64,000 nucleotides of DNA from Neptuniibacter halophilus (GTDB taxonomy: Bacteria > Pseudomonadota > Gammaproteobacteria > Pseudomonadales > Balneatricaceae): the NCBI RefSeq assembly GCF_030295765.1, contig NZ_AP027292.1, positions 248,001 through 312,000 of the forward strand, written 5' to 3'. The position numbers and the translations under genes were made by a program. Each line of letters starts with the position of its first letter. Positions within the stretch are counted from its first letter, which is position 1. Under the pieces are notes generated by a model. It saw nothing but the letters and a program-made list of their open reading frames with translations. It was not told the DNA's origin and did no database searches. Of this stretch, positions 1 to 64,000 are shown in pieces.

Positions 1-743
1 TAGTGGCCCAGATCACCGTGGCGCGCCTCGATAAAGCCCATCTCATCAAGAATATCGCAACAATCCTGGAGCATGCTCGGGCTGCCGCAGATCATAAACC
101 GGTCTTCCGCAGTATTCAGCGGTGGCAGACCAAGATCATCGGTGAGTTTGCCGCTGGTAATCAGATCCGTCAGGCGGCCCTGATTTCGGAACGGCTCACG
201 GGTTACTGTCGGGTAGTAGCGCAGCTTATCCGCCACCATTTCACCGAAGTATTCGTTACCCGGCAGGTGCTCCTGTATCACATCGGAGTATGCCAGTTCC
301 GACAGGTGGCGTACGCCATGGGTCAGAATCACCTGATCATACTGCTCATAGATCTCAGGGTCTTTAATGATGCTCATAAACGGCGCCAGTCCGGTACCGG
401 TACTGATCAGGTAAAGCCGCTTTCCGGGCAACAGATGGTCATTAATCAGCGTACCGGTGGGTTTGCGGCTGACCAGAATTTTATCACCCACCGTAATATT
501 CTGAAGCTTTGAGGTCAGCGGGCCATCCGGCACTTTAATGCTGAAGAACTCAAGCTGGTCTTCGTAGTTGGCGCTGGCAATGCTGTAGGCACGCATCAGT
601 GGACGCCCTTCATGTTCCAGCCCGATCATCGTGAAATGGCCGTTCTTAAAACGAAACCCGGGATCACGGGTGGTTGTAAAACTGAACAGAGAATCATTCC
701 AGTGATGCACACTGAGCACTTCTTCATGACCGATATTCGACAT
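1..743 (-). CDS. fpr: Ferredoxin--NADP(+) reductase, C-terminus cut by window edge
   Basis: FAD flavoenzyme that moves electrons between NADPH and ferredoxin or flavodoxin, used in oxidative-stress defence and iron-sulfur repair. About 247 residues are visible, nearly the whole protein (family about 258). Visible motifs are RAYSIASANYE (FAD binding, about residues 51-61), GTGLAPFMS (NADP binding) and MICGSP near the end. The ATG at 743 opens MSNIGHEEVLSVHHW, typical for the bacterial Fpr subclass. It is divergent from a LysR gene, as fpr and finR are in Pseudomonas. Confident family call; the last residues lie outside the window. Confidence 0.93.
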   Translation of the reverse strand, partial: MSNIGHEEVLSVHHWNDSLFSFTTTRDPGFRFKNGHFTMIGLEHEGRPLMRAYSIASANYEDQLEFFSIKVPDGPLTSKLQNITVGDKILVSRKPTGTLINDHLLPGKRLYLISTGTGLAPFMSIIKDPEIYEQYDQVILTHGVRHLSELAYSDVIQEHLPGNEYFGEMVADKLRYYPTVTREPFRNQGRLTDLITSGKLTDDLGLPPLNTAEDRFMICGSPSMLQDCCDILDEMGFIEARHGDLGH

Positions 744-823
744 AGTTACGCCACCTGCTGTTTAAAAAAGGTATAGCTGATCTTGTGATGACAGCCTAAT
801 CCTGACTAACATATTGGTAAAGA

Positions 824-847
824 CGATTATTCTTCTAACCATAATCG
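824..847. promoter_or_regulatory. Inverted repeat in the fpr/LysR intergenic region, candidate operator
   Basis: Perfect 7-bp arms CGATTAT (824-830) and ATAATCG (841-847) are separated by 10 nt in the 116-bp gap between the divergent fpr and LysR genes. Position and symmetry fit a LysR-type binding site controlling fpr and the regulator itself. The repeat is seen directly; the function is inferred. Confidence 0.5.
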
Positions 848-859
848 GAAATACCGAAT

Positions 860-1735
860 ATGAAATATACCCTGCGTCAGTTAGAGGTATTCCTCGCCGT
901 CGCCCAGAGTGAAAATATCACCCGTGCAGCAGACCAGTTGTCGATGTCCCAGTCCGCAGTCAGCGGTGCCCTGCGAGATCTGGAAACCCAGTTTGAAATT
1001 CGCCTGTTTGATCGCATCGGTAAACGCCTGCAGATCAACGAACTGGGGAGGCTGCTGCGACCTCAGGCTGAAGCGCTGCTGGAACGGGCATCGGCCCTGC
1101 AACAGAGCCTGCAGCAGCATCAGGCTATTGGTGAGCTGAAGATCGGTGCCACCCTGACCATCGGCAACTCACTGGCCGTCGACCTGATGGCGCGCTATCT
1201 GAAACAATACCCCGAGGCCCGACTGCAACTTAAGGTAGGCAATACCTCAAGCATCGCCGAACAACTGCTGAACTATGATCTGGATATCGGCCTGGTTGAG
1301 GGGGAGATCAATCACCCCGATCTGGATATTCAGCCCTGGCTGCAGGACGAACTGGTGGTATTTGCTGCACCGGATCACCCGCTGGCCAGCAAAAACCTAC
1401 TCAGCGACAGCGACTTGCTGAGCGCTCAATGGATACTGCGTGAATCCGGCTCAGGTACCCGTCAGGCCTTCGACTGGGCGTTGCACGGCCTGCTCTCGAG
1501 CCTGAACATTCTGTTCGAACTGGAGCAAAGCGGCTCTATCATCCGCGCCGTAAGCAGCGGTATGGGGATCGGCTGCCTGTCACGTATTGCCCTGCAGGAA
1601 TCATTCGACCACGGCACACTGGTACCGCTTAACGTCGCCGGAAGGGACTTTAACCGCCAGTTGTTTATCGCCCTGAACCGGCACAAGTATCAAAGCGAAG
1701 GCATCAAACGCTGGCTCCAACTGTGTCACGAATAG
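860..1735 (+). CDS. finR: LysR-family regulator, FinR-like (fpr activator)
   Basis: 291-residue LysR-type regulator. The N-terminal winged helix-turn-helix covers about residues 1-60 (LRQLEVFLAVAQSENITRAA, then SQSAVSGALRDLE), followed by a linker helix and a periplasmic-binding-like effector domain (about 90-290). In Pseudomonas the LysR gene divergent from fpr, finR, is needed for fpr induction under superoxide stress; the same head-to-head arrangement here supports that role. The symbol rests on context plus family, not on direct comparison. It could also resemble CysB/CbbR-like regulators with other targets. Confidence 0.75.
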   Translation: MKYTLRQLEVFLAVAQSENITRAADQLSMSQSAVSGALRDLETQFEIRLFDRIGKRLQINELGRLLRPQAEALLERASALQQSLQQHQAIGELKIGATLTIGNSLAVDLMARYLKQYPEARLQLKVGNTSSIAEQLLNYDLDIGLVEGEINHPDLDIQPWLQDELVVFAAPDHPLASKNLLSDSDLLSAQWILRESGSGTRQAFDWALHGLLSSLNILFELEQSGSIIRAVSSGMGIGCLSRIALQESFDHGTLVPLNVAGRDFNRQLFIALNRHKYQSEGIKRWLQLCHE

Positions 1736-1738
1736 TTC

Positions 1739-1776
1739 GCATACATTCTGTATCTGACTGCGATCAGAATGTATGC
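1739..1776 (+). terminator. Hairpin just after the FinR-like gene
   Basis: Perfect 12-bp arms GCATACATTCTG (1739-1750) and CAGAATGTATGC (1765-1776) with a 14-nt loop begin 4 nt after the stop codon. There is no clear T-run, so it may be an mRNA 3' end stabiliser or a weak terminator rather than a classic intrinsic terminator. Confidence 0.4.
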
Positions 1777-1967
1777 CAGAGATCAGCGATCAACCGGGCC
1801 CGGCCTCCTCAACAGAGCAGACAAGGTATAAACACCAGAGACCGGTGTCCGACAGCCCCCCCTTGACCAGACACCCCAATTTTTTCGAAGCTTTGTTTCC
1901 ATCAATTCTGTTTTTTCCGAGCGTTTACTCAGGGATAGTGACTGCAACCCAATAGAGGAGTGTAGTT

Positions 1968-2312
1968 ATGAAAACCATACAGAAGCTCACCCTGACGACC
2001 GATAAAGAACATCAGACCCTGTCTTTTAAAGCGGGCTACCGGATTGTTCGCATCGAGTATCTGGTTACCGAACGCCGTATCTGCTTGTGGGTAGAGATCC
2101 CGTTACGTGCAGATATCCCGGAAACCAGAAAGACATTTGTGGTAAAGAAAACCAACGAGTCCGTGCCTTCTGATTTCATACACGTACATACCGCAGTCGA
2201 TCTGCTTAAACCCGAAGCGTTTCATATATTTGAAGTGCCTGTAACACACGACCCTGCCCAGCCCGGCTGGGACAATAGAATGGAAATGTCAGATAAAGAA
2301 CTGGCTGCTTAG
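1968..2312 (+). CDS. Small conserved protein of unknown function (DUF7352-like)
   Basis: 114 residues with no signal peptide or membrane segment. The N-terminal half reads like a compact beta domain (MKTIQKLTLTTDKEHQTLSF, then a GYRIVRIEYL segment, then CLWVEIPL). This resembles a small domain family in which a K.ILSV..Q...CLWA pattern recurs (DUF7352-like); I am not certain of the match. A strong ribosome site GAGGAG sits 8-9 nt before the ATG. It stands alone between a FinR-like regulator and an NhaR-like regulator. No function can be given. Confidence 0.75.
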   Translation: MKTIQKLTLTTDKEHQTLSFKAGYRIVRIEYLVTERRICLWVEIPLRADIPETRKTFVVKKTNESVPSDFIHVHTAVDLLKPEAFHIFEVPVTHDPAQPGWDNRMEMSDKELAA

Positions 2313-2355
2313 GCAGCCAGTGTCCCCGCCGGTTAAGTTGACAAAGTTGCACGGC

Positions 2356-2386
2356 CATATAACCTAGTAATGCACTAGGTTATATG
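2356..2386. promoter_or_regulatory. Perfect 13-bp inverted repeat before the NhaR-like gene
   Basis: Arms CATATAACCTAGT (2356-2368) and ACTAGGTTATATG (2374-2386) are exact reverse complements around a 5-nt centre (AATGC). The site lies 35 bp before the ATG of the NhaR-like regulator and 44 bp after the preceding stop codon. With no T-run and low GC it looks more like an operator, perhaps autoregulatory, than a terminator. Confidence 0.6.
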
Positions 2387-2420
2387 AGTGGTACTCACAG
2401 CCTGCAACGGAGTCAACACG

Positions 2421-3314
2421 ATGAAAATGTTGAACCTGAAACACCTCTACTATTTCTGGCTGACAGCCAGAGAAGGCTCTATTTCCCAGGCCTGTGAAAT
2501 TCTGGATTTAGCGCCACAAACACTCAGCTCGCAAATCGCTACCCTCGAAGAGAACATTCAGCACATGCTCTTTAAACGCGAGGGCCGCTCTCTGGTGATG
2601 ACACCGTTAGGCAAGGAAGTATTTGCCTATGCCAATAAAATTTTTGATATTACAGCTCAACTCGAGGAAGTGTTGCAGCAGGCACCTGAAAACCGCGCGA
2701 TCGATTTTTCAGTAGGTATTGCATCTACCGTGCATAAGATACTTGCCTGGAAAGTCATAAAACCCGCTATGCACATACCGAATAAGATTCAGCTTGTATG
2801 TAAAACATCAGACGCATATGAATTACTTCTCCAGTTAAAGCAAAAAAAAGTAGATGTGCTGATTACCGACTACCTGCCCCATGAATGTGACCGTGATGGC
2901 CTGACCGCACATAAACTTTTAACCACATCCATGTCATTCTTTTTCCAGAAAGAAAAAGCAGCCCTGCTCAGAGAGGAGTTCCCGCAAAGCCTTAATCATC
3001 ATCCTTTTCTCAGTTACGGCCGACAAACACCTTATCTGGAAAAGTTAAGAGACTGGTTCAAAATCCATAACATTCAACTCAACATCCGGGCTGAGATCGA
3101 TGACAGCGCTCTGTTAAAAGTATTAGGGCAGTCCGGGGAAGGTTTTTTCTCAGCGCCCACATTTATCGCAGATGAAATCTGTCAGCAGTATGGCGTCGAA
3201 GTGATTGGTGTTGCTAATAGCATCACTGAGGATCTATATGCGATTTATCGCGACAGCAGTCTGATTAATCCGGGTCTGGAGCAACTGCTGAACTTCAGCA
3301 ATAAAAACGTATGA
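2421..3314 (+). CDS. LysR-family regulator of the NhaR type
   Basis: 297 residues from the ATG at 2421, chosen because GGAG lies 8 nt upstream and LNLKHLYYFWLTAREGS then begins at the usual family position; an in-frame GTG at 2388 would overlap the operator-like repeat. LNxKHLYYFW and APQTLSSQIATLEE match the NhaR subgroup, whose E. coli member responds to sodium and controls nhaA and biofilm genes. The effector domain covers about residues 90-290. No antiporter gene is adjacent, so the target is unknown. It ends about 70 bp before the convergent CBS gene. Confidence 0.85.
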   Translation: MKMLNLKHLYYFWLTAREGSISQACEILDLAPQTLSSQIATLEENIQHMLFKREGRSLVMTPLGKEVFAYANKIFDITAQLEEVLQQAPENRAIDFSVGIASTVHKILAWKVIKPAMHIPNKIQLVCKTSDAYELLLQLKQKKVDVLITDYLPHECDRDGLTAHKLLTTSMSFFFQKEKAALLREEFPQSLNHHPFLSYGRQTPYLEKLRDWFKIHNIQLNIRAEIDDSALLKVLGQSGEGFFSAPTFIADEICQQYGVEVIGVANSITEDLYAIYRDSSLINPGLEQLLNFSNKNV

Positions 3315-3385
3315 ATGAAGCCCCCTCCCGGTTTATAGCCGTTAGAACATGCGACAAACCTGACCGCGTACACTGAGTCAGCCGT

Positions 3386-4018
3386 TTACGTCCAGATACT
3401 GACGGGAGGCTCATTCGCGACAGCTTTAGCTATATCTCTGGCTGAGATAAGGCCCACTAACGCTTCATAAGCATCGGTCACAGGTATCAGCGTCAGATTA
3501 TATTGATACATGACCTCCGCAATTCTTCGAATACTGGTGACAGGTTCAGCGGTAATGACCTTATCTGAGACACAGGTATTCAGCGGCGTTATTTTTAAAT
3601 TCGGGGGTTCCGATTCACTTTCAAGCAACGTTTTCACAAGCAGATCATGTGAAAATATGCCGACAATACGTTTCTTATCATTGACCACCGGTAATGCATT
3701 TAATTGCCGCTCGACCAGTGTATTCATTGCTTCATAAACCGTGCTGGTATCACTCAGCAAGTCAAATTCTTCCTGCATGATCTCATAGGCGTGGCGTAAT
3801 TCATCTTTAGGACTGGCATGAATTAAGTCACGGTATGCCTGCAATGCGGTATGGTTAGGCACAGGGTGTTTAGCAACAAAACCGGCCTGTGAGCTGTCCT
3901 GATGGAACTCACCGCTGGACTTGAGCAGCTCAGCCGAACTCTCGACAGGATTAACCCTGTAAAGCTCCTCAAGTGTGTTTCTGAAAACTCGCCCTTCATA
4001 GTCATAAATAGAGAACAT
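3386..4018 (-). CDS. CBS-domain-pair protein
   Basis: 210 residues, soluble. The first 80 or so residues (MFSIYDYEGRVFRNTLEELY) are a poorly known N-terminal region seen in marine gammaproteobacterial proteins. Two CBS motifs follow: about residues 85-140 (TVYEAMNTLVERQLNALPVV, RIVGIFSHDLLV) and about 155-205 (VTSIRRIAEVMYQYNLTLIPV, LVGLISARDIAKAV). CBS pairs usually bind adenine nucleotides and act as energy or redox sensors. No catalytic domain is attached, so it is a stand-alone regulatory module with unknown partner. A GGGTGG ribosome site precedes the ATG. Confidence 0.85.
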   Translation of the reverse strand: MFSIYDYEGRVFRNTLEELYRVNPVESSAELLKSSGEFHQDSSQAGFVAKHPVPNHTALQAYRDLIHASPKDELRHAYEIMQEEFDLLSDTSTVYEAMNTLVERQLNALPVVNDKKRIVGIFSHDLLVKTLLESESEPPNLKITPLNTCVSDKVITAEPVTSIRRIAEVMYQYNLTLIPVTDAYEALVGLISARDIAKAVANEPPVSIWT

Positions 4019-4206
4019 AGGCCACCCCGCATCTGGAATTTAATACCCGCCTGAAAACAGATTGACCTCGTTGGTAATAAATAGTTTTAAGATTTTTTAA
4101 GAACGACTCTCTCAGAAAACCTGTTATCAGGTGCAGGATTTTTTGTTTAGATAATCACAACCAGGCTACTCCCCCGGAACTGAATACACTTTTGAGGAAG
4201 GCTGAG

Positions 4207-4464
4207 ATGAAGCACATTAATCAGAGTTTAGTCAAAAGAGTACACGCCAAAATCATGCGGTTTGGTAAGCGCCTGAACGGTTGCCATCACTTCTTAGGTG
4301 GGCTGTATGCACACAATAAAGGAAAGGGATTCAGCATCGCCGTATCTGATGCCTACAACTATGTGAAACTGGGTCAGAGCAATCATCTGCAATACGAGTG
4401 CGTATCGGCTGATTCACAGGAAAGGTTTTTAAGAAAAGTCCGCAGACTGGATCAACAGTATTGA
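4207..4464 (+). CDS. Small basic hypothetical protein
   Basis: 85 residues from the ATG at 4207, which has a strong GAGGAAGG ribosome site 5-6 nt upstream; an in-frame TTG at 4192 overlaps that site and is unlikely. The protein is rich in Lys, Arg and His (MKHINQSLVKRVHAKIMRFG) with no signal peptide or recognisable domain. It is flanked by the divergent CBS gene and a convergent mmsA operon. The good ribosome site supports a real gene; no function is recognised. Confidence 0.6.
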   Translation: MKHINQSLVKRVHAKIMRFGKRLNGCHHFLGGLYAHNKGKGFSIAVSDAYNYVKLGQSNHLQYECVSADSQERFLRKVRRLDQQY

Positions 4465-4490
4465 GCCATAGCCTCTGGCAGAAACCTGAT

Positions 4491-4518
4491 AAAAAAAAGC
4501 GGCTGTGAAAACAGCCGC
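4491..4518 (-). terminator. Intrinsic terminator of the mmsA operon
   Basis: GCGGCTGT (4499-4506), loop GAAA, ACAGCCGC (4511-4518). Read on the minus strand the stem is followed by eight T (A-run 4491-4498), just beyond the mmsA stop codon. Confidence 0.85.
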
Positions 4519-4575
4519 AAAACTTACTAAGTAGAGCAAAGAATGTATAAACAATAGAGGCTACTAAGGCTGGCC

Positions 4576-6066
4576 TTAGCTCGGGAATGAGAAGCTCACC
4601 CCTTCACGCACACCGCTGGATGGCCAGCGCTGGGTGATCGTCTTGCGCTTGGTGTAGAAGCGAACCGCATCCGGGCCGTAGGCATGCAGGTCACCGAACA
4701 GAGAGCGCTTCCAGCCACCAAAGCTGTGGTAGGAAACCGGTACCGGCAGCGGTACGTTGATACCGACCATGCCCACCTGAATGTGATCAGAGAAGTAACG
4801 CGCCGCTTCACCGTCACGGGTAAAGATACAGGTACCGTTACCGTATTCGTGATCGTTGATCAGTTGCATCGCCGCTTCCATTGAATCTGCACGTACTACC
4901 TGCAGCACCGGGCCGAAGATCTCTTCCTGATAGCTCTGCATCTCTGCTGTAACGTTGTCGATCAGCGTTGCGCCCACATAGAAGCCTTCTTCATAGCCGG
5001 CAACCTGCGGGTTACGGCCATCAACCACCACGCTCGCACCATCGGCTTCCGCACTGCTGATATAACCGTTCACTTTCTCCTGATGAGCACGGGTGATCAC
5101 CGGGCCAAAGTCGTTTTCGCGGTTGCTGAACGCACCTACTTTCAGTGGTGCCATCGCTTCTTTCAACTTAGCGACCAGCGTATCCGCGGCTTCATCACCC
5201 ACGGCAACGGCAACAGACAGGGCCATGCAGCGCTCACCGGAGGAGCCGAAAGCCGCACCGAGCAGTTGGTTTACGGCGTTATCCATATCCGCATCCGGCA
5301 TCACGATGGCGTGGTTTTTCGCGCCACCCAGTGCCTGACAACGCTTACCGTGCGCGTTCGCCGTGCTGTAGATGTACTCAGCAATCGGTGTAGAACCAAC
5401 AAAGCTGACCGCTTTAACACGCTCGTCGGTCAGCAGTACATCAACTGCTTCTTTGTCACCGTTAACGACGTTGATCACGCCTTTTGGCAGACCCGCTTCT
5501 TCCAGCAGTTCAGCAATGAACATAGTGGAGGAAGGATCACGCTCAGATGGTTTCAGAACGAACGTGTTACCGCAAACGATCGCCATCGGGTACATCCACA
5601 GCGGTACCATCGCCGGGAAGTTGAACGGCGTAATACCGGCCACCACACCCAGTGGCTGGAACTCACTCCAGGAATCGATACCCGGACCGACGTTACGGCT
5701 GTGCTCGCCTTTGAGCAGCTCAGGCGCACCGCAGGCATACTCAACGTTTTCGATACCGCGCTGCAGTTCGCCCATCGCATCGTGGTGGATCTTACCGTGT
5801 TCTTCACCGATCATTTCGCAGATTTTGTCTGCGTGCTGTTCCAGCAGGTGTTTGAAGCGGTACATCACCTGTGCACGTTTCGCCGGTGGGGTGTTGCGCC
5901 ATGCCGGGAAAGCGGCTTCTGCTGCTGCAATCGCCTCTTCTACAGTTGCAACGCTTGCCAGTGCAACCTGCTTATCTGCAGCACCGGTGGATGGGTTGAA
6001 AACGTCCTGGGTGCGCGCCGCATCAGTGCGGATCTCGCCGTTAATCAGATGTCCGATAATTGACAT
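4576..6066 (-). CDS. mmsA: Methylmalonate-semialdehyde dehydrogenase (CoA-acylating)
   Basis: 496 residues. Converts methylmalonate semialdehyde or malonate semialdehyde plus NAD and CoA to propionyl-CoA or acetyl-CoA; the final step of valine and beta-alanine breakdown. Aldehyde dehydrogenase fold with ITPFNFPAMVPLWM (about residue 145), FVLKPSERDP (about 169), FVGSTPIAEYIY (about 222) and catalytic Cys in GSSGERCMA (about residue 280). The ATG at 6066 gives the standard N-terminus MSIIGHLING; longer in-frame starts have no family support. It lies 76 bp downstream of the omega-aminotransferase gene, which would supply malonate semialdehyde from beta-alanine. Confidence 0.94.
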   Translation of the reverse strand: MSIIGHLINGEIRTDAARTQDVFNPSTGAADKQVALASVATVEEAIAAAEAAFPAWRNTPPAKRAQVMYRFKHLLEQHADKICEMIGEEHGKIHHDAMGELQRGIENVEYACGAPELLKGEHSRNVGPGIDSWSEFQPLGVVAGITPFNFPAMVPLWMYPMAIVCGNTFVLKPSERDPSSTMFIAELLEEAGLPKGVINVVNGDKEAVDVLLTDERVKAVSFVGSTPIAEYIYSTANAHGKRCQALGGAKNHAIVMPDADMDNAVNQLLGAAFGSSGERCMALSVAVAVGDEAADTLVAKLKEAMAPLKVGAFSNRENDFGPVITRAHQEKVNGYISSAEADGASVVVDGRNPQVAGYEEGFYVGATLIDNVTAEMQSYQEEIFGPVLQVVRADSMEAAMQLINDHEYGNGTCIFTRDGEAARYFSDHIQVGMVGINVPLPVPVSYHSFGGWKRSLFGDLHAYGPDAVRFYTKRKTITQRWPSSGVREGVSFSFPS

Positions 6067-6142
6067 AATTTCTACTCTATAAAATCTGTAAGACTCAACA
6101 GCCCCGACGGGGCGGGGCCCTTTAAAAAATGACTGACCGGAA

Positions 6143-7489
6143 TTAGTCCAGTTCGTTAATCGATTCACCCAGCGCATTGATCAGGGAATCGATTTCGGAA
6201 ATCTCAACCGTAAACGGCAGACCCAGCTGGATGGTGTCACCGCCGTAACGCACATAGAAACCTTTCTCCCAGCACTTCATCGCGATCTGGTAAGGACGCA
6301 GCGCAGGCTCACCCGGTGCGGATTCAATCGTGAAGCCCGCCGCCAGACCGTAGTTACGGATATCGCTGATGTACTTGGTACCTTTGAGGCTATGCACCAT
6401 CTCCTGGAACTGAGGAGAGATCGATTTAACCCGCTCCACCAGCTTGTCATTCGCCAGAATATCCAGAGAAGCCAGACCCGCTGCACAAGCAACCGGATGC
6501 GCTGAGTAGGTGTAACCGTGTGGCAGTTCGAGCATGTAATCTGCACCGCCCTCAGCCATGAAGGTGTCGTAGATCTCTTGCTTTGCGATCACAGCACCCA
6601 TCGGAATCACACCGTTGGTCAACTGCTTCGCTGTCGTCATCAGGTCCGGGGTAACGCCAAACTCTTCGGCACCGGTGTTGGAGCCCATACGACCGAATGC
6701 GGTGATCACCTCATCGAAGATCAGCAGAATATTGTGCTTGTCGCAGATCTCACGCAGACGCTGCAGGTAACCCTGCGGTGGCGGGATTACGCCGGCAGAA
6801 CCGGACATAGGCTCAACGATAACCGCGGCAATGTTAGACGCATCGTGCAGCATGATCTGTTGCTCCAGATCATCCGCCAGATGAGCACCGGAATCCGGCA
6901 TACCCTGAGCAAAGCGGTTTTCCGCCAGCATAGTGTGCGGCAGGTGAATCGCATCGATGCCCTGACCGTAGATAGCCCGGTTAGGCCCAATACCACCCAC
7001 ACTGATGCCACCAAAGTTAACTCCATGGTAACCTTTCGCGCGACCAACCAGACGAGTCTTGCCGGCCATGCCTTTCTTACGCCAGTAAGCACGGGCGATC
7101 TTCAGGGCAGTTTCTACCGACTCAGAACCGGAACCGGTAAAGAACACGCGATTAAGGCCTTCCGGCATCAGCTCGGTGATACGGTGTGCAAGCTCAAAGG
7201 ATTTCGGGTGACCAAACTGGAAGGCCGGAGAATAATCCAGCTCCTTAACCTGTTTGCTGACCGCTTCGGTGATCTCCGGGCGGCTGTGACCCGCACCACA
7301 AGTCCACAGGCCGGAGAGACCATCAAAGATCTTGCGGCCGTCAGCATCGGTGTAGTAGTTACCTTCGGCTGATACGATCAGACGCGGGTCCTGTTTGAAC
7401 TGGCGGTTACCAGTAAACGGCATCCAGTGTGCATCCAGCTGCTGCTGGGTCAGGCCACATTTTGCCAGGCGGTCATTTTTGTCAGGCAT
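6143..7489 (-). CDS. Beta-alanine (omega-amino acid)--pyruvate aminotransferase
   Basis: 448 residues, class III PLP aminotransferase. Transfers the amino group of beta-alanine or related omega-amino acids to pyruvate, giving malonate semialdehyde and alanine. It closely follows the Pseudomonas omega-amino acid:pyruvate aminotransferase pattern: LDAHWMPFTGNRQF at the N-terminus, GLSGLWTCGAGH (about 57-68), FTGSGSESVETALK (117-130), DEVITAFGRMG (259-269) and PLP lysine 288 in TTAKQLTNG. ATG at 7489 with AGAGGTGG upstream. It is first in an operon with mmsA and divergent from a LysR gene, the likely regulator. Confidence 0.92.
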   Translation of the reverse strand: MPDKNDRLAKCGLTQQQLDAHWMPFTGNRQFKQDPRLIVSAEGNYYTDADGRKIFDGLSGLWTCGAGHSRPEITEAVSKQVKELDYSPAFQFGHPKSFELAHRITELMPEGLNRVFFTGSGSESVETALKIARAYWRKKGMAGKTRLVGRAKGYHGVNFGGISVGGIGPNRAIYGQGIDAIHLPHTMLAENRFAQGMPDSGAHLADDLEQQIMLHDASNIAAVIVEPMSGSAGVIPPPQGYLQRLREICDKHNILLIFDEVITAFGRMGSNTGAEEFGVTPDLMTTAKQLTNGVIPMGAVIAKQEIYDTFMAEGGADYMLELPHGYTYSAHPVACAAGLASLDILANDKLVERVKSISPQFQEMVHSLKGTKYISDIRNYGLAAGFTIESAPGEPALRPYQIAMKCWEKGFYVRYGGDTIQLGLPFTVEISEIDSLINALGESINELD

Positions 7490-7556
7490 TATCCACCTCT
7501 TCAGGGAAAACATTGCTCAATTAAGTTGACCCCATTATGGCCCACCTGTTAGGTTG

Positions 7557-7581
7557 TTAAATTCAATAAATATTAATTTAA
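7557..7581. promoter_or_regulatory. AT-rich inverted repeat between aminotransferase and LysR genes
   Basis: TTAAATT (7557-7563) and AATTTAA (7575-7581) are exact reverse complements with an 11-nt spacer, 20 bp before the LysR start and 67 bp before the aminotransferase start. The layout fits a LysR operator, but AT-rich symmetry is common by chance. Confidence 0.35.
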
Positions 7582-7601
7582 GATAAGTAAAAAGTTACCC
7601 A

Positions 7602-8531
7602 ATGAGCCGCTCCGATAACCTCCTGCCGCGCCAGCTTGGCGACGCCCATATACGCTTGCTGAGAATCTATAAAGCAGTCATTGAGAGTGGCGGTTTCTCT
7701 TCCGCCGAAGTGATTCTGAATATCAGTCGCCCGGCGATCAGTCAGGCGATCAGCGAACTGGAAAGCCTGCTGCAGATGAGACTCTGCAACCGCGGACGCT
7801 CCGGCTTTTCCATCACAGAGGAAGGCGAAGCGGTCTATCAGGCCACCTTGCAACTACTGAGCAGTCTGGAAACCTTCCGCGCCCAGATTAATGCCATCAA
7901 CACCGACCTGCGCGGCGAATTGAATATTGGCATTACCGACAATATGGTGAGCATGCCACGGATGCGTATCACCCGGTCGCTGGCGGCGCTGAAACAACGC
8001 GGTCCGGAGATTGTTATCAATATCCGCATGATTCCGCCGAATGCAATTGAAACCGCGGTACTCGACGGCCAGTTGCAGATCGGCGTGGTACCGGAACTGC
8101 GCACCCTCCCCGGCCTGAACTACTTCCCACTGTATGAGGAACGTTCGGAGCTGTACTGCAGTGATACCCACCCACTGTTCGGGCGCTACGATTCCGAGAT
8201 CAGCGAACAGGATCTGGCCAGTGCCGAAGCCGTTTTGCCCGCCTACCCTCAGGCCGCCGAAATCCGTCAGCAGCAGGCCGGGCTCAAAGCCAGCGCCAGT
8301 TCGACCGATCGTGAAGGGATCGCGTTTCTGATTCTGAGTGGAGAATATATCGGATTTCTACCGACCCACTTTGCTGAACGCTGGGTCAGGGACGGAAAGT
8401 TACGCGCGATTCAGCCGGGGCAACGCTATTTTCATACCCAGTTTATGGCAATAACCCGTAAAGGAGCCCGTACCAATCTGGTACTGGAGGCTTATCTTGA
8501 AGAACTGATTAATACAGAGCGGGCCGGATAG
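7602..8531 (+). CDS. LysR-family regulator of the beta-alanine catabolic operon
   Basis: 309 residues. The helix-turn-helix lies at about residues 15-75 (LLRIYKAVIESGGFSSAEVI, then SRPAISQAISELESLL), and the LysR substrate domain at about 100-300. It is divergent from the aminotransferase-mmsA operon across 112 bp, so it most likely controls that operon; the ligand may be beta-alanine or a semialdehyde. That is inference from gene order. No strong ribosome site is seen before the ATG, but the protein start matches the family. Confidence 0.85.
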   Translation: MSRSDNLLPRQLGDAHIRLLRIYKAVIESGGFSSAEVILNISRPAISQAISELESLLQMRLCNRGRSGFSITEEGEAVYQATLQLLSSLETFRAQINAINTDLRGELNIGITDNMVSMPRMRITRSLAALKQRGPEIVINIRMIPPNAIETAVLDGQLQIGVVPELRTLPGLNYFPLYEERSELYCSDTHPLFGRYDSEISEQDLASAEAVLPAYPQAAEIRQQQAGLKASASSTDREGIAFLILSGEYIGFLPTHFAERWVRDGKLRAIQPGQRYFHTQFMAITRKGARTNLVLEAYLEELINTERAG

Positions 8532-8539
8532 CCCGCTCT
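8516..8539. terminator. Hairpin between converging LysR and cupin genes
   Basis: AGAGCGGGC (8516-8524), 6-nt loop, GCCCGCTCT (8531-8539). It overlaps the LysR 3' end and lies just past the cupin stop codon. A T-run is absent on both sides, so it is a candidate shared 3' end only. Confidence 0.4.
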
Positions 8540-8546
8540 CAACGGT

Positions 8547-8903
8547 TTACGCCTCTTCGTAGATCGCGTAAAACTTCTGCGCTTCACCTACGGTTTCCCA
8601 GCTACCCTGAAAGCCCGCCGGAATCACAAACGCGTCACCGGCGTTCACCTCTTCGGCGCCACCTTCACTATTGGTGATAATCGCTTTGCCACGGATCATG
8701 TAGCAAAACTCATCCTCGGTATAGTTCAGAGTCCAGCGACCTGTATCAGAAGACCAGACGCCACAGAAGAAGTTTTCTTTATCGTTGGTAAACAGGTTTT
8801 CCAGCACCTCTTTGGGCGCACCGGACAAAATCCGCTCCTGAGCAATAGGCATCGCTTCAGGTGCAACCTCTGCCGGCTTGATACGAAGTAGTTTTTTCTG
8901 CAT
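8547..8903 (-). CDS. Cupin-domain protein (DUF861-like)
   Basis: 118 residues forming one cupin barrel: WTLNYTEDEFCYMIRGKAII (metal-binding motif 1 region; E is kept but the usual first His is replaced by Y/N) and AGDAFVIPAGFQGSWETV (motif 2). Such single-domain cupins often travel with gamma-glutamylpolyamine oxidation genes and are sometimes named ureidoglycine-hydrolase-like, but the activity is unproven. GAGGTGA precedes the ATG. It is last in a minus-strand set with TetR and puuB-like genes. Confidence 0.8.
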   Translation of the reverse strand: MQKKLLRIKPAEVAPEAMPIAQERILSGAPKEVLENLFTNDKENFFCGVWSSDTGRWTLNYTEDEFCYMIRGKAIITNSEGGAEEVNAGDAFVIPAGFQGSWETVGEAQKFYAIYEEA

Positions 8904-8967
8904 AAATCACCTCAAACATATTGGCCTTGATCGGCCTTTAAAAAACTGTTTGAAGTTGCTTAATCAC

Positions 8968-9648
8968 TTATTGATCTGTCTGACACTGCTGCAGATGCTG
9001 ACGCAACAGGCTACAAAGCATAAATTTCAGATCTGCAAGGGTACGCTTGGAACGCTCGCCGGTCTGATTCACCACCACCAGAAAAACACTATGACTGGTT
9101 TCCAGGTAGAGTCGACCGAGGCGCTCACGCTCCTTAAGGTGACGGTTGATCCCCATACGTTTGAACAAGGCCGCCATCCGGGAGATAACCAGCTCATCGT
9201 GCCGGGCATCCAGATCACGTAATTCAGGTACGGAGAACATCGCCTGCACCAGCGTCAGAACCGCCTTCTGTCGCTTATAAACCTTAAGGTTGATGGCCAG
9301 CATCTTATCGACCAGCTCTTCAAGCGCCATCTCCTCAACCGGCCACTGGGCAATCTCTTGCAGTACCCGGTCAATCTCTTCAAGCCAGCTCAGGCCCATG
9401 GCATAGAGAATCGCATGCTTGTTCGGGAAATAGTGGTACAGAGAACCGATTGAGATCCCCACCTCTTTAGCGATCAGAATGGTGTTCAGATCGTCAAAGC
9501 CAACCCGCTCCAGTAATTCGCCAGTCACATCAATGATCTGCTTTGAGCGTTTTTTTGAACGCCCCTGAACCGGAGCGTTACGCGGTTTAAGATCCTGTGC
9601 CTTACGTTTTACCGGGGTCTTCTGGTTTGCGGATTGATCCTTGCTCAT
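8968..9648 (-). CDS. TetR-family regulator
   Basis: 226 residues from the ATG at 9648, preferred because AAGGAAGGG directly precedes it; an in-frame ATG at 9663 lacks a ribosome site. After a basic N-terminal tail, the TetR helix-turn-helix follows (RSKKRSKQIIDVTGELLERV, then KEVGISIGSLYHYFPNKHAI, about residues 33-80), and the rest is the ligand and dimer domain. It sits between the puuB-like and cupin genes on the same strand, so it is a good candidate for the regulator binding the repeats between puuB and puuA. Confidence 0.85.
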   Translation of the reverse strand: MSKDQSANQKTPVKRKAQDLKPRNAPVQGRSKKRSKQIIDVTGELLERVGFDDLNTILIAKEVGISIGSLYHYFPNKHAILYAMGLSWLEEIDRVLQEIAQWPVEEMALEELVDKMLAINLKVYKRQKAVLTLVQAMFSVPELRDLDARHDELVISRMAALFKRMGINRHLKERERLGRLYLETSHSVFLVVVNQTGERSKRTLADLKFMLCSLLRQHLQQCQTDQ

Positions 9649-9733
9649 CCCTTCCTTACTCATGCTTAAGCGTCAGCCTGAAATCGTATAATTGCAGTCA
9701 TTATAAGTGAAAAGCAACTTCGATTGGGGCCGA

Positions 9734-11017
9734 TTAAAAGAACCGGTCACGCATAGAGTAATAAAGCATCCCGGCAACCAGCCCCGGGAAACGCAGTAAG
9801 GTTCCGCCCGGGAACGTTGGCGTCGGCACTTTCGAGAACAGATCAAACTTCTCGGCAGAACCACTGACCGCTTCAGCCATCAGCTTGCCTCCCAGTGTCG
9901 CCAGCGCAACACCATGCCCGGAGTAGCCCTGTGCCACAAACAGATTCTCCTCAACGCGGTCGAAATACGGCATCCGGTTGAGCGTAATCGCCAGCGTTCC
10001 GCCCCAACCGTAGTCAATACGCAGATCTTTAAGCTCAGGGTAAAACTCAAGCATATACTTGCGCACAAAACTGCCGATATCGCTCGGGAACTTAGTGGTG
10101 TAGTTCTCACCGCCCCCCCAGAGCAGACGGTTATCACCGGACAATTTGAAGTAGTTAATAACGAAACGGGAATCAGCAATCGCCAGGTCATCGCGGTTTA
10201 TTTTGCGGCACAGTGCTTCATCCAGCGGTTCTGTAGCCAGAATAAAGTTATTGATCGGCATGATCTTACCGGCAATACGCGGCTCCAGCTTACCCAGATA
10301 ACCATTACAGGCCAGCAGAATGTAGTCAGCCCGCACCTCACCCTCTGCAGTTTTTACCCGGGCACCCGCACCGGCGTGGTACTCCGTTACGCGACTGTTT
10401 TCGTAGATTTTGACGCCGGCCTTCTCTGCTGCCGCCGCCAGACCCAACGCATAATTCAATGGATGCAGATGCGCCGCTTCAGTCCAGTATTCTCCGGCAT
10501 GGTAACGGTGAGTCCCCAGCATGTCGGCCACCTCAGAGGGCTCTACATACCTGATCGCATCATAGCCAAGCACATTCTGCTTATATTCTACGGATTCCTG
10601 CAGCTCTTTACTGTGTGAAGGTTTGGCAGCAACGTGCATCACGCCCTGCTTCAGGTCACAACTGATCTGATGCCTGTCGATCAGCTCTTTCACCAGATCA
10701 ACCGACTCCAGAGACATCTGCCACAGCGCATCCGCTGCCGGACGGCCCACTTTAGCGATCATCTCTTCATGGCCCATATTATGACCCTGACAGACCTGAC
10801 CACCATTGCGGCCGGATGCACCCCAGCCCACCTTCTCAGCTTCCAGCAGAGAAACCGAATAGCCTTTTTCTGCCAGATGCAATGCGGCAGACAAGCCGGT
10901 AAAACCGGCACCGATCACACAGATATCGGTCCGTACCTCACCCTGCAGAGAAGGATAATCCTTTTTTGCGTTTGCAGAGTCCGCGTAATAAGAGGACTCG
11001 TACCCTTTCAAACTCAT
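9734..11017 (-). CDS. puuB: FAD-dependent oxidoreductase, gamma-glutamylputrescine oxidoreductase type
   Basis: 427 residues (E. coli PuuB 426). DAO-family flavoenzyme oxidising gamma-glutamylputrescine to the aldehyde with release of ammonia and peroxide. The dinucleotide-binding motif is ICVIGAGFTGLSAALHLAEKG (about residues 31-51), with LEAEKVGWGASGRNGG next and YSGHGVALATLGGKLM near the end. The ATG at 11017 is preceded by GGAGAAAAAGG; upstream in-frame starts are unlikely. It is divergent from a gamma-glutamylpolyamine synthetase. Related enzymes act on other amines, so the exact substrate is inferred. Confidence 0.85.
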   Translation of the reverse strand: MSLKGYESSYYADSANAKKDYPSLQGEVRTDICVIGAGFTGLSAALHLAEKGYSVSLLEAEKVGWGASGRNGGQVCQGHNMGHEEMIAKVGRPAADALWQMSLESVDLVKELIDRHQISCDLKQGVMHVAAKPSHSKELQESVEYKQNVLGYDAIRYVEPSEVADMLGTHRYHAGEYWTEAAHLHPLNYALGLAAAAEKAGVKIYENSRVTEYHAGAGARVKTAEGEVRADYILLACNGYLGKLEPRIAGKIMPINNFILATEPLDEALCRKINRDDLAIADSRFVINYFKLSGDNRLLWGGGENYTTKFPSDIGSFVRKYMLEFYPELKDLRIDYGWGGTLAITLNRMPYFDRVEENLFVAQGYSGHGVALATLGGKLMAEAVSGSAEKFDLFSKVPTPTFPGGTLLRFPGLVAGMLYYSMRDRFF

Positions 11018-11101
11018 AGCCTTTTTCTCCAAAACCCTTACAAAACCGTTAGTTATGCAAGAAGGAAACATGTTTTATTAGAATAAGACCACACAACAAA
11101 C

Positions 11102-11262
11102 CGAATAATACTTCTAATAATTACCCCTTACAAGCCAGATTTTTTGGATATTTTTTTCAAGTTTAGTGTTGATTTATAAATTCTCATATCTTAGCCTAAA
11201 AGCCGAATAATGATTCGACTTACAGCACACCACACAACAACGCATAGTCGAAACATTATTCG
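11102..11262. promoter_or_regulatory. Three copies of a CGAATAAT-N2-TTC operator-like repeat between puuB and puuA
   Basis: In the 354-bp gap between the divergent genes: CGAATAATACTTCTAAT at 11102-11118, CGAATAATGATTCGACT at 11204-11220, and the same element in reverse at 11246-11262 (AGTCGAAACATTATTCG), which differs from the second copy at one base. The second copy contains CGAAT-AATG-ATTCG dyad symmetry, as expected for a TetR- or PuuR-like dimer. The repeats are seen directly; the binding protein is inferred. Confidence 0.65.
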
Positions 11263-11279
11263 AAAAAATAAAATCCGCT

Positions 11280-11310
11280 TTGACACTGACTGCTGTTTAC
11301 CGTTAAACAG
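11280..11310 (+). promoter_or_regulatory. Candidate puuA promoter with overlapping inverted repeat
   Basis: A consensus -35 TTGACA lies at 11280-11285; a weak -10 (TTAAAC) follows at 17 nt. The -10 region overlaps a perfect dyad CTGTTTA (11293-11299), CCGT, TAAACAG (11304-11310), well placed for a repressor. It is about 60 bp before the puuA ATG. Confidence 0.45.
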
Positions 11311-11371
11311 ACTAAAGTGAAGAGGCCAGCACTCAAGCTGAAACTAAGAACAAGATTGATATAGGTGATTT

Positions 11372-12718
11372 ATGGAAGCCGTTGCCAGGTTTCTCAAAGA
11401 GAACGCCATTACTGAAGTTGAATCCACCATGCCGGACATGACCGGCAATGCCCGTGGCAAGTTTTACCCGACCAAGAAGTTCCTTGCGGAGAAAGGGGGT
11501 CGCATTCCTGAGACCCTGCTGGTCCAGACCGTTACCGGTGAATGGGCCGACAACCACTACGACATTGTTGACTCCAGCGACCGGGACATGGTGCTTAAAC
11601 CAGACCCCGATACCCTGCGCACCGTTCCCTGGGCCAACGAGCCAACCGCTCAGGTAATTAATGACTGCTACACCGTGGAAGGCGAACTCCACCCTCTTTC
11701 AAGCCGCTCGGTACTGCGTAAGGTACTGGCGCTGTATGAAAAAGAGGGCCTGAAACCGATCATCGCACCTGAAGTCGAGTTCTATCTGATTCAGAAAAAC
11801 ACCGACCCGGATTACGAACTGAAACCGGCCATTGGCCGCTCCGGTCGCCGTGAAAGTGCACGCCAGTCTTACAGCATCGATGCGGTCAATGAGTTTGATC
11901 CGCTGATCGACACCCTGTATGACTACTGCGACACCCTCGGTCTGGATGTAGATACCCTGATTCACGAGACCGGCGCTGCGCAGATGGAGATCAACTTCCT
12001 TCACGGAGACCCGCTGAAGCTGGCTGATCAGGTGTTCACCTTTAAGCGCACCCTGCGTGAGGCGGCGTTTAAACACGGTGTTTACGCTACCTTTATGGCC
12101 AAGCCGATGCAGGCGGAACCCGGCAGCTCAATGCATATTCATCAGAGTCTGGTCGATGTTAAAACCGGAGAGAATATCTTTGCCGGTAAAGATGGTGAAC
12201 GCTTCAGCGAACGGTTCTACCACTACCTTGGCGGTCTGCAGAAATACACGCCAAACGCGATTACCTTCTTTGCGCCTAACGTAAACTCCTATCGCCGTTT
12301 TGCACCAGAAATTTCCGCACCGATCAATATGAAGTGGGGTATCGATAACCGCACCGCAGGCCTGCGCGCACCCGATGCAACAGGCGCTGCGACCCGTATC
12401 GAAAACCGCTTCCCGGGTGCAGACTGCAACCCATATCTGGCAATTGCTGCCAGTCTGGCCTGCGGCTACCTCGGCCTGAAAGGCAAGCTTCAGCCAACTA
12501 AGCCAACGACAGATGCAGCCGCTGAAGAGGGAGACACCGTTGAACTGGCACGCACCCTGGAAGAGGGTCTGCGTCTGCTGGAAGAGTGCCCTGAACTGCG
12601 CGAAATCATGGGGTCCGAGTTCGTCGAAGCCTACATTGGCGTGAAACGTGCGGAATTCGAAACCTTCCATAAAGTCATCAGCTCCTGGGAGCGGGAATAC
12701 CTGCTCCTCAACGTCTGA
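11372..12718 (+). CDS. puuA: Glutamine synthetase family protein, gamma-glutamylputrescine synthetase type
   Basis: 448 residues. ATP-dependent ligation of glutamate to the amino group of putrescine or a related polyamine, first step of the gamma-glutamylated polyamine route. Motifs: APEVEFYLI (about 133-141), GAAQMEINFLHGDP, MAKPMQAEPGSSMHIHQSL (metal and ATP site), NSYRRFAPE (about 305) and ENRFPGADCNPYLAIAAS. The N-terminal beta-grasp is short, typical of PuuA-like rather than assimilatory GlnA. The context (puuB opposite, polyamine-binding protein downstream) supports polyamine use. AGGTGA precedes the ATG. Confidence 0.87.
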   Translation: MEAVARFLKENAITEVESTMPDMTGNARGKFYPTKKFLAEKGGRIPETLLVQTVTGEWADNHYDIVDSSDRDMVLKPDPDTLRTVPWANEPTAQVINDCYTVEGELHPLSSRSVLRKVLALYEKEGLKPIIAPEVEFYLIQKNTDPDYELKPAIGRSGRRESARQSYSIDAVNEFDPLIDTLYDYCDTLGLDVDTLIHETGAAQMEINFLHGDPLKLADQVFTFKRTLREAAFKHGVYATFMAKPMQAEPGSSMHIHQSLVDVKTGENIFAGKDGERFSERFYHYLGGLQKYTPNAITFFAPNVNSYRRFAPEISAPINMKWGIDNRTAGLRAPDATGAATRIENRFPGADCNPYLAIAASLACGYLGLKGKLQPTKPTTDAAAEEGDTVELARTLEEGLRLLEECPELREIMGSEFVEAYIGVKRAEFETFHKVISSWEREYLLLNV

Positions 12719-12798
12719 TTAGCTAACTGATTTTCATTCCAAACGGCTCCGGTTGCCCAGCCCGGAGCCATTAAACTTAAGATGTGAGGCAGAAAATA

Positions 12799-13917
12799 AT
12801 GAGTAAAACTGTTCCATCCCGTTTAAAACTCAGCCTGTCAGCACTGGCTCTGAGCGTGGCAGCCGCCACTCAGGCCCAGGCGCAGGAGGTCTTGAACGTA
12901 TACAACTGGTCCGACTACATTGCTGAAGAAACCATTGCCAAATTTGAGCAGGAAACCGGCATTGAGGTGACCTACGACGTTTTTGACAGCAATGAAACTC
13001 TGGAAGCCAAGCTACTGGCCGGCAACTCCGGTTATGACCTGGTCGTTCCAAGCTCCCACTTTATGCAGCTTCAGATCAAAGCGGGTATCTTCCAGCCACT
13101 GGACAAAAGCAAACTGCCGAACCTGACTCATCTGGATTCGGACCTGATGAAGACACTGGAAAAGAAAGACCCGGGTAACAAGTTCGGCGTACCTTACCTC
13201 TGGGGCACCACCGGTATCGGCTACAACCCTGCAATGGTTGCTGAAGTCCTGGGTGAAGACGCCCCTGTGGATAGCTGGGATCTGGTATTTAAGCCGGAAT
13301 ACATGGAAAAACTGGCAAGCTGTGGCGTCAGCTTCCTGGATTCTGCGGACGAGATGATCACCTTCGCCCTGCACTACAACGGTCAGAACCCAAGCAGTAC
13401 CGATCGCAAGGATTTCACTCCGAACTCCCCGGCGATCAAAACCCTGAAATCCGTGCGTCCTTATGTGAAACAGTTCCACTCCTCCCAGTACGTAAACGAT
13501 CTGGCGAACGGTGATAGCTGTGTAGCAATCGGCTACTCCGGTGACGTTTTCCAGGCCGCTGCCCGCGCTGAAGAAGCAGACAACGGTGTTGAAGTGCTGT
13601 ACAGCATTCCTAAAGAAGGTACCGATATCTGGTTCGATATGATGGTGATTCCGGCAGATGCTAAAAATGCTGAGAACGCGCACAAGTTTATTAACTTCCT
13701 GCTGCGCCCGGAGATCATTGCAGAGATCACTGATTACGTCTGGTATGCCAACCCGAACAAGGACGCTACCGATCTGATCGATCAGGAGATCGCTACAGAC
13801 ACCGCGATCTACCCGACTGAAGAGGCGAAAAAGAACCTGTTCATGGCCGACCAGACACCGCCTAAGATCACTAAACTGCGCAGCCGCCAGTGGTCTGACA
13901 TCAAGACTGGTCGCTAA
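12799..13917 (+). CDS. potF: Polyamine-binding periplasmic protein (PotF/SpuD type)
   Basis: 372 residues. The signal peptide spans about residues 1-28 (a KLSLSALALSVAAATQAQAQ stretch ends it), with the mature protein starting near EVLNVYNWSDYIAEETI, the PotD/PotF signature. Captures putrescine or spermidine for an ABC importer. Conserved binding-site regions include YDLVVPSSHFM, PYLWGTTGIGYNP and AIGYSGDVFQAAARA. No permease or ATPase gene follows; a terminator does, so the rest of the transporter is elsewhere. The ATG at 12799 has GAGG 9 nt upstream. Co-directional with puuA, 80 bp apart. Confidence 0.92.
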   Translation: MSKTVPSRLKLSLSALALSVAAATQAQAQEVLNVYNWSDYIAEETIAKFEQETGIEVTYDVFDSNETLEAKLLAGNSGYDLVVPSSHFMQLQIKAGIFQPLDKSKLPNLTHLDSDLMKTLEKKDPGNKFGVPYLWGTTGIGYNPAMVAEVLGEDAPVDSWDLVFKPEYMEKLASCGVSFLDSADEMITFALHYNGQNPSSTDRKDFTPNSPAIKTLKSVRPYVKQFHSSQYVNDLANGDSCVAIGYSGDVFQAAARAEEADNGVEVLYSIPKEGTDIWFDMMVIPADAKNAENAHKFINFLLRPEIIAEITDYVWYANPNKDATDLIDQEIATDTAIYPTEEAKKNLFMADQTPPKITKLRSRQWSDIKTGR

Positions 13918-13963
13918 GCAACAGGCTCCATTTTTGGCTTGCTAAGGTGCAGACAAGCCTCCC

Positions 13964-13989
13964 ACCCCGGCCCCGTGCCGGGGTTTTTT
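13964..13989 (+). terminator. Intrinsic terminator of the puuA-potF unit
   Basis: CCCCGGC (13965-13971), 5-nt loop, GCCGGGG (13977-13983), then six T (13984-13989). Confidence 0.9.
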
Positions 13990-14103
13990 ATGGGCACAAG
14001 GCCAACAACCACTGCACAAACAGCAGTGCGGGACAGCGCTGTTCACTATCGCACTCAAACGATGTTGTCTTTACAGATGGTGGTGCACGAGAGGGAAGAG
14101 AAT

Positions 14104-14140
14104 ACTGTCACGCCGGCGCAATCGGCAACGACGTGACAGT
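14104..14140 (-). terminator. Hairpin downstream of metZ
   Basis: Perfect 9-bp arms ACTGTCACG (14104-14112) and CGTGACAGT (14132-14140) with a 19-nt loop, 16 bp past the metZ stop. There is no T-run on the minus side. The rest of 13990-14155 shows nothing else recognisable. Confidence 0.4.
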
Positions 14141-14155
14141 TGATACAGGAAAGCT

Positions 14156-15373
14156 TCAGATAGCAGCCAGACCGCGCTGCAGATCCTTCTTGAGATCATC
14201 CAGATCCTCAATCCCTACAGAGAGGCGGATCAGGTTATCCCGAATACCCGCTTCTGCGCGGGCTTCTGGTGACATACGACCATGGGTAGTCGTAGACGGA
14301 TGGGTGATGGTGGTTTTCACATCGCCCAGATTTCCGGTGATGGAGATCATTCGGGTGGCGTCGATAAAGCGCCAGGCTGCTGCCTGATCACCTTTCACCT
14401 CAAACGACAGCACCCCCCCAAACGCTTTTTGCTGGCGACTGGCCAGCGCATGCTGCGGATGGCTTTCGAGACCTGCATAGAACACCCGCTCAATCCCCGG
14501 TTGCTGCTCCAGCCACTGAGCCATAGCAAGCGCGTTTCGACAGTGTGCATCCATACGCAGCTTCAGGGTTTCCAGACCTTTAAGGAAAACCCAGGCGTTA
14601 AACGGGCTGAGGCAGGCACCACCGGTACGGATGAAGCCATATACCTCTTCCATCTCTTTATTGGCACCCACTACAACACCGCCGACACAACGCCCCTGAC
14701 CATCCAGATATTTGGTCGCTGAATGGATCACAATATCTGCGCCCTGCTGCAACGGCTGCTGCAGGATCGGGGTACAGAAACAGTTATCTACCACTAACAG
14801 CGCGCCATGCTCATGAGCAATCTCTGACAGCGCCGACACATCAGTCAACTCTGCCAGCGGGTTAGATGGGGTCTCCAGAAACAGCATTTTGGTTTCGGCC
14901 CTGATGCCGGAACGCCATGACTCCAGGTCAGTCGGGTCAACATAGCTGACACTGATCCCGGTGCGGGAGAGATACTTATCAAACAGTGAAACTGTCGAGC
15001 CAAAAACGCTGCGTGAACAAACCACGTGATCACCCTGCTGTAACAGAGACAAGCAGGTAGAAAGAATCGCCGCCATGCCCGAGGCCGTAGCTACCGCGCG
15101 CTCACCGCCTTCCATCGCCGCAATACGCTCTTCGAAGAACTGGACCGTCGGGTTGGTGAAACGGGAGTAGATATTACCCGCTTCATCACCACCGAAACGT
15201 GCAGCCGCTTCCCGCGCACTGGAGAATACATAGCTTGAAGTCGGGTAGATCGGGTCGCTGTGCTCCCCTTCCAGAGAACGATGCTGACCTGCACGCAGGG
15301 CAAGCGTTTCCTGTGCATAGCCATCCGGGTCGAACTGGATGCGCTCGGAACGCTCATAATCCGCAATGGACAT
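14156..15373 (-). CDS. metZ: O-succinylhomoserine sulfhydrylase
   Basis: 405 residues, Cys/Met-metabolism PLP family. Makes homocysteine from O-succinylhomoserine and sulfide in methionine synthesis. Visible: IYSRFTNPTVQFFEERIAAM, GMAAILSTC, and PLP lysine about residue 221 in IHSATKYLDGQGRCVGG, the MetZ-type motif. The N-terminus YAQETLALRAGQHRS is typical. It lies 12 bp downstream of purF, as in Pseudomonas, with AGGAGAGG before its ATG, so it is likely co-transcribed with purF and cvpA. Confidence 0.95.
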   Translation of the reverse strand: MSIADYERSERIQFDPDGYAQETLALRAGQHRSLEGEHSDPIYPTSSYVFSSAREAAARFGGDEAGNIYSRFTNPTVQFFEERIAAMEGGERAVATASGMAAILSTCLSLLQQGDHVVCSRSVFGSTVSLFDKYLSRTGISVSYVDPTDLESWRSGIRAETKMLFLETPSNPLAELTDVSALSEIAHEHGALLVVDNCFCTPILQQPLQQGADIVIHSATKYLDGQGRCVGGVVVGANKEMEEVYGFIRTGGACLSPFNAWVFLKGLETLKLRMDAHCRNALAMAQWLEQQPGIERVFYAGLESHPQHALASRQQKAFGGVLSFEVKGDQAAAWRFIDATRMISITGNLGDVKTTITHPSTTTHGRMSPEARAEAGIRDNLIRLSVGIEDLDDLKKDLQRGLAAI

Positions 15374-15385
15374 TACATCCTCTCC

Positions 15386-16903
15386 TTAGTCGATCTTATT
15401 GCACAGGTTGGAAGACTCATTGCTGATCACCTGACCCTGCTCACCTTTGGCAGCGTCGTTACGCGCTTCCTGCAGACGGTTAAGGTAGTTCTCATCGATA
15501 TCACCGGCCACATACTCACCGTCAAACACGCAGGTATCAAACGCCTGAATATTGCTGTTGCCTTCGCTCACAGCATCTTTGAGATCCTGCAGGTCCTGAT
15601 AGATCATCCAGTCACAGCCGATCTCTTTGCCCACCTCTTCATCGGTACGACCGTGTGCGATCAGCTCTTCCGATGAAGGCATGTCGATACCGTAAACGTT
15701 CGGGTACTTAACCGCCGGTGCGGCAGAAGCAAAGTAAACTTTCTTCGCCCCGACATCACGTGCCATCTGTACGATCTGGCTGGAGGTAGTACCGCGGACG
15801 ATGGAATCATCTACCAGCATGACAACCTTGTCTTTGAACTCCATGCCGATCGGGTTGAGCTTGCGGCGAACCGACTTTTTACGCTGAGTCTGCCCCGGCA
15901 TGATGAAAGTACGCCCGATATAACGGTTTTTGATAAACCCTTCACGGAACGTCACACCGAGCTCCCGCGCCATCTCCATCGCAGAGGTACGGCTGGTATC
16001 AGGAATCGGGATAATCACATCAATATCATGGTCCGGGCGTTCGCGCCGCACTTTGTCGGCCAGCTTTTTACCCATACGCATACGCGAGATATGCACGTTA
16101 ACGTCATCAATGATGGAGTCCGGGCGCGCCAGATAAACGTATTCAAACAGACAAGGAGCCAACTGTGTATTATCTGCACACTGCTGAGTCGAAATATTGC
16201 CTTCCATATCGATATAGATCGCTTCACCCGGCTCAATATCACGTACCCGCTCAAAGCCGGAGATATCCAGTGCCACGCTCTCAGAAGCCACCATATACTC
16301 GGTGCCCTGTTCGGTTTCACGCTTACCGTAAGTCAGCGGACGAATGCCGTTCGGATCGCGGAACGCCAGCATGCCGTAACCGGTGATCAGCGCGACCGCA
16401 GCGTAGCCGCCTTTACAGCGCTCATGTACGCGACGCACCGCTTCAAACATATCTTCTGCCTGAGGCTGCAGCTTACCCTGACGCTGTAACTCGTGGGCAA
16501 ATACGTTGAGCAGTACTTCAGAGTCGGAAGTGGTGTTGATATGGCGCAGGTCAGCACGGAACATCTTCTCTGCCAGCTCTTCAGCGTTGGTCAGATTGCC
16601 GTTATGGGCCAGCGCAATACCGTAAGGTGAGTTAACGTAGAAAGGCTGTGCCTCCGCGGAGCTTGAGCTGCCTGCGGTCGGGTAACGGACGTGACCGATA
16701 CCCACGTTGCCCAGCAGGCGTTTCATATGACGGGTACGAAACACCTCATTGACCAGACCGTTATCCTTTCTCAGGAAGAAGCGATTGCCTTCACAGGTCA
16801 CCATACCAGCAGCATCCTGGCCACGGTGCTGAAGTACAGTCAGCGCATCAAAAATAGTCTGGTTTACATAAGATTTGGCTACGATGCCAACAATGCCGCA
16901 CAT
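15386..16903 (-). CDS. purF: Amidophosphoribosyltransferase
   Basis: 505 residues. First committed step of purine synthesis: PRPP plus glutamine to phosphoribosylamine. The N-terminal glutaminase domain begins MCGIVGIV, so Cys2 becomes the catalytic N-terminus; [11 protein letters not shown] and SDSEVLLN are class II amidotransferase motifs. The C-terminal PRTase domain carries [20 protein letters not shown] (PRPP loop). GAGGTGA precedes the ATG. In the cvpA-purF-metZ order. Confidence 0.97.
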
Positions 16904-16941
16904 TAAAACTCACCTCAGGTGCAAACTAACGATTAAATAAT

Positions 16942-17436
16942 TCAGCGTCCCGCATTCCAGATAAGACGGCCCACTTCGCCCGCCGCATCTTTGGTCCATG
17001 CTTCCATAAGTACGAAATGGGGAATCAGCTCCGATTCCTGAAACCAGCGATCGTTTACCGCCGGGCTCATTCCGATCAGCGCAACGATGGCGACAATAAT
17101 CAGCCCTCCACGCGCAGCACCGAACCCTATTCCTAAAATTCTGTCAGTGGCCGAAAGGCCAGTCGCTTCTACCAGCGCGCCAATCAGCTTATTAATCAGT
17201 ACGCCCACCACGAGGGTGACTATAAAGAGGATAGCAAAGGCTGCCACAAGGCGTACGGACGGTGTTTCAATATAGGCTTCGAGCAGCACAGAGAGTGACT
17301 GCGAAAACAGACGGGCTACAATAAATGCCGCAATCCAGGTGACCAGCGACAGCGCTTCGCGGACAAAGCCCCGCTTCAGGCTCAGCAGGCTTGAGATTGC
17401 GAAAATGCCTAAGATAGTCCAGTCAGCCCAGTTCAT
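16942..17436 (-). CDS. cvpA: CvpA family inner-membrane protein
   Basis: 164 residues with about four membrane segments (roughly residues 5-22, 27-45, 62-82, 100-120). WADWTILGIFAISSLLSLKRGFVREALSL is the CvpA start pattern. E. coli CvpA is needed for colicin V production and linked to envelope stress; the molecular role is unknown. It lies upstream of purF as in many proteobacteria. The ATG at 17436 is preferred; a GTG at 17442 in frame is the alternative. Confidence 0.9.
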   Translation of the reverse strand: MNWADWTILGIFAISSLLSLKRGFVREALSLVTWIAAFIVARLFSQSLSVLLEAYIETPSVRLVAAFAILFIVTLVVGVLINKLIGALVEATGLSATDRILGIGFGAARGGLIIVAIVALIGMSPAVNDRWFQESELIPHFVLMEAWTKDAAGEVGRLIWNAGR

Positions 17437-17501
17437 ATCCACTGCTCAACGAAAAAGAGGGCGCATTTTAACAGAGAAAGCAGCCCCGCTAAACGCCCTT
17501 A

Positions 17502-18065
17502 TTACTGCGTTGTAAAACGCACAATGATTCCGTTTAAGCCAAACTCCTGTTTGAGTTTCAGCTTCAGACTTTCTAACCGGCTCTTCTGAAATTCCGGACC
17601 GATATAGACCTTAACCAACTCACCCTGTTTCCGGGTGAAGACCTTGTGACCTTCGGCAATCAGTTGCTTGCGCAGGCTTTTGGCGTTGGCTTCATCTTTA
17701 AAACTGGCTAACTGCAGCGTCCAGGCAACCGGCACCCCCTGCTGATCGAGCACCGGCTGGTCCTGATGAATCTCCAGCTCAGCTTTATTCTCTTCACGTT
17801 GGCGTTTGATGACCTGAACCACTTTCTCCGGCGGTACAGGCAACGCTGCCGGTGCTGCCGGTTCGGCAGGCTCGGATGTATCCGGCAATGGCTGATTCTG
17901 TGGCTCGATACGTACAATCTCAGGGCGCTCTGGCGCATCGGGTATTTCCGACACCAGATGCCTCTCTTTATAGCCTGAACCGTCAAAAAACACAGGAAAG
18001 ATCACCGCAGCCGAGAGCAGGATGACAGCCATCCCCACTAAACGGTATTTAACCTTCTGCTGCAT
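17502..18065 (-). CDS. dedD: SPOR-domain cell-division protein, DedD-like
   Basis: 187 residues: a short cytoplasmic end, one membrane helix (about 9-26, GMAVILLSAAVIFPVFF), a Pro/Glu-rich linker, and a C-terminal SPOR domain (about 112-187, VAWTLQLASFKDEANAKSLR, KVFTRKQGELVKVYIGPEF). SPOR domains bind denuded peptidoglycan at the division septum. It starts directly at the folC stop (18066/18065), so it is translationally linked, matching the folC-dedD-cvpA order known in this group. Confidence 0.9.
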   Translation of the reverse strand: MQQKVKYRLVGMAVILLSAAVIFPVFFDGSGYKERHLVSEIPDAPERPEIVRIEPQNQPLPDTSEPAEPAAPAALPVPPEKVVQVIKRQREENKAELEIHQDQPVLDQQGVPVAWTLQLASFKDEANAKSLRKQLIAEGHKVFTRKQGELVKVYIGPEFQKSRLESLKLKLKQEFGLNGIIVRFTTQ

Positions 18066-19328
18066 TTATCTGTCCTTTTCCAATGCCTGCAACGCTTCAC
18101 TTACGGTGAAGAATGATCCTGCGATAATAACATTGTCGCCCGGGTTAGTGTCTATTTTCAGCGCCTGAAGCGCTGCAGTTACCGAACTGAACTGCTGTGC
18201 AGGACAACCCTCAGGTAACATGCCCGCCAGTTGCCCGGCGGTTTGTGCCCGCGACCCCTGCAGATCAGCCAGATAGAGGCTTTCTACCTCCGGTGCGAGC
18301 AAACTGAGAACCTGACGACAGTCCTTATCGGCGAGCATTCCCAGCAATAATTTACTGCACCCCGGCAACGCCCGGATCCGCTGTGCCAGTAACCCGGCCG
18401 CTTCCGGGTTGTGTGCCACATCCAGCCAGTAGATGCGCCCGTTTTTTTCAAGACGCTGCATCCGGCCGGTCATCTGCGCCCGCGCAATCCCATCACGAAT
18501 CTGCTGCGGTGTGACCGGCAATGGAATCAGTTGCACTGCCTGAAGCGCGGTTGCCGCATTCTGCAATGGCAGAGCCGGCAACGGTAACTGACTGATCACC
18601 GGCTCAGGCTCACCCTGAGCAAACCAGTTCCAGCCGTTCTCATCCGCTGTGATCGAGAAATGGGTGCCGGACTGATATAACTGAGCCCCGATCTGTGCCG
18701 CATATTCTGCAACCGATGGTGGCGGATCCAGATCACCGCAGACAGCAGGACGCCCGGCACGGAAAATCCCGGCTTTCTCATAGCCGATCTTATTCCGGTC
18801 ATCTCCCAGCCAGTCGACATGATCAATCGCCACGGTCGTGACAACTGCGATATCCGGATCGATGATATTCACCGCATCCAGCCGACCGCCCAAACCTACT
18901 TCAAGCAGGACCAGATCCGGCTTTTCTGCCGAGAAAATAACCAGCGCCGCCAGCGTACCGAATTCAAAATAGGTCAGCGGAATATCACCACGGGCCTGAT
19001 CAATTTTCTGAAAAGCATCGCACAACTGCTGATCACTGGCATTCACACCATTGATCTGGACCCGCTCGTTATAATCTATGAAGTGGGGTGATGTATAAGC
19101 CCCGACACGGTAACCCGCCTCGCGATAGATGCGATTGAGAAATGTCAGGGTTGAGCCTTTGCCGTTGGTCCCGGCAATGGTCACGACAGTAGATGCAGAC
19201 AGATCCAGTTGCAGGCTTTCAGCGACCCGGCTGACCCGCTCCAGACCCAACTCAATTTCAGCAGGATGGCACTGCTCCATCCAGGTAAGCCATTCAGACA
19301 GGCTTGTTTTCATCGCAGAGTCACTCAT
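18066..19328 (-). CDS. folC: Bifunctional folylpolyglutamate synthase / dihydrofolate synthase
   Basis: 420 residues. Mur-ligase fold enzyme that makes dihydrofolate from dihydropteroate and adds glutamates to folates. ATP-binding loop VVTIAGTNGKGSTLTFLNRI (about 47-66), SPHFIDYNERVQING, LLEVGLGGRLDAVN and AIDHVDWLG are all present. The start is uncertain (ATG 19328 or 19313); neither has a clear ribosome site. A terminator lies upstream, after accD, so folC probably has its own promoter or depends on read-through. Confidence 0.95.
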   Translation of the reverse strand: MSDSAMKTSLSEWLTWMEQCHPAEIELGLERVSRVAESLQLDLSASTVVTIAGTNGKGSTLTFLNRIYREAGYRVGAYTSPHFIDYNERVQINGVNASDQQLCDAFQKIDQARGDIPLTYFEFGTLAALVIFSAEKPDLVLLEVGLGGRLDAVNIIDPDIAVVTTVAIDHVDWLGDDRNKIGYEKAGIFRAGRPAVCGDLDPPPSVAEYAAQIGAQLYQSGTHFSITADENGWNWFAQGEPEPVISQLPLPALPLQNAATALQAVQLIPLPVTPQQIRDGIARAQMTGRMQRLEKNGRIYWLDVAHNPEAAGLLAQRIRALPGCSKLLLGMLADKDCRQVLSLLAPEVESLYLADLQGSRAQTAGQLAGMLPEGCPAQQFSSVTAALQALKIDTNPGDNVIIAGSFFTVSEALQALEKDR

Positions 19329-19352
19329 ACAACGACAGTAGGGCTATCAGAA

Positions 19353-19389
19353 GAAAATAAAAAGGCCGGCGTTTTCACGTCGGCCATTC
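19353..19389 (-). terminator. Intrinsic terminator after accD
   Basis: On the minus strand a stem of GGCCGACGT pairs with the GCC-rich opposite arm (plus-strand 19364-19372 and 19381-19389, one G-T pair) and is followed by a T-rich tail (A-rich 19353-19363). It separates accD from folC. Confidence 0.75.
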
Positions 19390-19406
19390 AGGTACTGAAC
19401 GTTCGT

Positions 19407-20336
19407 TTAGCTGGCTTCCGGCGCTGGCGGAATCTCCGCTTCAGTCACCACTTCACCCTCTACCGCTTCAGGCACTTCAACCGGGCTCTGATGGGTAAAC
19501 TTGCGCAGAATTCGCGCCAGTCGGGAACGCATCTCACCACGGCTGATAATCATATCAACCTGACCATGCTCAAGCAGGAATTCACTGCGCTGGAAACCTT
19601 CCGGCAGTTTTTCACGAACCGTCTGCTCAATGACACGAGGGCCGGCAAAGCCCATGAGTGCTTTAGGTTCAGCAATGTTCAGATCACCCAGCATCGCCAG
19701 AGAGGCAGATACACCACCATAAACCGGATCAGTCAGAACCGACAGGTAAGGCGTACCCTGCAGACGCAGCTTCTCAAGTACCGCACTGGTTTTAGCCATC
19801 TGGAACAGAGAGAACAGCGCTTCCTGCATACGCGCACCACCGGAGGCAGAGAAACAGATCAGCGGGATATTCTCTTCCAGCGCGATATTCGCCGCACGTA
19901 CAAAACGCTCGCCGACCACCGCGCCCATGGAACCGCCCATAAAGCTGAATTCGAAAGCGACGGCCACAACCGGCATCCCTTCGAGCTCACCGCGCATAGC
20001 GATCAGTGCGTCTTTTTCACCGGTCCCCTTCTGCGCAGCAGAAAGACGGTCTTTATATTTCTTCGAGTCCTTAAACTTCAGGCGATCGACCGGCTCAACC
20101 TCAGCACCAATCTCACGACGGTTGTTCTCATCGAGGAACAGCTCCAGCCGACGACGGGCATGCAGCCGCATGTGATGATCACACTTCGGGCATACATTGA
20201 GATTCTTTTCCAGTTCCGGACGATACAGGACCGATTCACACTTCGGGCACTTCTTCCAAAGCCCCTCAGGAATGTTTGAACGCTTCTTCTCTGAACGCAC
20301 CAGAGAAGGAACAATTTTTTCCAGCCAGTTACTCAT
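19407..20336 (-). CDS. accD: Acetyl-CoA carboxylase carboxyltransferase beta subunit
   Basis: 309 residues. With AccA it transfers carboxyl from biotin to acetyl-CoA to form malonyl-CoA. An N-terminal zinc ribbon (CPKC at about 29-32 and CPKCDHH about 51-57) precedes the crotonase-fold domain with [17 protein letters not shown] and [20 protein letters not shown]. The C-terminal tail is short and acidic. It follows trpA by 24 bp, the trpFBA-accD-folC order seen in several proteobacterial groups. Confidence 0.96.
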
Positions 20337-20360
20337 CTTCTTACAAAACCTTAATTAACT

Positions 20361-21164
20361 TTAGCTGTCCATGGCCTGACGCATTTCGCTGATGATTGCC
20401 GCAACCTGCGGTGCAATCTGCGCCTGATCCTTAACCAGTTCGGCTATTTTATTCACCAGTACGCTACCGACAATAACCCCATCGGCAACTTCAGAGACCG
20501 CCCGTGCGGATTCAGCATCTTTGATGCCGAAGCCCACACCCAGTGGCAGGTCAGTGTAGCGACGCACCACATCCAGCTTGTCCGCCACCGCCTGAACATC
20601 CAGCGATGCGGAACCGGTTACACCTTTAACCGAAACATAGTAGATGTAGCCACTTCCGTTGTCACAGATGTACTTGATCCGTTCCTCTTCGGTGGTCGGT
20701 GCCAGCAGATAGATCGTGTCGATACCATGGGCACTCATAATCTGATTAAATTCTTCAGATTCTTCCGGTGGCAGATCAACGGTCAGAACACCGTCAACAC
20801 CCGCCGCCTGAGCTGCCTCAGCGAAGCGCTGGTAGCCCAGCACCTCAATCGGATTCAGATACCCCATCAGAACAATCGGCGTTTCCTGATTGCTCTGACG
20901 GAATTCAGACACCATATCCAGTACATCCAGCAGACGTGTATTGTGGGTCAAAGCCCGCTCACATGCCAGTTGAATTACCGGGCCATCGGCCATCGGATCG
21001 GAGAATGGAACACCCAGCTCGATTACATCTGCGCCCGCCTCAACCAGCGCATGAAGCAGACCAACCGTGATAGCCGGAGCCGGATCACCGGCAGTAACAT
21101 AGGGGATGAGCGCCTTGCGCCCTTCCGTCTTAAGCTTGGCAAAGCTTGTTGAAATACGACTCAT
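20361..21164 (-). CDS. trpA: Tryptophan synthase alpha subunit
   Basis: 267 residues. Cleaves indole-3-glycerol phosphate to indole, which is channelled to TrpB. TIM-barrel signatures: [12 protein letters not shown], catalytic Glu in [19 protein letters not shown] (about residue 49) and Asp in [17 protein letters not shown] lies before the ATG. It is 20 bp after trpB in the trpFBA operon. Confidence 0.97.
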
Positions 21165-21184
21165 GATTTAATTCTCCGCACAAA

Positions 21185-22405
21185 TCAGATATTGATGCCA
21201 TCGATCTGCGCGACCGTATGAATATCTTTATCACCACGACCAGACAGGTTAACCACAATGGTCTGATCTTTATCCATCTGTTTCGCCAGTTTCATGGCAT
21301 AAGCCACAGCATGACTGGACTCCAGCGCCGGCATAATTCCCTCAACCCGGGTCAGGGTACGGAACGCATCCATTGCTTCTTCGTCGGTCGCATCCACGTA
21401 CTCAGCACGGCCAGTATCTTTCAGATAAGAGTGCTCTGGCCCCACGCCCGGATAATCCAGACCCGCAGAAACCGAATGCGTACCGATGATCTGACCACCA
21501 TCGTCAGACATCAGGTAGGTACGGTTACCATGCAGAACCCCCGGAGAGCCGGCAGACAGCGGCGCTGCATGCTGACCGGTTTCAACCCCGTAACCACCCG
21601 CTTCAACACCATACATTTTCACGTCGGCATCTTCGATAAACGGATGGAACAAGCCGATCGCATTGGAGCCACCACCGACACAGGCCACCAGCGCATCAGG
21701 CAGACGACCGGTCTGATCCAGACACTGCTGACGGGCCTCACGGCCGATAATGCACTGGAAATCACGAACCAGTTTCGGATACGGGTGCGGGCCCGCAGCA
21801 GTACCGATGATATAGAAGGTATCATCGACATTGGTTACCCAGTCACGCATCGCTTCATTCATAGCGTCTTTCAGAGTACGGGTACCCGATTCAACCGCGA
21901 TAACCTCAGCACCCAGCAGCTTCATACGATAAACGTTAAGCGCCTGACGCTGAACATCTTCCGCACCCATGTAAACCTGACATTCCAGACCGAGTCGCGC
22001 CGCAACAGTAGCGGATGCAACACCGTGCTGACCGGCACCGGTTTCTGCGATAACACGCGGCTTACCGGTGTATTTCGCCAGCAGCGCCTGACCGATGGTG
22101 TTATTCACCTTGTGGGCACCGGTATGGTTCAGATCTTCACGTTTCAGGTAGATCTGAGCGCCACCGACTTTGTCAGACAGATGTTTGGCATGGTACAGCG
22201 GCGAAGGACGACCAACATAGTGCGCCAGGTCACGGTCAAACTCTTCCTGGAACGCGGGATCTCGCCACAATTTCTCATAGGTTTCTTCAAGCTGTTTCAG
22301 AGCAGCCATCAGAGTTTCAGAAACGAAACGGCCCCCGTAAGGACCAAAATGCCCCTTAGCATCGGGCAACTGAGAAAGTGCTTTAAGATCAATTGTTGTT
22401 GGCAC
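21185..22405 (-). CDS. trpB: Tryptophan synthase beta subunit
   Basis: 406 residues. Condenses indole with serine to tryptophan using PLP. PLP lysine 99 in [16 protein letters not shown]; phosphate loop [20 protein letters not shown]. The start is GTG at 22405 with GAGGT six nt upstream, lying inside the last 17 bp of trpF, so translation of the two is probably coupled. Confidence 0.97.
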
Positions 22406-23018
22406 GGGTTACCTCATTGATAAACGTAGTTACTTTAGCGGCATCTTTGATGCCTTTACTTGCTTCGACCCCACCACTGACATCAACAGCATAGGGCCGG
22501 ACAACAGAAACAGCTTCGGCGATGTTGGCGCTGTTAAGACCGCCCGCCAGAATAATCGGTGCCGGATGCGACTCGGGAATCCGATCCCAGTCAAACACCT
22601 CTCCGGTACCACCCGGTACGCCGGGCTGATAAGCATCCAGCAGAATTGCCTGAGCACTCGAAAACCGCTTCACTTCCGCGCCCAGATCCAGCCCCGGCTT
22701 CATGCGCAGTGCTTTGATGTACGGGCGGGAAAACTGGTTACAGAAGCGCTCATCTTCGTGACCGTGGAACTGCAACAGATCTATACGTGTCTGTCGGATA
22801 ACCCGATCAATATAATCGGTTTCTGCATCAACAAACAGAGCCGTTGTGGTAATAAACGCCGGCAGGTGACGGTTAATGTCAGCCGCCTTCTCAACATCTA
22901 CCGCACGCGGGCTTTTTGCATAGAACACAAAACCCAGTGCATCAGCCCCTGCCTGTACCGCATGCAGGGCATCTTCAGTACGGGTGATGCCACAAATCTT
23001 AACACGGGTTCTGTTCAC
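22389..23018 (-). CDS. trpF: Phosphoribosylanthranilate isomerase
   Basis: 209 residues from a GTG at 23018. Isomerises phosphoribosylanthranilate in tryptophan synthesis. [26 protein letters not shown] has catalytic Cys at about residue 7; LLQFHGHED and [14 protein letters not shown] are typical. Upstream GTG (23033) and TTG (23048) codons are in frame, but family N-termini start near the RVKICG motif. Its 3' end overlaps trpB by 17 bp. Confidence 0.94.
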
Positions 23019-23089
23019 GTAGCTGCGTTCCACTCTGAAATCTACCAAGCTGCAAATAGTAGCAGATACCTGAGCCTGAAGTCAGGCTG

Positions 23090-23941
23090 CTAGCCAAGGA
23101 AAAACGGGCCTATTTGTGATTTTGGCAGTTCAAACTCTGGCGGATAGATCGCGTCGACAAAATACAGGCCATATGGCGGGGCTGTAACCCCGCCCTGACG
23201 GCGGTCCCGCGCTTCCAGCACCTGCTTTGCCCAGACCGGCTCCGCCTCGCCGGCACCGATTTTCATCAGCACGCCGGCAAAGTTGCGGATCATATGGTGC
23301 AGAAACGCGTTGGCGCGGACATCCAGCACAACCAACCTTCCGGATTGATAGACATCCAGTTGCTTAACCGTGCGCACCGGGCTATGGGCCTGACAACCCA
23401 CCGCACGGTAAGAGGTAAAATCATGCTCGCCAATAAGGTACTGTGCAGCTTCATTCATCTGCGCCAGATCCATCTCTTTATAGGTCCAGGTAATCCCCTT
23501 AGGAAGGATGGCAGGCTTAAACGGATTCGAGTAGATCAGGTAGCGGTAACGCCGCTCCAGTGCCGAGAAACGGGCATGAAAATCCTGCGAAACCGGCTTT
23601 GCCCACTGAATCGCAATATCATCAGGCAGATTGGTATTGGTACCCAGCACCCAGGCTCGCTCATCGCGCTGTACCGGGCTGTCGAAATGGATAATCTGAT
23701 AAGTTGCATTAACCCGGGCATCAGTTCGCCCTGCGCAGACCACCGAGACCGGGGCATTGGCAATTTTACTGAGCGCAGCCTCAACTTCAGCCTGAATACT
23801 GGGTACATCGCCCTCGCGCTGAATCTGCCAGCCACGATAGGCCGCACCTGAATATTCCACACAAAGGGCATAACGATAAGGGGCGATCGAAATCGCCCCT
23901 TGGGTGGAGCCTTGCGGCTCCGGATTTTTTTCGTTGGTCAT
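23090..23941 (-). CDS. truA: tRNA pseudouridine(38-40) synthase TruA, unusual active-site loop
   Basis: 283 residues. Makes pseudouridine at positions 38-40 of the tRNA anticodon arm. The catalytic Asp (about 74) is kept in CAGRTDARVNATYQ, but the usual GRTDAGVHATGQ loop is altered: Gly to Arg (76), His to Asn (78) and Gly to Tyr (81). The rest is standard: YRGWQIQ, DFHARFSALERRYRYLIYSNP, ANAFLHHMIRNF and TAPPYGLYFVDA. ATG one nt after the fimV stop codon, so it is likely coupled to fimV. Confidence 0.93.
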   Translation of the reverse strand: MTNEKNPEPQGSTQGAISIAPYRYALCVEYSGAAYRGWQIQREGDVPSIQAEVEAALSKIANAPVSVVCAGRTDARVNATYQIIHFDSPVQRDERAWVLGTNTNLPDDIAIQWAKPVSQDFHARFSALERRYRYLIYSNPFKPAILPKGITWTYKEMDLAQMNEAAQYLIGEHDFTSYRAVGCQAHSPVRTVKQLDVYQSGRLVVLDVRANAFLHHMIRNFAGVLMKIGAGEAEPVWAKQVLEARDRRQGGVTAPPYGLYFVDAIYPPEFELPKSQIGPFFLG

Positions 23942-23942
23942 A

Positions 23943-26900
23943 CTATTTTTCGTTAATGGACCGAATCAGCGCTTCCGCTTCTTGTTTCTGCTCATCGCTG
24001 CCCTCAAGGATGATCTCTTCGAGGATATCCTTAGCCCCATCCAGATCTTCCATATCCATATAGGCACGTGCCAGATCCAGCTTGGTTTCGACCTCATCAG
24101 CGCCTTCCAGCAGATTCAGCCCGGCCAGCTCATCAAAGTCCTCATCCACTGAACCATCCTCTGCATCGGCCATGGTTTCATCCAGCTCAAAGTCATTGTC
24201 ACCACCTTCAAGCAGCGCACTCAGCTCAGAATCGAGTTCCGCTTCAAGGTCATGCGCCCCGCTCAGCAGACCGTCATCTTCAAGATCGATCTGATCCTTG
24301 CCATCAGCCTGCGGCGCCGCAGCCATCTCTTCTTCGATGCCAACACCAATATCATCCAGCATCGCATCAAGATCATCAGCGGCAGCATCGGATTCCTCTT
24401 CAGACGCTTCCTCTTCAGCTTCCGGTTCAGCAGCCCTCGCCAGATCGATATCTTCATCGACTTTATCGAGCAGTGCATCGAAGCCTTCATCGGATTCGAA
24501 ATCCATATCCTCAAAGTCTTCTTCGACCTCAATCTGGTCTTTAACCGGCACCGCCAGATCCTGTGGATCAGGGTTAGCTGCCAGCATCGCTTCCAAATCA
24601 GCATCCAGCTCTTCATCGTCAGCAGCAGCCGGAGCTTCAGCATCAGCTTCCGCTGGCGCCTCTTCCAACTCGCTCATATCCAGATCGGATGCCATCAGAG
24701 CTTCCAGATCGTCATCAGCGCTGTCAGTTTCAGCCGGTGCCTCTGCTGATGCTTCCGACTCCTCTGTGGAGGAGAGAATGTCGTCGAGGTCTTCACCCAG
24801 CTCCAGATCCAGATCGTCATCCGCTGAAACCACTTCAGCCTCTGCAGCTTCCTCTGTTTCAACCAGCTCAGGCACTTCATCAACGACAAAATCTAACCCG
24901 TCGTCGTCAGCCTCCCCGGCTGCCTCCGCCGCTTCCGGCTGAGCCATCTCCTGAACATCGAAGTCCAGATCATCGCCCAGTTCCAGATCAAGCTCTACAT
25001 CCTCTTCAGCAGACTCGTCTGCAGAGGCTTCGCCAAGAATGTCATCCAGCGCATCATCGGTCGCGGTTTCTTCTTCAGCTTCAGGCACCTCATCCAGAAT
25101 CGCATCCAGACTGTCGTCTTCAGCCGCATCCTCTTCGGCTGTTTCAAGCTCATCGTCAATGCCCAGGTCGAATTCGTCATCCGCCAGCAGAGCATCCAGC
25201 TCATCGTCGGCTTCGTCGTTTTCCTCAACCTTATCCAGCGCACCACCTGCCATCTCATCTTCAAGATTCAGGTCCATATCCAGATCAAGGTCATCCAGAT
25301 CAGAAATTTCATCCGCATCATTCAGATTCAGATCGCTGTCGTTGAGCAGATCTTCCTCATCACCGATATCCAGATCATCCACATCGCTCAGATCTTCAAG
25401 GTCGTCGAGGTCATCCAGATCACTGATCTCTTCCAGATCATCAGCAACCTCTTCAGCTTCAGGCTCTGCAGTCAGCTCTTCAGCAGCCTCAGCCGCCGCC
25501 ATCGCTTCAAGATCATCGTCAGTTTTAGGCGCGTTCAGCTCCTCCGGTACCTGTACCAGCCCATCGTTATCCTCGGCCGATTCCTCTTTTTTGTTCCGGC
25601 GCAGGAAGAACAGCAATCCGGCCAGCAGCGCAATCAGGCCGGCACCCAGGCCACCCAGCATTGCCGGGGACTGCAGAATGGTATCCAGCAGGCTTTTTTC
25701 CGGAGCAGGAGCAGGTGCAGGAGCCGGTGGCGGAGCCGCCTTGGCTTTCGCCACCTCGTTCTGCAACGAGGCCATCTCCTGATCTTTGAGCTCAAGCATC
25801 TCGCGAAGTTTTTCCAGTTCATACTGGATAGAATCAAGACGCTCATTCAGCTCCGCGTTTTCACGGCTGACTTTATCAACGTTTTCCAGAGACTGATTCA
25901 GACGATCTTCCAGATCCTGGTTCTTTTCCAGCAGCGCTTTTTCCGTATCTGTCTGCGCATCACCGGTTTCTTCAGTCGCCGCCTCGTCGTCTTTCATTTC
26001 CGGTTTGGGTTCTTCGCCCATACCGTTATCAGACTGGTCGGTTGCCATGCCCTCTTCAGGCTCAATCTTATCTTTAGGTGTGACGATTTTGAGTTCGGCA
26101 GATTTGTCGTCCTCAGGCGCAGGCTGTTCAGGCACAGCATCCGTTACCGGCTTTTTCGCGGAGGCTTCAACCGGTGCTTTTTCCTGCTTGGTCTGATTAC
26201 GCCAGGATTCTGTCTGACGCTCGAATTCGCGCAGCACCTGAGCATTATCCAGCTTGTTCAGCTCCTCAGGGGTCGGCATCTGCAGCGTTACGCCCGCTTT
26301 CAGCCGATTAATATTGCCGCCGATAAAGGCATCAGGGTTTTTATCCTGAATCGCTATCATCATCCGGCGAACAGGGACGCTCTTAGCCGGGCGATGTTTA
26401 AGGGCAATACCCCACAGCGTATCTTTTGTATCCACGTACACCTGGGACTGACCAGCCGAACGGGATCCGGTAACAGCGGGTGCGGTTACTGCAGGCCGTG
26501 GGCTAACGGGCTTTTTTGCCGCGGGCGCCTCTACCGCCGCCGCAGGCTGGACGGTCTGACGTACCGGGGTTGGATCAAAAACAGGAGGATCCAGTAGCAG
26601 GGTATATTCACGAACCAGGCGGCCGTTTGGCCAGTTAATCTCAACCAGGAAGTTGAGGAAAGGTTCACGTACCGGATTCTTGGAACGGAGGGTGATCAGG
26701 CCAGTACCATCCGGATTAACTTTAACCTGGAAGCTGACATCGCTCAGAAAGCGGGACCTGTCGAGTCCGGCAAGTGCGAACTCATCAATATCGGCCATCC
26801 GCGGTTGAATCTGCAGCGGACTCAGTTGCCGCACCTGAAGCAACTTAATCTCTGCACTGAGTGGTTCGTTCAGTGCGGAATTGATCTTAATTTCACCTAA

Positions 26901-26975
26901 CCCAAGCGCGTTTGCGTTGGTGGCCCCAATTACACCTGCCACAGCAAGGCTGACGGCGAGTTTACGCAACATCAT
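23943..26975 (-). CDS. fimV: FimV-like pole-organising protein with LysM and acidic cytoplasmic region
   Basis: About 1010 residues. Signal peptide (LRKLAVSLAVAGVIGATNAN), N-terminal FimV domain (LGEIKINSALNEPLSAEIKL), LysM peptidoglycan-binding region (about 185-240, YVDTKDTLWGIALKHRPA), a coiled coil (about 340-415), one membrane helix near residues 438-460, then a very Asp/Glu-rich cytoplasmic region of about 500 residues and the C-terminal FimV helical motif (KLDLARAYMDMEDLDGAKDI). In Pseudomonas FimV anchors type IV pili, twitching and cAMP signalling at the pole. The ATG at 26975 has AAGGA five nt upstream. The repetitive acidic codons cause long serine-rich spurious frames on the other strand. 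Confidence 0.93.
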   Translation of the reverse strand: MMLRKLAVSLAVAGVIGATNANALGLGEIKINSALNEPLSAEIKLLQVRQLSPLQIQPRMADIDEFALAGLDRSRFLSDVSFQVKVNPDGTGLITLRSKNPVREPFLNFLVEINWPNGRLVREYTLLLDPPVFDPTPVRQTVQPAAAVEAPAAKKPVSPRPAVTAPAVTGSRSAGQSQVYVDTKDTLWGIALKHRPAKSVPVRRMMIAIQDKNPDAFIGGNINRLKAGVTLQMPTPEELNKLDNAQVLREFERQTESWRNQTKQEKAPVEASAKKPVTDAVPEQPAPEDDKSAELKIVTPKDKIEPEEGMATDQSDNGMGEEPKPEMKDDEAATEETGDAQTDTEKALLEKNQDLEDRLNQSLENVDKVSRENAELNERLDSIQYELEKLREMLELKDQEMASLQNEVAKAKAAPPPAPAPAPAPEKSLLDTILQSPAMLGGLGAGLIALLAGLLFFLRRNKKEESAEDNDGLVQVPEELNAPKTDDDLEAMAAAEAAEELTAEPEAEEVADDLEEISDLDDLDDLEDLSDVDDLDIGDEEDLLNDSDLNLNDADEISDLDDLDLDMDLNLEDEMAGGALDKVEENDEADDELDALLADDEFDLGIDDELETAEEDAAEDDSLDAILDEVPEAEEETATDDALDDILGEASADESAEEDVELDLELGDDLDFDVQEMAQPEAAEAAGEADDDGLDFVVDEVPELVETEEAAEAEVVSADDDLDLELGEDLDDILSSTEESEASAEAPAETDSADDDLEALMASDLDMSELEEAPAEADAEAPAAADDEELDADLEAMLAANPDPQDLAVPVKDQIEVEEDFEDMDFESDEGFDALLDKVDEDIDLARAAEPEAEEEASEEESDAAADDLDAMLDDIGVGIEEEMAAAPQADGKDQIDLEDDGLLSGAHDLEAELDSELSALLEGGDNDFELDETMADAEDGSVDEDFDELAGLNLLEGADEVETKLDLARAYMDMEDLDGAKDILEEIILEGSDEQKQEAEALIRSINEK

Positions 26976-27075
26976 CAGTTTCCTTGTTCCCCGACCCTCA
27001 AAACTTGGCATAAATCAGAGGGTTGCGATTCCGAAATCTCATCACAGTATTGTTTATAAACTGCTTATGGGTCAA

Positions 27076-27103
27076 GGAAATACAAACAGCTGTTTGTATT
27101 TCC
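27076..27103. promoter_or_regulatory. 28-bp perfect palindrome upstream of fimV
   Basis: GGAAATACAAACAG (27076-27089) is followed directly by its exact reverse complement CTGTTTGTATTTCC (27090-27103), no spacer. On the minus strand it is followed at once by TTGACC, a candidate fimV -35, with AATACT 18 nt further. There is no T-run, so an operator is more likely than a terminator. It starts 15 bp past the asd2 stop. Confidence 0.6.
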
Positions 27104-27118
27104 CCTGATAAAAGCGCG

Positions 27119-28141
27119 CTAAATATAGTGCCGGATCAAATTTTCTGCGATCTGCACACTATTCAGGGCTGCTCCCTTACGCACATTATCGGCCACTACC
27201 CAAAGATTTATAGCATTCTCACAGGAAATATCCTCCCGGATTCGACTAACGAATACCTCGTCGGCCTTTGCCGCATCGCTTACCGGAGTTGCAAATTCAG
27301 CCTCATCCTGACCGTCGATTACCTCGACGCCTTCTGCATGACTCAGCAGTTCACGCACCTCTTCAGCACTGATCGGATCCCAGCACTCCAGATTGACAGC
27401 TTCACTGTGGCCGAAAAACACCGGCACCCGAACACAGGTCGGGTTAACCATGATGCTTTCATCACCGAGAATTTTCTGGGTTTCCCAGACCATCTTCATC
27501 TCTTCACGGCTGTAACCATTATCTTGCAGCTCATCGATCATCGGCAGCACATTGAAGGCGATCTGCTTCGGATACACCTTATTCTCCGGGGTCTGAGCAT
27601 TCAGCAAACGCGCCGTCTGTCCGGCCAGCTCTTCTACACCGGATTTGCCGCTGCCGGATACCGCCTGATAAGTCGCCACATTGATCCGCTTCACAGACGC
27701 ATGACGGTGGATCGGCGCGACCGCCAGCAACATCTGAATGGTCGAGCAGTTCGGGTTAGCGATAATGCCACGATTCTGATAATCAGCGATCCGCTCCGGA
27801 TTGACTTCCGGCACCACCAGCGGCACATCATAGTCATAACGGAAGCAGGAGGTATTATCGATAACTATACACCCCTGATCCGCCGCAACCTGAGCATGTT
27901 CCTCAGAAACCGCTGCGCCTGCCGTAAAGAAAGCGATCTGTGCCTGTGAAAAATCGAACTCATCAACCGCTTCAACCCGGTAGGATTTGTCGCGGAACTG
28001 AATCTGTTTACCGACACTGTTTTCACTGGCCAGCAGATAAAGGTTCTCTACCGGAAACTCCCGTTGTTCGAGAATTTCCAGAATCGCCTCACCCACCATG
28101 CCGGTCGCGCCCACCAGCGCAATACTGTAACCCTGACTCAT
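27119..28141 (-). CDS. Aspartate-semialdehyde dehydrogenase paralogue (Usg-1 position)
   Basis: 340 residues. NAD(P)-binding IALVGATGMVGEAILEILEQ at the start and catalytic Cys in IANPNCSTIQMLLAV (about residue 129), with SGSGKSGVEEL and NPTCVRVPVFFGHSE. In Pseudomonas the gene at this place (usg) is a diverged Asd homologue; here the catalytic Cys and substrate motifs remain, so it looks like an active gram-positive-type ASADH. It follows a second Asd gene of the enterobacterial type, so the genome carries two forms side by side. Confidence 0.88.
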   Translation of the reverse strand: MSQGYSIALVGATGMVGEAILEILEQREFPVENLYLLASENSVGKQIQFRDKSYRVEAVDEFDFSQAQIAFFTAGAAVSEEHAQVAADQGCIVIDNTSCFRYDYDVPLVVPEVNPERIADYQNRGIIANPNCSTIQMLLAVAPIHRHASVKRINVATYQAVSGSGKSGVEELAGQTARLLNAQTPENKVYPKQIAFNVLPMIDELQDNGYSREEMKMVWETQKILGDESIMVNPTCVRVPVFFGHSEAVNLECWDPISAEEVRELLSHAEGVEVIDGQDEAEFATPVSDAAKADEVFVSRIREDISCENAINLWVVADNVRKGAALNSVQIAENLIRHYI

Positions 28142-28160
28142 CTATTTGCTCCCAAAAGCA

Positions 28161-28188
28161 AACCAGCCCGAACAATGTCGGGCTGGTT
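28161..28188 (-). terminator. Terminator-like hairpin after asd
   Basis: AACCAGCCCGA (28161-28171), 6-nt loop, TCGGGCTGGTT (28178-28188); perfect 11-bp stem. On the minus strand the tail reads TTTGCTTTTGGG, a moderate T-tract, just past the asd stop and before the paralogue. Confidence 0.7.
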
Positions 28189-28214
28189 AATATTCTTTTT
28201 TAAACGGTGACGGT

Positions 28215-29330
28215 TTAGTCAGCCAGCAGAATCCGCAGCATACGGCGAAGCGGCTCGGCCGCTCCCCAAAGCAACTGATCACCTACGCTGAATGCATTAA
28301 GGTACTCATCACCCAGATTCATCTTACGCAGACGACCCACCGGTACACTCAGGGTGCCGGTCACTTTCGCCGGGGTCAGCTCCTGCGCAGTGATGTCACG
28401 CTCGTTCGGAATCACTTTAACCCAGTCATTGGCTTCGGCCAGCATGGACTCGATCTCGTCCATCGGTACGTTCTGCTTCAGTTTGATGGTGAACGCCTGA
28501 CTGTGGCAACGCATCGCACCAATTCGCACGCAGGTACCATCGATCGGGATCGGGTTATCACCCAGCCCCAGAATCTTGTTGGTTTCGGCGTAGGCTTTCC
28601 ACTCTTCACGGCTCTGGCCGTTGTCCAGTTTGGTATCGATCCATGGAATCAGAGAGCCCGCCAGAGGAACACCAAAGTTATCAACCGGCATCGCATCACT
28701 GCGGATGGTTTCCGCTACCTGACGATCGATATCCAGAATCGCAGACGCAGGATTCGCCAGATCAGTGGCTACCGACTCTTTGATAATACCCATCTGACTG
28801 ATCAGCTCACGCATATGACGCGCACCGCCACCGGAAGCCGCCTGATAGGTCATGGAGGTCATCCACTCAACCTGACCGGATTTAAACAGGCCACCCAGCC
28901 CCATCAGCATCAGGGACACGGTGCAGTTACCACCAACAAAGGTTTTTACGCCCTGGCTCAGACCGTCTTTGATCACGTTCATGTTGACCGGATCCAGCAC
29001 GATGATCGCACTGTCGTCCATACGCAGGGAGGATGCAGCATCGATCCAGTAACCGTTCCAGCCAGCACCACGCAGATCAGCGTAGACCTGTTTCGTGTAG
29101 TCACCACCCTGACAGGAGATAATGGCATCCATCTGCTTCAGCTCATCAATCGATGTCGCGTCTTTCAGCGCCGGAATGGTTTTACCAATATCCGGACCCG
29201 CCTGACCTACCTGAGATGTGGTGAAGAAGACCGGTTCTTCGATATGATCGAAATCACGCTCTTCCATCATGCGTTGCATCAGCACGGAACCCACCATTCC
29301 ACGCCAGCCAACAAAACCTACACGTTTCAT
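28215..29330 (-). CDS. asd: Aspartate-semialdehyde dehydrogenase
   Basis: 371 residues. Reduces aspartyl phosphate to the semialdehyde, the branch point to lysine/diaminopimelate, methionine and threonine. [20 protein letters not shown] start, catalytic Cys in [14 protein letters not shown] (about residue 135), and [14 protein letters not shown] at the end, all of the E. coli-type enzyme. ATG at 29330 with GGTGA five nt upstream. Downstream of leuB, separated by a hairpin. Confidence 0.96.
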
Positions 29331-29350
29331 TAAATTCACCAAATAATCTA

Positions 29351-29391
29351 GAAAAAACAACAAAGCCGGTGCCGCCATCGACACCAGCTTT
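29351..29391 (-). terminator. Terminator/attenuator-like hairpin between leuB and asd
   Basis: AAAGCCGGTG (29362-29371) pairs with CACCAGCTTT (29382-29391) with one G-T pair; on the minus strand the stem is followed by TTTGTTGTTTTTTC. It ends only about 20 bp before the asd ATG, so it terminates leuB and, if asd starts further upstream, would act as an attenuator in the asd leader. Confidence 0.6.
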
Positions 29392-29487
29392 CGTATACCC
29401 TGAACGCATCAGAGTCGCTCAATTATGCATTATTTCTGCATTTGAGACTATGGTAATCTGGCATCAGGATGCCCGACTAAGACTAAA

Positions 29488-30570
29488 TTACGCCTGCAGC
29501 GCAGCGATTACCGCATCGCCCATAGCCGAGGTCGAAACCTGCTGCATCCCTTCAGACATAATGTCTGCAGTACGCAGATTCTGATCCAGCACCTTGCTTA
29601 CTGCCGCTTCAATACGATCAGCAGACTCGCCCGCCCCCAGAGAGTAACGCAGCATCATTGCCGCAGACAGGATAGTCGCCAGCGGGTTAGCCAGACCCTG
29701 ACCGGCAATATCCGGCGCAGAACCGTGGCAAGGCTCGTACATACCTTTGCCACTCTCATCCAGAGAGGCGGATGGCAACATACCAATAGAACCGGTCAGC
29801 ATCGCCGCCGCATCGGACAGAATGTCACCGAACATGTTGCCGGTCACCATCACGTCGAACTGTTTAGGCGCACGCACCAGTTGCATCGCAGCATTGTCGA
29901 CGTACATGTGGCTCAGCTCTACATCCGGATACTCCTTAGCCAGCTCTTCCATGATTTCACGCCAGAGCACGGTCACTTCCAGCACGTTGGCTTTATCGAC
30001 AGAGCAGAGACGCTTATCACGCGCCCGCGCCGCTTCAAATGCCACCCGGCCAATACGGCGGATTTCATTTTCATCGTATACGTAGGTGTTGTAACCCTCA
30101 CGAATACCACCCTCTTTCTCACGCACACCGCGTGGCTGACCGAAGTAGATACCGCCGGTCAGTTCGCGCACGATCAGAATGTCCAGACCGGATACAACTT
30201 CAGGCTTCAGCGTAGAAGCATGAGCCAGTTGCGGATAAAGAATGGCCGGACGCAGGTTACCAAACAGCTCAAGCTGCGAACGGATACCCAGCAGACCTTT
30301 CTCCGGGCGAATCTGGAAGTCCGGATTGGTATCCCACTTAGGACCACCCACCGCACCCAGCAGAATCGCATCGGCTGCTTTCGCTGCAGTCAGCGTGGCT
30401 TCAGGCAGAGGTACGCCATCCGCATCAATCGCGGCACCACCCACCAGCGCTTCACTGAATTCAAGACCCAGCTTATCCTGCTCGTTAACCAGCTCCAGTA
30501 CGCGACGCGCTTCAGTTACGATTTCCGGACCAATGCCGTCACCCGGCAAAATCAATACATTCTTAGACAT
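29488..30570 (-). CDS. leuB: 3-isopropylmalate dehydrogenase
   Basis: 360 residues. Oxidative decarboxylation of 3-isopropylmalate in leucine synthesis. [18 protein letters not shown] start ([14 protein letters not shown]), [37 protein letters not shown] and [27 protein letters not shown] are family signatures. ATG at 30570; a longer frame to 30585 lacks support. Third gene of leuCDB. Confidence 0.97.
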
Positions 30571-30625
30571 AGTAAAATTTTCCACTTACTCCGCTCAGGG
30601 GAGCTTTAATTCTTTTATAAACCCG

Positions 30626-31273
30626 TCACTGAATCGCGCCAAACAACCAGGGAGCCGACTGCTTGCGCTTCTCTTCATAGGCTTTGATATCGTCAGCATG
30701 CTGCAGGGTCAGACCGATATCATCCAGGCCATTAAGCAAACAGTGCTTACGGAACCCATCGATCTCAAACGCCATTTCAGCGCCTGAAGGCGTTACCACA
30801 ACCTGCTTTTCCAGATCGATGGTCAGTTGATAGCCCTCTTCTGCCGCAACCTCTTTGAACAACTGATCGACCTGCTCATCACTGAGTACGATCGGCAGCA
30901 GGCCGTTTTTAAAGCAGTTATTGTAGAAGATCTCAGCAAAACTCGGCGCAATCACGCTGCGAATACCAAAATCTTCCAGCGCCCACGGGGCGTGCTCACG
31001 GCTGGAACCACAACCAAAGTTTTCGCGCGCCAGCAGCACACTGGTGCCCTGGTAACGAGGCTGGTTGAGTACGAATTCCTGATTCAGCGGACGACCGCAG
31101 CAATCCTGATCCGGCTGACCTTCATCCAGATAACGCAGTTCGTCAAACAGATTCTTGCCGAAGCCGGAACGCTTGATCGATTTCAGAAACTGTTTCGGAA
31201 TGATCATATCGGTATCCACATTGGCACGATCCAATGGAGCTGCGATACCGGTGTGTAACGTAAACTTATTCAT
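30626..31273 (-). CDS. leuD: 3-isopropylmalate dehydratase small subunit
   Basis: 215 residues. With LeuC it interconverts 2- and 3-isopropylmalate. [20 protein letters not shown] and [15 protein letters not shown] are the swivel-domain signatures. AGGAGA precedes the ATG; 17 bp after leuC. Confidence 0.97.
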
Positions 31274-31290
31274 CTCGCTCTCCTGATACC

Positions 31291-32709
31291 TTACTTAATC
31301 AACTCACGTACATCGACAAAATGACCGCTCACCGCAGCCGCCGCGGCCATCGCCGGGCTGACCAGATGAGTACGACCACCAAAGCCCTGACGGCCTTCGA
31401 AGTTGCGGTTAGAGGTCGACGCACAATGCTCGCCATTACCCAGCTTATCCGGGTTCATCGCCAGACACATAGAGCAACCCGGCTCACGCCATTCCAAACC
31501 CGCTTCGATAAAGATCTTATCCAGACCTTCCTGCTCCGCCTGCTCTTTAACCAGACCAGAACCCGGAACCACCAGCGCCTGCAGAATGTTGTCCGCTACT
31601 TTACGGCCTTCAACCACTTTCGCCGCATCACGCAGATCTTCGATTCGGGAGTTGGTGCAGGAACCGATAAAAACGCGATCCAGTTTGATATCAGTAATAT
31701 TCTGATCTGCATTCAGACCCATGTATTTCAGCGCACGGTTGATACCATCCACCTTAACCGGATCAGATTCATTGGCCGGATTTGGCACCTGACCGGATAC
31801 ACCCACCACCATCTCAGGTGACGTACCCCAGGTTACCTGCGGTTCAATATCCGCACCGTTGATCTCAACCACGGTATCGAATTCAGCATCCGCATCAGAC
31901 ACCAGCCCTTTCCAGGCCTTAACCGCCATATCCCACTGCTCACCCTTCGGCGCAAAAGGACGACCTTCCACATAATCAATGGTGATCTGATCCACAGCCA
32001 CCAGACCCACGCGGGCACCGGCTTCAATTGCCATGTTACACACGGTCATACGGCCTTCCATGCTCATATTACGGAACACTTCACCACCAAACTCAATGGC
32101 GTAACCCGTGCCACCGGCAGTGCCGATTACACCAATTACATGCAGAATCACATCCTTCGGTGTCACGCCAATGCCCAGTTCACCATCCACACGCACCAGC
32201 ATGTTCTTCATTTTCTTGGTAATCAGGCACTGAGTAGCCAGAACATGTTCCACTTCAGAAGTACCCACACCGTGAGCCAGTGCGCCCAGCGCACCCAGCG
32301 TTGCCGTGTGCGAGTCACCACAAACCGCGGTCACACCCGGCAGGATCGCGCCCTGCTCCGGCGCCATTACGTGAACGATCCCCTGACGCTGGTCGTTCAT
32401 CTTGAACTCCAGAATGCCAAAATCATCGCAGTTGGAATCGAGGGTTTTCACCTGAATGCGGGATACCGGATCAACAATTTCATCTACACCACCAGAACGA
32501 TCAGTGGTCGGTACGTTATGGTCCGGCGTTGCGATGTTCGCATCGATACGCCATGGCTGGCGTCCCGCCAGACGCAGACCTTCGAAAGCCTGTGGCGAAG
32601 TCACTTCATGCAGAACCTGACGGTCGATATAGATCAAAGAACTACCGTCATCATTGGTTCGAACCAGATGCGATTCGAACAACTTATCGTACAACGTCTT
32701 ACCGGACAT
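31291..32709 (-). CDS. leuC: 3-isopropylmalate dehydratase large subunit
   Basis: 472 residues. Aconitase-family subunit with a [4Fe-4S] cluster bound by Cys in [14 protein letters not shown] (about 350) and [10 protein letters not shown] (about 410-413). Other motifs: [40 protein letters not shown] precedes the ATG. First gene of leuCDB, divergent from a LysR gene. Confidence 0.97.
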
Positions 32710-32829
32710 GCGCGTTCACCTCATTTATCTCTCAGTGCCGAACCCCTTCACCGGTCCGGCTTTCAGCTCAATGCAGCCATCCTAGTGCAGACCAAGCTAC
32801 AAAACAAATTCATAATTTTTATACTTTGG

Positions 32830-32844
32830 ATTCCAATATGGAAT
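32830..32844. promoter_or_regulatory. LysR-box palindrome between leuC and its divergent LysR gene
   Basis: ATTCCA-ATA-TGGAAT is a perfect palindrome and contains the T-N11-A form typical of LysR sites (T at 32831, A at 32843). It lies 41 bp before the LysR start and about 120 bp before leuC. Confidence 0.6.
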
Positions 32845-32884
32845 AGAATATTTTCAATCCTTATCACTGACACAGATGAAGCCC

Positions 32885-33760
32885 ATGGATACCAACAGCC
32901 TGCAGGCCTTTCTTGCGGTTGCCGACAGCCGCTCCTTTTCCAAAGCCGCCGATGCCCTGTTTATTACCCAGTCCGCCGTGAGCAAACGGATCGCCCTGCT
33001 CGAAGAGCAACTCGACAGCAAACTGTTTGACCGCATCGGCCGCACCGTCTCCATGACAGAAGCAGGCAATGCCCTGCTGCCACGCGCCCGGGACATACTT
33101 CTGCAGCTGGATGATGCACGCCGGGTGATCGGCAATTTAAATGCGGGTGACGTGACCGGCCGCCTCTCGCTGGCAGCCAGTCACCATATCAGCCTGCATC
33201 GCCTGCCTCCCTTATTGAAACAGTTCAGTCAGGAGTGTCCCCGGGTGGAGCTTGACCTGCAGTTTGCAGAATCCGAAATCGCCTACGAAGGTGTGCTTAA
33301 AGGGGATCTTGAGCTGGCACTGATCACCCTTTCACCCCAGCCAGATGCCGCCATCCGTTCCGAAATCATCTGGGATGATCTGTTGCGTTATGTAGTGGCA
33401 CCGGATCATCCGCTGGCCAATAAACCCCGGATCGCCCTGCAGGAGCTGACCCGCTACAACGCGATACTCCCGGGCAGCAACACCTTCACCCGCTCACTGG
33501 TAGAAGATCTGTTCGCCCATCACCAACTGGCACTTAATGTCAGCATGTCGACAAACTATCTGGATACAGTGCGCATGATGGTCAGTATCGGCCTCGGCTG
33601 GAGCCTGCTGCCGGACAGTCTGATCACCCCCGAACTGAGGGTACTGAACGTCATTGATTCGGAACCGGTTCATCGAAATCTGGGGCTGATTTACCACCGC
33701 AACCGCACTTTATCCAACGCCGCAGGCTATCTGGTTGAGATGCTGCGTCAGGAACGATAA
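32885..33760 (+). CDS. LysR-family regulator divergent from leuCDB
   Basis: 291 residues from the ATG at 32885; an ATG at 32876 in frame is equally possible. Helix-turn-helix about residues 1-60 (LQAFLAVADSRSFSKAADAL, TQSAVSKRIALLEEQ) and an effector domain after about 88. The same arrangement, a LysR gene head-to-head with leuC, is known in Pseudomonas. It likely controls leuCDB or itself; ligand unknown. Not LeuO: length and sequence match the general CynR/CbbR-like group. Confidence 0.87.
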   Translation: MDTNSLQAFLAVADSRSFSKAADALFITQSAVSKRIALLEEQLDSKLFDRIGRTVSMTEAGNALLPRARDILLQLDDARRVIGNLNAGDVTGRLSLAASHHISLHRLPPLLKQFSQECPRVELDLQFAESEIAYEGVLKGDLELALITLSPQPDAAIRSEIIWDDLLRYVVAPDHPLANKPRIALQELTRYNAILPGSNTFTRSLVEDLFAHHQLALNVSMSTNYLDTVRMMVSIGLGWSLLPDSLITPELRVLNVIDSEPVHRNLGLIYHRNRTLSNAAGYLVEMLRQER

Positions 33761-33827
33761 GCGTATATAAAGCAGGGCTTAGTTGTAATAAGATGAGACA
33801 GACCAACTGAAGCGGAAAAACTGGCTT

Positions 33828-34820
33828 ATGGAAAATAACGGTTCAACACTCGATGCTCTGTTAGAAGCCCAGAAAACCTACTGGGAGCAGATCGCCTCCG
33901 GCAGTGGCGCGCAATCCCCTGAAGCGTGGGCAGAATTTATCGCCCGCAATCAGGAAACAGTTAAACAGGAAGCGCCAAAACAGTTTTCTCAGCTACTGGA
34001 TATTCTCGGCGCCCAGTCGGCTAACTTTACCCAGTACGGCGAGGAGCTGCTGAAGCAGTACCGCGAAGGTGGCGAACAACACATCAATGATGCCGTACAG
34101 CAGTTTCAGAAATATATGCAAAAACAAACCGCTGATGCATTGATGCAGCAGTGGCAATTCCCGGAACAGTTTGCCTCGCTTTTCAAAACCCATAGTTTTC
34201 GCGACGATCTGCTGTTTGAAAACCCATTTATCAGCGGTATGAAAAGCCTGCTGGAAACCCCGGTGATCGGCGGCCAGCGCGAATCCCAGGAACAGATCAG
34301 AGAAGCGATCCGCCTGACTCTGGAATATCAGGAAGCGCTGCAGGAATACGTCAACCACTACAACTCCATCAATCAGCATGCCGCCAGTAAGATGCTGCAG
34401 ATTCTTGGCAACAGCGACGACAAGATCAACAGCCTGCAGCAACTGCATGATATATGGGTCGACGCCTACGAATCCGCTTATGCCGACACCGTGTTCACCG
34501 ATGCCTATCAACGCTCCCACGGGCGCATCAGCAACGCCCTGATGCAACTGCGCAAGTATGTGCAGGATGTGCGCGACGTTCACTTCCAGTCAGTCGGTCT
34601 GGCCACGCGCAAAGGACTGGATACCGCCCTGCAACGCCAGCACCAGATGCGTAAAGAGCAGCGCACCAGCCATCGCGAGCTACAGGCACTGAAACAGCAG
34701 GTAAATGAGCTGCAGAATGAATCCGCAGCCGCACTGATCAGCGAACTGAAACAAGAGATTGCCAGCCTGCGGGCTGAGGTGGCCGAACTGAAAAAGCAGC
34801 GCAGGAGTGCTAAAGCATGA
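33828..34820 (+). CDS. phaE: Class III PHA synthase subunit PhaE
   Basis: 330 residues, almost all helical, with a Gln-rich C-terminal coiled coil (about 265-325, LQALKQQVNELQNESAAALI). YWEQIASGSG near the start and the central LTLEYQEALQEYVNHYN and VQDVRDVHFQSVGLATRKGL segments match PhaE. It has no catalytic residues; it binds PhaC and raises its activity. The stop overlaps the phaC start by 4 bp (ATGA), so the subunits are made together. No phaA, phaB or phasin gene is nearby. Confidence 0.92.
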   Translation: MENNGSTLDALLEAQKTYWEQIASGSGAQSPEAWAEFIARNQETVKQEAPKQFSQLLDILGAQSANFTQYGEELLKQYREGGEQHINDAVQQFQKYMQKQTADALMQQWQFPEQFASLFKTHSFRDDLLFENPFISGMKSLLETPVIGGQRESQEQIREAIRLTLEYQEALQEYVNHYNSINQHAASKMLQILGNSDDKINSLQQLHDIWVDAYESAYADTVFTDAYQRSHGRISNALMQLRKYVQDVRDVHFQSVGLATRKGLDTALQRQHQMRKEQRTSHRELQALKQQVNELQNESAAALISELKQEIASLRAEVAELKKQRRSAKA

Positions 34821-35881
34821 GTGGATTCAATCTGGACCCGGCCCTGATCAGCAACGAGCTGTTTGAGTTCAATCGTAAGCTGCTGAAAAGCTACAATACG
34901 CTGGCGCAACTCAAGGAAGTGGATGTCGACTCCACCCCCTACGAGGTGATCTACACCGAGGACAAGATGCGCCTGCGCTACTACAGTGCCCGCGGTGAAA
35001 AACGCTGCACCACCCCGCTACTGATCTGCTATGCGCTGGTTAACCGGCCCTATATGATCGATCTGGAAAGCAAACGCTCCATGCTGCAGCGCCTGCTGGA
35101 ACTGGGCCTGGATGTTTACCTGATCGACTGGGGCTACCCGGACCCGGCAGACCGTTATCTGGATCTCGACGACTATATCAACGAATACCTGAATAACTGC
35201 GTTGCCGCCACCTGCCAGCATGCCGGCAGCGAACAAACCAACCTGCTCGGTATTTGTCAGGGCGGCACCTTCAGTCTTTGCTATACCGCGCTGAATCCGG
35301 CGCGGATCAAAAACCTGATCACCATGGTCACCCCAGTGGATTTTCAGACCGAAGATAACCTGCTGTACCATCTGGCCAAGTACGTGGATGCAGACCTAGC
35401 CGTTGAAACCTATGGCAATATTCCGGGCAGCATGCTGAATGACTCCTACAACTCTCTGATGCCGATGCGCCTCGGCGTACAGAAGAACCTGGGCATGCCC
35501 AACCAACTGGAAAACCGCGAGAGCGCGCTCAGCTTTCTGCGCATGGAAAAGTGGATCTACGACAGCCCGGATCAGGCCGGTGAAGCATTCCGCCAGTTTA
35601 TTACCCAGTTTTTTCAGCAGAACAAACTGATCAAAGCGGAAGCGATGATCGGCGAGTACCGGGTCGACCTGAAACAGATCAGCCAGCCGGTACTTAACAT
35701 CTATGGCAGCTTTGACCATCTGGTACCACCCAAAGCCTCAACCGCACTGAAACCACTGATCAGCTCAGACGATTATCAGGAGCTTGAGGTCCGGGCCGGG
35801 CATATCGGCGTGTTTGTTTCCGGAAAATCGCAAACTCAGGTCGCTCCCGCTATAGTTGAATGGCTTGCTGAACGCGACTAA
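34817..35881 (+). CDS. phaC: Class III poly(R)-hydroxyalkanoate synthase subunit PhaC
   Basis: 354 residues, the class III length. Polymerises 3-hydroxyacyl-CoA on granules. Catalytic triad in an alpha/beta hydrolase fold: Cys147 in the lipase-like box GICQGG, Asp300 in YGSFDHLVPP, His329 in AGHIGVFVSG, nearly the numbering of the Allochromatium enzyme. The overlap with phaE supports an obligate pair. Class III synthases usually favour short-chain (C4-C5) monomers; that is family knowledge. Confidence 0.96.
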   Translation: MSGFNLDPALISNELFEFNRKLLKSYNTLAQLKEVDVDSTPYEVIYTEDKMRLRYYSARGEKRCTTPLLICYALVNRPYMIDLESKRSMLQRLLELGLDVYLIDWGYPDPADRYLDLDDYINEYLNNCVAATCQHAGSEQTNLLGICQGGTFSLCYTALNPARIKNLITMVTPVDFQTEDNLLYHLAKYVDADLAVETYGNIPGSMLNDSYNSLMPMRLGVQKNLGMPNQLENRESALSFLRMEKWIYDSPDQAGEAFRQFITQFFQQNKLIKAEAMIGEYRVDLKQISQPVLNIYGSFDHLVPPKASTALKPLISSDDYQELEVRAGHIGVFVSGKSQTQVAPAIVEWLAERD

Positions 35882-36024
35882 GCAGGCCCGCAGAGCCCAT
35901 GTTTAAAGGGCTTGAGAGGAATTAATGATTTTCATCCAGATGTAATGATTTTTTTCTTCCTCCGAGCCCCATTGTCTACTAAAATCGCGCGTCTGATTTT
36001 GGTGCCTAACCGGAGCATACGACA

Positions 36025-36846
36025 TTGCCTACCACCAGAAAAATCAAGCTGCAGGGTTTTAACAATCTGACCAAAAGCCTGAGCTTCTGCATCTATGATG
36101 TTTGTTACGCACAAACGGCTGAACAGAAAGCCGAATACATTGCGTACATTGATGAACAGTACAATGCCGACCGCCTGACCGAAATCCTCAGCGAATGCTG
36201 CGAGATCATCGGCGCCAACATTCTGAATGTTGCACGACAGGATTACGATCCGCAGGGCGCCAGCGTAACAATTCTGGTGGCTGAAGAACCGGTCAAAGAC
36301 GCTAACAACGTCGACACCACCGAGAAACCCGGCCCTCTGCCCGACTCCGTGGTAGCCCATCTGGATAAGAGCCATATCTGCGTTCACACTTACCCTGAAG
36401 CACATCCGGATGACGGTATCTGTACCTTCCGCGCCGATATTGAAGTGTCTACCTGCGGTATTATTTCACCGCTGAAAGCGCTGAACTATCTGATCCATCA
36501 ACTGGAATCGGATATCGTCACCGTGGACTACCGGGTGCGTGGTTTTACCCGTGATATTCACGGCGTGAAACACTACATCGATCACGATATCAACTCGATC
36601 CAGAACTTCTTCACGGCCGATATCCACGACCAGTACCAGATGCTGGACGTGAATGTTTATCAGGAAAACATCTTCCACACCAAGATGATGCTGAAGGACT
36701 TCAACCTGAACACCTACCTGTTCGGCACCACCAAAGAGGAACTGCCGGCGTCAGAGGTACAGGATATTACCGATCGCCTCTATAAAGAGATGAACGAGAT
36801 CTTCTACGGCCGCAATATGCCGGATATGAAACTGAAGCAGCCTTAA
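36025..36846 (+). CDS. speD: S-adenosylmethionine decarboxylase proenzyme
   Basis: 273 residues. Decarboxylates SAM to supply aminopropyl groups for spermidine. Self-cleavage is expected at Lys115-Ser116 in [15 protein letters not shown], where Ser becomes the pyruvoyl cofactor; [13 protein letters not shown] is also conserved. This is the larger E. coli type rather than the short bacillary type. The start is TTG at 36025 with GGAG 9 nt upstream; no ATG fits the conserved N-terminus. speE is not in the window. Confidence 0.95.
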
Positions 36847-36875
36847 GCCTCTGGCTTTAACGGCCCGCTCAAACG

Positions 36876-36903
36876 AAAAAGCCCTCCAACGGAGGGCTTT
36901 TTT
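36876..36903. terminator. Bidirectional intrinsic terminator after speD
   Basis: A5, GCCCTCC (36881-36887), AAC loop, GGAGGGC (36891-36897), then T6. It serves speD on the plus strand. Confidence 0.92.
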
Positions 36904-36935
36904 ACGCCTTTAACTTTGCCTGACTATTTCGCAGA

Positions 36936-36969
36936 CAAAAAAATACCCCTGTCAGATAACAGGGGTATT
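36936..36969 (-). terminator. Intrinsic terminator of the aldehyde dehydrogenase gene
   Basis: AATACCCCTGT (36942-36952), 6-nt loop, ACAGGGGTATT (36959-36969). On the minus strand the stem runs into a T-tract (A-run 36937-36943). Confidence 0.9.
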
Positions 36970-36997
36970 CCGGGTTAAGAGTAGATTCAATCTGCGA

Positions 36998-38482
36998 TTA
37001 CAGACGAATCAGCACCTTCTTAACATCGGTGTATTTTTCCAGCGCATGCAGGGATTTATCGCGGCCGTTACCAGACGCTTTAACACCGCCGAATGGCACC
37101 GTAGAGTCGCCTTCACCCCAGGTATTAACCCAGACCATACCACTCTCGATCTGACCGCTGACACGGTGAGCACGGGACAGATTTTCAGTCCATACGGCAG
37201 CACCCAGACCATATTCAGAGTCGTTCGCCAGCGCGATCGCTTCCGCTTCCGTTTCAAACTCGCAAACCGCCAGTACCGGACCAAAGATCTCCTCTTTGAC
37301 AAAGGTCATTCCGTTGTGTGCCTTATCGACAATGGTCGGTTTAGCATAGAAACCCTGCCCTTCAACATACTCAGGCAGACCACCCAGTACCACTTCACCG
37401 CCCTCTTCCACAGCAGAGCGAACATAGCGCTCAACGGTCTGCAACTGCGCTGCATCAACCATCGGCCCCATCGTGGTTGCCGGGTCCAGCGGATCACCGG
37501 TCTGGAAGCGTGCCGCTTCTTCGATCAGTGCCGCCATAAACTGCTCTTTGATGCTCTTCTCAACATACAGACGGGAGCAGGCAATACAGACTTCACCCTG
37601 ATTGGCAAAGATCGCGTTCGCGGCACCGGCGGCCGCTTTCTTGATATCGCAGTCCGCGAATACCAGATTCGGCGATTTACCGCCCGCTTCCAGCCAGATA
37701 CGTTTCATGTTGGACTGACCGGAGTAGCCCATCAGCATACCCGCAACCCGGGTAGAACCGGTGAAGGCCAGTACATTAACATCCATATGCAGAGCCAGCG
37801 CTTTACCTGCGGTATGACCAAAGCCCGGCAGCACGTTCAGTACACCCGCCGGGATACCGGCTTCTACCGCCAGCTCAGCCAGACGCAGCGCACTCAGAGG
37901 TGACTTCTCAGACGGTTTCAGCACAACCGAGTTACCGGCTGCCAGCGCCGGTGCAATCTTCCAGCTCACCATCAGCAGCGGGTAGTTCCACGGCGTGATA
38001 GCGCCCACAACACCCACGGGTTCGTGGCTGATCAGGGCCAGCGTGTCGTTACCGGTCGGCGCAATTTCACCGTACACTTTATCAATGGATTCGGCAGTCC
38101 AGCGGAAGCAATCGATCGCATCCGGCACATCGATATTCACCATCTCATTGATGGATTTACCCATGTCCAGCGTATCCAGCAGTGCAAACTCATCTTTGTG
38201 CTGCTCGATCAGGTCGGCCCACTTCAGCATGATCTGCTTACGCTCGCGCGGATGTTTCTGCGACCACTCACCGGATTTGAAGACTTCACGGGCGTTCGCC
38301 ACCGCAATATTGACGTCCGCCTCATCGCAGCTCGCAACGGTCGTCAGGAGTTGTTCTGTAGCCGGGTTTACACAGTCAAAGGTTTCACCACTGACAGCTG
38401 GCTGAAAACCACCATTGATATAAGCCTGACCATGAAGTGTCAGGGTTTCACTGAGGGCTTTCCACTCGCTATAGCTTTTCAT
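36998..38482 (-). CDS. Aldehyde dehydrogenase, gamma-glutamyl-gamma-aminobutyraldehyde (PuuC/KauB) type
   Basis: 494 residues. NAD(P)-dependent oxidation of an amino-aldehyde to the acid, in the polyamine route giving gamma-glutamyl-GABA or GABA. ITPWNYPLLMVSWKIAPALA (about 162-181), LKPSEKSP, FTGSTRVAGMLM, LEAGGKSPNLVF and catalytic Cys299 in FANQGEVCIACSRL. The N-terminus SEWKALSETLTLHGQAYING fits the PuuC subgroup. It lies alone, far from puuA/puuB here, between speD and a porin gene. GGGAG precedes the ATG. Confidence 0.85.
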   Translation of the reverse strand: MKSYSEWKALSETLTLHGQAYINGGFQPAVSGETFDCVNPATEQLLTTVASCDEADVNIAVANAREVFKSGEWSQKHPRERKQIMLKWADLIEQHKDEFALLDTLDMGKSINEMVNIDVPDAIDCFRWTAESIDKVYGEIAPTGNDTLALISHEPVGVVGAITPWNYPLLMVSWKIAPALAAGNSVVLKPSEKSPLSALRLAELAVEAGIPAGVLNVLPGFGHTAGKALALHMDVNVLAFTGSTRVAGMLMGYSGQSNMKRIWLEAGGKSPNLVFADCDIKKAAAGAANAIFANQGEVCIACSRLYVEKSIKEQFMAALIEEAARFQTGDPLDPATTMGPMVDAAQLQTVERYVRSAVEEGGEVVLGGLPEYVEGQGFYAKPTIVDKAHNGMTFVKEEIFGPVLAVCEFETEAEAIALANDSEYGLGAAVWTENLSRAHRVSGQIESGMVWVNTWGEGDSTVPFGGVKASGNGRDKSLHALEKYTDVKKVLIRL

Positions 38483-38555
38483 TGTTAAAATTCTCCCGAG
38501 GCTAGTTACAGCAATAGCCGGATTCTAGAAGAGCGCCCGCCGGGGCGGCTATACA

Positions 38556-38632
38556 CCCAAATGGGTAGTTGCCCGAAGTTTCTCTGTTCGACCTTTAATC
38601 TACCCCCCGAGGTATACCCTCCCGGGGGTATA
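38556..38632 (+). promoter_or_regulatory. Cluster of TACCC/GGGTA inverted repeats upstream of the porin gene
   Basis: ACCCAAATGGGT (a 5-2-5 palindrome) lies near 38558-38569. TACCCCC at 38601-38607 faces GGGGGTA at 38624-38630, and TATACCC at 38613-38619 faces GGGTATA at 38626-38632. Together they form three overlapping or adjacent dyads about 65-140 bp before the porin start, the usual place for an activator. The TACCC half-site resembles NarL/LuxR-type response-regulator sites; that assignment is inference. Confidence 0.5.
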
Positions 38633-38696
38633 GACGGTTCTTGTGCAGATTTTCAACAATGACTATCTCTGTAAAAAATAAGAAGGGGAACAACTG

Positions 38697-39392
38697 ATGA
38701 AAAAAATTCTTACCGGCCTGACTCTGGCGATGGCTGTCAGCAGCGTAAACGCGGCTGAAGTTTCCGGCACGATCAGCTTCACCAACGACTACCGTTTCCG
38801 TGGCGTCAGCCAGACCGCTGGTGATGCCGCCGTTCAGGGCAGTCTGGATGTGGAGTTTGAAAACGGTGTTTACGCCGGTATCTGGGGCAGTAACGTAGAT
38901 TTTGATGACGACGCAAACCTGGAAATCGACTACTACGTGGGTTACTGGGGCGAGATCAATGATGATTGGAGCTACGACATCAGCCTGAACTACTACACCT
39001 ATCCGGGTTACGATGCTGCAGACGGCGATTACGCTGAAATTATTGCCGGCCTGTACTACGGCGATCTGGGTCTGACTTACGCCTACGCTGACGACAACTT
39101 CAACGCGGGTGAGTCTGCTCACTATCTGGCGATCGATTACAGCTACGCGCTGACCGAAGCAGTAAGCCTGGATCTGCACGCTGGCCGCTCTTTCGGTGAC
39201 TACTGGGGCAACGAAGATATCGGCGATCTGGATGACTACACCGACTACTCTGTAGGCATCTCCGGCTCATACGCGGGTCTGGATCTGTCTGCAGCTTACC
39301 TGTTCACTGATCTGGACGGTGACGACGAAGTTGATTCCGGTGCATTCCGCAACGACAACACGTTGCTGCTGAGCGTATCCCGCACGTTCTAA
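38697..39392 (+). CDS. TorF family putative outer-membrane porin
   Basis: 231 residues. Signal peptide to about residue 19 (KKILTGLTLAMAVSSVNAAE), then alternating aromatic beta strands (ISFTNDYRFRGVSQTAGDAA at the mature start, a TorF hallmark) and a terminal Phe (SVSRTF) typical of outer-membrane barrels. Acidic overall. Family members are small porins of unknown cargo. AAGGGG ribosome site. Likely under activator control given the repeats upstream. Confidence 0.87.
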   Translation: MKKILTGLTLAMAVSSVNAAEVSGTISFTNDYRFRGVSQTAGDAAVQGSLDVEFENGVYAGIWGSNVDFDDDANLEIDYYVGYWGEINDDWSYDISLNYYTYPGYDAADGDYAEIIAGLYYGDLGLTYAYADDNFNAGESAHYLAIDYSYALTEAVSLDLHAGRSFGDYWGNEDIGDLDDYTDYSVGISGSYAGLDLSAAYLFTDLDGDDEVDSGAFRNDNTLLLSVSRTF

Positions 39393-39522
39393 GCTGAAGG
39401 ATCCGGTAGTGGACTGGCTACCGGATTAACAGCGACCGGCCTGACTTACCCCGGGCCGGTCAATGCTACTCCACTACAGTCACGGGCAAAGGTTCATGCC
39501 CTCTTCGATATTATGCACTTTC

Positions 39523-39553
39523 CGCCCCTGCTCCCTCGCAGGGGCGGCTTTTT
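39523..39553 (+). terminator. Intrinsic terminator after the porin gene
   Basis: CGCCCCTGC (39523-39531), 6-nt loop, GCAGGGGCG (39538-39546), then GC and T5. It overlaps the 3' end of the converging yceH gene. A second hairpin without T-run, ATCCGGTAG/CTACCGGAT, sits at 39401-39426. Confidence 0.8.
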
Positions 39554-40238
39554 ATCTCTCCTGCTCTTCTGAGTGCGTCATCTCCAGTAACTGCTGCTTC
39601 AGTGACGCCAGCTCATCTTCCAGTTGCGCTACCCGCTGCTCCAGTGCACTCCGGCTCAGGGGTTTATCTTCTTCCGGGATAACAGCAGCCTGATCCACCG
39701 GGCCACTGAATAGATGCAGATAACGCGACTCCCGCTTGCCCGGCTCGCGTTCAAGCCGCACCACCAGCGCTCGCTCAGCAAGGCGGACTAATACCTGCTC
39801 CACCTCACTGACATCATTAAAGCTGCACAGGCGATTAGTCCGGCTGCGCAACTCTCCCGGGGTCTGCGCGCCTCTGAGAAGCAGGACGCAGATAATGCCC
39901 AGCTCCTGCGCGGTTAGCTGCAGATCACTGAATTCAGTGTTACAGAAGCGATGTTTGTACTTCATGACCCGGCTGCCAAATCCGGATTCTTCACGAATCA
40001 GACGCTTATCACGCAACTGATCCAGCAGCGTCATTACATCGGCTTCAGCGAGGCTCATCACCGGTTCACGGTTACTTTTCTGGTTGCAGGCCTGGGTCAG
40101 GGCATTCAGGGAGAGGGGGTATTGATCCGGGGTGGTGATCTCTTTTTCAAGCAACGCACCAATCACCCGGGTCTGAGGTAAGGTTAAATCCATATCCACA
40201 ATGGGTTCCTTCTGTTCCATCTTACTGAGATCAAACAT
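39552..40238 (-). CDS. yceH: YceH family (DUF480) protein
   Basis: 228 residues at most. Two winged-helix-like halves: [44 protein letters not shown] and [19 protein letters not shown] are the YceH signatures; the C-terminal 30 residues form a coiled coil. Function unknown. In-frame starts at 40238, 40220 and 40193 are all weakly supported; the conserved part begins near 40190. Confidence 0.88.
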
Positions 40239-40297
40239 AGCACAGCCGACGCTGACAGGAACCCATTACATTAGTCGCGCCCTCCCGGCGCGCTTTA

Positions 40298-42433
40298 TCA
40301 GGTACGCAGTGAACTCAGTTGCTGATCCAGCGTCAGGATCTCATTCTCCAGTTCAGTACTGGCCTGATTACTCTGTCCGGCCAGCTCTGCCAGCGCTTCC
40401 GTTGCATCACCGATCACAGTGAGGTTTCGGCTGATCTCTTCGCTGACCGAGCTTTGCTGCTCAGCCGCCGTCGCCACCTGAGTGATATGCTCGGCAATCT
40501 CTCCAATTTCACTGCCGACCGTTGCCAGCAGATCGTAGCTCTGCAAGGTCTCTTCGCGGGTGCCATTAGCACGCTGAGTACCCTGCTCAATCGTCGCTAC
40601 TGCCTGTGTCACACCGCTCTTGAGGCCCTGAATCATCGTATTGATCTCTTCAGTACTGTCCTGTGTTTTCGATGCCAGATTACGCACCTCATCAGCCACC
40701 ACCGCAAAGCCACGACCTTTATCACCCGCCCGCGCTGCTTCAATCGCCGCGTTCAGTGCCAGCAGGTTCGTCTGCTCGGCAATGCCCTGAATCACTTCCA
40801 GAATCCGGTAGATTTCATCAGTGCGGTTAGCCACCTCCTGAATCGATTCATTGGCTTGCCCCATCTCAGCCGTCAACTGACCAACCTCATCCACGGACGC
40901 CGAAAGGGTTTTCTGCGCATTCTCAACTGATTGTCTGGCCCGCTGCGCGTTACCCGCCACCTCTGCTGCCAGTTTGGATACCTCCGAGGAGGTTGCAGAA
41001 AGCTCATTGGTTGCCACCACCACGCTCTGAATTTCGCGCTGCTGATCGGTGGTTGCATTCAGCGACAGGTCATTAATTTCCCGGCCTTTCAGGGCGCACT
41101 GTTTAGCGCCCTCGCCGACATTTTTAAGCTGCGTCACCATATCCCGCAGCTTATGCATAAACTGGTTGAAGCCATTACTCAATGAGATCAGCTCAGCATG
41201 GGTATCGATGGTCAGCACCTGGGTCAGATCCCCCTCAGCACTGGACAGGTTCATCACCCGGCGATCCAGCTCACGAATCGGTGACACCACCGAACGGATC
41301 AGCAGCAACAGCAGGAAGATCGCCGCCGCAGACACCACCAGAATCTGAATAATCTGCGAGCTGAGTATGGTCAGTACCTGCTGATCAATGGTCGCAGACA
41401 GACGGTTGGCACTCTCCAGCACCACCTCCTGAGGCAGTTCAATCAACAGCGACCAGGTAGTATCAGCCGCAGCGATTTTAACCGGATAGGCAACATAGTA
41501 AGTCCCCTCAAACAGCTCAATACCATTAGCCTGCTGGTGCAGTTTAAGAATACCGGCAGGCAGATCATTGCGCGCTTCGGTCAGGGGCCGGGTGAGTTTT
41601 TCACGGTAATGACTGGAGCTCACAATCAGCCCTTTATCACTCAGCAGACTGACCTTACTGCGTCCGCCATAGAGCTCTTTACTGACACGCTCGGTCAGGT
41701 TCTGAAAAATCGGCAGATTAACGTCAATCCCTACCAGACCGGAAAACGTACCTTCAACCATGACCGGTGCTGTCAGGCTGGTCATCAGCTCACTGTTGCC
41801 CGGCGAGATCTCATACAGGTAAGGGTCAAGAATACAGGGCGCTTTCTTATCTTTCGCGCAGAGATACCACTCCGCTTCACGAATGCCAAACTCACCGACT
41901 TCGTCGGCATATTTTTCCTGACTGTCCTCTACCCGCTGCTGTTCCAGCTCCGAGGGAGAGTTGCGCACCCAATAGATCTCCAGCGCACCCGAGTCGGCGA
42001 CGGTATGGATCGACTGGCTGCCCCGGTTGTAGTTATCCGCACCATCATAACCATTGGCTTCAAACTGCGCATAGGTAGAGCTGATATCCTGATGCTGGCT
42101 GAGGCTGGCGCGTACCAGCTCGTTGACCTGATCCCGGCTCAGACGCACATCCGGTTTCGCTGCGGTTGCCGCGAGAATCCGGGATACCGTCAGGGGAACC
42201 CGGTAGACACTGTCTACGTATCCTGAGATAAAACTGCTCAGACGACCCGCTTCAGCATTCAGGCGGCCGAGTATTTCACTCTCCATCTCCTCCTGAGTCT
42301 GCGCCAGAATATCGGACTCCATCTTGCCCAGACTCAGATAGAGGCTGCTGCTCAGAATCCCGACCAGCAGAACAAACGCAATAATAATGGTAGACAGCAG
42401 CTTGACACTGATCGGCAAGGCTCTGATCGACAT
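40298..42433 (-). CDS. Methyl-accepting chemotaxis protein with periplasmic sensor
   Basis: 711 residues. Membrane helix about 10-33, large periplasmic region (about 40-355) of the dCache kind with a [20 protein letters not shown] / [13 protein letters not shown] segment, second helix about 360-385, HAMP, then the signalling domain with the hairpin tip [35 protein letters not shown]. It senses an external ligand and controls the flagellar kinase CheA; ligand unknown, though amine and amino acid sensors share this architecture. AAGGAG before the ATG. No che genes nearby. Confidence 0.92.
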
Positions 42434-42647
42434 CAGGAAGACTCCTTATTGTTATTGTTGAACTGTCCTTTGGGGAAAGGGTGTGACGATCTTGAGCATC
42501 GCCATATATTGTTGAAAGTGTAGTCAAAATCCGGGGCAAAGCACTCTAACCCTGAAGAGGTATATGCGGGCAAAACCTGACAGAGCTGATGGCAGAGCTA
42601 ACCGATAGCGCGGCTGAGCGATGTCGCCGGCGGGGTGAATACAAATG

Positions 42648-42682
42648 AAAAAAAGCCGGCAGGGCGAATTCGCTCTGCCGGC
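42648..42682 (-). terminator. Intrinsic terminator of the agmatinase-family gene
   Basis: GCCGGCAGGGCG (42655-42666), AATT loop, CGCTCTGCCGGC (42671-42682), one G-T pair; A-run 42648-42654 gives a T-tract on the minus strand. The remaining 42434-42647 is the upstream region of the chemoreceptor gene, with nothing else recognised. Confidence 0.88.
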
Positions 42683-42723
42683 CATGCACGACCACCGGTA
42701 GCAGCCATGGCTGATCTGTCGCG

Positions 42724-43686
42724 TTATTTAGACAGGTAGTCCCCGCCTGCGCCCTGATTGGCTGCCAGTACGTAGAGGTATTCCAGTGCCAGCGTAGCGC
42801 CTGCCAGAGAGGTAATATCGGAGTTATCGTAGGCCGGTGCCACTTCAACCACATCCATACCGATCAGGTTCAGACCTTTCATACCACGAATCACTTTCAG
42901 CGCAGTATCGATGCTCATGCCTGCAGAAACCGGGGTACCTGTACCCGGAGCAAACGCCGGATCCAGACCGTCGATATCGAAGCTGACATAAACTTTCTTA
43001 TCGGCCACACGTTTGCGGATACGCTCCAGCGTAGCTTCCGGACCGTTGCCATTCACCCAGGCCGCATCCAGTACTTCAAATGGGTGACCTTCTGTATCGT
43101 AAGCGGTACGGATACCGATCTGCAGAGAGTGCTCAGTGTCGATCAGACCTTCATTGACCGCATGATGGAACAGCGTACCGTGGTCATACTTAGTGCCACC
43201 GGAATAGGTATCGGTGTGTGCATCAAAGTGGATCACCGCAATCGGGCCATGCTTTTTCGCGTAAGCACGCAGAATCGGCAGGGTAATAAAGTGATCACCA
43301 CCGAAGGTCAGCGCGGATTTGTCCGCTTCCATAATCTTGCTGATATGCGCTTCCAGATTATCTACCAGCGTCTGCGGCTCACCATGCTTGAAGTAAACGT
43401 TACCTGCATCTTCTACGTTCAGGTGATCATCCAGAGCAAAATTCCACGGCCAGCGCGCGCCTTCCCATGACAGGTTGGCAGAAGCTGAACGGATCCCTTC
43501 AGGTCCGAAGCGAGCACCCGGGCGGCCGGAAGTGGACATATCGTAAGGCACGCCGCTGACAATGACTTCCGCATCACTCGTCTGCAGATCCCGTAGCTGA
43601 GGAAACTGCATAAAAGTCATACCCAGTGCGCCGTACAGGGGAACATCCGCATTTGCCACTGTTACTTGTTGTTCTTTATCACTCAC
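42724..43686 (-). CDS. Agmatinase-family ureohydrolase (agmatinase or guanidinobutyrase)
   Basis: 320 residues. Binuclear manganese hydrolase releasing urea from agmatine (giving putrescine) or 4-guanidinobutyrate (giving GABA). Metal ligands in FGGDHFITLP (His), IHFDAHTDTY and SFDIDGLDPAFAPGTGTP. Start GTG at 43686 with GAGGTGA five nt upstream; a GTG at 43695 is less well placed. The divergent LysR gene resembles the gbuR-gbuA layout of Pseudomonas aeruginosa, which favours guanidinobutyrase, while speD and polyamine genes in the window favour agmatinase. Sequence alone does not settle it. Confidence 0.88.
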   Translation of the reverse strand: MSDKEQQVTVANADVPLYGALGMTFMQFPQLRDLQTSDAEVIVSGVPYDMSTSGRPGARFGPEGIRSASANLSWEGARWPWNFALDDHLNVEDAGNVYFKHGEPQTLVDNLEAHISKIMEADKSALTFGGDHFITLPILRAYAKKHGPIAVIHFDAHTDTYSGGTKYDHGTLFHHAVNEGLIDTEHSLQIGIRTAYDTEGHPFEVLDAAWVNGNGPEATLERIRKRVADKKVYVSFDIDGLDPAFAPGTGTPVSAGMSIDTALKVIRGMKGLNLIGMDVVEVAPAYDNSDITSLAGATLALEYLYVLAANQGAGGDYLSK

Positions 43687-43736
43687 CGTGCTCACCTCAC
43701 ACTTAAATTCAACTTGATTACAGGGTAGCCTCTGAC

Positions 43737-43748
43737 CAATAATTATTG
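43737..43748. promoter_or_regulatory. Palindrome between ureohydrolase and LysR genes
   Basis: CAATAATTATTG is a perfect 12-bp palindrome in the 113-bp divergent promoter; a second, imperfect one (CCAA...TTGG, 43777-43792) lies just before the LysR start. They are candidate operators for the LysR protein. Confidence 0.4.
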
Positions 43749-43799
43749 AAATGCATTATTAAAATATATAAATGCACCAAATTAATAATTGGATTCCGC

Positions 43800-44726
43800 A
43801 TGAAACTCCTGCGACAGTTTGACCTCAATCTGCTGGTATTGTTTGAAGCCCTGATCAGCGAATGCCATGTAACCCGGGCTGCGGAAAAGGTATTTCTCAG
43901 CCAGTCTGCCATGAGCCACGCCCTGAACCGTTTACGTGAACTACTCGACGACCCTTTACTGGTACGCACCGAGAACGGCCTTCAGCCCACCCCCAGAGCC
44001 TTACAGATGCTGCCTCAGGTGCGACAGGCGCTACAGTTAGTTGGCAGAACGCTGGAACCCCCTGCCCCCTTTGATCCGGCCAGCAGCAGCCGGACCTTCC
44101 GCATCGCCAGCACCGACTACTTTGAAACCGTTGTCTTCCCGGACTGGTTCAGCCAGTTGCGCCAACGGGCACCTCATATTCAGGTTGAGATCGCCCTGAT
44201 TGCCGTTGAAACCGCCAGTAGCCATCTGCAGCAGGGGCAGATCGATCTGATTGTGGGTATGGAAGCGGGTCAGTCACTGCCTAAGCATCTGCTGGTAGAA
44301 GACTGGATAAGCGAGCGCCAGACCTGCCTCAGCGCGGCGGCCAATCACCAGATCGGCGACCAGCTCAGCCTCGATGAGTATCTGGAACAGCCGCATATTC
44401 TGTTTTTTGATCTGGAGGGAGAAACCAGTAGCGGGGTCGATCACTGGCTGACCCGGCTGGGTAAAACCCGCCAGCCGATTGCCCGCGCTACCAACTATAC
44501 GGCAGCAGCGAGGCTGGCGACGCATACCGATGCACTGATCACGCTGCCCTCTCGTATGGGCGAGCTGTTTGCCGAAATGCTGCCGCTGAAACGGGTGGAA
44601 CCGCCCGCAGAGCTACCGGCTATCGACATGACCATTGTCAGCCATCCATTGTATGCAGAAGACCCGGCGATTATCTGGTTGAAAGAAGAAATTCAGGCGT
44701 TTGGTCAGCGGCTGATCCGCCGCTGA
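43800..44726 (+). CDS. LysR-family regulator divergent from the ureohydrolase gene
   Basis: 308 residues from the ATG at 43800. FDLNLLVLFEALISECHVTRAAEKVFLSQSAMSHALNRLRE is the NodD/PA2206-type winged helix; effector domain from about 95. Longer upstream frames are AT-rich promoter sequence and not coding. Most likely controls the agmatinase-family gene; the ligand may be a guanidino compound, by inference from position. Converges on lhgO with a 10-bp gap. Confidence 0.87.
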   Translation: MKLLRQFDLNLLVLFEALISECHVTRAAEKVFLSQSAMSHALNRLRELLDDPLLVRTENGLQPTPRALQMLPQVRQALQLVGRTLEPPAPFDPASSSRTFRIASTDYFETVVFPDWFSQLRQRAPHIQVEIALIAVETASSHLQQGQIDLIVGMEAGQSLPKHLLVEDWISERQTCLSAAANHQIGDQLSLDEYLEQPHILFFDLEGETSSGVDHWLTRLGKTRQPIARATNYTAAARLATHTDALITLPSRMGELFAEMLPLKRVEPPAELPAIDMTIVSHPLYAEDPAIIWLKEEIQAFGQRLIRR

Positions 44727-44736
44727 CCGGAGCGGG

Positions 44737-45951
44737 TTACTCCGCGCCAAGCTTCTCGGCGACCTTGTCGCAGATATAATTGCCGATCGGAATCGACGAG
44801 GTAGCAGCCGGAGACGGCGCGTTACAGACATGCAGGCTGCGCGGACTTTCCGCAAACAGAAAGTCATGCACCAGCGAGCCATCGGCCATCACCGCCTGAG
44901 CCCGAATACCGGCAGGATACGGCTTAAGATCGGACAGTTTCAGCTTAGGGCAGTATTTCTGCACAGTTTTCAGGTAACCCGGCTTCCACCAGGAGTTACG
45001 GGTCTCCACCAGACCCACCCTGAAGTGAGCACACAGCACCTTCCAGAATCCACTGAAACGGAACATATCCAGCAGGTCTCGCAGGCTGATATTAATCCGC
45101 CCATAGCCCTCACGTTTCCAGCCCTGCACCGCATTCGGCCCAACCGTCACCGAACCATCGATCATCCGGGTCAGGTGAACGCCGAGGAACGGCAAATCCG
45201 GGTCGGGGATCGGGTAGATCAGATGTTTAACAATCTGGTTGTGTTCCGGGCCCAACTGATAATATTCACCCCGGAACGGAATGATCTGAAAATCGGTCTT
45301 GATGCCCAGCATACGCGTCGTGCGATCCGCCATCAGACCGGAACAGGTAATCACAAAGCGACTTTCAATCTGTTCGCTGCGGCCCTGAGTTTCAACATCC
45401 AGCCGGATCAGATCCGCCGTTTCCTGCATCCCGACCACCCGGGTATTGAGGCGCGTTTCGCCACCCAACTGCTCAAAGCATTTCGCCATCGCCGTGGTGA
45501 CTTTCTGATAATCGACAATCCCGGTCGTGTTGACCTTAATCGCCCCAACCCCGGTGATGTCCGGTTCCAGCGCGTTAAGCTGCTGCTGATCCAGCAGCTC
45601 CACCTCAATGCCATTGGTCTGACAACGCTCGAACAGGGCCAGCATCCGTTCCCGCTCCAGCTCGTTGGTTGCCACCAGCAACTTACCGCATTGATCGTAA
45701 GGGATATTCTGCTCTTCGCAGAATTTGATCGTCGCAGCCACGCCCTCTTTACAGAATTTAGCTTTAAGACTGCCCGGCGCGTAATAGACACCGGCATGGA
45801 TCACACCGCTGTTATGACCGGTCTGGTGCATAGCATACGCCGCTTCTTTCTCAACCAGCAGCACCGATTTATCGGGGTAACGCTGCTTCAGTTGCCAGGC
45901 GGTTGAAGCGCCGACAATCCCGCCGCCAATAATCAGATAATCGTAAATCAT
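44737..45951 (-). CDS. lhgO: L-2-hydroxyglutarate dehydrogenase (quinone)
   Basis: 404 residues. FAD enzyme oxidising L-2-hydroxyglutarate to 2-oxoglutarate, passing electrons to the quinone pool. DYLIIGGGIVGASTAWQL (FAD binding, about 4-21), HQTGHNSGVIHAGVYYAPGS, FRGEYYQL and HVCNAPSPAATSSIPIG are LhgO (YgaF) signatures. ATG at 45951 with GGA five nt upstream; the TTG at 45960 is unlikely. Directly downstream of glaH, completing the glutarate to 2-oxoglutarate route. Confidence 0.95.
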   Translation of the reverse strand: MIYDYLIIGGGIVGASTAWQLKQRYPDKSVLLVEKEAAYAMHQTGHNSGVIHAGVYYAPGSLKAKFCKEGVAATIKFCEEQNIPYDQCGKLLVATNELERERMLALFERCQTNGIEVELLDQQQLNALEPDITGVGAIKVNTTGIVDYQKVTTAMAKCFEQLGGETRLNTRVVGMQETADLIRLDVETQGRSEQIESRFVITCSGLMADRTTRMLGIKTDFQIIPFRGEYYQLGPEHNQIVKHLIYPIPDPDLPFLGVHLTRMIDGSVTVGPNAVQGWKREGYGRINISLRDLLDMFRFSGFWKVLCAHFRVGLVETRNSWWKPGYLKTVQKYCPKLKLSDLKPYPAGIRAQAVMADGSLVHDFLFAESPRSLHVCNAPSPAATSSIPIGNYICDKVAEKLGAE

Positions 45952-45971
45952 GGTTTCCAATACGCAATAAA

Positions 45972-46004
45972 GCGGGAGTTTCGCTGTTAACGAAAGACTC
46001 CCGC
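45972..46004 (-). terminator. Hairpin between glaH and lhgO
   Basis: GCGGGAGTTTCG pairs with CGAAAGACTCCCGC (2-nt bulge); on the minus strand the stem is followed by TTTATTG. It could partly terminate after glaH and lower lhgO expression relative to glaH, or stabilise the upstream mRNA. Confidence 0.5.
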
Positions 46005-46021
46005 CGGGTGACTAGACAGAA

Positions 46022-46966
46022 TCAGGCTTTTGTAAAGTGGCCGCGCTGACGCAGCAGCTCACGGGACAGGCCCGGATGCGGCACAAATTTATCACGGCCA
46101 TGCAGCCAGCAGTGGTTCTGTACAACCAGCATAGAACCTACAGGCACCCGCACGTTAAAGCAATTCTCTTCCGCCTCCAGCGATTCGCCCATCTCGTACA
46201 GGTAAAGACCCTGACGCATGTTCTGTGGCTCCGCAAACTGGTCGATAAACAGCATATGCGGCTTACCGTTACTGTCCTCTTCGAAGAACACCGGGTGCTC
46301 CAGTTTGTAATCCACCTTCTTGCTTGGCGGAGAACCCCAGACGATATCCTGTTTTGCCAGCGGGTGATTGTAGAATTTATCCAGATCCTGCCAGTCATCG
46401 ATGTGCAGCAGCAGGGAATCACCGCCCTCCATGTTCTGCTCTTCCATCTTCATCATCAGAACAAAATCGGTGCGTTCATCTACGTATGTACCGTCATTAT
46501 GCAGCTCCATACGGCGGTGAGCCTGACGCAGGTAGCTGTCACTGTTGTCTTCATTTTTCACCGTAAAGCGGGCGTAGTACTTGCCATACATGGAGTCAAA
46601 GTTAGGCATACCGATCAGATGTGACACAGCCGTGGAGAGCTTAACGTTCAGCTCGGTCTGATCATCTTCCGCCTGCCCCTCATACTGCAGCAGGAAACCG
46701 GCCTGATCACGGTTGCGCATAATCCGGTTAAGGCACTCACCGAGTTCACCACTGCACAACTGATCCAGCTTATCGGCAATAGCAAAACGCAGGAATGGTT
46801 TGTACTCCAGCGCCTGAACACCCCACTGACGGGTTTCGGTTTCAAACCGGTTCAGCACCTGTTCGGACAATGTAACTACCTGCAGACGCTGATTGGCGGC
46901 AAATGAGTGAACGCTGAAACCAGAGGTTTCAGCAGAATTGGCCTGTAATTTCTCGATCGCTGACAT
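46022..46966 (-). CDS. glaH: Glutarate 2-hydroxylase (CsiD family)
   Basis: 314 residues. Fe(II)/2-oxoglutarate dioxygenase converting glutarate to L-2-hydroxyglutarate in lysine breakdown. Iron ligands His156 and Asp158 in MELHNDGTYVDERTD and a distal His about 289 in NHCWLHGRDKF, close to E. coli GlaH numbering. VSHLIGMPNFDSMYGKYYARF is also conserved. First gene of glaH-lhgO, divergent from a GntR regulator of the CsiR kind. Confidence 0.96.
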   Translation of the reverse strand: MSAIEKLQANSAETSGFSVHSFAANQRLQVVTLSEQVLNRFETETRQWGVQALEYKPFLRFAIADKLDQLCSGELGECLNRIMRNRDQAGFLLQYEGQAEDDQTELNVKLSTAVSHLIGMPNFDSMYGKYYARFTVKNEDNSDSYLRQAHRRMELHNDGTYVDERTDFVLMMKMEEQNMEGGDSLLLHIDDWQDLDKFYNHPLAKQDIVWGSPPSKKVDYKLEHPVFFEEDSNGKPHMLFIDQFAEPQNMRQGLYLYEMGESLEAEENCFNVRVPVGSMLVVQNHCWLHGRDKFVPHPGLSRELLRQRGHFTKA

Positions 46967-47011
46967 TTTTATTCTTCCTCAGAATCGGTGTATGAGTAAT
47001 ATGCAGCCAAT

Positions 47012-47043
47012 AATGTCGACATTTTTTAATTATGTCAACATTA
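47012..47043. promoter_or_regulatory. Two GlaR/CsiR-like operator boxes between glaH and its regulator
   Basis: AATGTCGACATT (47012-47023, perfect palindrome) and ATGTCAACAT (47032-47041, one mismatch) have centres about 19 bp apart, two helical turns. ATGT-N5-TTTT occurs at 47013-47025, the form I recall for E. coli CsiR sites. They lie in the divergent promoter region. Confidence 0.65.
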
Positions 47044-47121
47044 TATTTTTTGATCGATGTTTAAATCTGTTCGCCTATTCACGTAAAATACCCCCAATCA
47101 ATGCTGATACAGAGAGTACAG

Positions 47122-47823
47122 ATGACAGCGCAAACCCGCCTGAACCCGGCCCAGAGCAGCGACAATTTTGCCGCTCAGGTACTGGGGCAACTGAAGCAGG
47201 ACATTCTTAGCGGTTACTTTAATCCGGGTGAAAAACTCAAGATGGCGCGTCTGAAAGAGCGTTATCAGGTGGGTGTCGGCCCTCTGCGGGAAGCGCTTTC
47301 TCAGTTGCTGGTAGAACAACTGGTGGTGGTCGAAAACCAGCGCGGTTTCACCGTACACCCGATCAGCGCTGAAGAGCTGGAAGATATCTATCAGACCCGG
47401 GCGGAGATTGAAGCACTCTGCATCAGTCAGGCCATTGATAAAGGCGATGACGCCTGGGAAGCAGGTATTCTTGCCGCAGCCCATCAGTTGAATAAATCAT
47501 CTCACCTGCTGGAACAGGATAATCCGCAGAACATTCAGCAGTGGGAAGCACTGCATCAGGCTTTTCACAAGGCGATAGCCGCTGGCTGCCAGTCACCGAC
47601 ACTGTTGCATGTTCGCCGCTCCCTGTATGAGAAAGCCTCCCGCTACCGAAACTACTGGCTGAAAGAAAACATGCTCGACAAAGTGGTGTTTGATGCCAAT
47701 CAAAAAGAACATCAGACCCTGACCGACGCGCTTCTGGCACGCGATAAAGCCACTGCAGTGGCGCTGATCAGGCAACATATTCTCAGCCCTTACCGTCTGC
47801 TGAAGGACTCTATCCGTTTCTGA
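47122..47823 (+). CDS. glaR: GntR (FadR subfamily) regulator of glutarate genes, CsiR/GlaR-like
   Basis: 233 residues from the ATG at 47122. Winged helix about 15-75 (VLGQLKQDILSGYFNPGEKL, ERYQVGVGPLREALSQLLVE) and an all-helical FCD ligand domain (IYQTRAEIEALCISQAI; metal-site Asp and His in HQAFHKAI and KEHQTLTDALLARD). E. coli CsiR/GlaR represses the glaH operon and is relieved by glutarate; the divergent position and boxes fit the same role. A longer TTG/ATG start at 47101 is less likely. Confidence 0.88.
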   Translation: MTAQTRLNPAQSSDNFAAQVLGQLKQDILSGYFNPGEKLKMARLKERYQVGVGPLREALSQLLVEQLVVVENQRGFTVHPISAEELEDIYQTRAEIEALCISQAIDKGDDAWEAGILAAAHQLNKSSHLLEQDNPQNIQQWEALHQAFHKAIAAGCQSPTLLHVRRSLYEKASRYRNYWLKENMLDKVVFDANQKEHQTLTDALLARDKATAVALIRQHILSPYRLLKDSIRF

Positions 47824-47835
47824 AGCTGGCACTTC

Positions 47836-47860
47836 GGGCCGCTGCCGGGCGGCCCTTATT
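47836..47860 (+). terminator. Terminator-like hairpin after the GntR gene
   Basis: GGGCCGC (47836-47842), 6-nt loop, GCGGCCC (47849-47855), then TTATTTG. Short T-tract, so moderate support. Confidence 0.6.
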
Positions 47861-47946
47861 TGAAAACTTCCCGGCAAAACACCTTCGCCGTTCTATACTC
47901 ACTGATATAGAAAAGGATGTCACAGTACCGAACGCTGAGGTGTCCT

Positions 47947-49053
47947 ATGTGTGTTTTACGTGCCGACAGATGTCGTGCCCTGTTTGCTTCCCTGCTCCTG
48001 CTGTTTGCCCCCCTGCTGGCCGCTGATACCCTTCGCATTGGTTACGTAATCTCACGTACCGTAGACGATATGTTCTACGGGCCGGTCGTTGCCTTTATGC
48101 AGCAGGCCGCCAACGATCTGGAAGTTGAGCTGGTTGTCATTGAAGCCAACGATAACCACCTTCAGGTGGCTGACCTTGTGGCTGAACAGCTTAACGGTGA
48201 CCATCCTCTGGACGCTGTGATTGCTGTCAGCGTGAAAGAGAGCGGCGCCCGGATTCTGAAAGTCTGCGAACAGGCATCCGTTCCCCTGTTCATCGAAAAT
48301 TCTGCCATTCTGGATACCGCTGTAGGCAGCCCCAGGCAGTACTTCCCCTGGTACATTGGTGAAATGCTGCCCGACGATGAGATGGCGGGTTATGTACTGG
48401 CGAAATACCTGATCCAGCAAAGCCTGATCAATCACCCCAATCATCCGGCAACGCTGGTAGCGATCAGCGGACCGTTTGGCACCTCGGCCTCGCTGGAGCG
48501 GGAAAAAGGCCTGATGCGGGCAGTAGAGGAATTTCCGGACACCGAGCTGTATCAGGTAGTACGGGCTAACTGGGAGAGGGAAAAAGCCCAACGGGCTTTT
48601 GAACATCTGCTAAAACGTTACCCGGATATCAGTGCCGTATGGACGGCCAGTGACGGCATGGCGCTGGGCGTAGCCGATGCCCTGGAGGGGATGGATGACT
48701 CTCAGGCTACTATTCTGGTGGGTGGAGTAGACTGGTCTCTGGATGGGGTCGAAGGGGTTCATCAGCGCGTTATTCAGGCCAGTGCCGGCGGCCACTTTAT
48801 GGAGGGTGCCTGGGCGCTGATCAGTGTTCACGATTATCTCAAAGGGCATGACTTCGCCAACAGCGAAGGGCTGAAAATGAAAACCGATATGAGCCTGCTC
48901 TCCGCTGAGAACTACCAGCGCTATGCCCGGCTGATCGAACCTGCCACCTGGTCCAGAATCGACTTCAAACGATTCTCCAAAGTCTATAACCCGCAGCTAA
49001 AAAACTATGACTTCAGTTTACCCAGTGTACTCAGGTCGGTCTCAGAGGAATAA
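47947..49053 (+). CDS. Orphan periplasmic substrate-binding protein (sugar-binding type)
   Basis: 368 residues from the ATG at 47947 (GAGGT six nt upstream). Signal peptide to about residue 30 (ALFASLLLLFAPLLAADT), then a type I periplasmic-binding fold: LRIGYVISRTVDDMFYGPVV, KESGARILKVCEQASVPLFIENSA, WTASDGMALGVADALEGM, ILVGGVDWSLDGVEGV. No permease, ATPase or kinase is adjacent, so it may feed a receptor (as LuxP or RbsB do) or a distant transporter. Substrate not recognisable. A candidate -10 TATACT lies at about 47895. Confidence 0.85.
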   Translation: MCVLRADRCRALFASLLLLFAPLLAADTLRIGYVISRTVDDMFYGPVVAFMQQAANDLEVELVVIEANDNHLQVADLVAEQLNGDHPLDAVIAVSVKESGARILKVCEQASVPLFIENSAILDTAVGSPRQYFPWYIGEMLPDDEMAGYVLAKYLIQQSLINHPNHPATLVAISGPFGTSASLEREKGLMRAVEEFPDTELYQVVRANWEREKAQRAFEHLLKRYPDISAVWTASDGMALGVADALEGMDDSQATILVGGVDWSLDGVEGVHQRVIQASAGGHFMEGAWALISVHDYLKGHDFANSEGLKMKTDMSLLSAENYQRYARLIEPATWSRIDFKRFSKVYNPQLKNYDFSLPSVLRSVSEE

Positions 49054-49056
49054 GGC

Positions 49057-49353
49057 TTACTCAGCAGGAAACTGATAACGCCGCTTCAATTCAACCACTT
49101 CGACACTGTAGCCGCGATACCATTGATCCCGGCCCTGCTGCTGAGCCAGTGCGTGTTCCGGGTCTTGCTTCCAGGCCAGAATGTCCGCTTCGCAGCGCCA
49201 GTAAGAGATCGCAATCTCCTGATCCCCTTCAGTCAGGGCCACAAACTCAAGGCAAGCATATTTTTCGAATGCCAGTTGCCGCATCCGCGCCACCGTATCC
49301 GCGTACGCCTGATCCTGCTTCCCGGTTTGTGCCCGGAAAATCACCGCATACAT
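49057..49353 (-). CDS. Antibiotic biosynthesis monooxygenase (ABM) domain protein
   Basis: 98 residues with an ABM ferredoxin-like fold: MYAVIFRAQTGKQDQAYADT, ISYWRCEADILAWKQDPEHALAQQQGRDQWY, EVVEL. Such proteins are small heme-degrading or oxygenating enzymes or unknowns; the SYW..EADI..WK pattern is the common YqjZ/HmoB-like form. GAGGT precedes the ATG. It follows lysE by 9 bp as an apparent two-gene operon. Confidence 0.85.
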   Translation of the reverse strand: MYAVIFRAQTGKQDQAYADTVARMRQLAFEKYACLEFVALTEGDQEIAISYWRCEADILAWKQDPEHALAQQQGRDQWYRGYSVEVVELKRRYQFPAE

Positions 49354-49362
49354 AAAATGACC

Positions 49363-50004
49363 TCAGGCCCTGTGAGTCAGCAGCAAACTGCTGAAATAGA
49401 TCATGACACTGCCGGATAAACGCTGCACCCAACGGCCTGCTCTGCCCTCTCCGGCACGGGCACGAATCCGGTCAATGGCCAGAGTCACGCCGAAAAACCA
49501 CAACGCGATCAGCACCGCATGAATGGCCACCAGAACAAATGCGCTGGCATAGCCCGGCGTTGAAAAATCGAGAAACTGCGGAAAAGCTGCCAGATAAAAC
49601 ATCGACACTTTCGGGTTAAGCAACTGGGTAAGAAAACCTTCGACAAAGCTTCCCCCCAACCCTCTGGCTTGTGGCTTTTTCATACTGGCCGGCAAGCGCT
49701 CCCGGGCAGCAACGTCAGCAGCACGAAACGAGGCGAAGATTGCACGGGCACCAATATAGAAAAGGTAAGCGGCACCGAGCAACTTAATCAGCAGAAACAG
49801 TTCTGCCGACTGCAACAGCAGCGCTGACAAGCCAAAGATAGAAAATGCACCATGACAGAAGGTTGCACTGAACAATCCGGCGATATTGGCGAAAGCCGGT
49901 GCGCGTCCGCCAACCGAAGCGGTCTTGACGATCAGGACACCATTGGGACCCGGTGACATCACCAATAACAATGCCACCACAGAAAAAGTCAGAAGCTCCT
50001 GCAT
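49363..50004 (-). CDS. LysE/RhtB family exporter
   Basis: 213 residues, about six membrane segments. LLVMSPGPNGVLIVKTASVGG (about 13-33) and GFLTQLLNPKVSMFYLAAFPQF are LysE family signatures; members export amino acids or small metabolites. The ATG at 50004 with GGAGAGGG is the start; the open frame continues to 50130 but that part covers a terminator and is not expected to be translated. The substrate is unknown. Confidence 0.9.
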   Translation of the reverse strand: MQELLTFSVVALLLVMSPGPNGVLIVKTASVGGRAPAFANIAGLFSATFCHGAFSIFGLSALLLQSAELFLLIKLLGAAYLFYIGARAIFASFRAADVAARERLPASMKKPQARGLGGSFVEGFLTQLLNPKVSMFYLAAFPQFLDFSTPGYASAFVLVAIHAVLIALWFFGVTLAIDRIRARAGEGRAGRWVQRLSGSVMIYFSSLLLTHRA

Positions 50005-50068
50005 CACCCTCTCCACACCGTTAATGAGTCGGATCGCAATTCTACCACAACAGGTGTTTACTCCGGCC

Positions 50069-50101
50069 AAAAAAAAAACCGGAGCCCCTGAGGGTCCGGT
50101 T
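50069..50101 (-). terminator. Intrinsic terminator of candidate sRNA A
   Basis: AACCGGA (50077-50083) pairs with TCCGGTT (50095-50101), with an inner CCC/GGG pairing around TGA. On the minus strand the stem is followed by a run of T (A 50069-50078). It ends about 65 bp before the lysE start. Confidence 0.88.
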
Positions 50102-50263
50102 AAGCAATGTGCTTCAATGACAAGAGCCATGTGCTTGAATACCTGTAAGGGAGTATTCAGATTGCGCCTGCGGAGGCACGGCGCGACACATACACACGAT
50201 GCAACTATCAGAAGTGCATGGCGGCCGAGCTAGTGAGGGGAGCCTGCCGCCTGACGTGTTGGA
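50069..50263 (-). ncRNA. Candidate Fur-regulated small RNA A (RyhB/PrrF-like)
   Basis: About 195 nt from a predicted start near 50263 to the terminator at 50069. It has no convincing open frame. Close to the 3' end the transcript reads GCACATTGCTTAACCGG; CACATTGCTT equals the pairing core of E. coli RyhB as I recall it. The promoter has a Fur-box-like element. A second unit with the same plan lies 300 bp upstream. Alternatives: a regulated leader of lysE, or chance. Confidence 0.55.
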
Positions 50264-50269
50264 AACTAT

Positions 50270-50298
50270 ATTATACGAATGATAATGATTTGCAATAA
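50270..50298 (-). promoter_or_regulatory. Promoter with Fur-box-like element for sRNA A
   Basis: Minus strand: -10 TATAAT (50270-50275), weak -35 TTATTG 17 nt before it, and GCAAATCATTATCATTC (50278-50294) between and over them, close to the Fur consensus of GATAAT repeats. AT-rich sequence upstream resembles the B promoter. Confidence 0.6.
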
Positions 50299-50422
50299 TA
50301 TTTATAAAATTATTTGTAATTATTTCCTCCCCTGTCTGTTCTTACCCTGTAAAGCGCTGAGCACCACAGAGGATATTTCACTGAATAGACAGGATTGATC
50401 TGCTCAGGGGGCCAACGGAAAT

Positions 50423-50451
50423 AAAAAAGCCGGATCAGATGATCCGGCTTT
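50423..50451 (-). terminator. Intrinsic terminator of candidate sRNA B
   Basis: AAAGCCGGATC (50426-50436), AGAT loop, GATCCGGCTTT (50441-50451); A-run 50423-50428 gives a T-tract on the minus strand. No called gene ends here, so it marks an unannotated minus-strand transcript. The stretch 50302-50422 shows nothing else. Confidence 0.88.
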
Positions 50452-50607
50452 AGGGTGAACCGAACAGGTGAGGGTCCGGTAATGATACCGGGGTTCGAGG
50501 GGGAAACCCGGTATCCCGGTGCCAGCCTCCAGTGAGCAGTGAAGGTGGCACCCATTTTCGGCAATGTTAGTGAGGTGAGGTCGTCCATTGCCGATCACTT
50601 ATGAGCG
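50423..50607 (-). ncRNA. Candidate Fur-regulated small RNA B (RyhB/PrrF-like)
   Basis: About 185 nt between a strong promoter and a strong terminator. It contains CTCACTAACATTGCCG (ACATTGC shared with A and with RyhB) and ACCGGACCCTCA, a 12-mer also present in A (plus-strand 50469-50480 and 50089-50100). A frame starting at 50588 (MDDLTSLTLPKMG) runs through the terminator and has no ribosome site, so a non-coding RNA is preferred; a short peptide is not excluded. Confidence 0.55.
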
Positions 50608-50613
50608 AGTACG

Positions 50614-50642
50614 ATAATATTGATATTGAGAATGATTTGCAA
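50614..50642. promoter_or_regulatory. Promoter with Fur box for sRNA B, also upstream of the DMT permease
   Basis: Minus strand: TTGCAA (50637-50642), 17-nt spacer, TATTAT (50614-50619), a good sigma-70 match. The spacer holds GCAAATCATTCTCAATATC, about 13 of 19 matches to the Fur consensus by eye. On the plus strand TATAAA near 50656 could be the -10 of the DMT gene, so Fur might govern both directions. Confidence 0.6.
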
Positions 50643-50725
50643 CATCATTTTTATAAAAATATTCACATTTCCCTGATTCCCCTGAATAAGGTAACTTAGC
50701 GCCAATTTTTGCTGGCGGGGTTCCC

Positions 50726-51625
50726 ATGCATTCCAAGAAAATACAATCCGATCTGATTCTGCTGCTGGTCGCCGCGATCTGGGGCTTCGCTTTTGTTGCC
50801 CAACGTCTGGGCATGGAGTCTCTCGGGCCTTTTGGCTTTAACGCCTTCCGCTTTATGCTGGGCGCCCTGTCACTGCTGCCACTGTTACTGCTGTTTAAAG
50901 CCAGCCCGGAACACTGCAATAAAAGCCTGCTTAAGAGCGGCGTGATTGCTGGCTCAGTTCTGTTTGCAGGTGCCTCGCTGCAACAGGCCGGCCTGCTCTA
51001 CACCACCGCAGGTAATGCCGGTTTTATCACCGGTCTGTACATTATACTGGTACCGATTCTCGGATTAGCCGTGGGACAGCGCACCATTATCAACACCTGG
51101 ATCGGTGGACTGCTGGCTGTACTGGGGCTCTACTTGCTGAGCTTTCAGGATCTCGGCGCGGTCAACTTTGGTGACATTCTCGAGCTGCTGGGTGCCGCCT
51201 GCTGGGCAGCCCATGTGCTGCTGATTGGCAAACTTGCCCCCAAGCTGGACAACCTGCGACTAGCCATTACCCAGTTTGCTGTCTGCGCCATGCTCAGTGG
51301 CATCGTTGCGCTGTTTATTGAAGCCGACAGCTTTAACCTTGAAAATGCTGTCAGCTCCTGGGCGCCAATTGCGTATGCAGGTCTGATCTCCGTGGGGATC
51401 GCTTATACGCTGCAGATTGTTGCCCAGAAACATGCACCTCCGGCCCATGCAGCAATTATCATGAGTCTGGAAGCCGTCGCCGCTGCACTCGGTGGCTGGT
51501 GGATGCTGAATGAGCAGTTCAGCACCGCCGGTTTGATCGGTTGCGGGCTGATGCTGCTCGGCATGCTGATCTCACAATTGCCAGCTTTGATAAAACGGGA
51601 AAAACAGATTGCACAAGTTGAATAA
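50726..51625 (+). CDS. DMT superfamily (EamA) permease
   Basis: 299 residues, ten membrane segments in two EamA repeats (about 8-140 and 150-290). LLLVAAIWGFAFVAQRLGME at the start and AAIIMSLEAVAAALGGWWML in the second repeat are typical. Exports or imports a small metabolite, unknown. Its 3' end overlaps the COG0523 GTPase gene by 17 bp, implying coupled expression and perhaps a shared metal- or stress-related role. A Fur-like box lies about 85 bp upstream. Confidence 0.9.
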   Translation: MHSKKIQSDLILLLVAAIWGFAFVAQRLGMESLGPFGFNAFRFMLGALSLLPLLLLFKASPEHCNKSLLKSGVIAGSVLFAGASLQQAGLLYTTAGNAGFITGLYIILVPILGLAVGQRTIINTWIGGLLAVLGLYLLSFQDLGAVNFGDILELLGAACWAAHVLLIGKLAPKLDNLRLAITQFAVCAMLSGIVALFIEADSFNLENAVSSWAPIAYAGLISVGIAYTLQIVAQKHAPPAHAAIIMSLEAVAAALGGWWMLNEQFSTAGLIGCGLMLLGMLISQLPALIKREKQIAQVE

Positions 51626-52619
51626 TATACCGACTAACCTGATCACCGGGTTTCTCGGCGTTGGTAAAACCACCGCGATCAACAGGCTGCTGGAGCAAAA
51701 ACCAGAAACGGAGACCTGGGCGATACTGGTCAATGAGTTCGGCCAGATCGGCATCGATCAGGCCACCCTGCCCCAGTCCTCAAACGGCCTGATCCTCAAA
51801 GAACTCCCCGGCGGCTGTATCTGCTGTGCTCAGGGGCCCGCTCTCAGCAGCACCCTGACGACACTGATCCGTCGTACCCGCCCTGACCGGCTGTTAATTG
51901 AACCGACCGGTATCGGACATCCGGCAGGGATCATCGATCTGCTGCAGGGAGCCCAGTTTAATCAGGTTCTCTCCCTGCAGTCGGTAATCTGCCTGCTGGA
52001 TCCGCGTGCGCTGGATCAGCCGGAGGTGGTCAGCAATCCAAGCTTTCAGGATCAACTGAATCTGGCAGATCTGGTTCTGATCAACAAAACCGACCTGGCC
52101 AGCAGCGCACAGCTCAGCGCAGCCCGGGAATATATCAGTGCACTGTACCCGGCCAAACAGCATGTGCTGGAAACAACCCGGGGTGAGCTTGATCCGGCAC
52201 TGCTCGATCATCAGCGCAGCGCGCACTTCGCCAGCCAGTTTCCTCTGGCCCATCAACAGACCCCCGTGGCTGAGCCTGTTCTGACACCGGGGCTACAGTT
52301 AGCTCCCCTGCCCGGCGCGCCCTTTTTCAGGGATGGACAGGGTACCGGTCTGTTCAGTGCCGGCTGGGTCTTTAATCCAAACGATAAATTCCGCAGCCAG
52401 GCGCTGTTCACGCTGCTCGATTCCCTGCAGGACTGCCAGCGTGCGAAGGGCGTGTTTTATACCGATCGCGGCTGGTTGCTGTATAACCGGGTCGGCGAGG
52501 AAACCGACATCAGCCCGATTGCCTATCGGCGAGATAGCCGGCTTGAGCTGATCAGTCACCGCAAGCCCGACTGGCACCCCGTCAACGCACAACTGATGGC
52601 GTGCCTGATGCAACCCTGA
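51609..52619 (+). CDS. COG0523 (CobW/ZNG) family metal-handling GTPase
   Basis: 336 residues. G-domain motifs: NLITGFLGVGKTTAINRLL (P-loop, about 10-28), the family metal motif GGCICC (about residues 68-73), LLIEPTGIGHP, and NKTDLA (about 159). C-terminal CobW_C domain follows (WVFNPNDKFRSQALFTLLDS). Members deliver zinc, cobalt or other metals using GTP. The start is TTG, at 51609 or 51618, inside the end of the DMT gene; no ATG fits the short N-terminus. Confidence 0.9.
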   Translation: MHKLNNIPTNLITGFLGVGKTTAINRLLEQKPETETWAILVNEFGQIGIDQATLPQSSNGLILKELPGGCICCAQGPALSSTLTTLIRRTRPDRLLIEPTGIGHPAGIIDLLQGAQFNQVLSLQSVICLLDPRALDQPEVVSNPSFQDQLNLADLVLINKTDLASSAQLSAAREYISALYPAKQHVLETTRGELDPALLDHQRSAHFASQFPLAHQQTPVAEPVLTPGLQLAPLPGAPFFRDGQGTGLFSAGWVFNPNDKFRSQALFTLLDSLQDCQRAKGVFYTDRGWLLYNRVGEETDISPIAYRRDSRLELISHRKPDWHPVNAQLMACLMQP

Positions 52620-52698
52620 ACAGGGAGTGCGACAATATGTCACTTTTTAAGGCCCTTCGCCTGCCCCTACAATAACGCTGCATTCGGGATGGACACAG

Positions 52699-53187
52699 AT
52701 GACAGAACCAGCCACAGGGAAACGCCCCCTTCTCCTTCAAGCACTCTTCGTCCTGCTGATGCTGGGCGGACTGGCGGCTGTACTCTATGGACCACAACTG
52801 TTGCAGCCCGCGCCCCCGACATCTCGCCTGCTGACAACGGCTCCCGGATGCAATCTCGATCGCAGCAGTTGCATGGCCGGTTCTGCAGATCAGCAAATCA
52901 GTCTGAGCATTCAGGCCGACCCGCTTCGTTCCGGTGTGCCATTGCAATTTAAGGTCATACTGCACAATATCGAGGCCGATCAGGTGCTGCTCGATCTGAA
53001 AGGCAAAGCGATGTATATGGGAATCAATCAGGTCCGGTTGCAACCGGTTCCTGAGACACCGGGCGCGTGGCAGGGCGAGGCCACCCTCGCCGTGTGTACC
53101 ACGGGTGAAATGATCTGGATAAGTTCAGTCATGGCCGAGGCCGAAGGCAATATCATCCAGGCTGATTTCGAATTTAAGGCGCATTGA
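52699..53187 (+). CDS. Membrane-anchored FixH/YtkA-like protein in a copper operon
   Basis: 162 residues: one membrane helix (about 11-30, LLQALFVLLMLGGLAAVLYG), two Cys (GCNLDRSSCM, about 50-58), then an Ig-like domain with MYMGINQVRLQPV and GAWQGEATLAVCTTGEMIW. The periplasmic Ig-like domain with Met-rich GKAMYMG recalls FixH and YtkA families linked to cytochrome oxidase copper supply; not a strict match. Immediately upstream of SCO and PCuAC genes. Confidence 0.7.
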   Translation: MTEPATGKRPLLLQALFVLLMLGGLAAVLYGPQLLQPAPPTSRLLTTAPGCNLDRSSCMAGSADQQISLSIQADPLRSGVPLQFKVILHNIEADQVLLDLKGKAMYMGINQVRLQPVPETPGAWQGEATLAVCTTGEMIWISSVMAEAEGNIIQADFEFKAH

Positions 53188-53207
53188 ATCGACAGGAACC
53201 GACCCCC

Positions 53208-53798
53208 ATGAAAACATTACGTAATCTGCTGTTTCTGACTCTGGTCATGCTGATCGGTGTTGCCGTTGCTCTTTATTTCCGCCCACAACCGCTGGAACAG
53301 AGGATCGCTCTGGGCGAACAGCTTGGCGGTGACTTTACCCTGCAGTCGGAGTCAGGTCCGTTAAGCCTGAATGATATGCGCGGTAAAGTGGTACTGTTTT
53401 TTATCGGCTACGCATCCTGTCCGGATGTATGCCCCACGGCACTGGCGGTTGCCGCGCAGGGGCTGCACAACCTCTCTGAAGAGGAACAGCAACAGGTTGC
53501 CGGCATCTTTATGAGCGTCGACCCGGATCGTGACTCGGTCGAAAAGCTGGCCAAATACAGTGGCTTTTTCCACCCCAATTTTCGCGGCGCCACCGCCGAC
53601 CGGGAAACCATTGACCGGGTGGTTAAACAGTACGGCGCCTTCTACCGCATGGTCGATATGAATGACTCCGCCATGGGCTACGCGGTTGACCACTCATCCC
53701 GGCTGTACCTGATCGGTAAAGATGGCAAGCTGGCCCGTGCCCTGCCCCACGCCACAGCGCCGGACCAACTCAGCGAAGAAATTCGGAATTTACTCTGA
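53208..53798 (+). CDS. SCO1/SenC family copper chaperone
   Basis: 196 residues from the ATG at 53208. Membrane anchor about 6-23, then a thioredoxin fold. Copper ligands: CPDVCP (about 74-79) and His in YAVDHSSRLYLIG (about 163). Delivers copper or reduces cysteines for the CuA site of cytochrome oxidase. The TTG at 53184, inside the previous gene's end, is a less likely start. Confidence 0.93.
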   Translation: MKTLRNLLFLTLVMLIGVAVALYFRPQPLEQRIALGEQLGGDFTLQSESGPLSLNDMRGKVVLFFIGYASCPDVCPTALAVAAQGLHNLSEEEQQQVAGIFMSVDPDRDSVEKLAKYSGFFHPNFRGATADRETIDRVVKQYGAFYRMVDMNDSAMGYAVDHSSRLYLIGKDGKLARALPHATAPDQLSEEIRNLL

Positions 53799-53812
53799 CA
53801 GGAATCATAACG

Positions 53813-54274
53813 ATGACCAAAGCACGTTTGCGTACCACCCTGATAGCAGCCTGTCTTGGCTTCTCAGCAACCGCAATGGCAGAAATCAGCATCGAAGGTG
53901 CTTATGCCCGTGCGGTACCGCCCGGCCAGAAAATCAGCGCATCGTTTATGCAGTTGAACAACAGTGACGCTGAAAAAGTAGCGCTGGTATCCGCCAGCTC
54001 GGCTGTAGCTGAATCAGTCGAACTGCATACCCACAGCCACGCTGACGGCGTCATGCAGATGCGTCAGGTAGAGCAGATCGAGGTACCCGCCTCCGGCTCT
54101 GTCACTCTGCAACCCGGGGGCTACCATATCATGCTGATCGGCCTGAAACAGGATCTGCCTGAAGGCTCACATATCGACCTGCAGCTTAACTTCTCCGACG
54201 GCACCCGGCAGGATCTCAACCTGCCGGTAAAGCGGGTCATGGCAGGCATGCAACACGGTAAAATGAACCACTGA
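53813..54274 (+). CDS. PCuAC periplasmic copper chaperone
   Basis: 153 residues. Signal peptide to about 23 (LIAACLGFSATAMAE). Copper motif of H-x10-M-x21-H-x-M type: HTHSHADGVMQMRQVEQIEV then GGYHIMLIGLK. Works with SCO to load copper into cytochrome oxidase. Last of the three-gene unit. A Met/His tail (MAGMQHGKMNH) may bind more copper. Confidence 0.93.
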   Translation: MTKARLRTTLIAACLGFSATAMAEISIEGAYARAVPPGQKISASFMQLNNSDAEKVALVSASSAVAESVELHTHSHADGVMQMRQVEQIEVPASGSVTLQPGGYHIMLIGLKQDLPEGSHIDLQLNFSDGTRQDLNLPVKRVMAGMQHGKMNH

Positions 54275-54288
54275 AGCTCCCGCCAAAG

Positions 54289-54316
54289 AGGGGCCGGCAG
54301 ATCGTACACGGCCCCT
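54289..54316. terminator. Hairpin between converging PCuAC and DODA genes
   Basis: AGGGGCCG (54289-54296) and CGGCCCCT (54309-54316) with a 12-nt loop; no T-run, so a shared 3' end is only possible. Confidence 0.45.
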
Positions 54317-54324
54317 GATTCAGG

Positions 54325-55110
54325 CTACTCCTGACCACTCCACAGATAGCTCTCCATCGACAGCGCGTAGTGACTGATACCCCCTTCAAGCACGCTGAAC
54401 CTGTCCTCAACTGAAGAGGCCCCCAGCGCAATCAACAACGGTAGATAATGCTCGGGGGTCGGGTGGGCCCGGTTAAAATCCTCATTGTGCTGATCCGGCC
54501 TCAGCAATGCCTGGCTATCGCGCCCTTCCAGCCGGGAGCGCAGCCAGCCCTGAAAGCGCTGCACGTACGCTGCCGACTGCTCACTGTCACGCCGGATATC
54601 GTAAAGATTGTGAGTGACCCCACCGGAAGCGATGATCGCAATCCCCTGCTCCCGGAGCGCGCTCAGTGCCGCACCCAGCGCCAGAAGCCGGGGCAGTGTA
54701 TGCTGACGACTCAAAGAGAGCTGTAAAACCGGAATATCCGCTTCCGGGCGCAGATGCAGCAGCGGAACCCAGACCCCGTGATCCAACCCCCGGCGCGGAT
54801 CCGCCTGACCGGAAAACCCAGCCTTATCCAACAGACCCCGCACCGTTTCAGCCAGCTCAGGTGCCCCCCTGACCGGATATTCCAGTTGATACAACGGAGC
54901 CGGAAAGCCTCCAAAGTCGTGAATGGTTTCGGGCTGTGCCCCACTGCTGATTCGCAGGTCCGGTGTACTCCAGTGTGGCGATACCCAGAGCATCGCCTTT
55001 ACATCATCCAGTTCTGTTGAGTGTTGCTGTAACAGCCTGCCCGCCGGGCCCGGCTCGAGCGCGAACATGGGCGATCCATGACTGATAAACATCACCGGTG
55101 CCCTACTCAT
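54325..55110 (-). CDS. DODA-type extradiol aromatic ring-opening dioxygenase
   Basis: 261 residues, LigB superfamily like E. coli YgiD. MFISHGSPMFALE (metal His near residue 12), LWVSPHWSTPD, HDFGGFP, DHGVWVPLLHLRPEADIPVLQLS, ASGGVTHNLYD. Opens catechol-like rings (YgiD acts on DOPA). ATG at 55110 with GGAGGGCG. Overlaps the end of the glutathionyl-hydroquinone reductase gene by 4 bp, a pairing that suggests quinone or catechol clearance. Confidence 0.92.
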   Translation of the reverse strand: MSRAPVMFISHGSPMFALEPGPAGRLLQQHSTELDDVKAMLWVSPHWSTPDLRISSGAQPETIHDFGGFPAPLYQLEYPVRGAPELAETVRGLLDKAGFSGQADPRRGLDHGVWVPLLHLRPEADIPVLQLSLSRQHTLPRLLALGAALSALREQGIAIIASGGVTHNLYDIRRDSEQSAAYVQRFQGWLRSRLEGRDSQALLRPDQHNEDFNRAHPTPEHYLPLLIALGASSVEDRFSVLEGGISHYALSMESYLWSGQE

Positions 55111-56060
55111 ACGCCCTCCTGTAACCATCTGAACCAGGGTAACTGCGGCCCTGCCGGCACAATACCGTTGGGGTTCAGCGCCTTGATTGAATAATAGCCC
55201 GCCTTGATATGATCAATCCGGGTGTTTTTAGCAAATGCCGGAATCTGCAGCAGCCTCTCCAGATAAGCAGAAACCGACGGATAATTGCCGATCTGATGCA
55301 GATTGGTTTTAAACAGGCCGTAATATGCCGGATCGAAACGCACCAGTGTCACAAACAGGCGGATATCACTCTCTGTAAGCTGATCTCCCACGGCAAACGC
55401 CTGCTGCCGGAAATGTGTTTCCAGCCAGTTCAGGGTGGTGAACACATCATCCAGCGCCTCGGCATAGGCCTGCTGACTGGAAGCAAAACCGGCCCGGTAT
55501 ACTCCGTTATTAAAGCGCTGGTAGATCCGCTCGTTAAACTGGTCAATCTCTGGCTTCAATGCATCGGGACACAGGTTCAGATCGCCCCCATGCAACGGGC
55601 GAAAGGCCTCATTCAACAGCCGCAATATATCTGCAGATTCATTGTTAACGATCCGGCCTTCGCGCTGATCCCAGAGTACCGGCACGGTCGCCCGGCCCGT
55701 ATAGGCAGGCTCGGTAGCCGTATACAACTGATGCATATACTCCACACCGGTAATACCACTGCCGGTGGCACCGGGATATTCAGCCCCCTGTTCTGACGCA
55801 AAGCGCCAGCCAGAATCGGTCAGAACCGGCTCCACCACTGATAACGGAATATGCGCTTCCAGCCCCAGCAGTGACCGGGCAATCAGGGTACGGCAGGCCC
55901 AGGGGCAGATATAGGCAACGCAGAGCCTGTACCGACCTGACTCGACCTCTTCCGCTGACAGCCCCCCGGTAAACGCACTGCTCTGACGGATAAACCGCCC
56001 CCGCTCATCTTTTTGCTGTACCGGATCCCATTTTGCGGACCACTGACCATTCATCAACAT
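55107..56060 (-). CDS. Glutathionyl-hydroquinone reductase (Xi-class GST, YqjG/ECM4 type)
   Basis: 317 residues. Reduces glutathionyl-hydroquinones to hydroquinones. Catalytic Cys in AYICPWACRTLIARSLLGLE (about 51), VPVLWDQREGRIVNNESADILR (GSH site), and the C-terminal helical domain with LFVTLVRFDPAYYGLFKTNL. AGGAG 8 nt before the ATG. Translationally linked to the DODA dioxygenase and divergent from a LysR gene. Confidence 0.94.
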   Translation of the reverse strand: MLMNGQWSAKWDPVQQKDERGRFIRQSSAFTGGLSAEEVESGRYRLCVAYICPWACRTLIARSLLGLEAHIPLSVVEPVLTDSGWRFASEQGAEYPGATGSGITGVEYMHQLYTATEPAYTGRATVPVLWDQREGRIVNNESADILRLLNEAFRPLHGGDLNLCPDALKPEIDQFNERIYQRFNNGVYRAGFASSQQAYAEALDDVFTTLNWLETHFRQQAFAVGDQLTESDIRLFVTLVRFDPAYYGLFKTNLHQIGNYPSVSAYLERLLQIPAFAKNTRIDHIKAGYYSIKALNPNGIVPAGPQLPWFRWLQEGV

Positions 56061-56185
56061 AACACGGACTCCTGCTGCCCCGGACTTCGGGCCGGATAAA
56101 AAATAGGGTTTGAAAAATTATCAGCAACAGAACAAAATCAAACAATATCTATATTTTATAAAACAGTGTTCAAATTTATTTAACA

Positions 56186-57094
56186 ATGAACAAGATTAAC
56201 CTGATGCAGGCGTTTATCTGTGTGTATGAAGAGGGTAGCTATACCGCCGCCGCGCGGAGACTGGGGAAAACCAAGGCCCTGCTCAGCACCCAGATAGCTC
56301 AGTTGGAGGAACACCTTCAGGTGCGTCTGATTACCCGTTCCACCCGAAGCCTGAAGCCGACATCAGCCGGTCGCAGCTACTATGAACAGGCCAGACAGAT
56401 TCTGGATGAGATCAGTAATCTGGAAGCACGCCTCAGGGATGAACATCACAGCCTGCAGGGAAAGCTGCGCTTGAGTGCGCCCACTACGTTTGGCGAGGTC
56501 GTCCTGATGCCGTTTCTCGCCGAGCTGCTGCAGACACATCCGCAACTTGAATTTGATCTGATGCTCAGTGACCGCTACGTGGATATTATCAACGAGGGGT
56601 TTGATGCGGCAGTGCGCATTGGCCAGTTGCAGGACTCCTCACTGATTGCCAGCCAACTGGGCGAAATCCGAATGCAGCTTTGCGCAGCACCTGATTTTCT
56701 GCAACGCTACGGCACTCCCGCGAATCTGCAGGCACTGAAGTCACTTCCCTGTGTATTCGATACCAACTACCGATACAGTCACTGGGCGTTTAATACTGAA
56801 CAGGGAAGCGTGCAGGTGAACCCAAGGCAGAAAGTACGGGTCAACAGCGCTCTGGCATCAGCCAGTATGGCCCGCAGTGGCGCTGCGATCTGTTACTGCC
56901 CGGACTTTGCTGTCACTGCGCTGATAAATTCCGGAGAACTGATCCCCCTGCTGGCGGATCAGTTTGATAACCGGACTCCGGTTCAGCTGATCTACCCACA
57001 CCGAAAACATCTCTCAACGCGGGTAGCCCTGCTGAGTTCTGAACTGAAAACTTACCTGACCGGCTCCGGTTTCTCCGCCGAAAACGAAGCCTGA
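56186..57094 (+). CDS. LysR-family regulator (CrgA/YafC group)
   Basis: 302 residues. MNKINLMQAFICVYEEGSYTAAARRLGKTKALLSTQIAQLEEHL-type winged helix; TRSTRSLKPTSAGRSYYEQARQIL is the CrgA-group linker; effector domain from about 90. Divergent from the GST-DODA unit across 125 AT-rich bp. It likely controls them; in this group ligands are often aromatic or quinone compounds. TGTTCA and TGAACA half-sites flank its start codon. Confidence 0.88.
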   Translation: MNKINLMQAFICVYEEGSYTAAARRLGKTKALLSTQIAQLEEHLQVRLITRSTRSLKPTSAGRSYYEQARQILDEISNLEARLRDEHHSLQGKLRLSAPTTFGEVVLMPFLAELLQTHPQLEFDLMLSDRYVDIINEGFDAAVRIGQLQDSSLIASQLGEIRMQLCAAPDFLQRYGTPANLQALKSLPCVFDTNYRYSHWAFNTEQGSVQVNPRQKVRVNSALASASMARSGAAICYCPDFAVTALINSGELIPLLADQFDNRTPVQLIYPHRKHLSTRVALLSSELKTYLTGSGFSAENEA

Positions 57095-57155
57095 AGAGAC
57101 CGTAGGCCGTAGCCAGGCATCTCAGTACAGCGTCATCACCTGGCGCGGCTACTAT

Positions 57156-57587
57156 TCAGTCGCAACCGTTCTGAGCGTACTCAGCAAACACCGCCTCGCC
57201 GGTCAGTTCCCGGGTTTTGTCAGCAAAACGGTAGTAGCGGGGCTTTTCGTCGATAAAGATCTGTTCACTGAAACGCCACTCAACCCCGGCATCAAACAGC
57301 CCTACCGGAATCACGTAATGCGCCCCCTGCTTGAGACGATAAAACAGGTGAGTGCCGCAGGATTTACAGAAGCCCCGTTCAGCCCACTCAGAGGAGGAGT
57401 AAACCCCGATATTCTCCTCACCACTGAACTCCACGCCGCCACCACAATCGGTTGCAAACAGCGGCCCACCGCCCCACTTTCTGCAGATTGAACAGTGGCA
57501 AACGCCCATATTCCCGGTTGTCACATCGGCCATGACCTGCACCGCACCGCAAAGACAGCTTCCCTGTTGGTTTTTTTCATTATCCAT
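57156..57587 (-). CDS. GFA family protein (zinc-binding, Gfa-like CENP-V fold)
   Basis: 143 residues. Zinc Cys pattern CLCG (12-15), CHCSICRKWGG and CKSCGTHLFYRL. Gfa domain proteins include glutathione-dependent formaldehyde-activating enzyme, though most members have unknown activity. Strong GGGAGGA ribosome site. Stand-alone gene. Confidence 0.9.
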   Translation of the reverse strand: MDNEKNQQGSCLCGAVQVMADVTTGNMGVCHCSICRKWGGGPLFATDCGGGVEFSGEENIGVYSSSEWAERGFCKSCGTHLFYRLKQGAHYVIPVGLFDAGVEWRFSEQIFIDEKPRYYRFADKTRELTGEAVFAEYAQNGCD

Positions 57588-57673
57588 AATGATCCTCCCA
57601 GATCCCTTGTTATTGCCGTAAAGGCAGTCAGAACCGCTGCCGGCTTAAAACCCGCCTCGCTGTGAAAGGGGCT

Positions 57674-58009
57674 TTAATTGTGCTCATCCACCCGGGTTAA
57701 ACGAACGCCATCTACCACCATCTGCCAGCGACCATTCACCTTATGGGGTGGCTGACTGACATGAAACCGGGTCGACAGAGGGCCCAGACCTACTTCAAAA
57801 CTATCGCCGTCGAAAGCTTTAACAGGGCCATTAACCGACACCGTGGTACCGCCTTTAAGACGCTTATAAGAAACGCTGCCATCTGCCAGTATCAACAATC
57901 CCATCTCCCGACTCTGCCACTCACCGGCATAATTGAGACGATCTTCAGGTAAGGGATCACTGCAACCGAGCAGTAGCGTAAACAACAGAATCAGACATCC
58001 CTGCTTCAT
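57674..58009 (-). CDS. Small predicted lipoprotein
   Basis: 111 residues with a lipobox (LILLFTLLLGCSDP; acylated Cys about residue 16). The mature part (NYAGEWQSREMGLLILADGS, WQMVVDGVRLTRV) looks like a short beta protein of unknown function. AGGAG ribosome site. Between GFA and epmC genes. Confidence 0.8.
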   Translation of the reverse strand: MKQGCLILLFTLLLGCSDPLPEDRLNYAGEWQSREMGLLILADGSVSYKRLKGGTTVSVNGPVKAFDGDSFEVGLGPLSTRFHVSQPPHKVNGRWQMVVDGVRLTRVDEHN

Positions 58010-58180
58010 CCTGTACTCCTTTTAGTCACCCGGACGGCAGCAGCCGTCAGGATTCCCGGACGCAAAATGTCAGGGAACCTTCATCACCTTAGCATAAGGT
58101 CCTGAGGAAAACCTGAACCTGAAGCAGGATCAGAACAAAGAACGCCCGGCTGCCGGGCTGAACTCATCCGGGAGGCCCGG

Positions 58181-58708
58181 TCAGAGCTGAAATTCAGCTT
58201 TCTGCAACGGCCCACGGCCGCTCTGCAGGCACAGGGCATGCACCAGTTTACCGAGTCGTTCCGGCAGTCCGGTATCGAGAAGCTGATGCACGGTCGTCAG
58301 CACATTCTGCTGAAACTGATCGCTGGCCCCCAGCTCGGCGGAGAGGTTATCGGCACTGAAATGGAATCGTTTTCCGGCAGCACAGGACATCAGCCACTCA
58401 AAGGCCTGAGGGCGCACCTCTACCCGTTCAAACTCAGCCTGCTCATCGGCACTGCGTCCGTCGGGTTTATACCAGTAGCCAAAATCGACTAACTCCCGTC
58501 GTCTGGCACCGGCTACACACCAGTGTGCGATTTCGTGCAGGGCGCTGGCATAAAAGCCATGGGCAAAGATCACCCGGTGATGCGGGTGGTCGGCATCGGC
58601 AGGAAGATAAATGGGCTCATCTTCCCCCTTCACCAGAATGGTATTCAGAGAATCTTTAAACAGCTGATTGAACAGCTCAATCAGCGCCTCAACGTGCGGT
58701 TCTTTCAC
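58181..58708 (-). CDS. epmC: Elongation factor P hydroxylase
   Basis: 175 residues, YfcM family. Hydroxylates the lysine of EF-P after beta-lysylation by EpmA/EpmB. FYASALHEIAHWCVAGARRRELVDFGYWYKPDGR holds the HExxH-like metal motif (HEIAHW). GTG start at 58708. epmA, epmB and efp are not in the window. It closely follows an unrelated lipoprotein gene. Confidence 0.93.
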   Translation of the reverse strand: MKEPHVEALIELFNQLFKDSLNTILVKGEDEPIYLPADADHPHHRVIFAHGFYASALHEIAHWCVAGARRRELVDFGYWYKPDGRSADEQAEFERVEVRPQAFEWLMSCAAGKRFHFSADNLSAELGASDQFQQNVLTTVHQLLDTGLPERLGKLVHALCLQSGRGPLQKAEFQL

Positions 58709-58718
58709 ATCTTGCCTA

Positions 58719-59438
58719 TCAGTTGCGTATATAGGGCTGCCAGGTGTGCTGCTTTAACCACCAGCTCTCACCACTGATCCGGTTTATACGGGCAGCCACA
58801 TAACCTTTTACATCCTGTTCGGCGCGCAACAATACAACGTCGTACTCGGCTGTACCAGTGCTGGTACTCTCTTCCAGCCTGATCCATTGACCTTTATCAG
58901 CCAGCCAGGTCTCCCCGCTGTAACGGTGATAACGGATCAATACCCATTCACCCTTCGCGGTGTAAGCCGAGGTGATCTGAAAGGCCCCGTTCTGAACCTG
59001 ATTACTCATCTCGTTGGCCAGCATAGTGATCTGATCGAGCACACCGTTAAATTCTGCTGCATCGGGTGCAGCAGCCGGTTCTGCAGCCCCGTCCGCTTGC
59101 GGGACACTGCTGAGCGCTCCCTGCAACTGCTGTAACTGCAGCGACAGGGCCTGATTCTGTTGTTGTAGCTGGGCCGCCTGCGACTTGATCTGCAGCAGGT
59201 GGTCCTGCACTGCGGTGAGACGATTAGCGATCAGTTCGATCTGCTGCGGTTTCTGAGCCGCAGGCGCGGCAGCGGTATTGATCGGCTGTTTTGGCGGAGT
59301 GACCACCTGACGTTCGGCGGAAGCCAGTTCCTCTGCAGGAACAGCATCATCACCCGCAGACTGCGGTTTGACTCCGGCAGAATTACACGCGGTTAGCAGC
59401 ACCGCAGATAGCAATACGGCTGAATGCAACAGTTTCAC
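58719..59438 (-). CDS. Predicted lipoprotein with coiled coil and repeated SGE-W motif
   Basis: 239 residues, GTG start with GGAGTGA upstream. Lipobox LLSAVLLTACNS (Cys about 18), a disordered Pro/Ala stretch, a Gln-rich coiled coil (about 72-108), and a C-terminal beta region where YHRYSGETWLADKGQW and INRISGESWWLKQHTW form two copies of one motif. Function unknown. Confidence 0.75.
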   Translation of the reverse strand: MKLLHSAVLLSAVLLTACNSAGVKPQSAGDDAVPAEELASAERQVVTPPKQPINTAAAPAAQKPQQIELIANRLTAVQDHLLQIKSQAAQLQQQNQALSLQLQQLQGALSSVPQADGAAEPAAAPDAAEFNGVLDQITMLANEMSNQVQNGAFQITSAYTAKGEWVLIRYHRYSGETWLADKGQWIRLEESTSTGTAEYDVVLLRAEQDVKGYVAARINRISGESWWLKQHTWQPYIRN

Positions 59439-59506
59439 CTGGTCACTCCATTCCCTGATTTAAAGCAGATATTCTAACCGATTCCCCTGCTGAGAAAAGG
59501 AGAGCG

Positions 59507-60157
59507 TTAACGGAAAAACCGGCTGAGTGGACACTGGGGGTTGAGATGAATACCGATGGGCGTCGTGATCAGGGCTGTGGTGGAGAAACGGAACGGCAGG
59601 TCACGTCGCCACTGGTCGCTCAAGAATGCCTGCAGATGCTCATCCCCCAGCGCCGCATCTACCCTCTTCTGTTGCAGCATTCTCATTCCCTGAATCACCG
59701 TATCAACAAAAACCGGCCTGATCCCTGCTACCTGAAATTGCTCATTAAACACACTGGTCTGCAAATTCCGTAACAGAGCCACCCGATAGCCTTTGAGCTG
59801 GTGCAGCGTTTGCCAGTTATAGTGGGGGTCATCCTGACGATGGTATAAGCCGATCTTCAAAGGCTCAGCAGACAACGGGAAAAAACGGCTGCCGGATTCC
59901 GCTGGTGGCGGGTAAAAACTGCCGCACCAACGGATTTCACTAAACTGCAACTGAACTCTGGCCGGCGGCAAAAACCGCGGTTTAACCCGGATCTCCGGCT
60001 GATCGGCCAGATACTGACGCAGCAACCGAAACGCGATTCCCTGATCGCTCTGGTTGCGGGTTGTATAGGGAGGATACTCAATCGCCAGCACCTCCAGTTC
60101 AGCGGCTGCAAGCGTCTGAGTGTATATAACGATGAATAAAAACAGAAAGTTCAGCAC
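59507..60157 (-). CDS. Periplasmic solute-binding protein, family 3 type
   Basis: 216 residues, short for the family. Signal peptide to about 19, then LEVLAIEYPPYTTRNQSDQGIAFRLL and DTVIQGMRMLQQKRVDAALGDEH, the SBP_bac_3 pattern. GTG start with AAGGA 8 nt upstream. No transporter genes adjacent; such orphans may be sensors. Follows soxZ on the same strand but with a 97-bp gap. Confidence 0.75.
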   Translation of the reverse strand: MLNFLFLFIVIYTQTLAAAELEVLAIEYPPYTTRNQSDQGIAFRLLRQYLADQPEIRVKPRFLPPARVQLQFSEIRWCGSFYPPPAESGSRFFPLSAEPLKIGLYHRQDDPHYNWQTLHQLKGYRVALLRNLQTSVFNEQFQVAGIRPVFVDTVIQGMRMLQQKRVDAALGDEHLQAFLSDQWRRDLPFRFSTTALITTPIGIHLNPQCPLSRFFR

Positions 60158-60254
60158 CCGGGCAGTCCTTTTGTGTCACTGCTGTTGATACTAGTACACT
60201 CAGGGACGCTTGCAGAGAACTGATCAGGTCAGAAGGGGAACCGTCCCGGGGCCG

Positions 60255-60572
60255 TTATTTGATCTTGACGCTTTCGGTGGCCGTATCGCCGGTATTTTCC
60301 AGCCAGGTGATCATCAGTTCATCACCCGGTTCACCGGCCGCAAAGCTGAAGGCGAAGAAAGGGTTCTTTGAGATTGCTGTCCCCAGATTCGCGGCAAACA
60401 CAGTTTTACCCTGATGCATCACCTGCAACGTCTGCAGATACCTGGCCGGAATCCGTTCACCGCTGGTATTATCCGTGCGCCGTCCGGTTTCCATCGTGTG
60501 TTTAGCCATCATTTTTACTTTGGTCATGCCACCCACCGCTTTGGCTTTGACCCGGATAATGCCTTTTGCCAT
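60255..60572 (-). CDS. soxZ: Thiosulfate-oxidation carrier subunit SoxZ
   Basis: 105 residues. Pairs with SoxY to form the sulfur carrier. MAKGIIRVKAKAVGGMTKVKMMAKHTMETGRR and FAFSFAAGEPGDELMITWLENTG are SoxZ signatures. GAGGTAG precedes the ATG. 28 bp after soxY. No soxA, soxB, soxX or soxCD in the window. Confidence 0.93.
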   Translation of the reverse strand: MAKGIIRVKAKAVGGMTKVKMMAKHTMETGRRTDNTSGERIPARYLQTLQVMHQGKTVFAANLGTAISKNPFFAFSFAAGEPGDELMITWLENTGDTATESVKIK

Positions 60573-60600
60573 TGTTTCTACCTCTTCTCAACCCGACCTT

Positions 60601-61059
60601 TCAGCTATCGCAACCACCCAGCACGACCTTCACCTCTTTAGCCGCACTGTAGAGCTGGCCCTCCGCTTTAACAACAGCGGTCACGGTCGAGGTTGATGCC
60701 ATCCGCACCCGGGTAGCCACATCCGCCTCGGTCCCCTCAGGAATCAGGAACTCTGCCACCAGCGGTGCCGGATTACCTTCAACAAACAGACTGATCGATT
60801 CCACATTGGCCATGCTGGTGCGCACGGTGACCGGCACCATCGCCCCATTGTCGGCACTATCCGGCACTTTCAGTGTGACGTCTGCACTGGGCTGCGGACT
60901 CCCCCCCAGCAGTGCTTCCATGGCAGTTGCCTGATTATCTGCCTGAAATGCGTCGCTGTTCCAGGCAGCCAGCGCGATGCGTGGCATCAGCACGCTGATG
61001 CCGATCAGGGCACTGCCGCTGGCGATCGCTTTAACCACTGCACGACGATTCATACTCAT
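60601..61059 (-). CDS. soxY: Thiosulfate-oxidation carrier subunit SoxY with atypical C-terminus
   Basis: 152 residues from the ATG at 61059 (AGAGGAAAG upstream). Twin-arginine signal (NRRAVVKAIASGSALIGISV). Mature SoxY domain with EALLGGSPQPSADVTLKVPD. The sulfur-carrying Cys is near the end in VVLGGCDS; the usual tail is GGCGG, so the two final Gly are replaced by Asp-Ser. Forms an operon with soxZ. Confidence 0.93.
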   Translation of the reverse strand: MSMNRRAVVKAIASGSALIGISVLMPRIALAAWNSDAFQADNQATAMEALLGGSPQPSADVTLKVPDSADNGAMVPVTVRTSMANVESISLFVEGNPAPLVAEFLIPEGTEADVATRVRMASTSTVTAVVKAEGQLYSAAKEVKVVLGGCDS

Positions 61060-61179
61060 GAACTCTTTCCTCTTACTCCACCACAGGGTAATCAACACGG
61101 TCCGCTACTTGATAACTCAGGTTGGCCGGCAAGCCCCTCTTTCCGCAATCAACGGGTTCTTTCCCGGCACAGCCTGCGA

Positions 61180-61200
61180 GCTAAATACAGCCCAATGACC
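61180..61200 (-). promoter_or_regulatory. Weak sigma-54-like promoter candidate upstream of soxY
   Basis: Minus strand TTGGGCTGTATTTAGCT has GG-N10-GC spacing (around 61176-61193). The -24 and -12 elements match poorly otherwise. Supported mainly by the neighbouring sigma-54 activator gene. Confidence 0.3.
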
Positions 61201-61244
61201 CGATTCAACCACGTATTCCAGCCACGGTTCAACCAGCGTATTCC
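61201..61244. repeat. Two direct repeats between the sigma-54 activator and soxY
   Basis: CGATTCAACCACGTATTCC (61201-61219) and CGGTTCAACCAGCGTATTCC (61225-61244) differ by one substitution and one inserted base, with a 24-bp period. They sit directly after the activator stop codon and about 140-185 bp upstream of the soxY start: candidate upstream activating sites. Confidence 0.55.
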
Positions 61245-61248
61245 CAGG

Positions 61249-62559
61249 TCAGGATAGCTGACGTAATTTACGATACAGGGTTCGCTCACTGACCCCAAGC
61301 TGATCCGCCAATTCCCGGTTACTTCCGCTGAACTGCTTTCTGATCTGTTGCAGATAAGCCGTCTCGAGCTGGTCCAGCGGGATCAGGGTTTGCGGCAATA
61401 ACGGATTCACCTGTTGAGACTGAATACCACCCACCTCATCCGGCAGATGCTCCGGCCCGATCCATCCGCTGTCACTGAGCAGGACCCCGCGTTCCAGAAA
61501 GTTTCTCAGTTCACGGATATTGCCGGGAAATGCATAGCGGCGCAGCCGGTCAAGCGCAGCCGGCGTCAGCTGGTAATGTTCGCCCCCCTTAATCCGTTTC
61601 AGCAAGGCCTCAACCAGTAACGGCAGGTCTTCCAGACGCTGCTGCAAACTCGGCAATTCAACCGGAAAACTGCTGATACGATAAAACAGGTCCTGTCGAA
61701 ATAATCCCTGCTCCACTTTCTGCCGCAGATTATGGTGGGTCGCACAGATCAGCCTGAAATCAGCCTGTTTGAGATCAACCCCACCCGCCGCGCGGTAGGT
61801 ACCGGTTTCAATCAGTCGCAGCAATTTAACCTGCAGCGTTGGCGGAATATCCCCCACCTCATCGAGAAACAGGGTCCCCCCCTGCGCTTCAGACACCAGC
61901 CCGGTTTTTCTGCTCACGGCACCGGTGAACGCTCCGCGCTCATGGCCGAACATCTCACTTTCGAACAGCGATTCAGAAAGCCCGGAACACTCCACCGTAA
62001 CAAAGGGTTTATCACTGCGACGACTGGCCTGATGCAGGGCTTTCGCCACCAGCTCCTTTCCGCTGCCGGACTGCCCCAGCAACAGCACCGAAATCTCACT
62101 CGGAGCTGCCCGCTGAATCAGTTCCAGCATGCGGTTAAATGCCGCTGAGGTGCCAACCAGACCACTGCCTTCAGCATGGGTTTCTGCAACCCGGACCTTA
62201 TGCATAATTTCAAGGTAAAGCCGGGGTTTGCCGGGCTGTTGCGGCAGCGGCAGCATCTCTACGTCAACATGTTCACGGCCGTGGCAGGTGTTATGCAGAT
62301 GCAGCACCCGCTGGCGTAATCCACTGCTGCGGCAGTTTAACAGGGGACAGGACTCCCCGGCCTGATCGCAGGGCCGGTCATACCCGTGGGAAACTTCATA
62401 GCAGTTACGGCCCACCGGCGAAGGGGCCTGCTGATAATGTTCCAGATAAGCCTGATTGGTCGCCAGAATCCGGTAACTGTCGGATAATACAGCGACCGGC
62501 TGATCGAAACTTTCAAGAATGGTATTGAGCTGATCCGGGCTCAACAGAGGATTGTCCAC
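61249..62559 (-). CDS. Sigma-54-dependent activator with PAS and Cys-rich N-terminal region
   Basis: 436 residues from a GTG at 62559 (AAGGAG five nt upstream); an ATG at 62586 is less well placed. PAS-like sensor about 10-120 with four Cys (CYEVSHGYDRPCDQAGESCPLLNC), then AAA+ domain: GQSGSGKELVAKALH (Walker A), GAFTGA loop, GGTLFLDEVGDIP (Walker B); C-terminal Fis-type helix-turn-helix (LADQLGVSERTLYRKLRQL). The Cys cluster may sense redox, metal or sulfur. Upstream of soxYZ, the probable target. Confidence 0.9.
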   Translation of the reverse strand: MDNPLLSPDQLNTILESFDQPVAVLSDSYRILATNQAYLEHYQQAPSPVGRNCYEVSHGYDRPCDQAGESCPLLNCRSSGLRQRVLHLHNTCHGREHVDVEMLPLPQQPGKPRLYLEIMHKVRVAETHAEGSGLVGTSAAFNRMLELIQRAAPSEISVLLLGQSGSGKELVAKALHQASRRSDKPFVTVECSGLSESLFESEMFGHERGAFTGAVSRKTGLVSEAQGGTLFLDEVGDIPPTLQVKLLRLIETGTYRAAGGVDLKQADFRLICATHHNLRQKVEQGLFRQDLFYRISSFPVELPSLQQRLEDLPLLVEALLKRIKGGEHYQLTPAALDRLRRYAFPGNIRELRNFLERGVLLSDSGWIGPEHLPDEVGGIQSQQVNPLLPQTLIPLDQLETAYLQQIRKQFSGSNRELADQLGVSERTLYRKLRQLS

Positions 62560-62645
62560 CTTGTCTCCTTGCCTCTCGGGCTGCATGATCCTGACAAGTT
62601 ACCTGAAACTCAGCGACATCCCCGCCGGGGCCGGCAGCACAAACG

Positions 62646-63203
62646 TTAACGGCTGTGGGGATGAACAAAGCTATCCATCTGGCGCAGAATCTCGTCGACA
62701 GAGCCGGAACAGATCAGCATACGGTAGTAATCCGGGTGCAGGAACCCCTGATCCCGCGCTCCCGCCAGAAATGCCAGCAGCGGATCGTAGAACCCCTCGA
62801 TATTGAGGAAAGCACAGGGTTTTCTGTGCTGGCCGATCTGTGACAGGGTGATCGCTTCAAAGATCTCATCCAGCGTGCCACTGCCGCCGGGCAGGGCAAG
62901 AAAGCCATCGCTGATCTCCAGCATCGTCGACTTTCTTTCTGCCATCGTATCGACCGGGATCAACTCGCTGAGGCCCGGATGGATCGGCTCCTGCCGTGTC
63001 AGATGTTCCGGCATCACCCCGATTACCCGCCCGCCTTCGGCCAGCGCTGCATCAGCAACCGTGCCCATCAGCCCATTTACGCTGCCACCAAATACCAGAC
63101 CAAGACCAGCTCTGGCGAGGGCCTGCCCGGTCAATACGGCTGCCTGACGATAAACCGGATCATTACCCGGCTTTGCACCACAAAATACTGCGATGTTCTG
63201 CAT
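62646..63203 (-). CDS. LOG family protein (cytokinin riboside monophosphate phosphoribohydrolase type)
   Basis: 185 residues. NIAVFCGAKPGNDPVYRQAA start, LVFGGSVNGLMGTVADAALAEGG and the catalytic-nucleotide motif LPGGSGTLDEIFEAIT. Family enzymes hydrolyse nucleoside 5'-monophosphates such as AMP. ATG overlaps the chemoreceptor stop (TGATG), so it is translationally coupled to it. Confidence 0.9.
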   Translation of the reverse strand: MQNIAVFCGAKPGNDPVYRQAAVLTGQALARAGLGLVFGGSVNGLMGTVADAALAEGGRVIGVMPEHLTRQEPIHPGLSELIPVDTMAERKSTMLEISDGFLALPGGSGTLDEIFEAITLSQIGQHRKPCAFLNIEGFYDPLLAFLAGARDQGFLHPDYYRMLICSGSVDEILRQMDSFVHPHSR

Positions 63204-64000
63204 CAACACAATTCGTGATTTAACTGATCCAGCACCCGGGCCACTTCAAGGCTGGCCTGTTCCATGCTGGCAAGATGCTGGGCAGCGGTTTTAATATCGC
63301 CCTGACGTGCAGCTTCGACCGCCGCAAGCCCTGAGCTGTGAACCCGTTCATGGGGTGCATTCAGGCTGTCAAAGCCTGGCAGATGGCTGTATTTTTCCCG
63401 GCCATCACCGACAAAATACCAGTTCCCCAGACGGCAGGAGGTGTGATCCGCCAGCGAACTCAGGCTGCCGAGATTGCCGGTCACAATCCCCTCATAAACA
63501 CTGTTTTTCCAGTTAACGTGATCCAGCTTAACGGTCTCGATAAAGGTACTGGAAGCGCTGCGGTTAATGACCGCGCTCATCCGCCCGGACAGATCAACCA
63601 CATCCCGTACACCGGCTTTAATCTGCTCCGCGGAGGCCACAACCTCGCTGCTCAGCAAGTCTACCTGTTCAATATCTTCCGAGGCCACTGCGGTCTGCTG
63701 GCTGATCTGGCCGACCAGATTGGCAATCTCATTACTGGCTTCACTGGCTTTACGTGCCAGATTACGTACCTCATCGGCCACCACCGCGAACCCCCGACCT
63801 GACTCACCGGCACGGGCAGCTTCAATCGCAGCGTTCAATGCCAGCAGGTTAGTCTGATCGGAGATATCACGAATCACACCTACAAACTTTTCAATCTGCT
63901 CCGATACGGTCAGCAGTCCTTTCACCTGCTGATTACCATCCTGAGAACGGGTCTGGATGACATGCACCCGCTCCAGAATGGTTTCTACCGCCTGGCGGGT
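63203..64000 (-). CDS. Chemoreceptor with CZB zinc-binding domain, N-terminus cut by window edge
   Basis: At least 265 residues. Signalling hairpin [38 protein letters not shown], then a C-terminal CZB domain with the 3His-Cys zinc site: [47 protein letters not shown] receptors often sense hypochlorite or zinc and localise in the cytoplasm. The frame is open at 64000. Confidence 0.92.

Follow-up and report, generated by a model that had tools for sequence, protein, structure and literature searches.

In published accounts, RyhB is described as a small RNA (sRNA) with a Fur-type promoter and an intrinsic terminator that acts on sodB and sdh, and PrrF1 and PrrF2 of Pseudomonas as duplicated Fur-regulated sRNAs directed against iron enzymes (PMC7377471, PMC9410917). 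IsrR of Staphylococcus (PMC9410917) and FsrA of Bacillus (PMC12871923) are described as Fur-controlled sRNAs with C-rich unpaired stretches, the targets of FsrA including sdhC and leuABCD (PMC12871923, PMC9410917). BrrF of Burkholderia (PMC7377471) and HrrF of Haemophilus (PMC4144887) are lineage-specific, iron-repressed analogues of RyhB; BrrF affects sodB and sdhC, is found downstream of hemP and has an end formed without use of a terminator hairpin (PMC7377471).

The locus described here lies in a 64-kb stretch of DNA (the window) and consists of two units in tandem, each of which reads as a structured transcript that starts from a promoter with a Fur-like box and ends at an intrinsic terminator (Table 1). 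Our main reading, to which we assign a probability of about 0.8, is that the segment 50040-50720 holds two tandem Fur-repressed sRNA genes on the minus strand, both belonging to one family outside Rfam and predicted to spare iron by pairing with start regions. The observations behind it concern the anatomy of the units, their conserved structure, their distribution, and the complementarity and co-variation of seed and target. The coordinates given in the initial annotation, 50423-50642, do cover unit B but omit the sister unit at 50295-50069.

Table 1. Features of the tandem sRNA locus and its flanks, in window coordinates.
Feature	Position	Strand	Remarks
EamA-type transporter gene	50726-51625	+	flanks both sRNA units
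Unit B	50642-50423	minus	candidate sRNA gene, whole unit
Unit B promoter, TTGCAA-17-TATTAT, sigma-70-like	50614..50642	-	overlaps Fur-box-like sequence; kept in congeners and other genera
Unit B predicted sRNA, ~184 nt	50423..50606	-	start inferred from -10 box; fold and covariation
Unit B 5' seed GCUCAUAAGUG	50596..50606	-	complement of CACTTATGAGC over sodB start codon
Unit B hairpin 1, CU-rich loop ACGACCUCAC	50560..50592	-	loop invariant in 9 sequences; unpaired probability 0.96
Unit B hairpin 2 loop, GCUCAC	50532..50537	-	invariant in 9 sequences
Unit B hairpin 3 loop region CCCCUCGA	50495..50502	-	invariant in 9 sequences
Unit B hairpin 4 loop, CUCAC	50468..50472	-	invariant in 9 sequences
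Unit B intrinsic terminator, perfect 11-bp hairpin and T-tract	50426..50451	-	pattern scan
Unit A	50295-50069	minus	second candidate sRNA gene, tandem with unit B
Unit A promoter and Fur-box-like sequence	50268..50295	-	repeat of unit B promoter; exact -10 uncertain
Unit A predicted sRNA, ~190 nt	50069..50259	-	ends inferred; tandem with unit B in congeners
Unit A first-hairpin loop CCCCUCAC	50233..50240	-	invariant in 9 sequences; unpaired probability 1.00
Unit A core GGCUCUUGUCAUUGAAG	50112..50128	-	first 9 nt complement ACAAGAGCC before sdhC start
Unit A intrinsic terminator hairpin and T-tract	50069..50101	-	sequence, fold, and unit end in comparison
LysE-type gene	49366-50004	-	other flank of both sRNA units

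In the mechanism that we propose, iron-loaded Fur would cover both promoters when iron is plentiful; at low iron this repression would be lifted and both RNAs would accumulate, anneal to the translation-start regions of transcripts coding for iron-using proteins and keep ribosomes off them, thereby saving iron. The 5' end of unit B would lie over the sodB start codon while its four CU-rich loops would mask G-rich ribosome-binding sites, leuC being a candidate, and the core of unit A, GGCUCUUGU, would pair immediately before the sdhC start. Transcription, Fur control, pairing inside the cell, the consequences of such pairing and any need for Hfq are all part of the proposal.

The units can be viewed as putative functional analogues of RyhB and PrrF that are not detectably homologous to either. 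They resemble RyhB in promoter type, in terminator and, as predicted here, in acting on sodB and sdh, but they lack an Rfam match to it, the ACATTGC motif falls in a stem, and the pairing parts differ. The duplicated arrangement and the presumed action on iron enzymes recall PrrF1 and PrrF2; again, however, there is no Rfam match, and units A and B differ from each other in most of the transcript and in their modules. IsrR and FsrA are Gram-positive systems, and besides its C-rich loops unit B has a 5' seed for sodB; the likeness to them is one of description, and general Rfam scans gave nothing above gathering scores. Iron repression, which is predicted for the units, would be shared with BrrF and HrrF, but units A and B are separate tandem genes with their own terminators, unlike BrrF.

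The initial annotation had suggested checking for RyhB, which we take to be Rfam RF00057, or PrrF. Neither gave a match at gathering score in the 64-kb window or in eight related loci, neither was matched at 49990-50760 with E values up to 10, and a RyhB or PrrF homologue was rejected for want of an Rfam match. The heptamer ACATTGC, which had been put forward as part of the RyhB pairing core, is present, but it forms the 3' stem arm of hairpin 1 and differs in five of the nine aligned sequences; being paired and variable, it does not carry the argument. The unit sequences had no match in a plasmid collection, and in the literature searched, whose coverage leaves out most subscription journals, the family is undescribed in titles or abstract openings.

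We consider it very probable that unit B is a genuine sRNA gene. The sigma-70-like promoter and the perfect 11-bp terminator stem with its T-tract are both present as first reported, and on their own such sites are weak evidence, since the pattern scans gave five promoter-like sites against 1.6 expected (sd 1.3) and two terminator-like sites against 1.8 expected. The unit rises above chance because congeners have kept its promoter, its 5' end, its hairpins and its terminator, which is the outcome that the earlier proposal of an sRNA had called for. The 184-nt transcript has a predicted folding energy of -82.7 kcal/mol (z -7.46), none of 200 shuffled sequences being equally stable, and the z value ranges from -6.7 to -10.1 across nine unit B sequences. 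The consensus of these nine consists of four hairpins and the terminator, and 95.0% of its cells pair. Compensatory, two-sided changes were found at 27 of 52 pairs; this was matched by none of 500 shuffles, in which the relatedness of the sequences was not preserved, and was approached by no slid version, a comparison biased in favour of the consensus because the structure was derived from the same alignment. Such changes affect 12 of the 15 pairs in the stem of hairpin 2, and in the terminator all ten stem pairs are kept in the nine sequences, with two-sided changes in one. The conserved C-rich loops have predicted unpaired probabilities of 0.67 to 0.99. The 5' seed is only about half unpaired (mean probability 0.51 in the fold of the window's genome).

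Base pairing argues strongly for sodB, which encodes Fe superoxide dismutase, as a target of unit B. The seed is identical in nine of ten congeners, with a single change, a mismatch, in G010, and it is perfectly complementary to the sequence across the sodB start codon. We compared it with 403 translation starts, taken with a crude gene finder from the window and 386 kb of genome in which the sodB, sdhC and acnB stretches were deliberately included; sodB ranked first, with 11 contiguous pairs against nine for the runner-up. The 12 nt upstream of the sodB start are identical in ten sRNA-bearing congeners, and the 20 nt preceding them average 0.44 identity. The sRNA-less congener G005 has aaggtgagactATGAGC at this site, one base shorter.

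The same relation can be followed into other genera. The sequence ttacttATGAGC stands at sodB in both sRNA-bearing g3 genomes and in none of five sRNA-less ones, and tacttATGAGC is found there in all six g16 genomes with an intact seed GCUCGUAAGU and in none of the six with clearly altered seeds (G037, G049, G096, G097, G098 and G104; G105 was left out of this count). Counting G-U pairs, seed and sodB match over 16 contiguous pairs in G106 and 14 in G116. Over 34 genomes the cognate seed-site score was 8.5, compared with a permuted mean of 7.57 (sd 0.18), and none of 5000 permutations scored as high, in a test that ignores shared ancestry. There are exceptions: in G105 the sodB site is kept and the seed is shortened, G044 has the site and no seed, and G022, G025, G102 and G103 hold a complementary site with no sRNA detected. 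Seven g8/g9 genomes (G017, G018, G031, G032, G055, G056 and G148) have sRNAs and no long sodB match. These exceptions aside, seed and sodB site appear to vary together across genera, and the iron superoxide dismutase guessed as a target at the outset is borne out by rank and co-variation alike.

Unit A is related to unit B chiefly through its promoter, the two promoters forming a 30-nt repeat that is 80% identical; beyond it the transcripts align poorly and most of their length differs. The unit A fold has a z value of -3.24 (50258-50063). Its first hairpin is conserved and support elsewhere is weaker, with two-sided changes at eight of 39 pairs; its terminator is absent from the list returned by the pattern scan. 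The 9-mer of the core, with a mean unpaired probability of 0.45 in the predicted fold, is complementary to ACAAGAGCC, the 9 nt directly before the GTG start of sdhC. This site was found in all nine sRNA-bearing congeners parsed and in all seven g8/g9 genomes parsed (G056 left out). It is also present in three genomes that yielded no sRNA, G005, G022 and G025; G012 and G014, which yielded none either, read ctagagcc at the site, and g12 has another sequence. With a 38-nt core segment sdhC ranked 15th of the 403 starts. We nevertheless favour it because most core-bearing units share just the 9-mer. The complementarity gives moderate grounds for pairing between the unit A core and the sdhC start region, in line with the Sdh target that had been guessed.

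Other targets were sought with less success. No conserved site was evident at acnA on inspection by eye, so the aconitase pairing once suggested was not recovered there. The start of an AcnD-like gene, a label that rests on gene length and not on annotation, reads ATGACAAG in seven of the eight sRNA-bearing congeners that have the gene (ATGACTG in G005) and matches CUUGUCAU of the core; this class had no match in the window's genome. The 15-nt complement of the core is not enriched genome-wide (109 sites, 113 for the reversed control), and none of 30 loci inspected for a new target of long complementarity was convincing.

The C-rich loops could mask ribosome-binding sites, for which leuC is a weak candidate: between its ribosome site and loop 1 there are six to 11 bp in nine congeners, eight in the window's genome, and six in G005. 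Among the sampled starts the best loop-1 energy belongs to an arginase-family gene at 43686 (minus strand), whose start region holds a perfect 10-nt complement, and the gene at 16903, presumably PurF, has a 9-bp match to loop 1 of unit B. These two matches would suit an alternative in which the units are a real iron-responsive sRNA pair whose main targets are not sodB and sdhC, the C-rich loops working on many ribosome-binding sites instead. In its favour, the loops do not vary and are predicted to be mostly unpaired, and nearly all units read carry a C-rich loop, including units that have no sodB seed. We nonetheless consider this alternative improbable, because sodB heads the 403 starts and its site changes along with the seed.

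Control by Fur is the part of the main reading that depends on the promoters. Using a Fur consensus, four 14/19 matches were found in the 64-kb window, of which two overlap the unit B promoter, one overlaps that of unit A and one is at 10948; the Fur-box-like sequence first noticed inside the unit B promoter is among them. Over 39 units the boxes, scored against a Fur consensus, match 12 to 16 of 19 positions with a mean of 14, and nine of the 39 score 12, the same as many AT-rich background stretches. The moderate scores here, and those members that are no better than background, leave some room for a regulator other than Fur, with the RNAs answering another signal. We regard this as very unlikely given boxes of up to 16/19 in other genera and predicted targets that are iron enzymes. 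The central claim of the initial annotation, a Fur-type small RNA, is supported at the level of sequence by the conserved promoter, structure and terminator and by the lack of a conserved peptide.

That the locus instead encodes a small protein from the ATG at 50588 has hardly any likelihood: an open frame of 92 aa is present in the window's genome, but among ten congeners (the start being GTG in three) seven have a stop codon 11 to 34 aa into the frame and in the other three it continues past the end of the unit, at 52 to 55 aa; the peptide sequences differ, and it is the stem positions that covary, so that the peptide was ruled out and the earlier remark that there is no convincing gene holds.

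The two units are complete and in the same order in nine of the 11 genomes of the window's genus, its own included. In G007 unit B is truncated at the end of its contig, with an A-like match on another one; neither unit was found in G005. A DNA search matched 25 of 96 genomes, some of the matches being terminator or promoter alone. The unit B model, R1, matched 17 of 116 genomes of the bacterial family, including the nine from which it was built, and through it we reached units of g16 and g3 in which the 5' end GCUCGUAAGUG, a C-rich loop and the core stand in one RNA. A further model, R3, comprising promoter, 5' end and first hairpin and built from 31 units, matched 34 of the 116 genomes in five of 16 genera; 22 of these were sources of the model and 12 were new to it, and in several newly matched genomes the modules are present as in known units. 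G101 and G109 have five R3 matches apiece.

The core differs in extent between groups. Tandem units in g8 and g9 combine a C-rich loop with the core GGCUCUUGUCAUUGAAG, the first unit of G018 having no core that we could find; the g3 core reads GGCUCUUAUC, a sequence carried by G027 and G116; in six of seven weak g16 matches it is reduced to about GGCUCUUGU, the seventh, G105, reading GGCUCUGU; and in two g12 genomes the relative found is shorter and has GGUUCUUGUCAUU. Across the order, the core pattern matched six of 390 genomes, four of them in the window's genus (its own included), and the other two matches, G327 and G013, bear no family resemblance in the sequence printed.

Some of these loci have features of their own. 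The first unit of G043 (at 1519 of locus L012) is B-like with an intact sodB seed; its 3' part has given way to 14 copies of CCGCTTA, its core and terminator were not found, and it is perhaps a decaying copy. In G018 (L014, ~1892-2215) the space between two sRNA units holds six exact copies, spaced 61 nt apart, of 19 nt from a CRISPR-like repeat. Two Rfam group II intron matches lie near the tandem units of G044 (L031, 573-859, minus strand). Ahead of the usual pair in G010, a third B-like unit stands at 1304-1457 of L005, where an assembly gap (N from 412 to 1331) obscures part of it.

Within the window's genus the 5' seed is confined to unit B, which lacks the core, and the core to unit A, which lacks such a seed. 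Since related genera hold all modules in one RNA, the two genes of this genus appear to have divided the modules between them, and duplication followed by division is the simplest reading, with the direction of the split presumed. On balance we lean towards a modular, non-Rfam, Fur-controlled sRNA family, with a sodB seed, C-rich loops directed at ribosome-binding sites and an sdhC core, in this marine gammaproteobacterial family; in the window's genus an all-in-one ancestor would have given rise, by duplication and splitting, to tandem genes that share out its targets, and across genera seed and site would have changed or been lost together.

If the main reading is true, iron sparing of the RyhB kind would be carried out in another gammaproteobacterial lineage by RNAs that have no detectable relation to RyhB, with sodB again a target and sdh probably too. 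The many genomes allow loss of the seed and loss of the target site to be tracked side by side, and since one multi-target RNA has seemingly been split in two, the evolution of sRNA target sets becomes testable. The family would then preserve, as a natural record, the way in which a single regulatory RNA with several targets was shared out between two genes.
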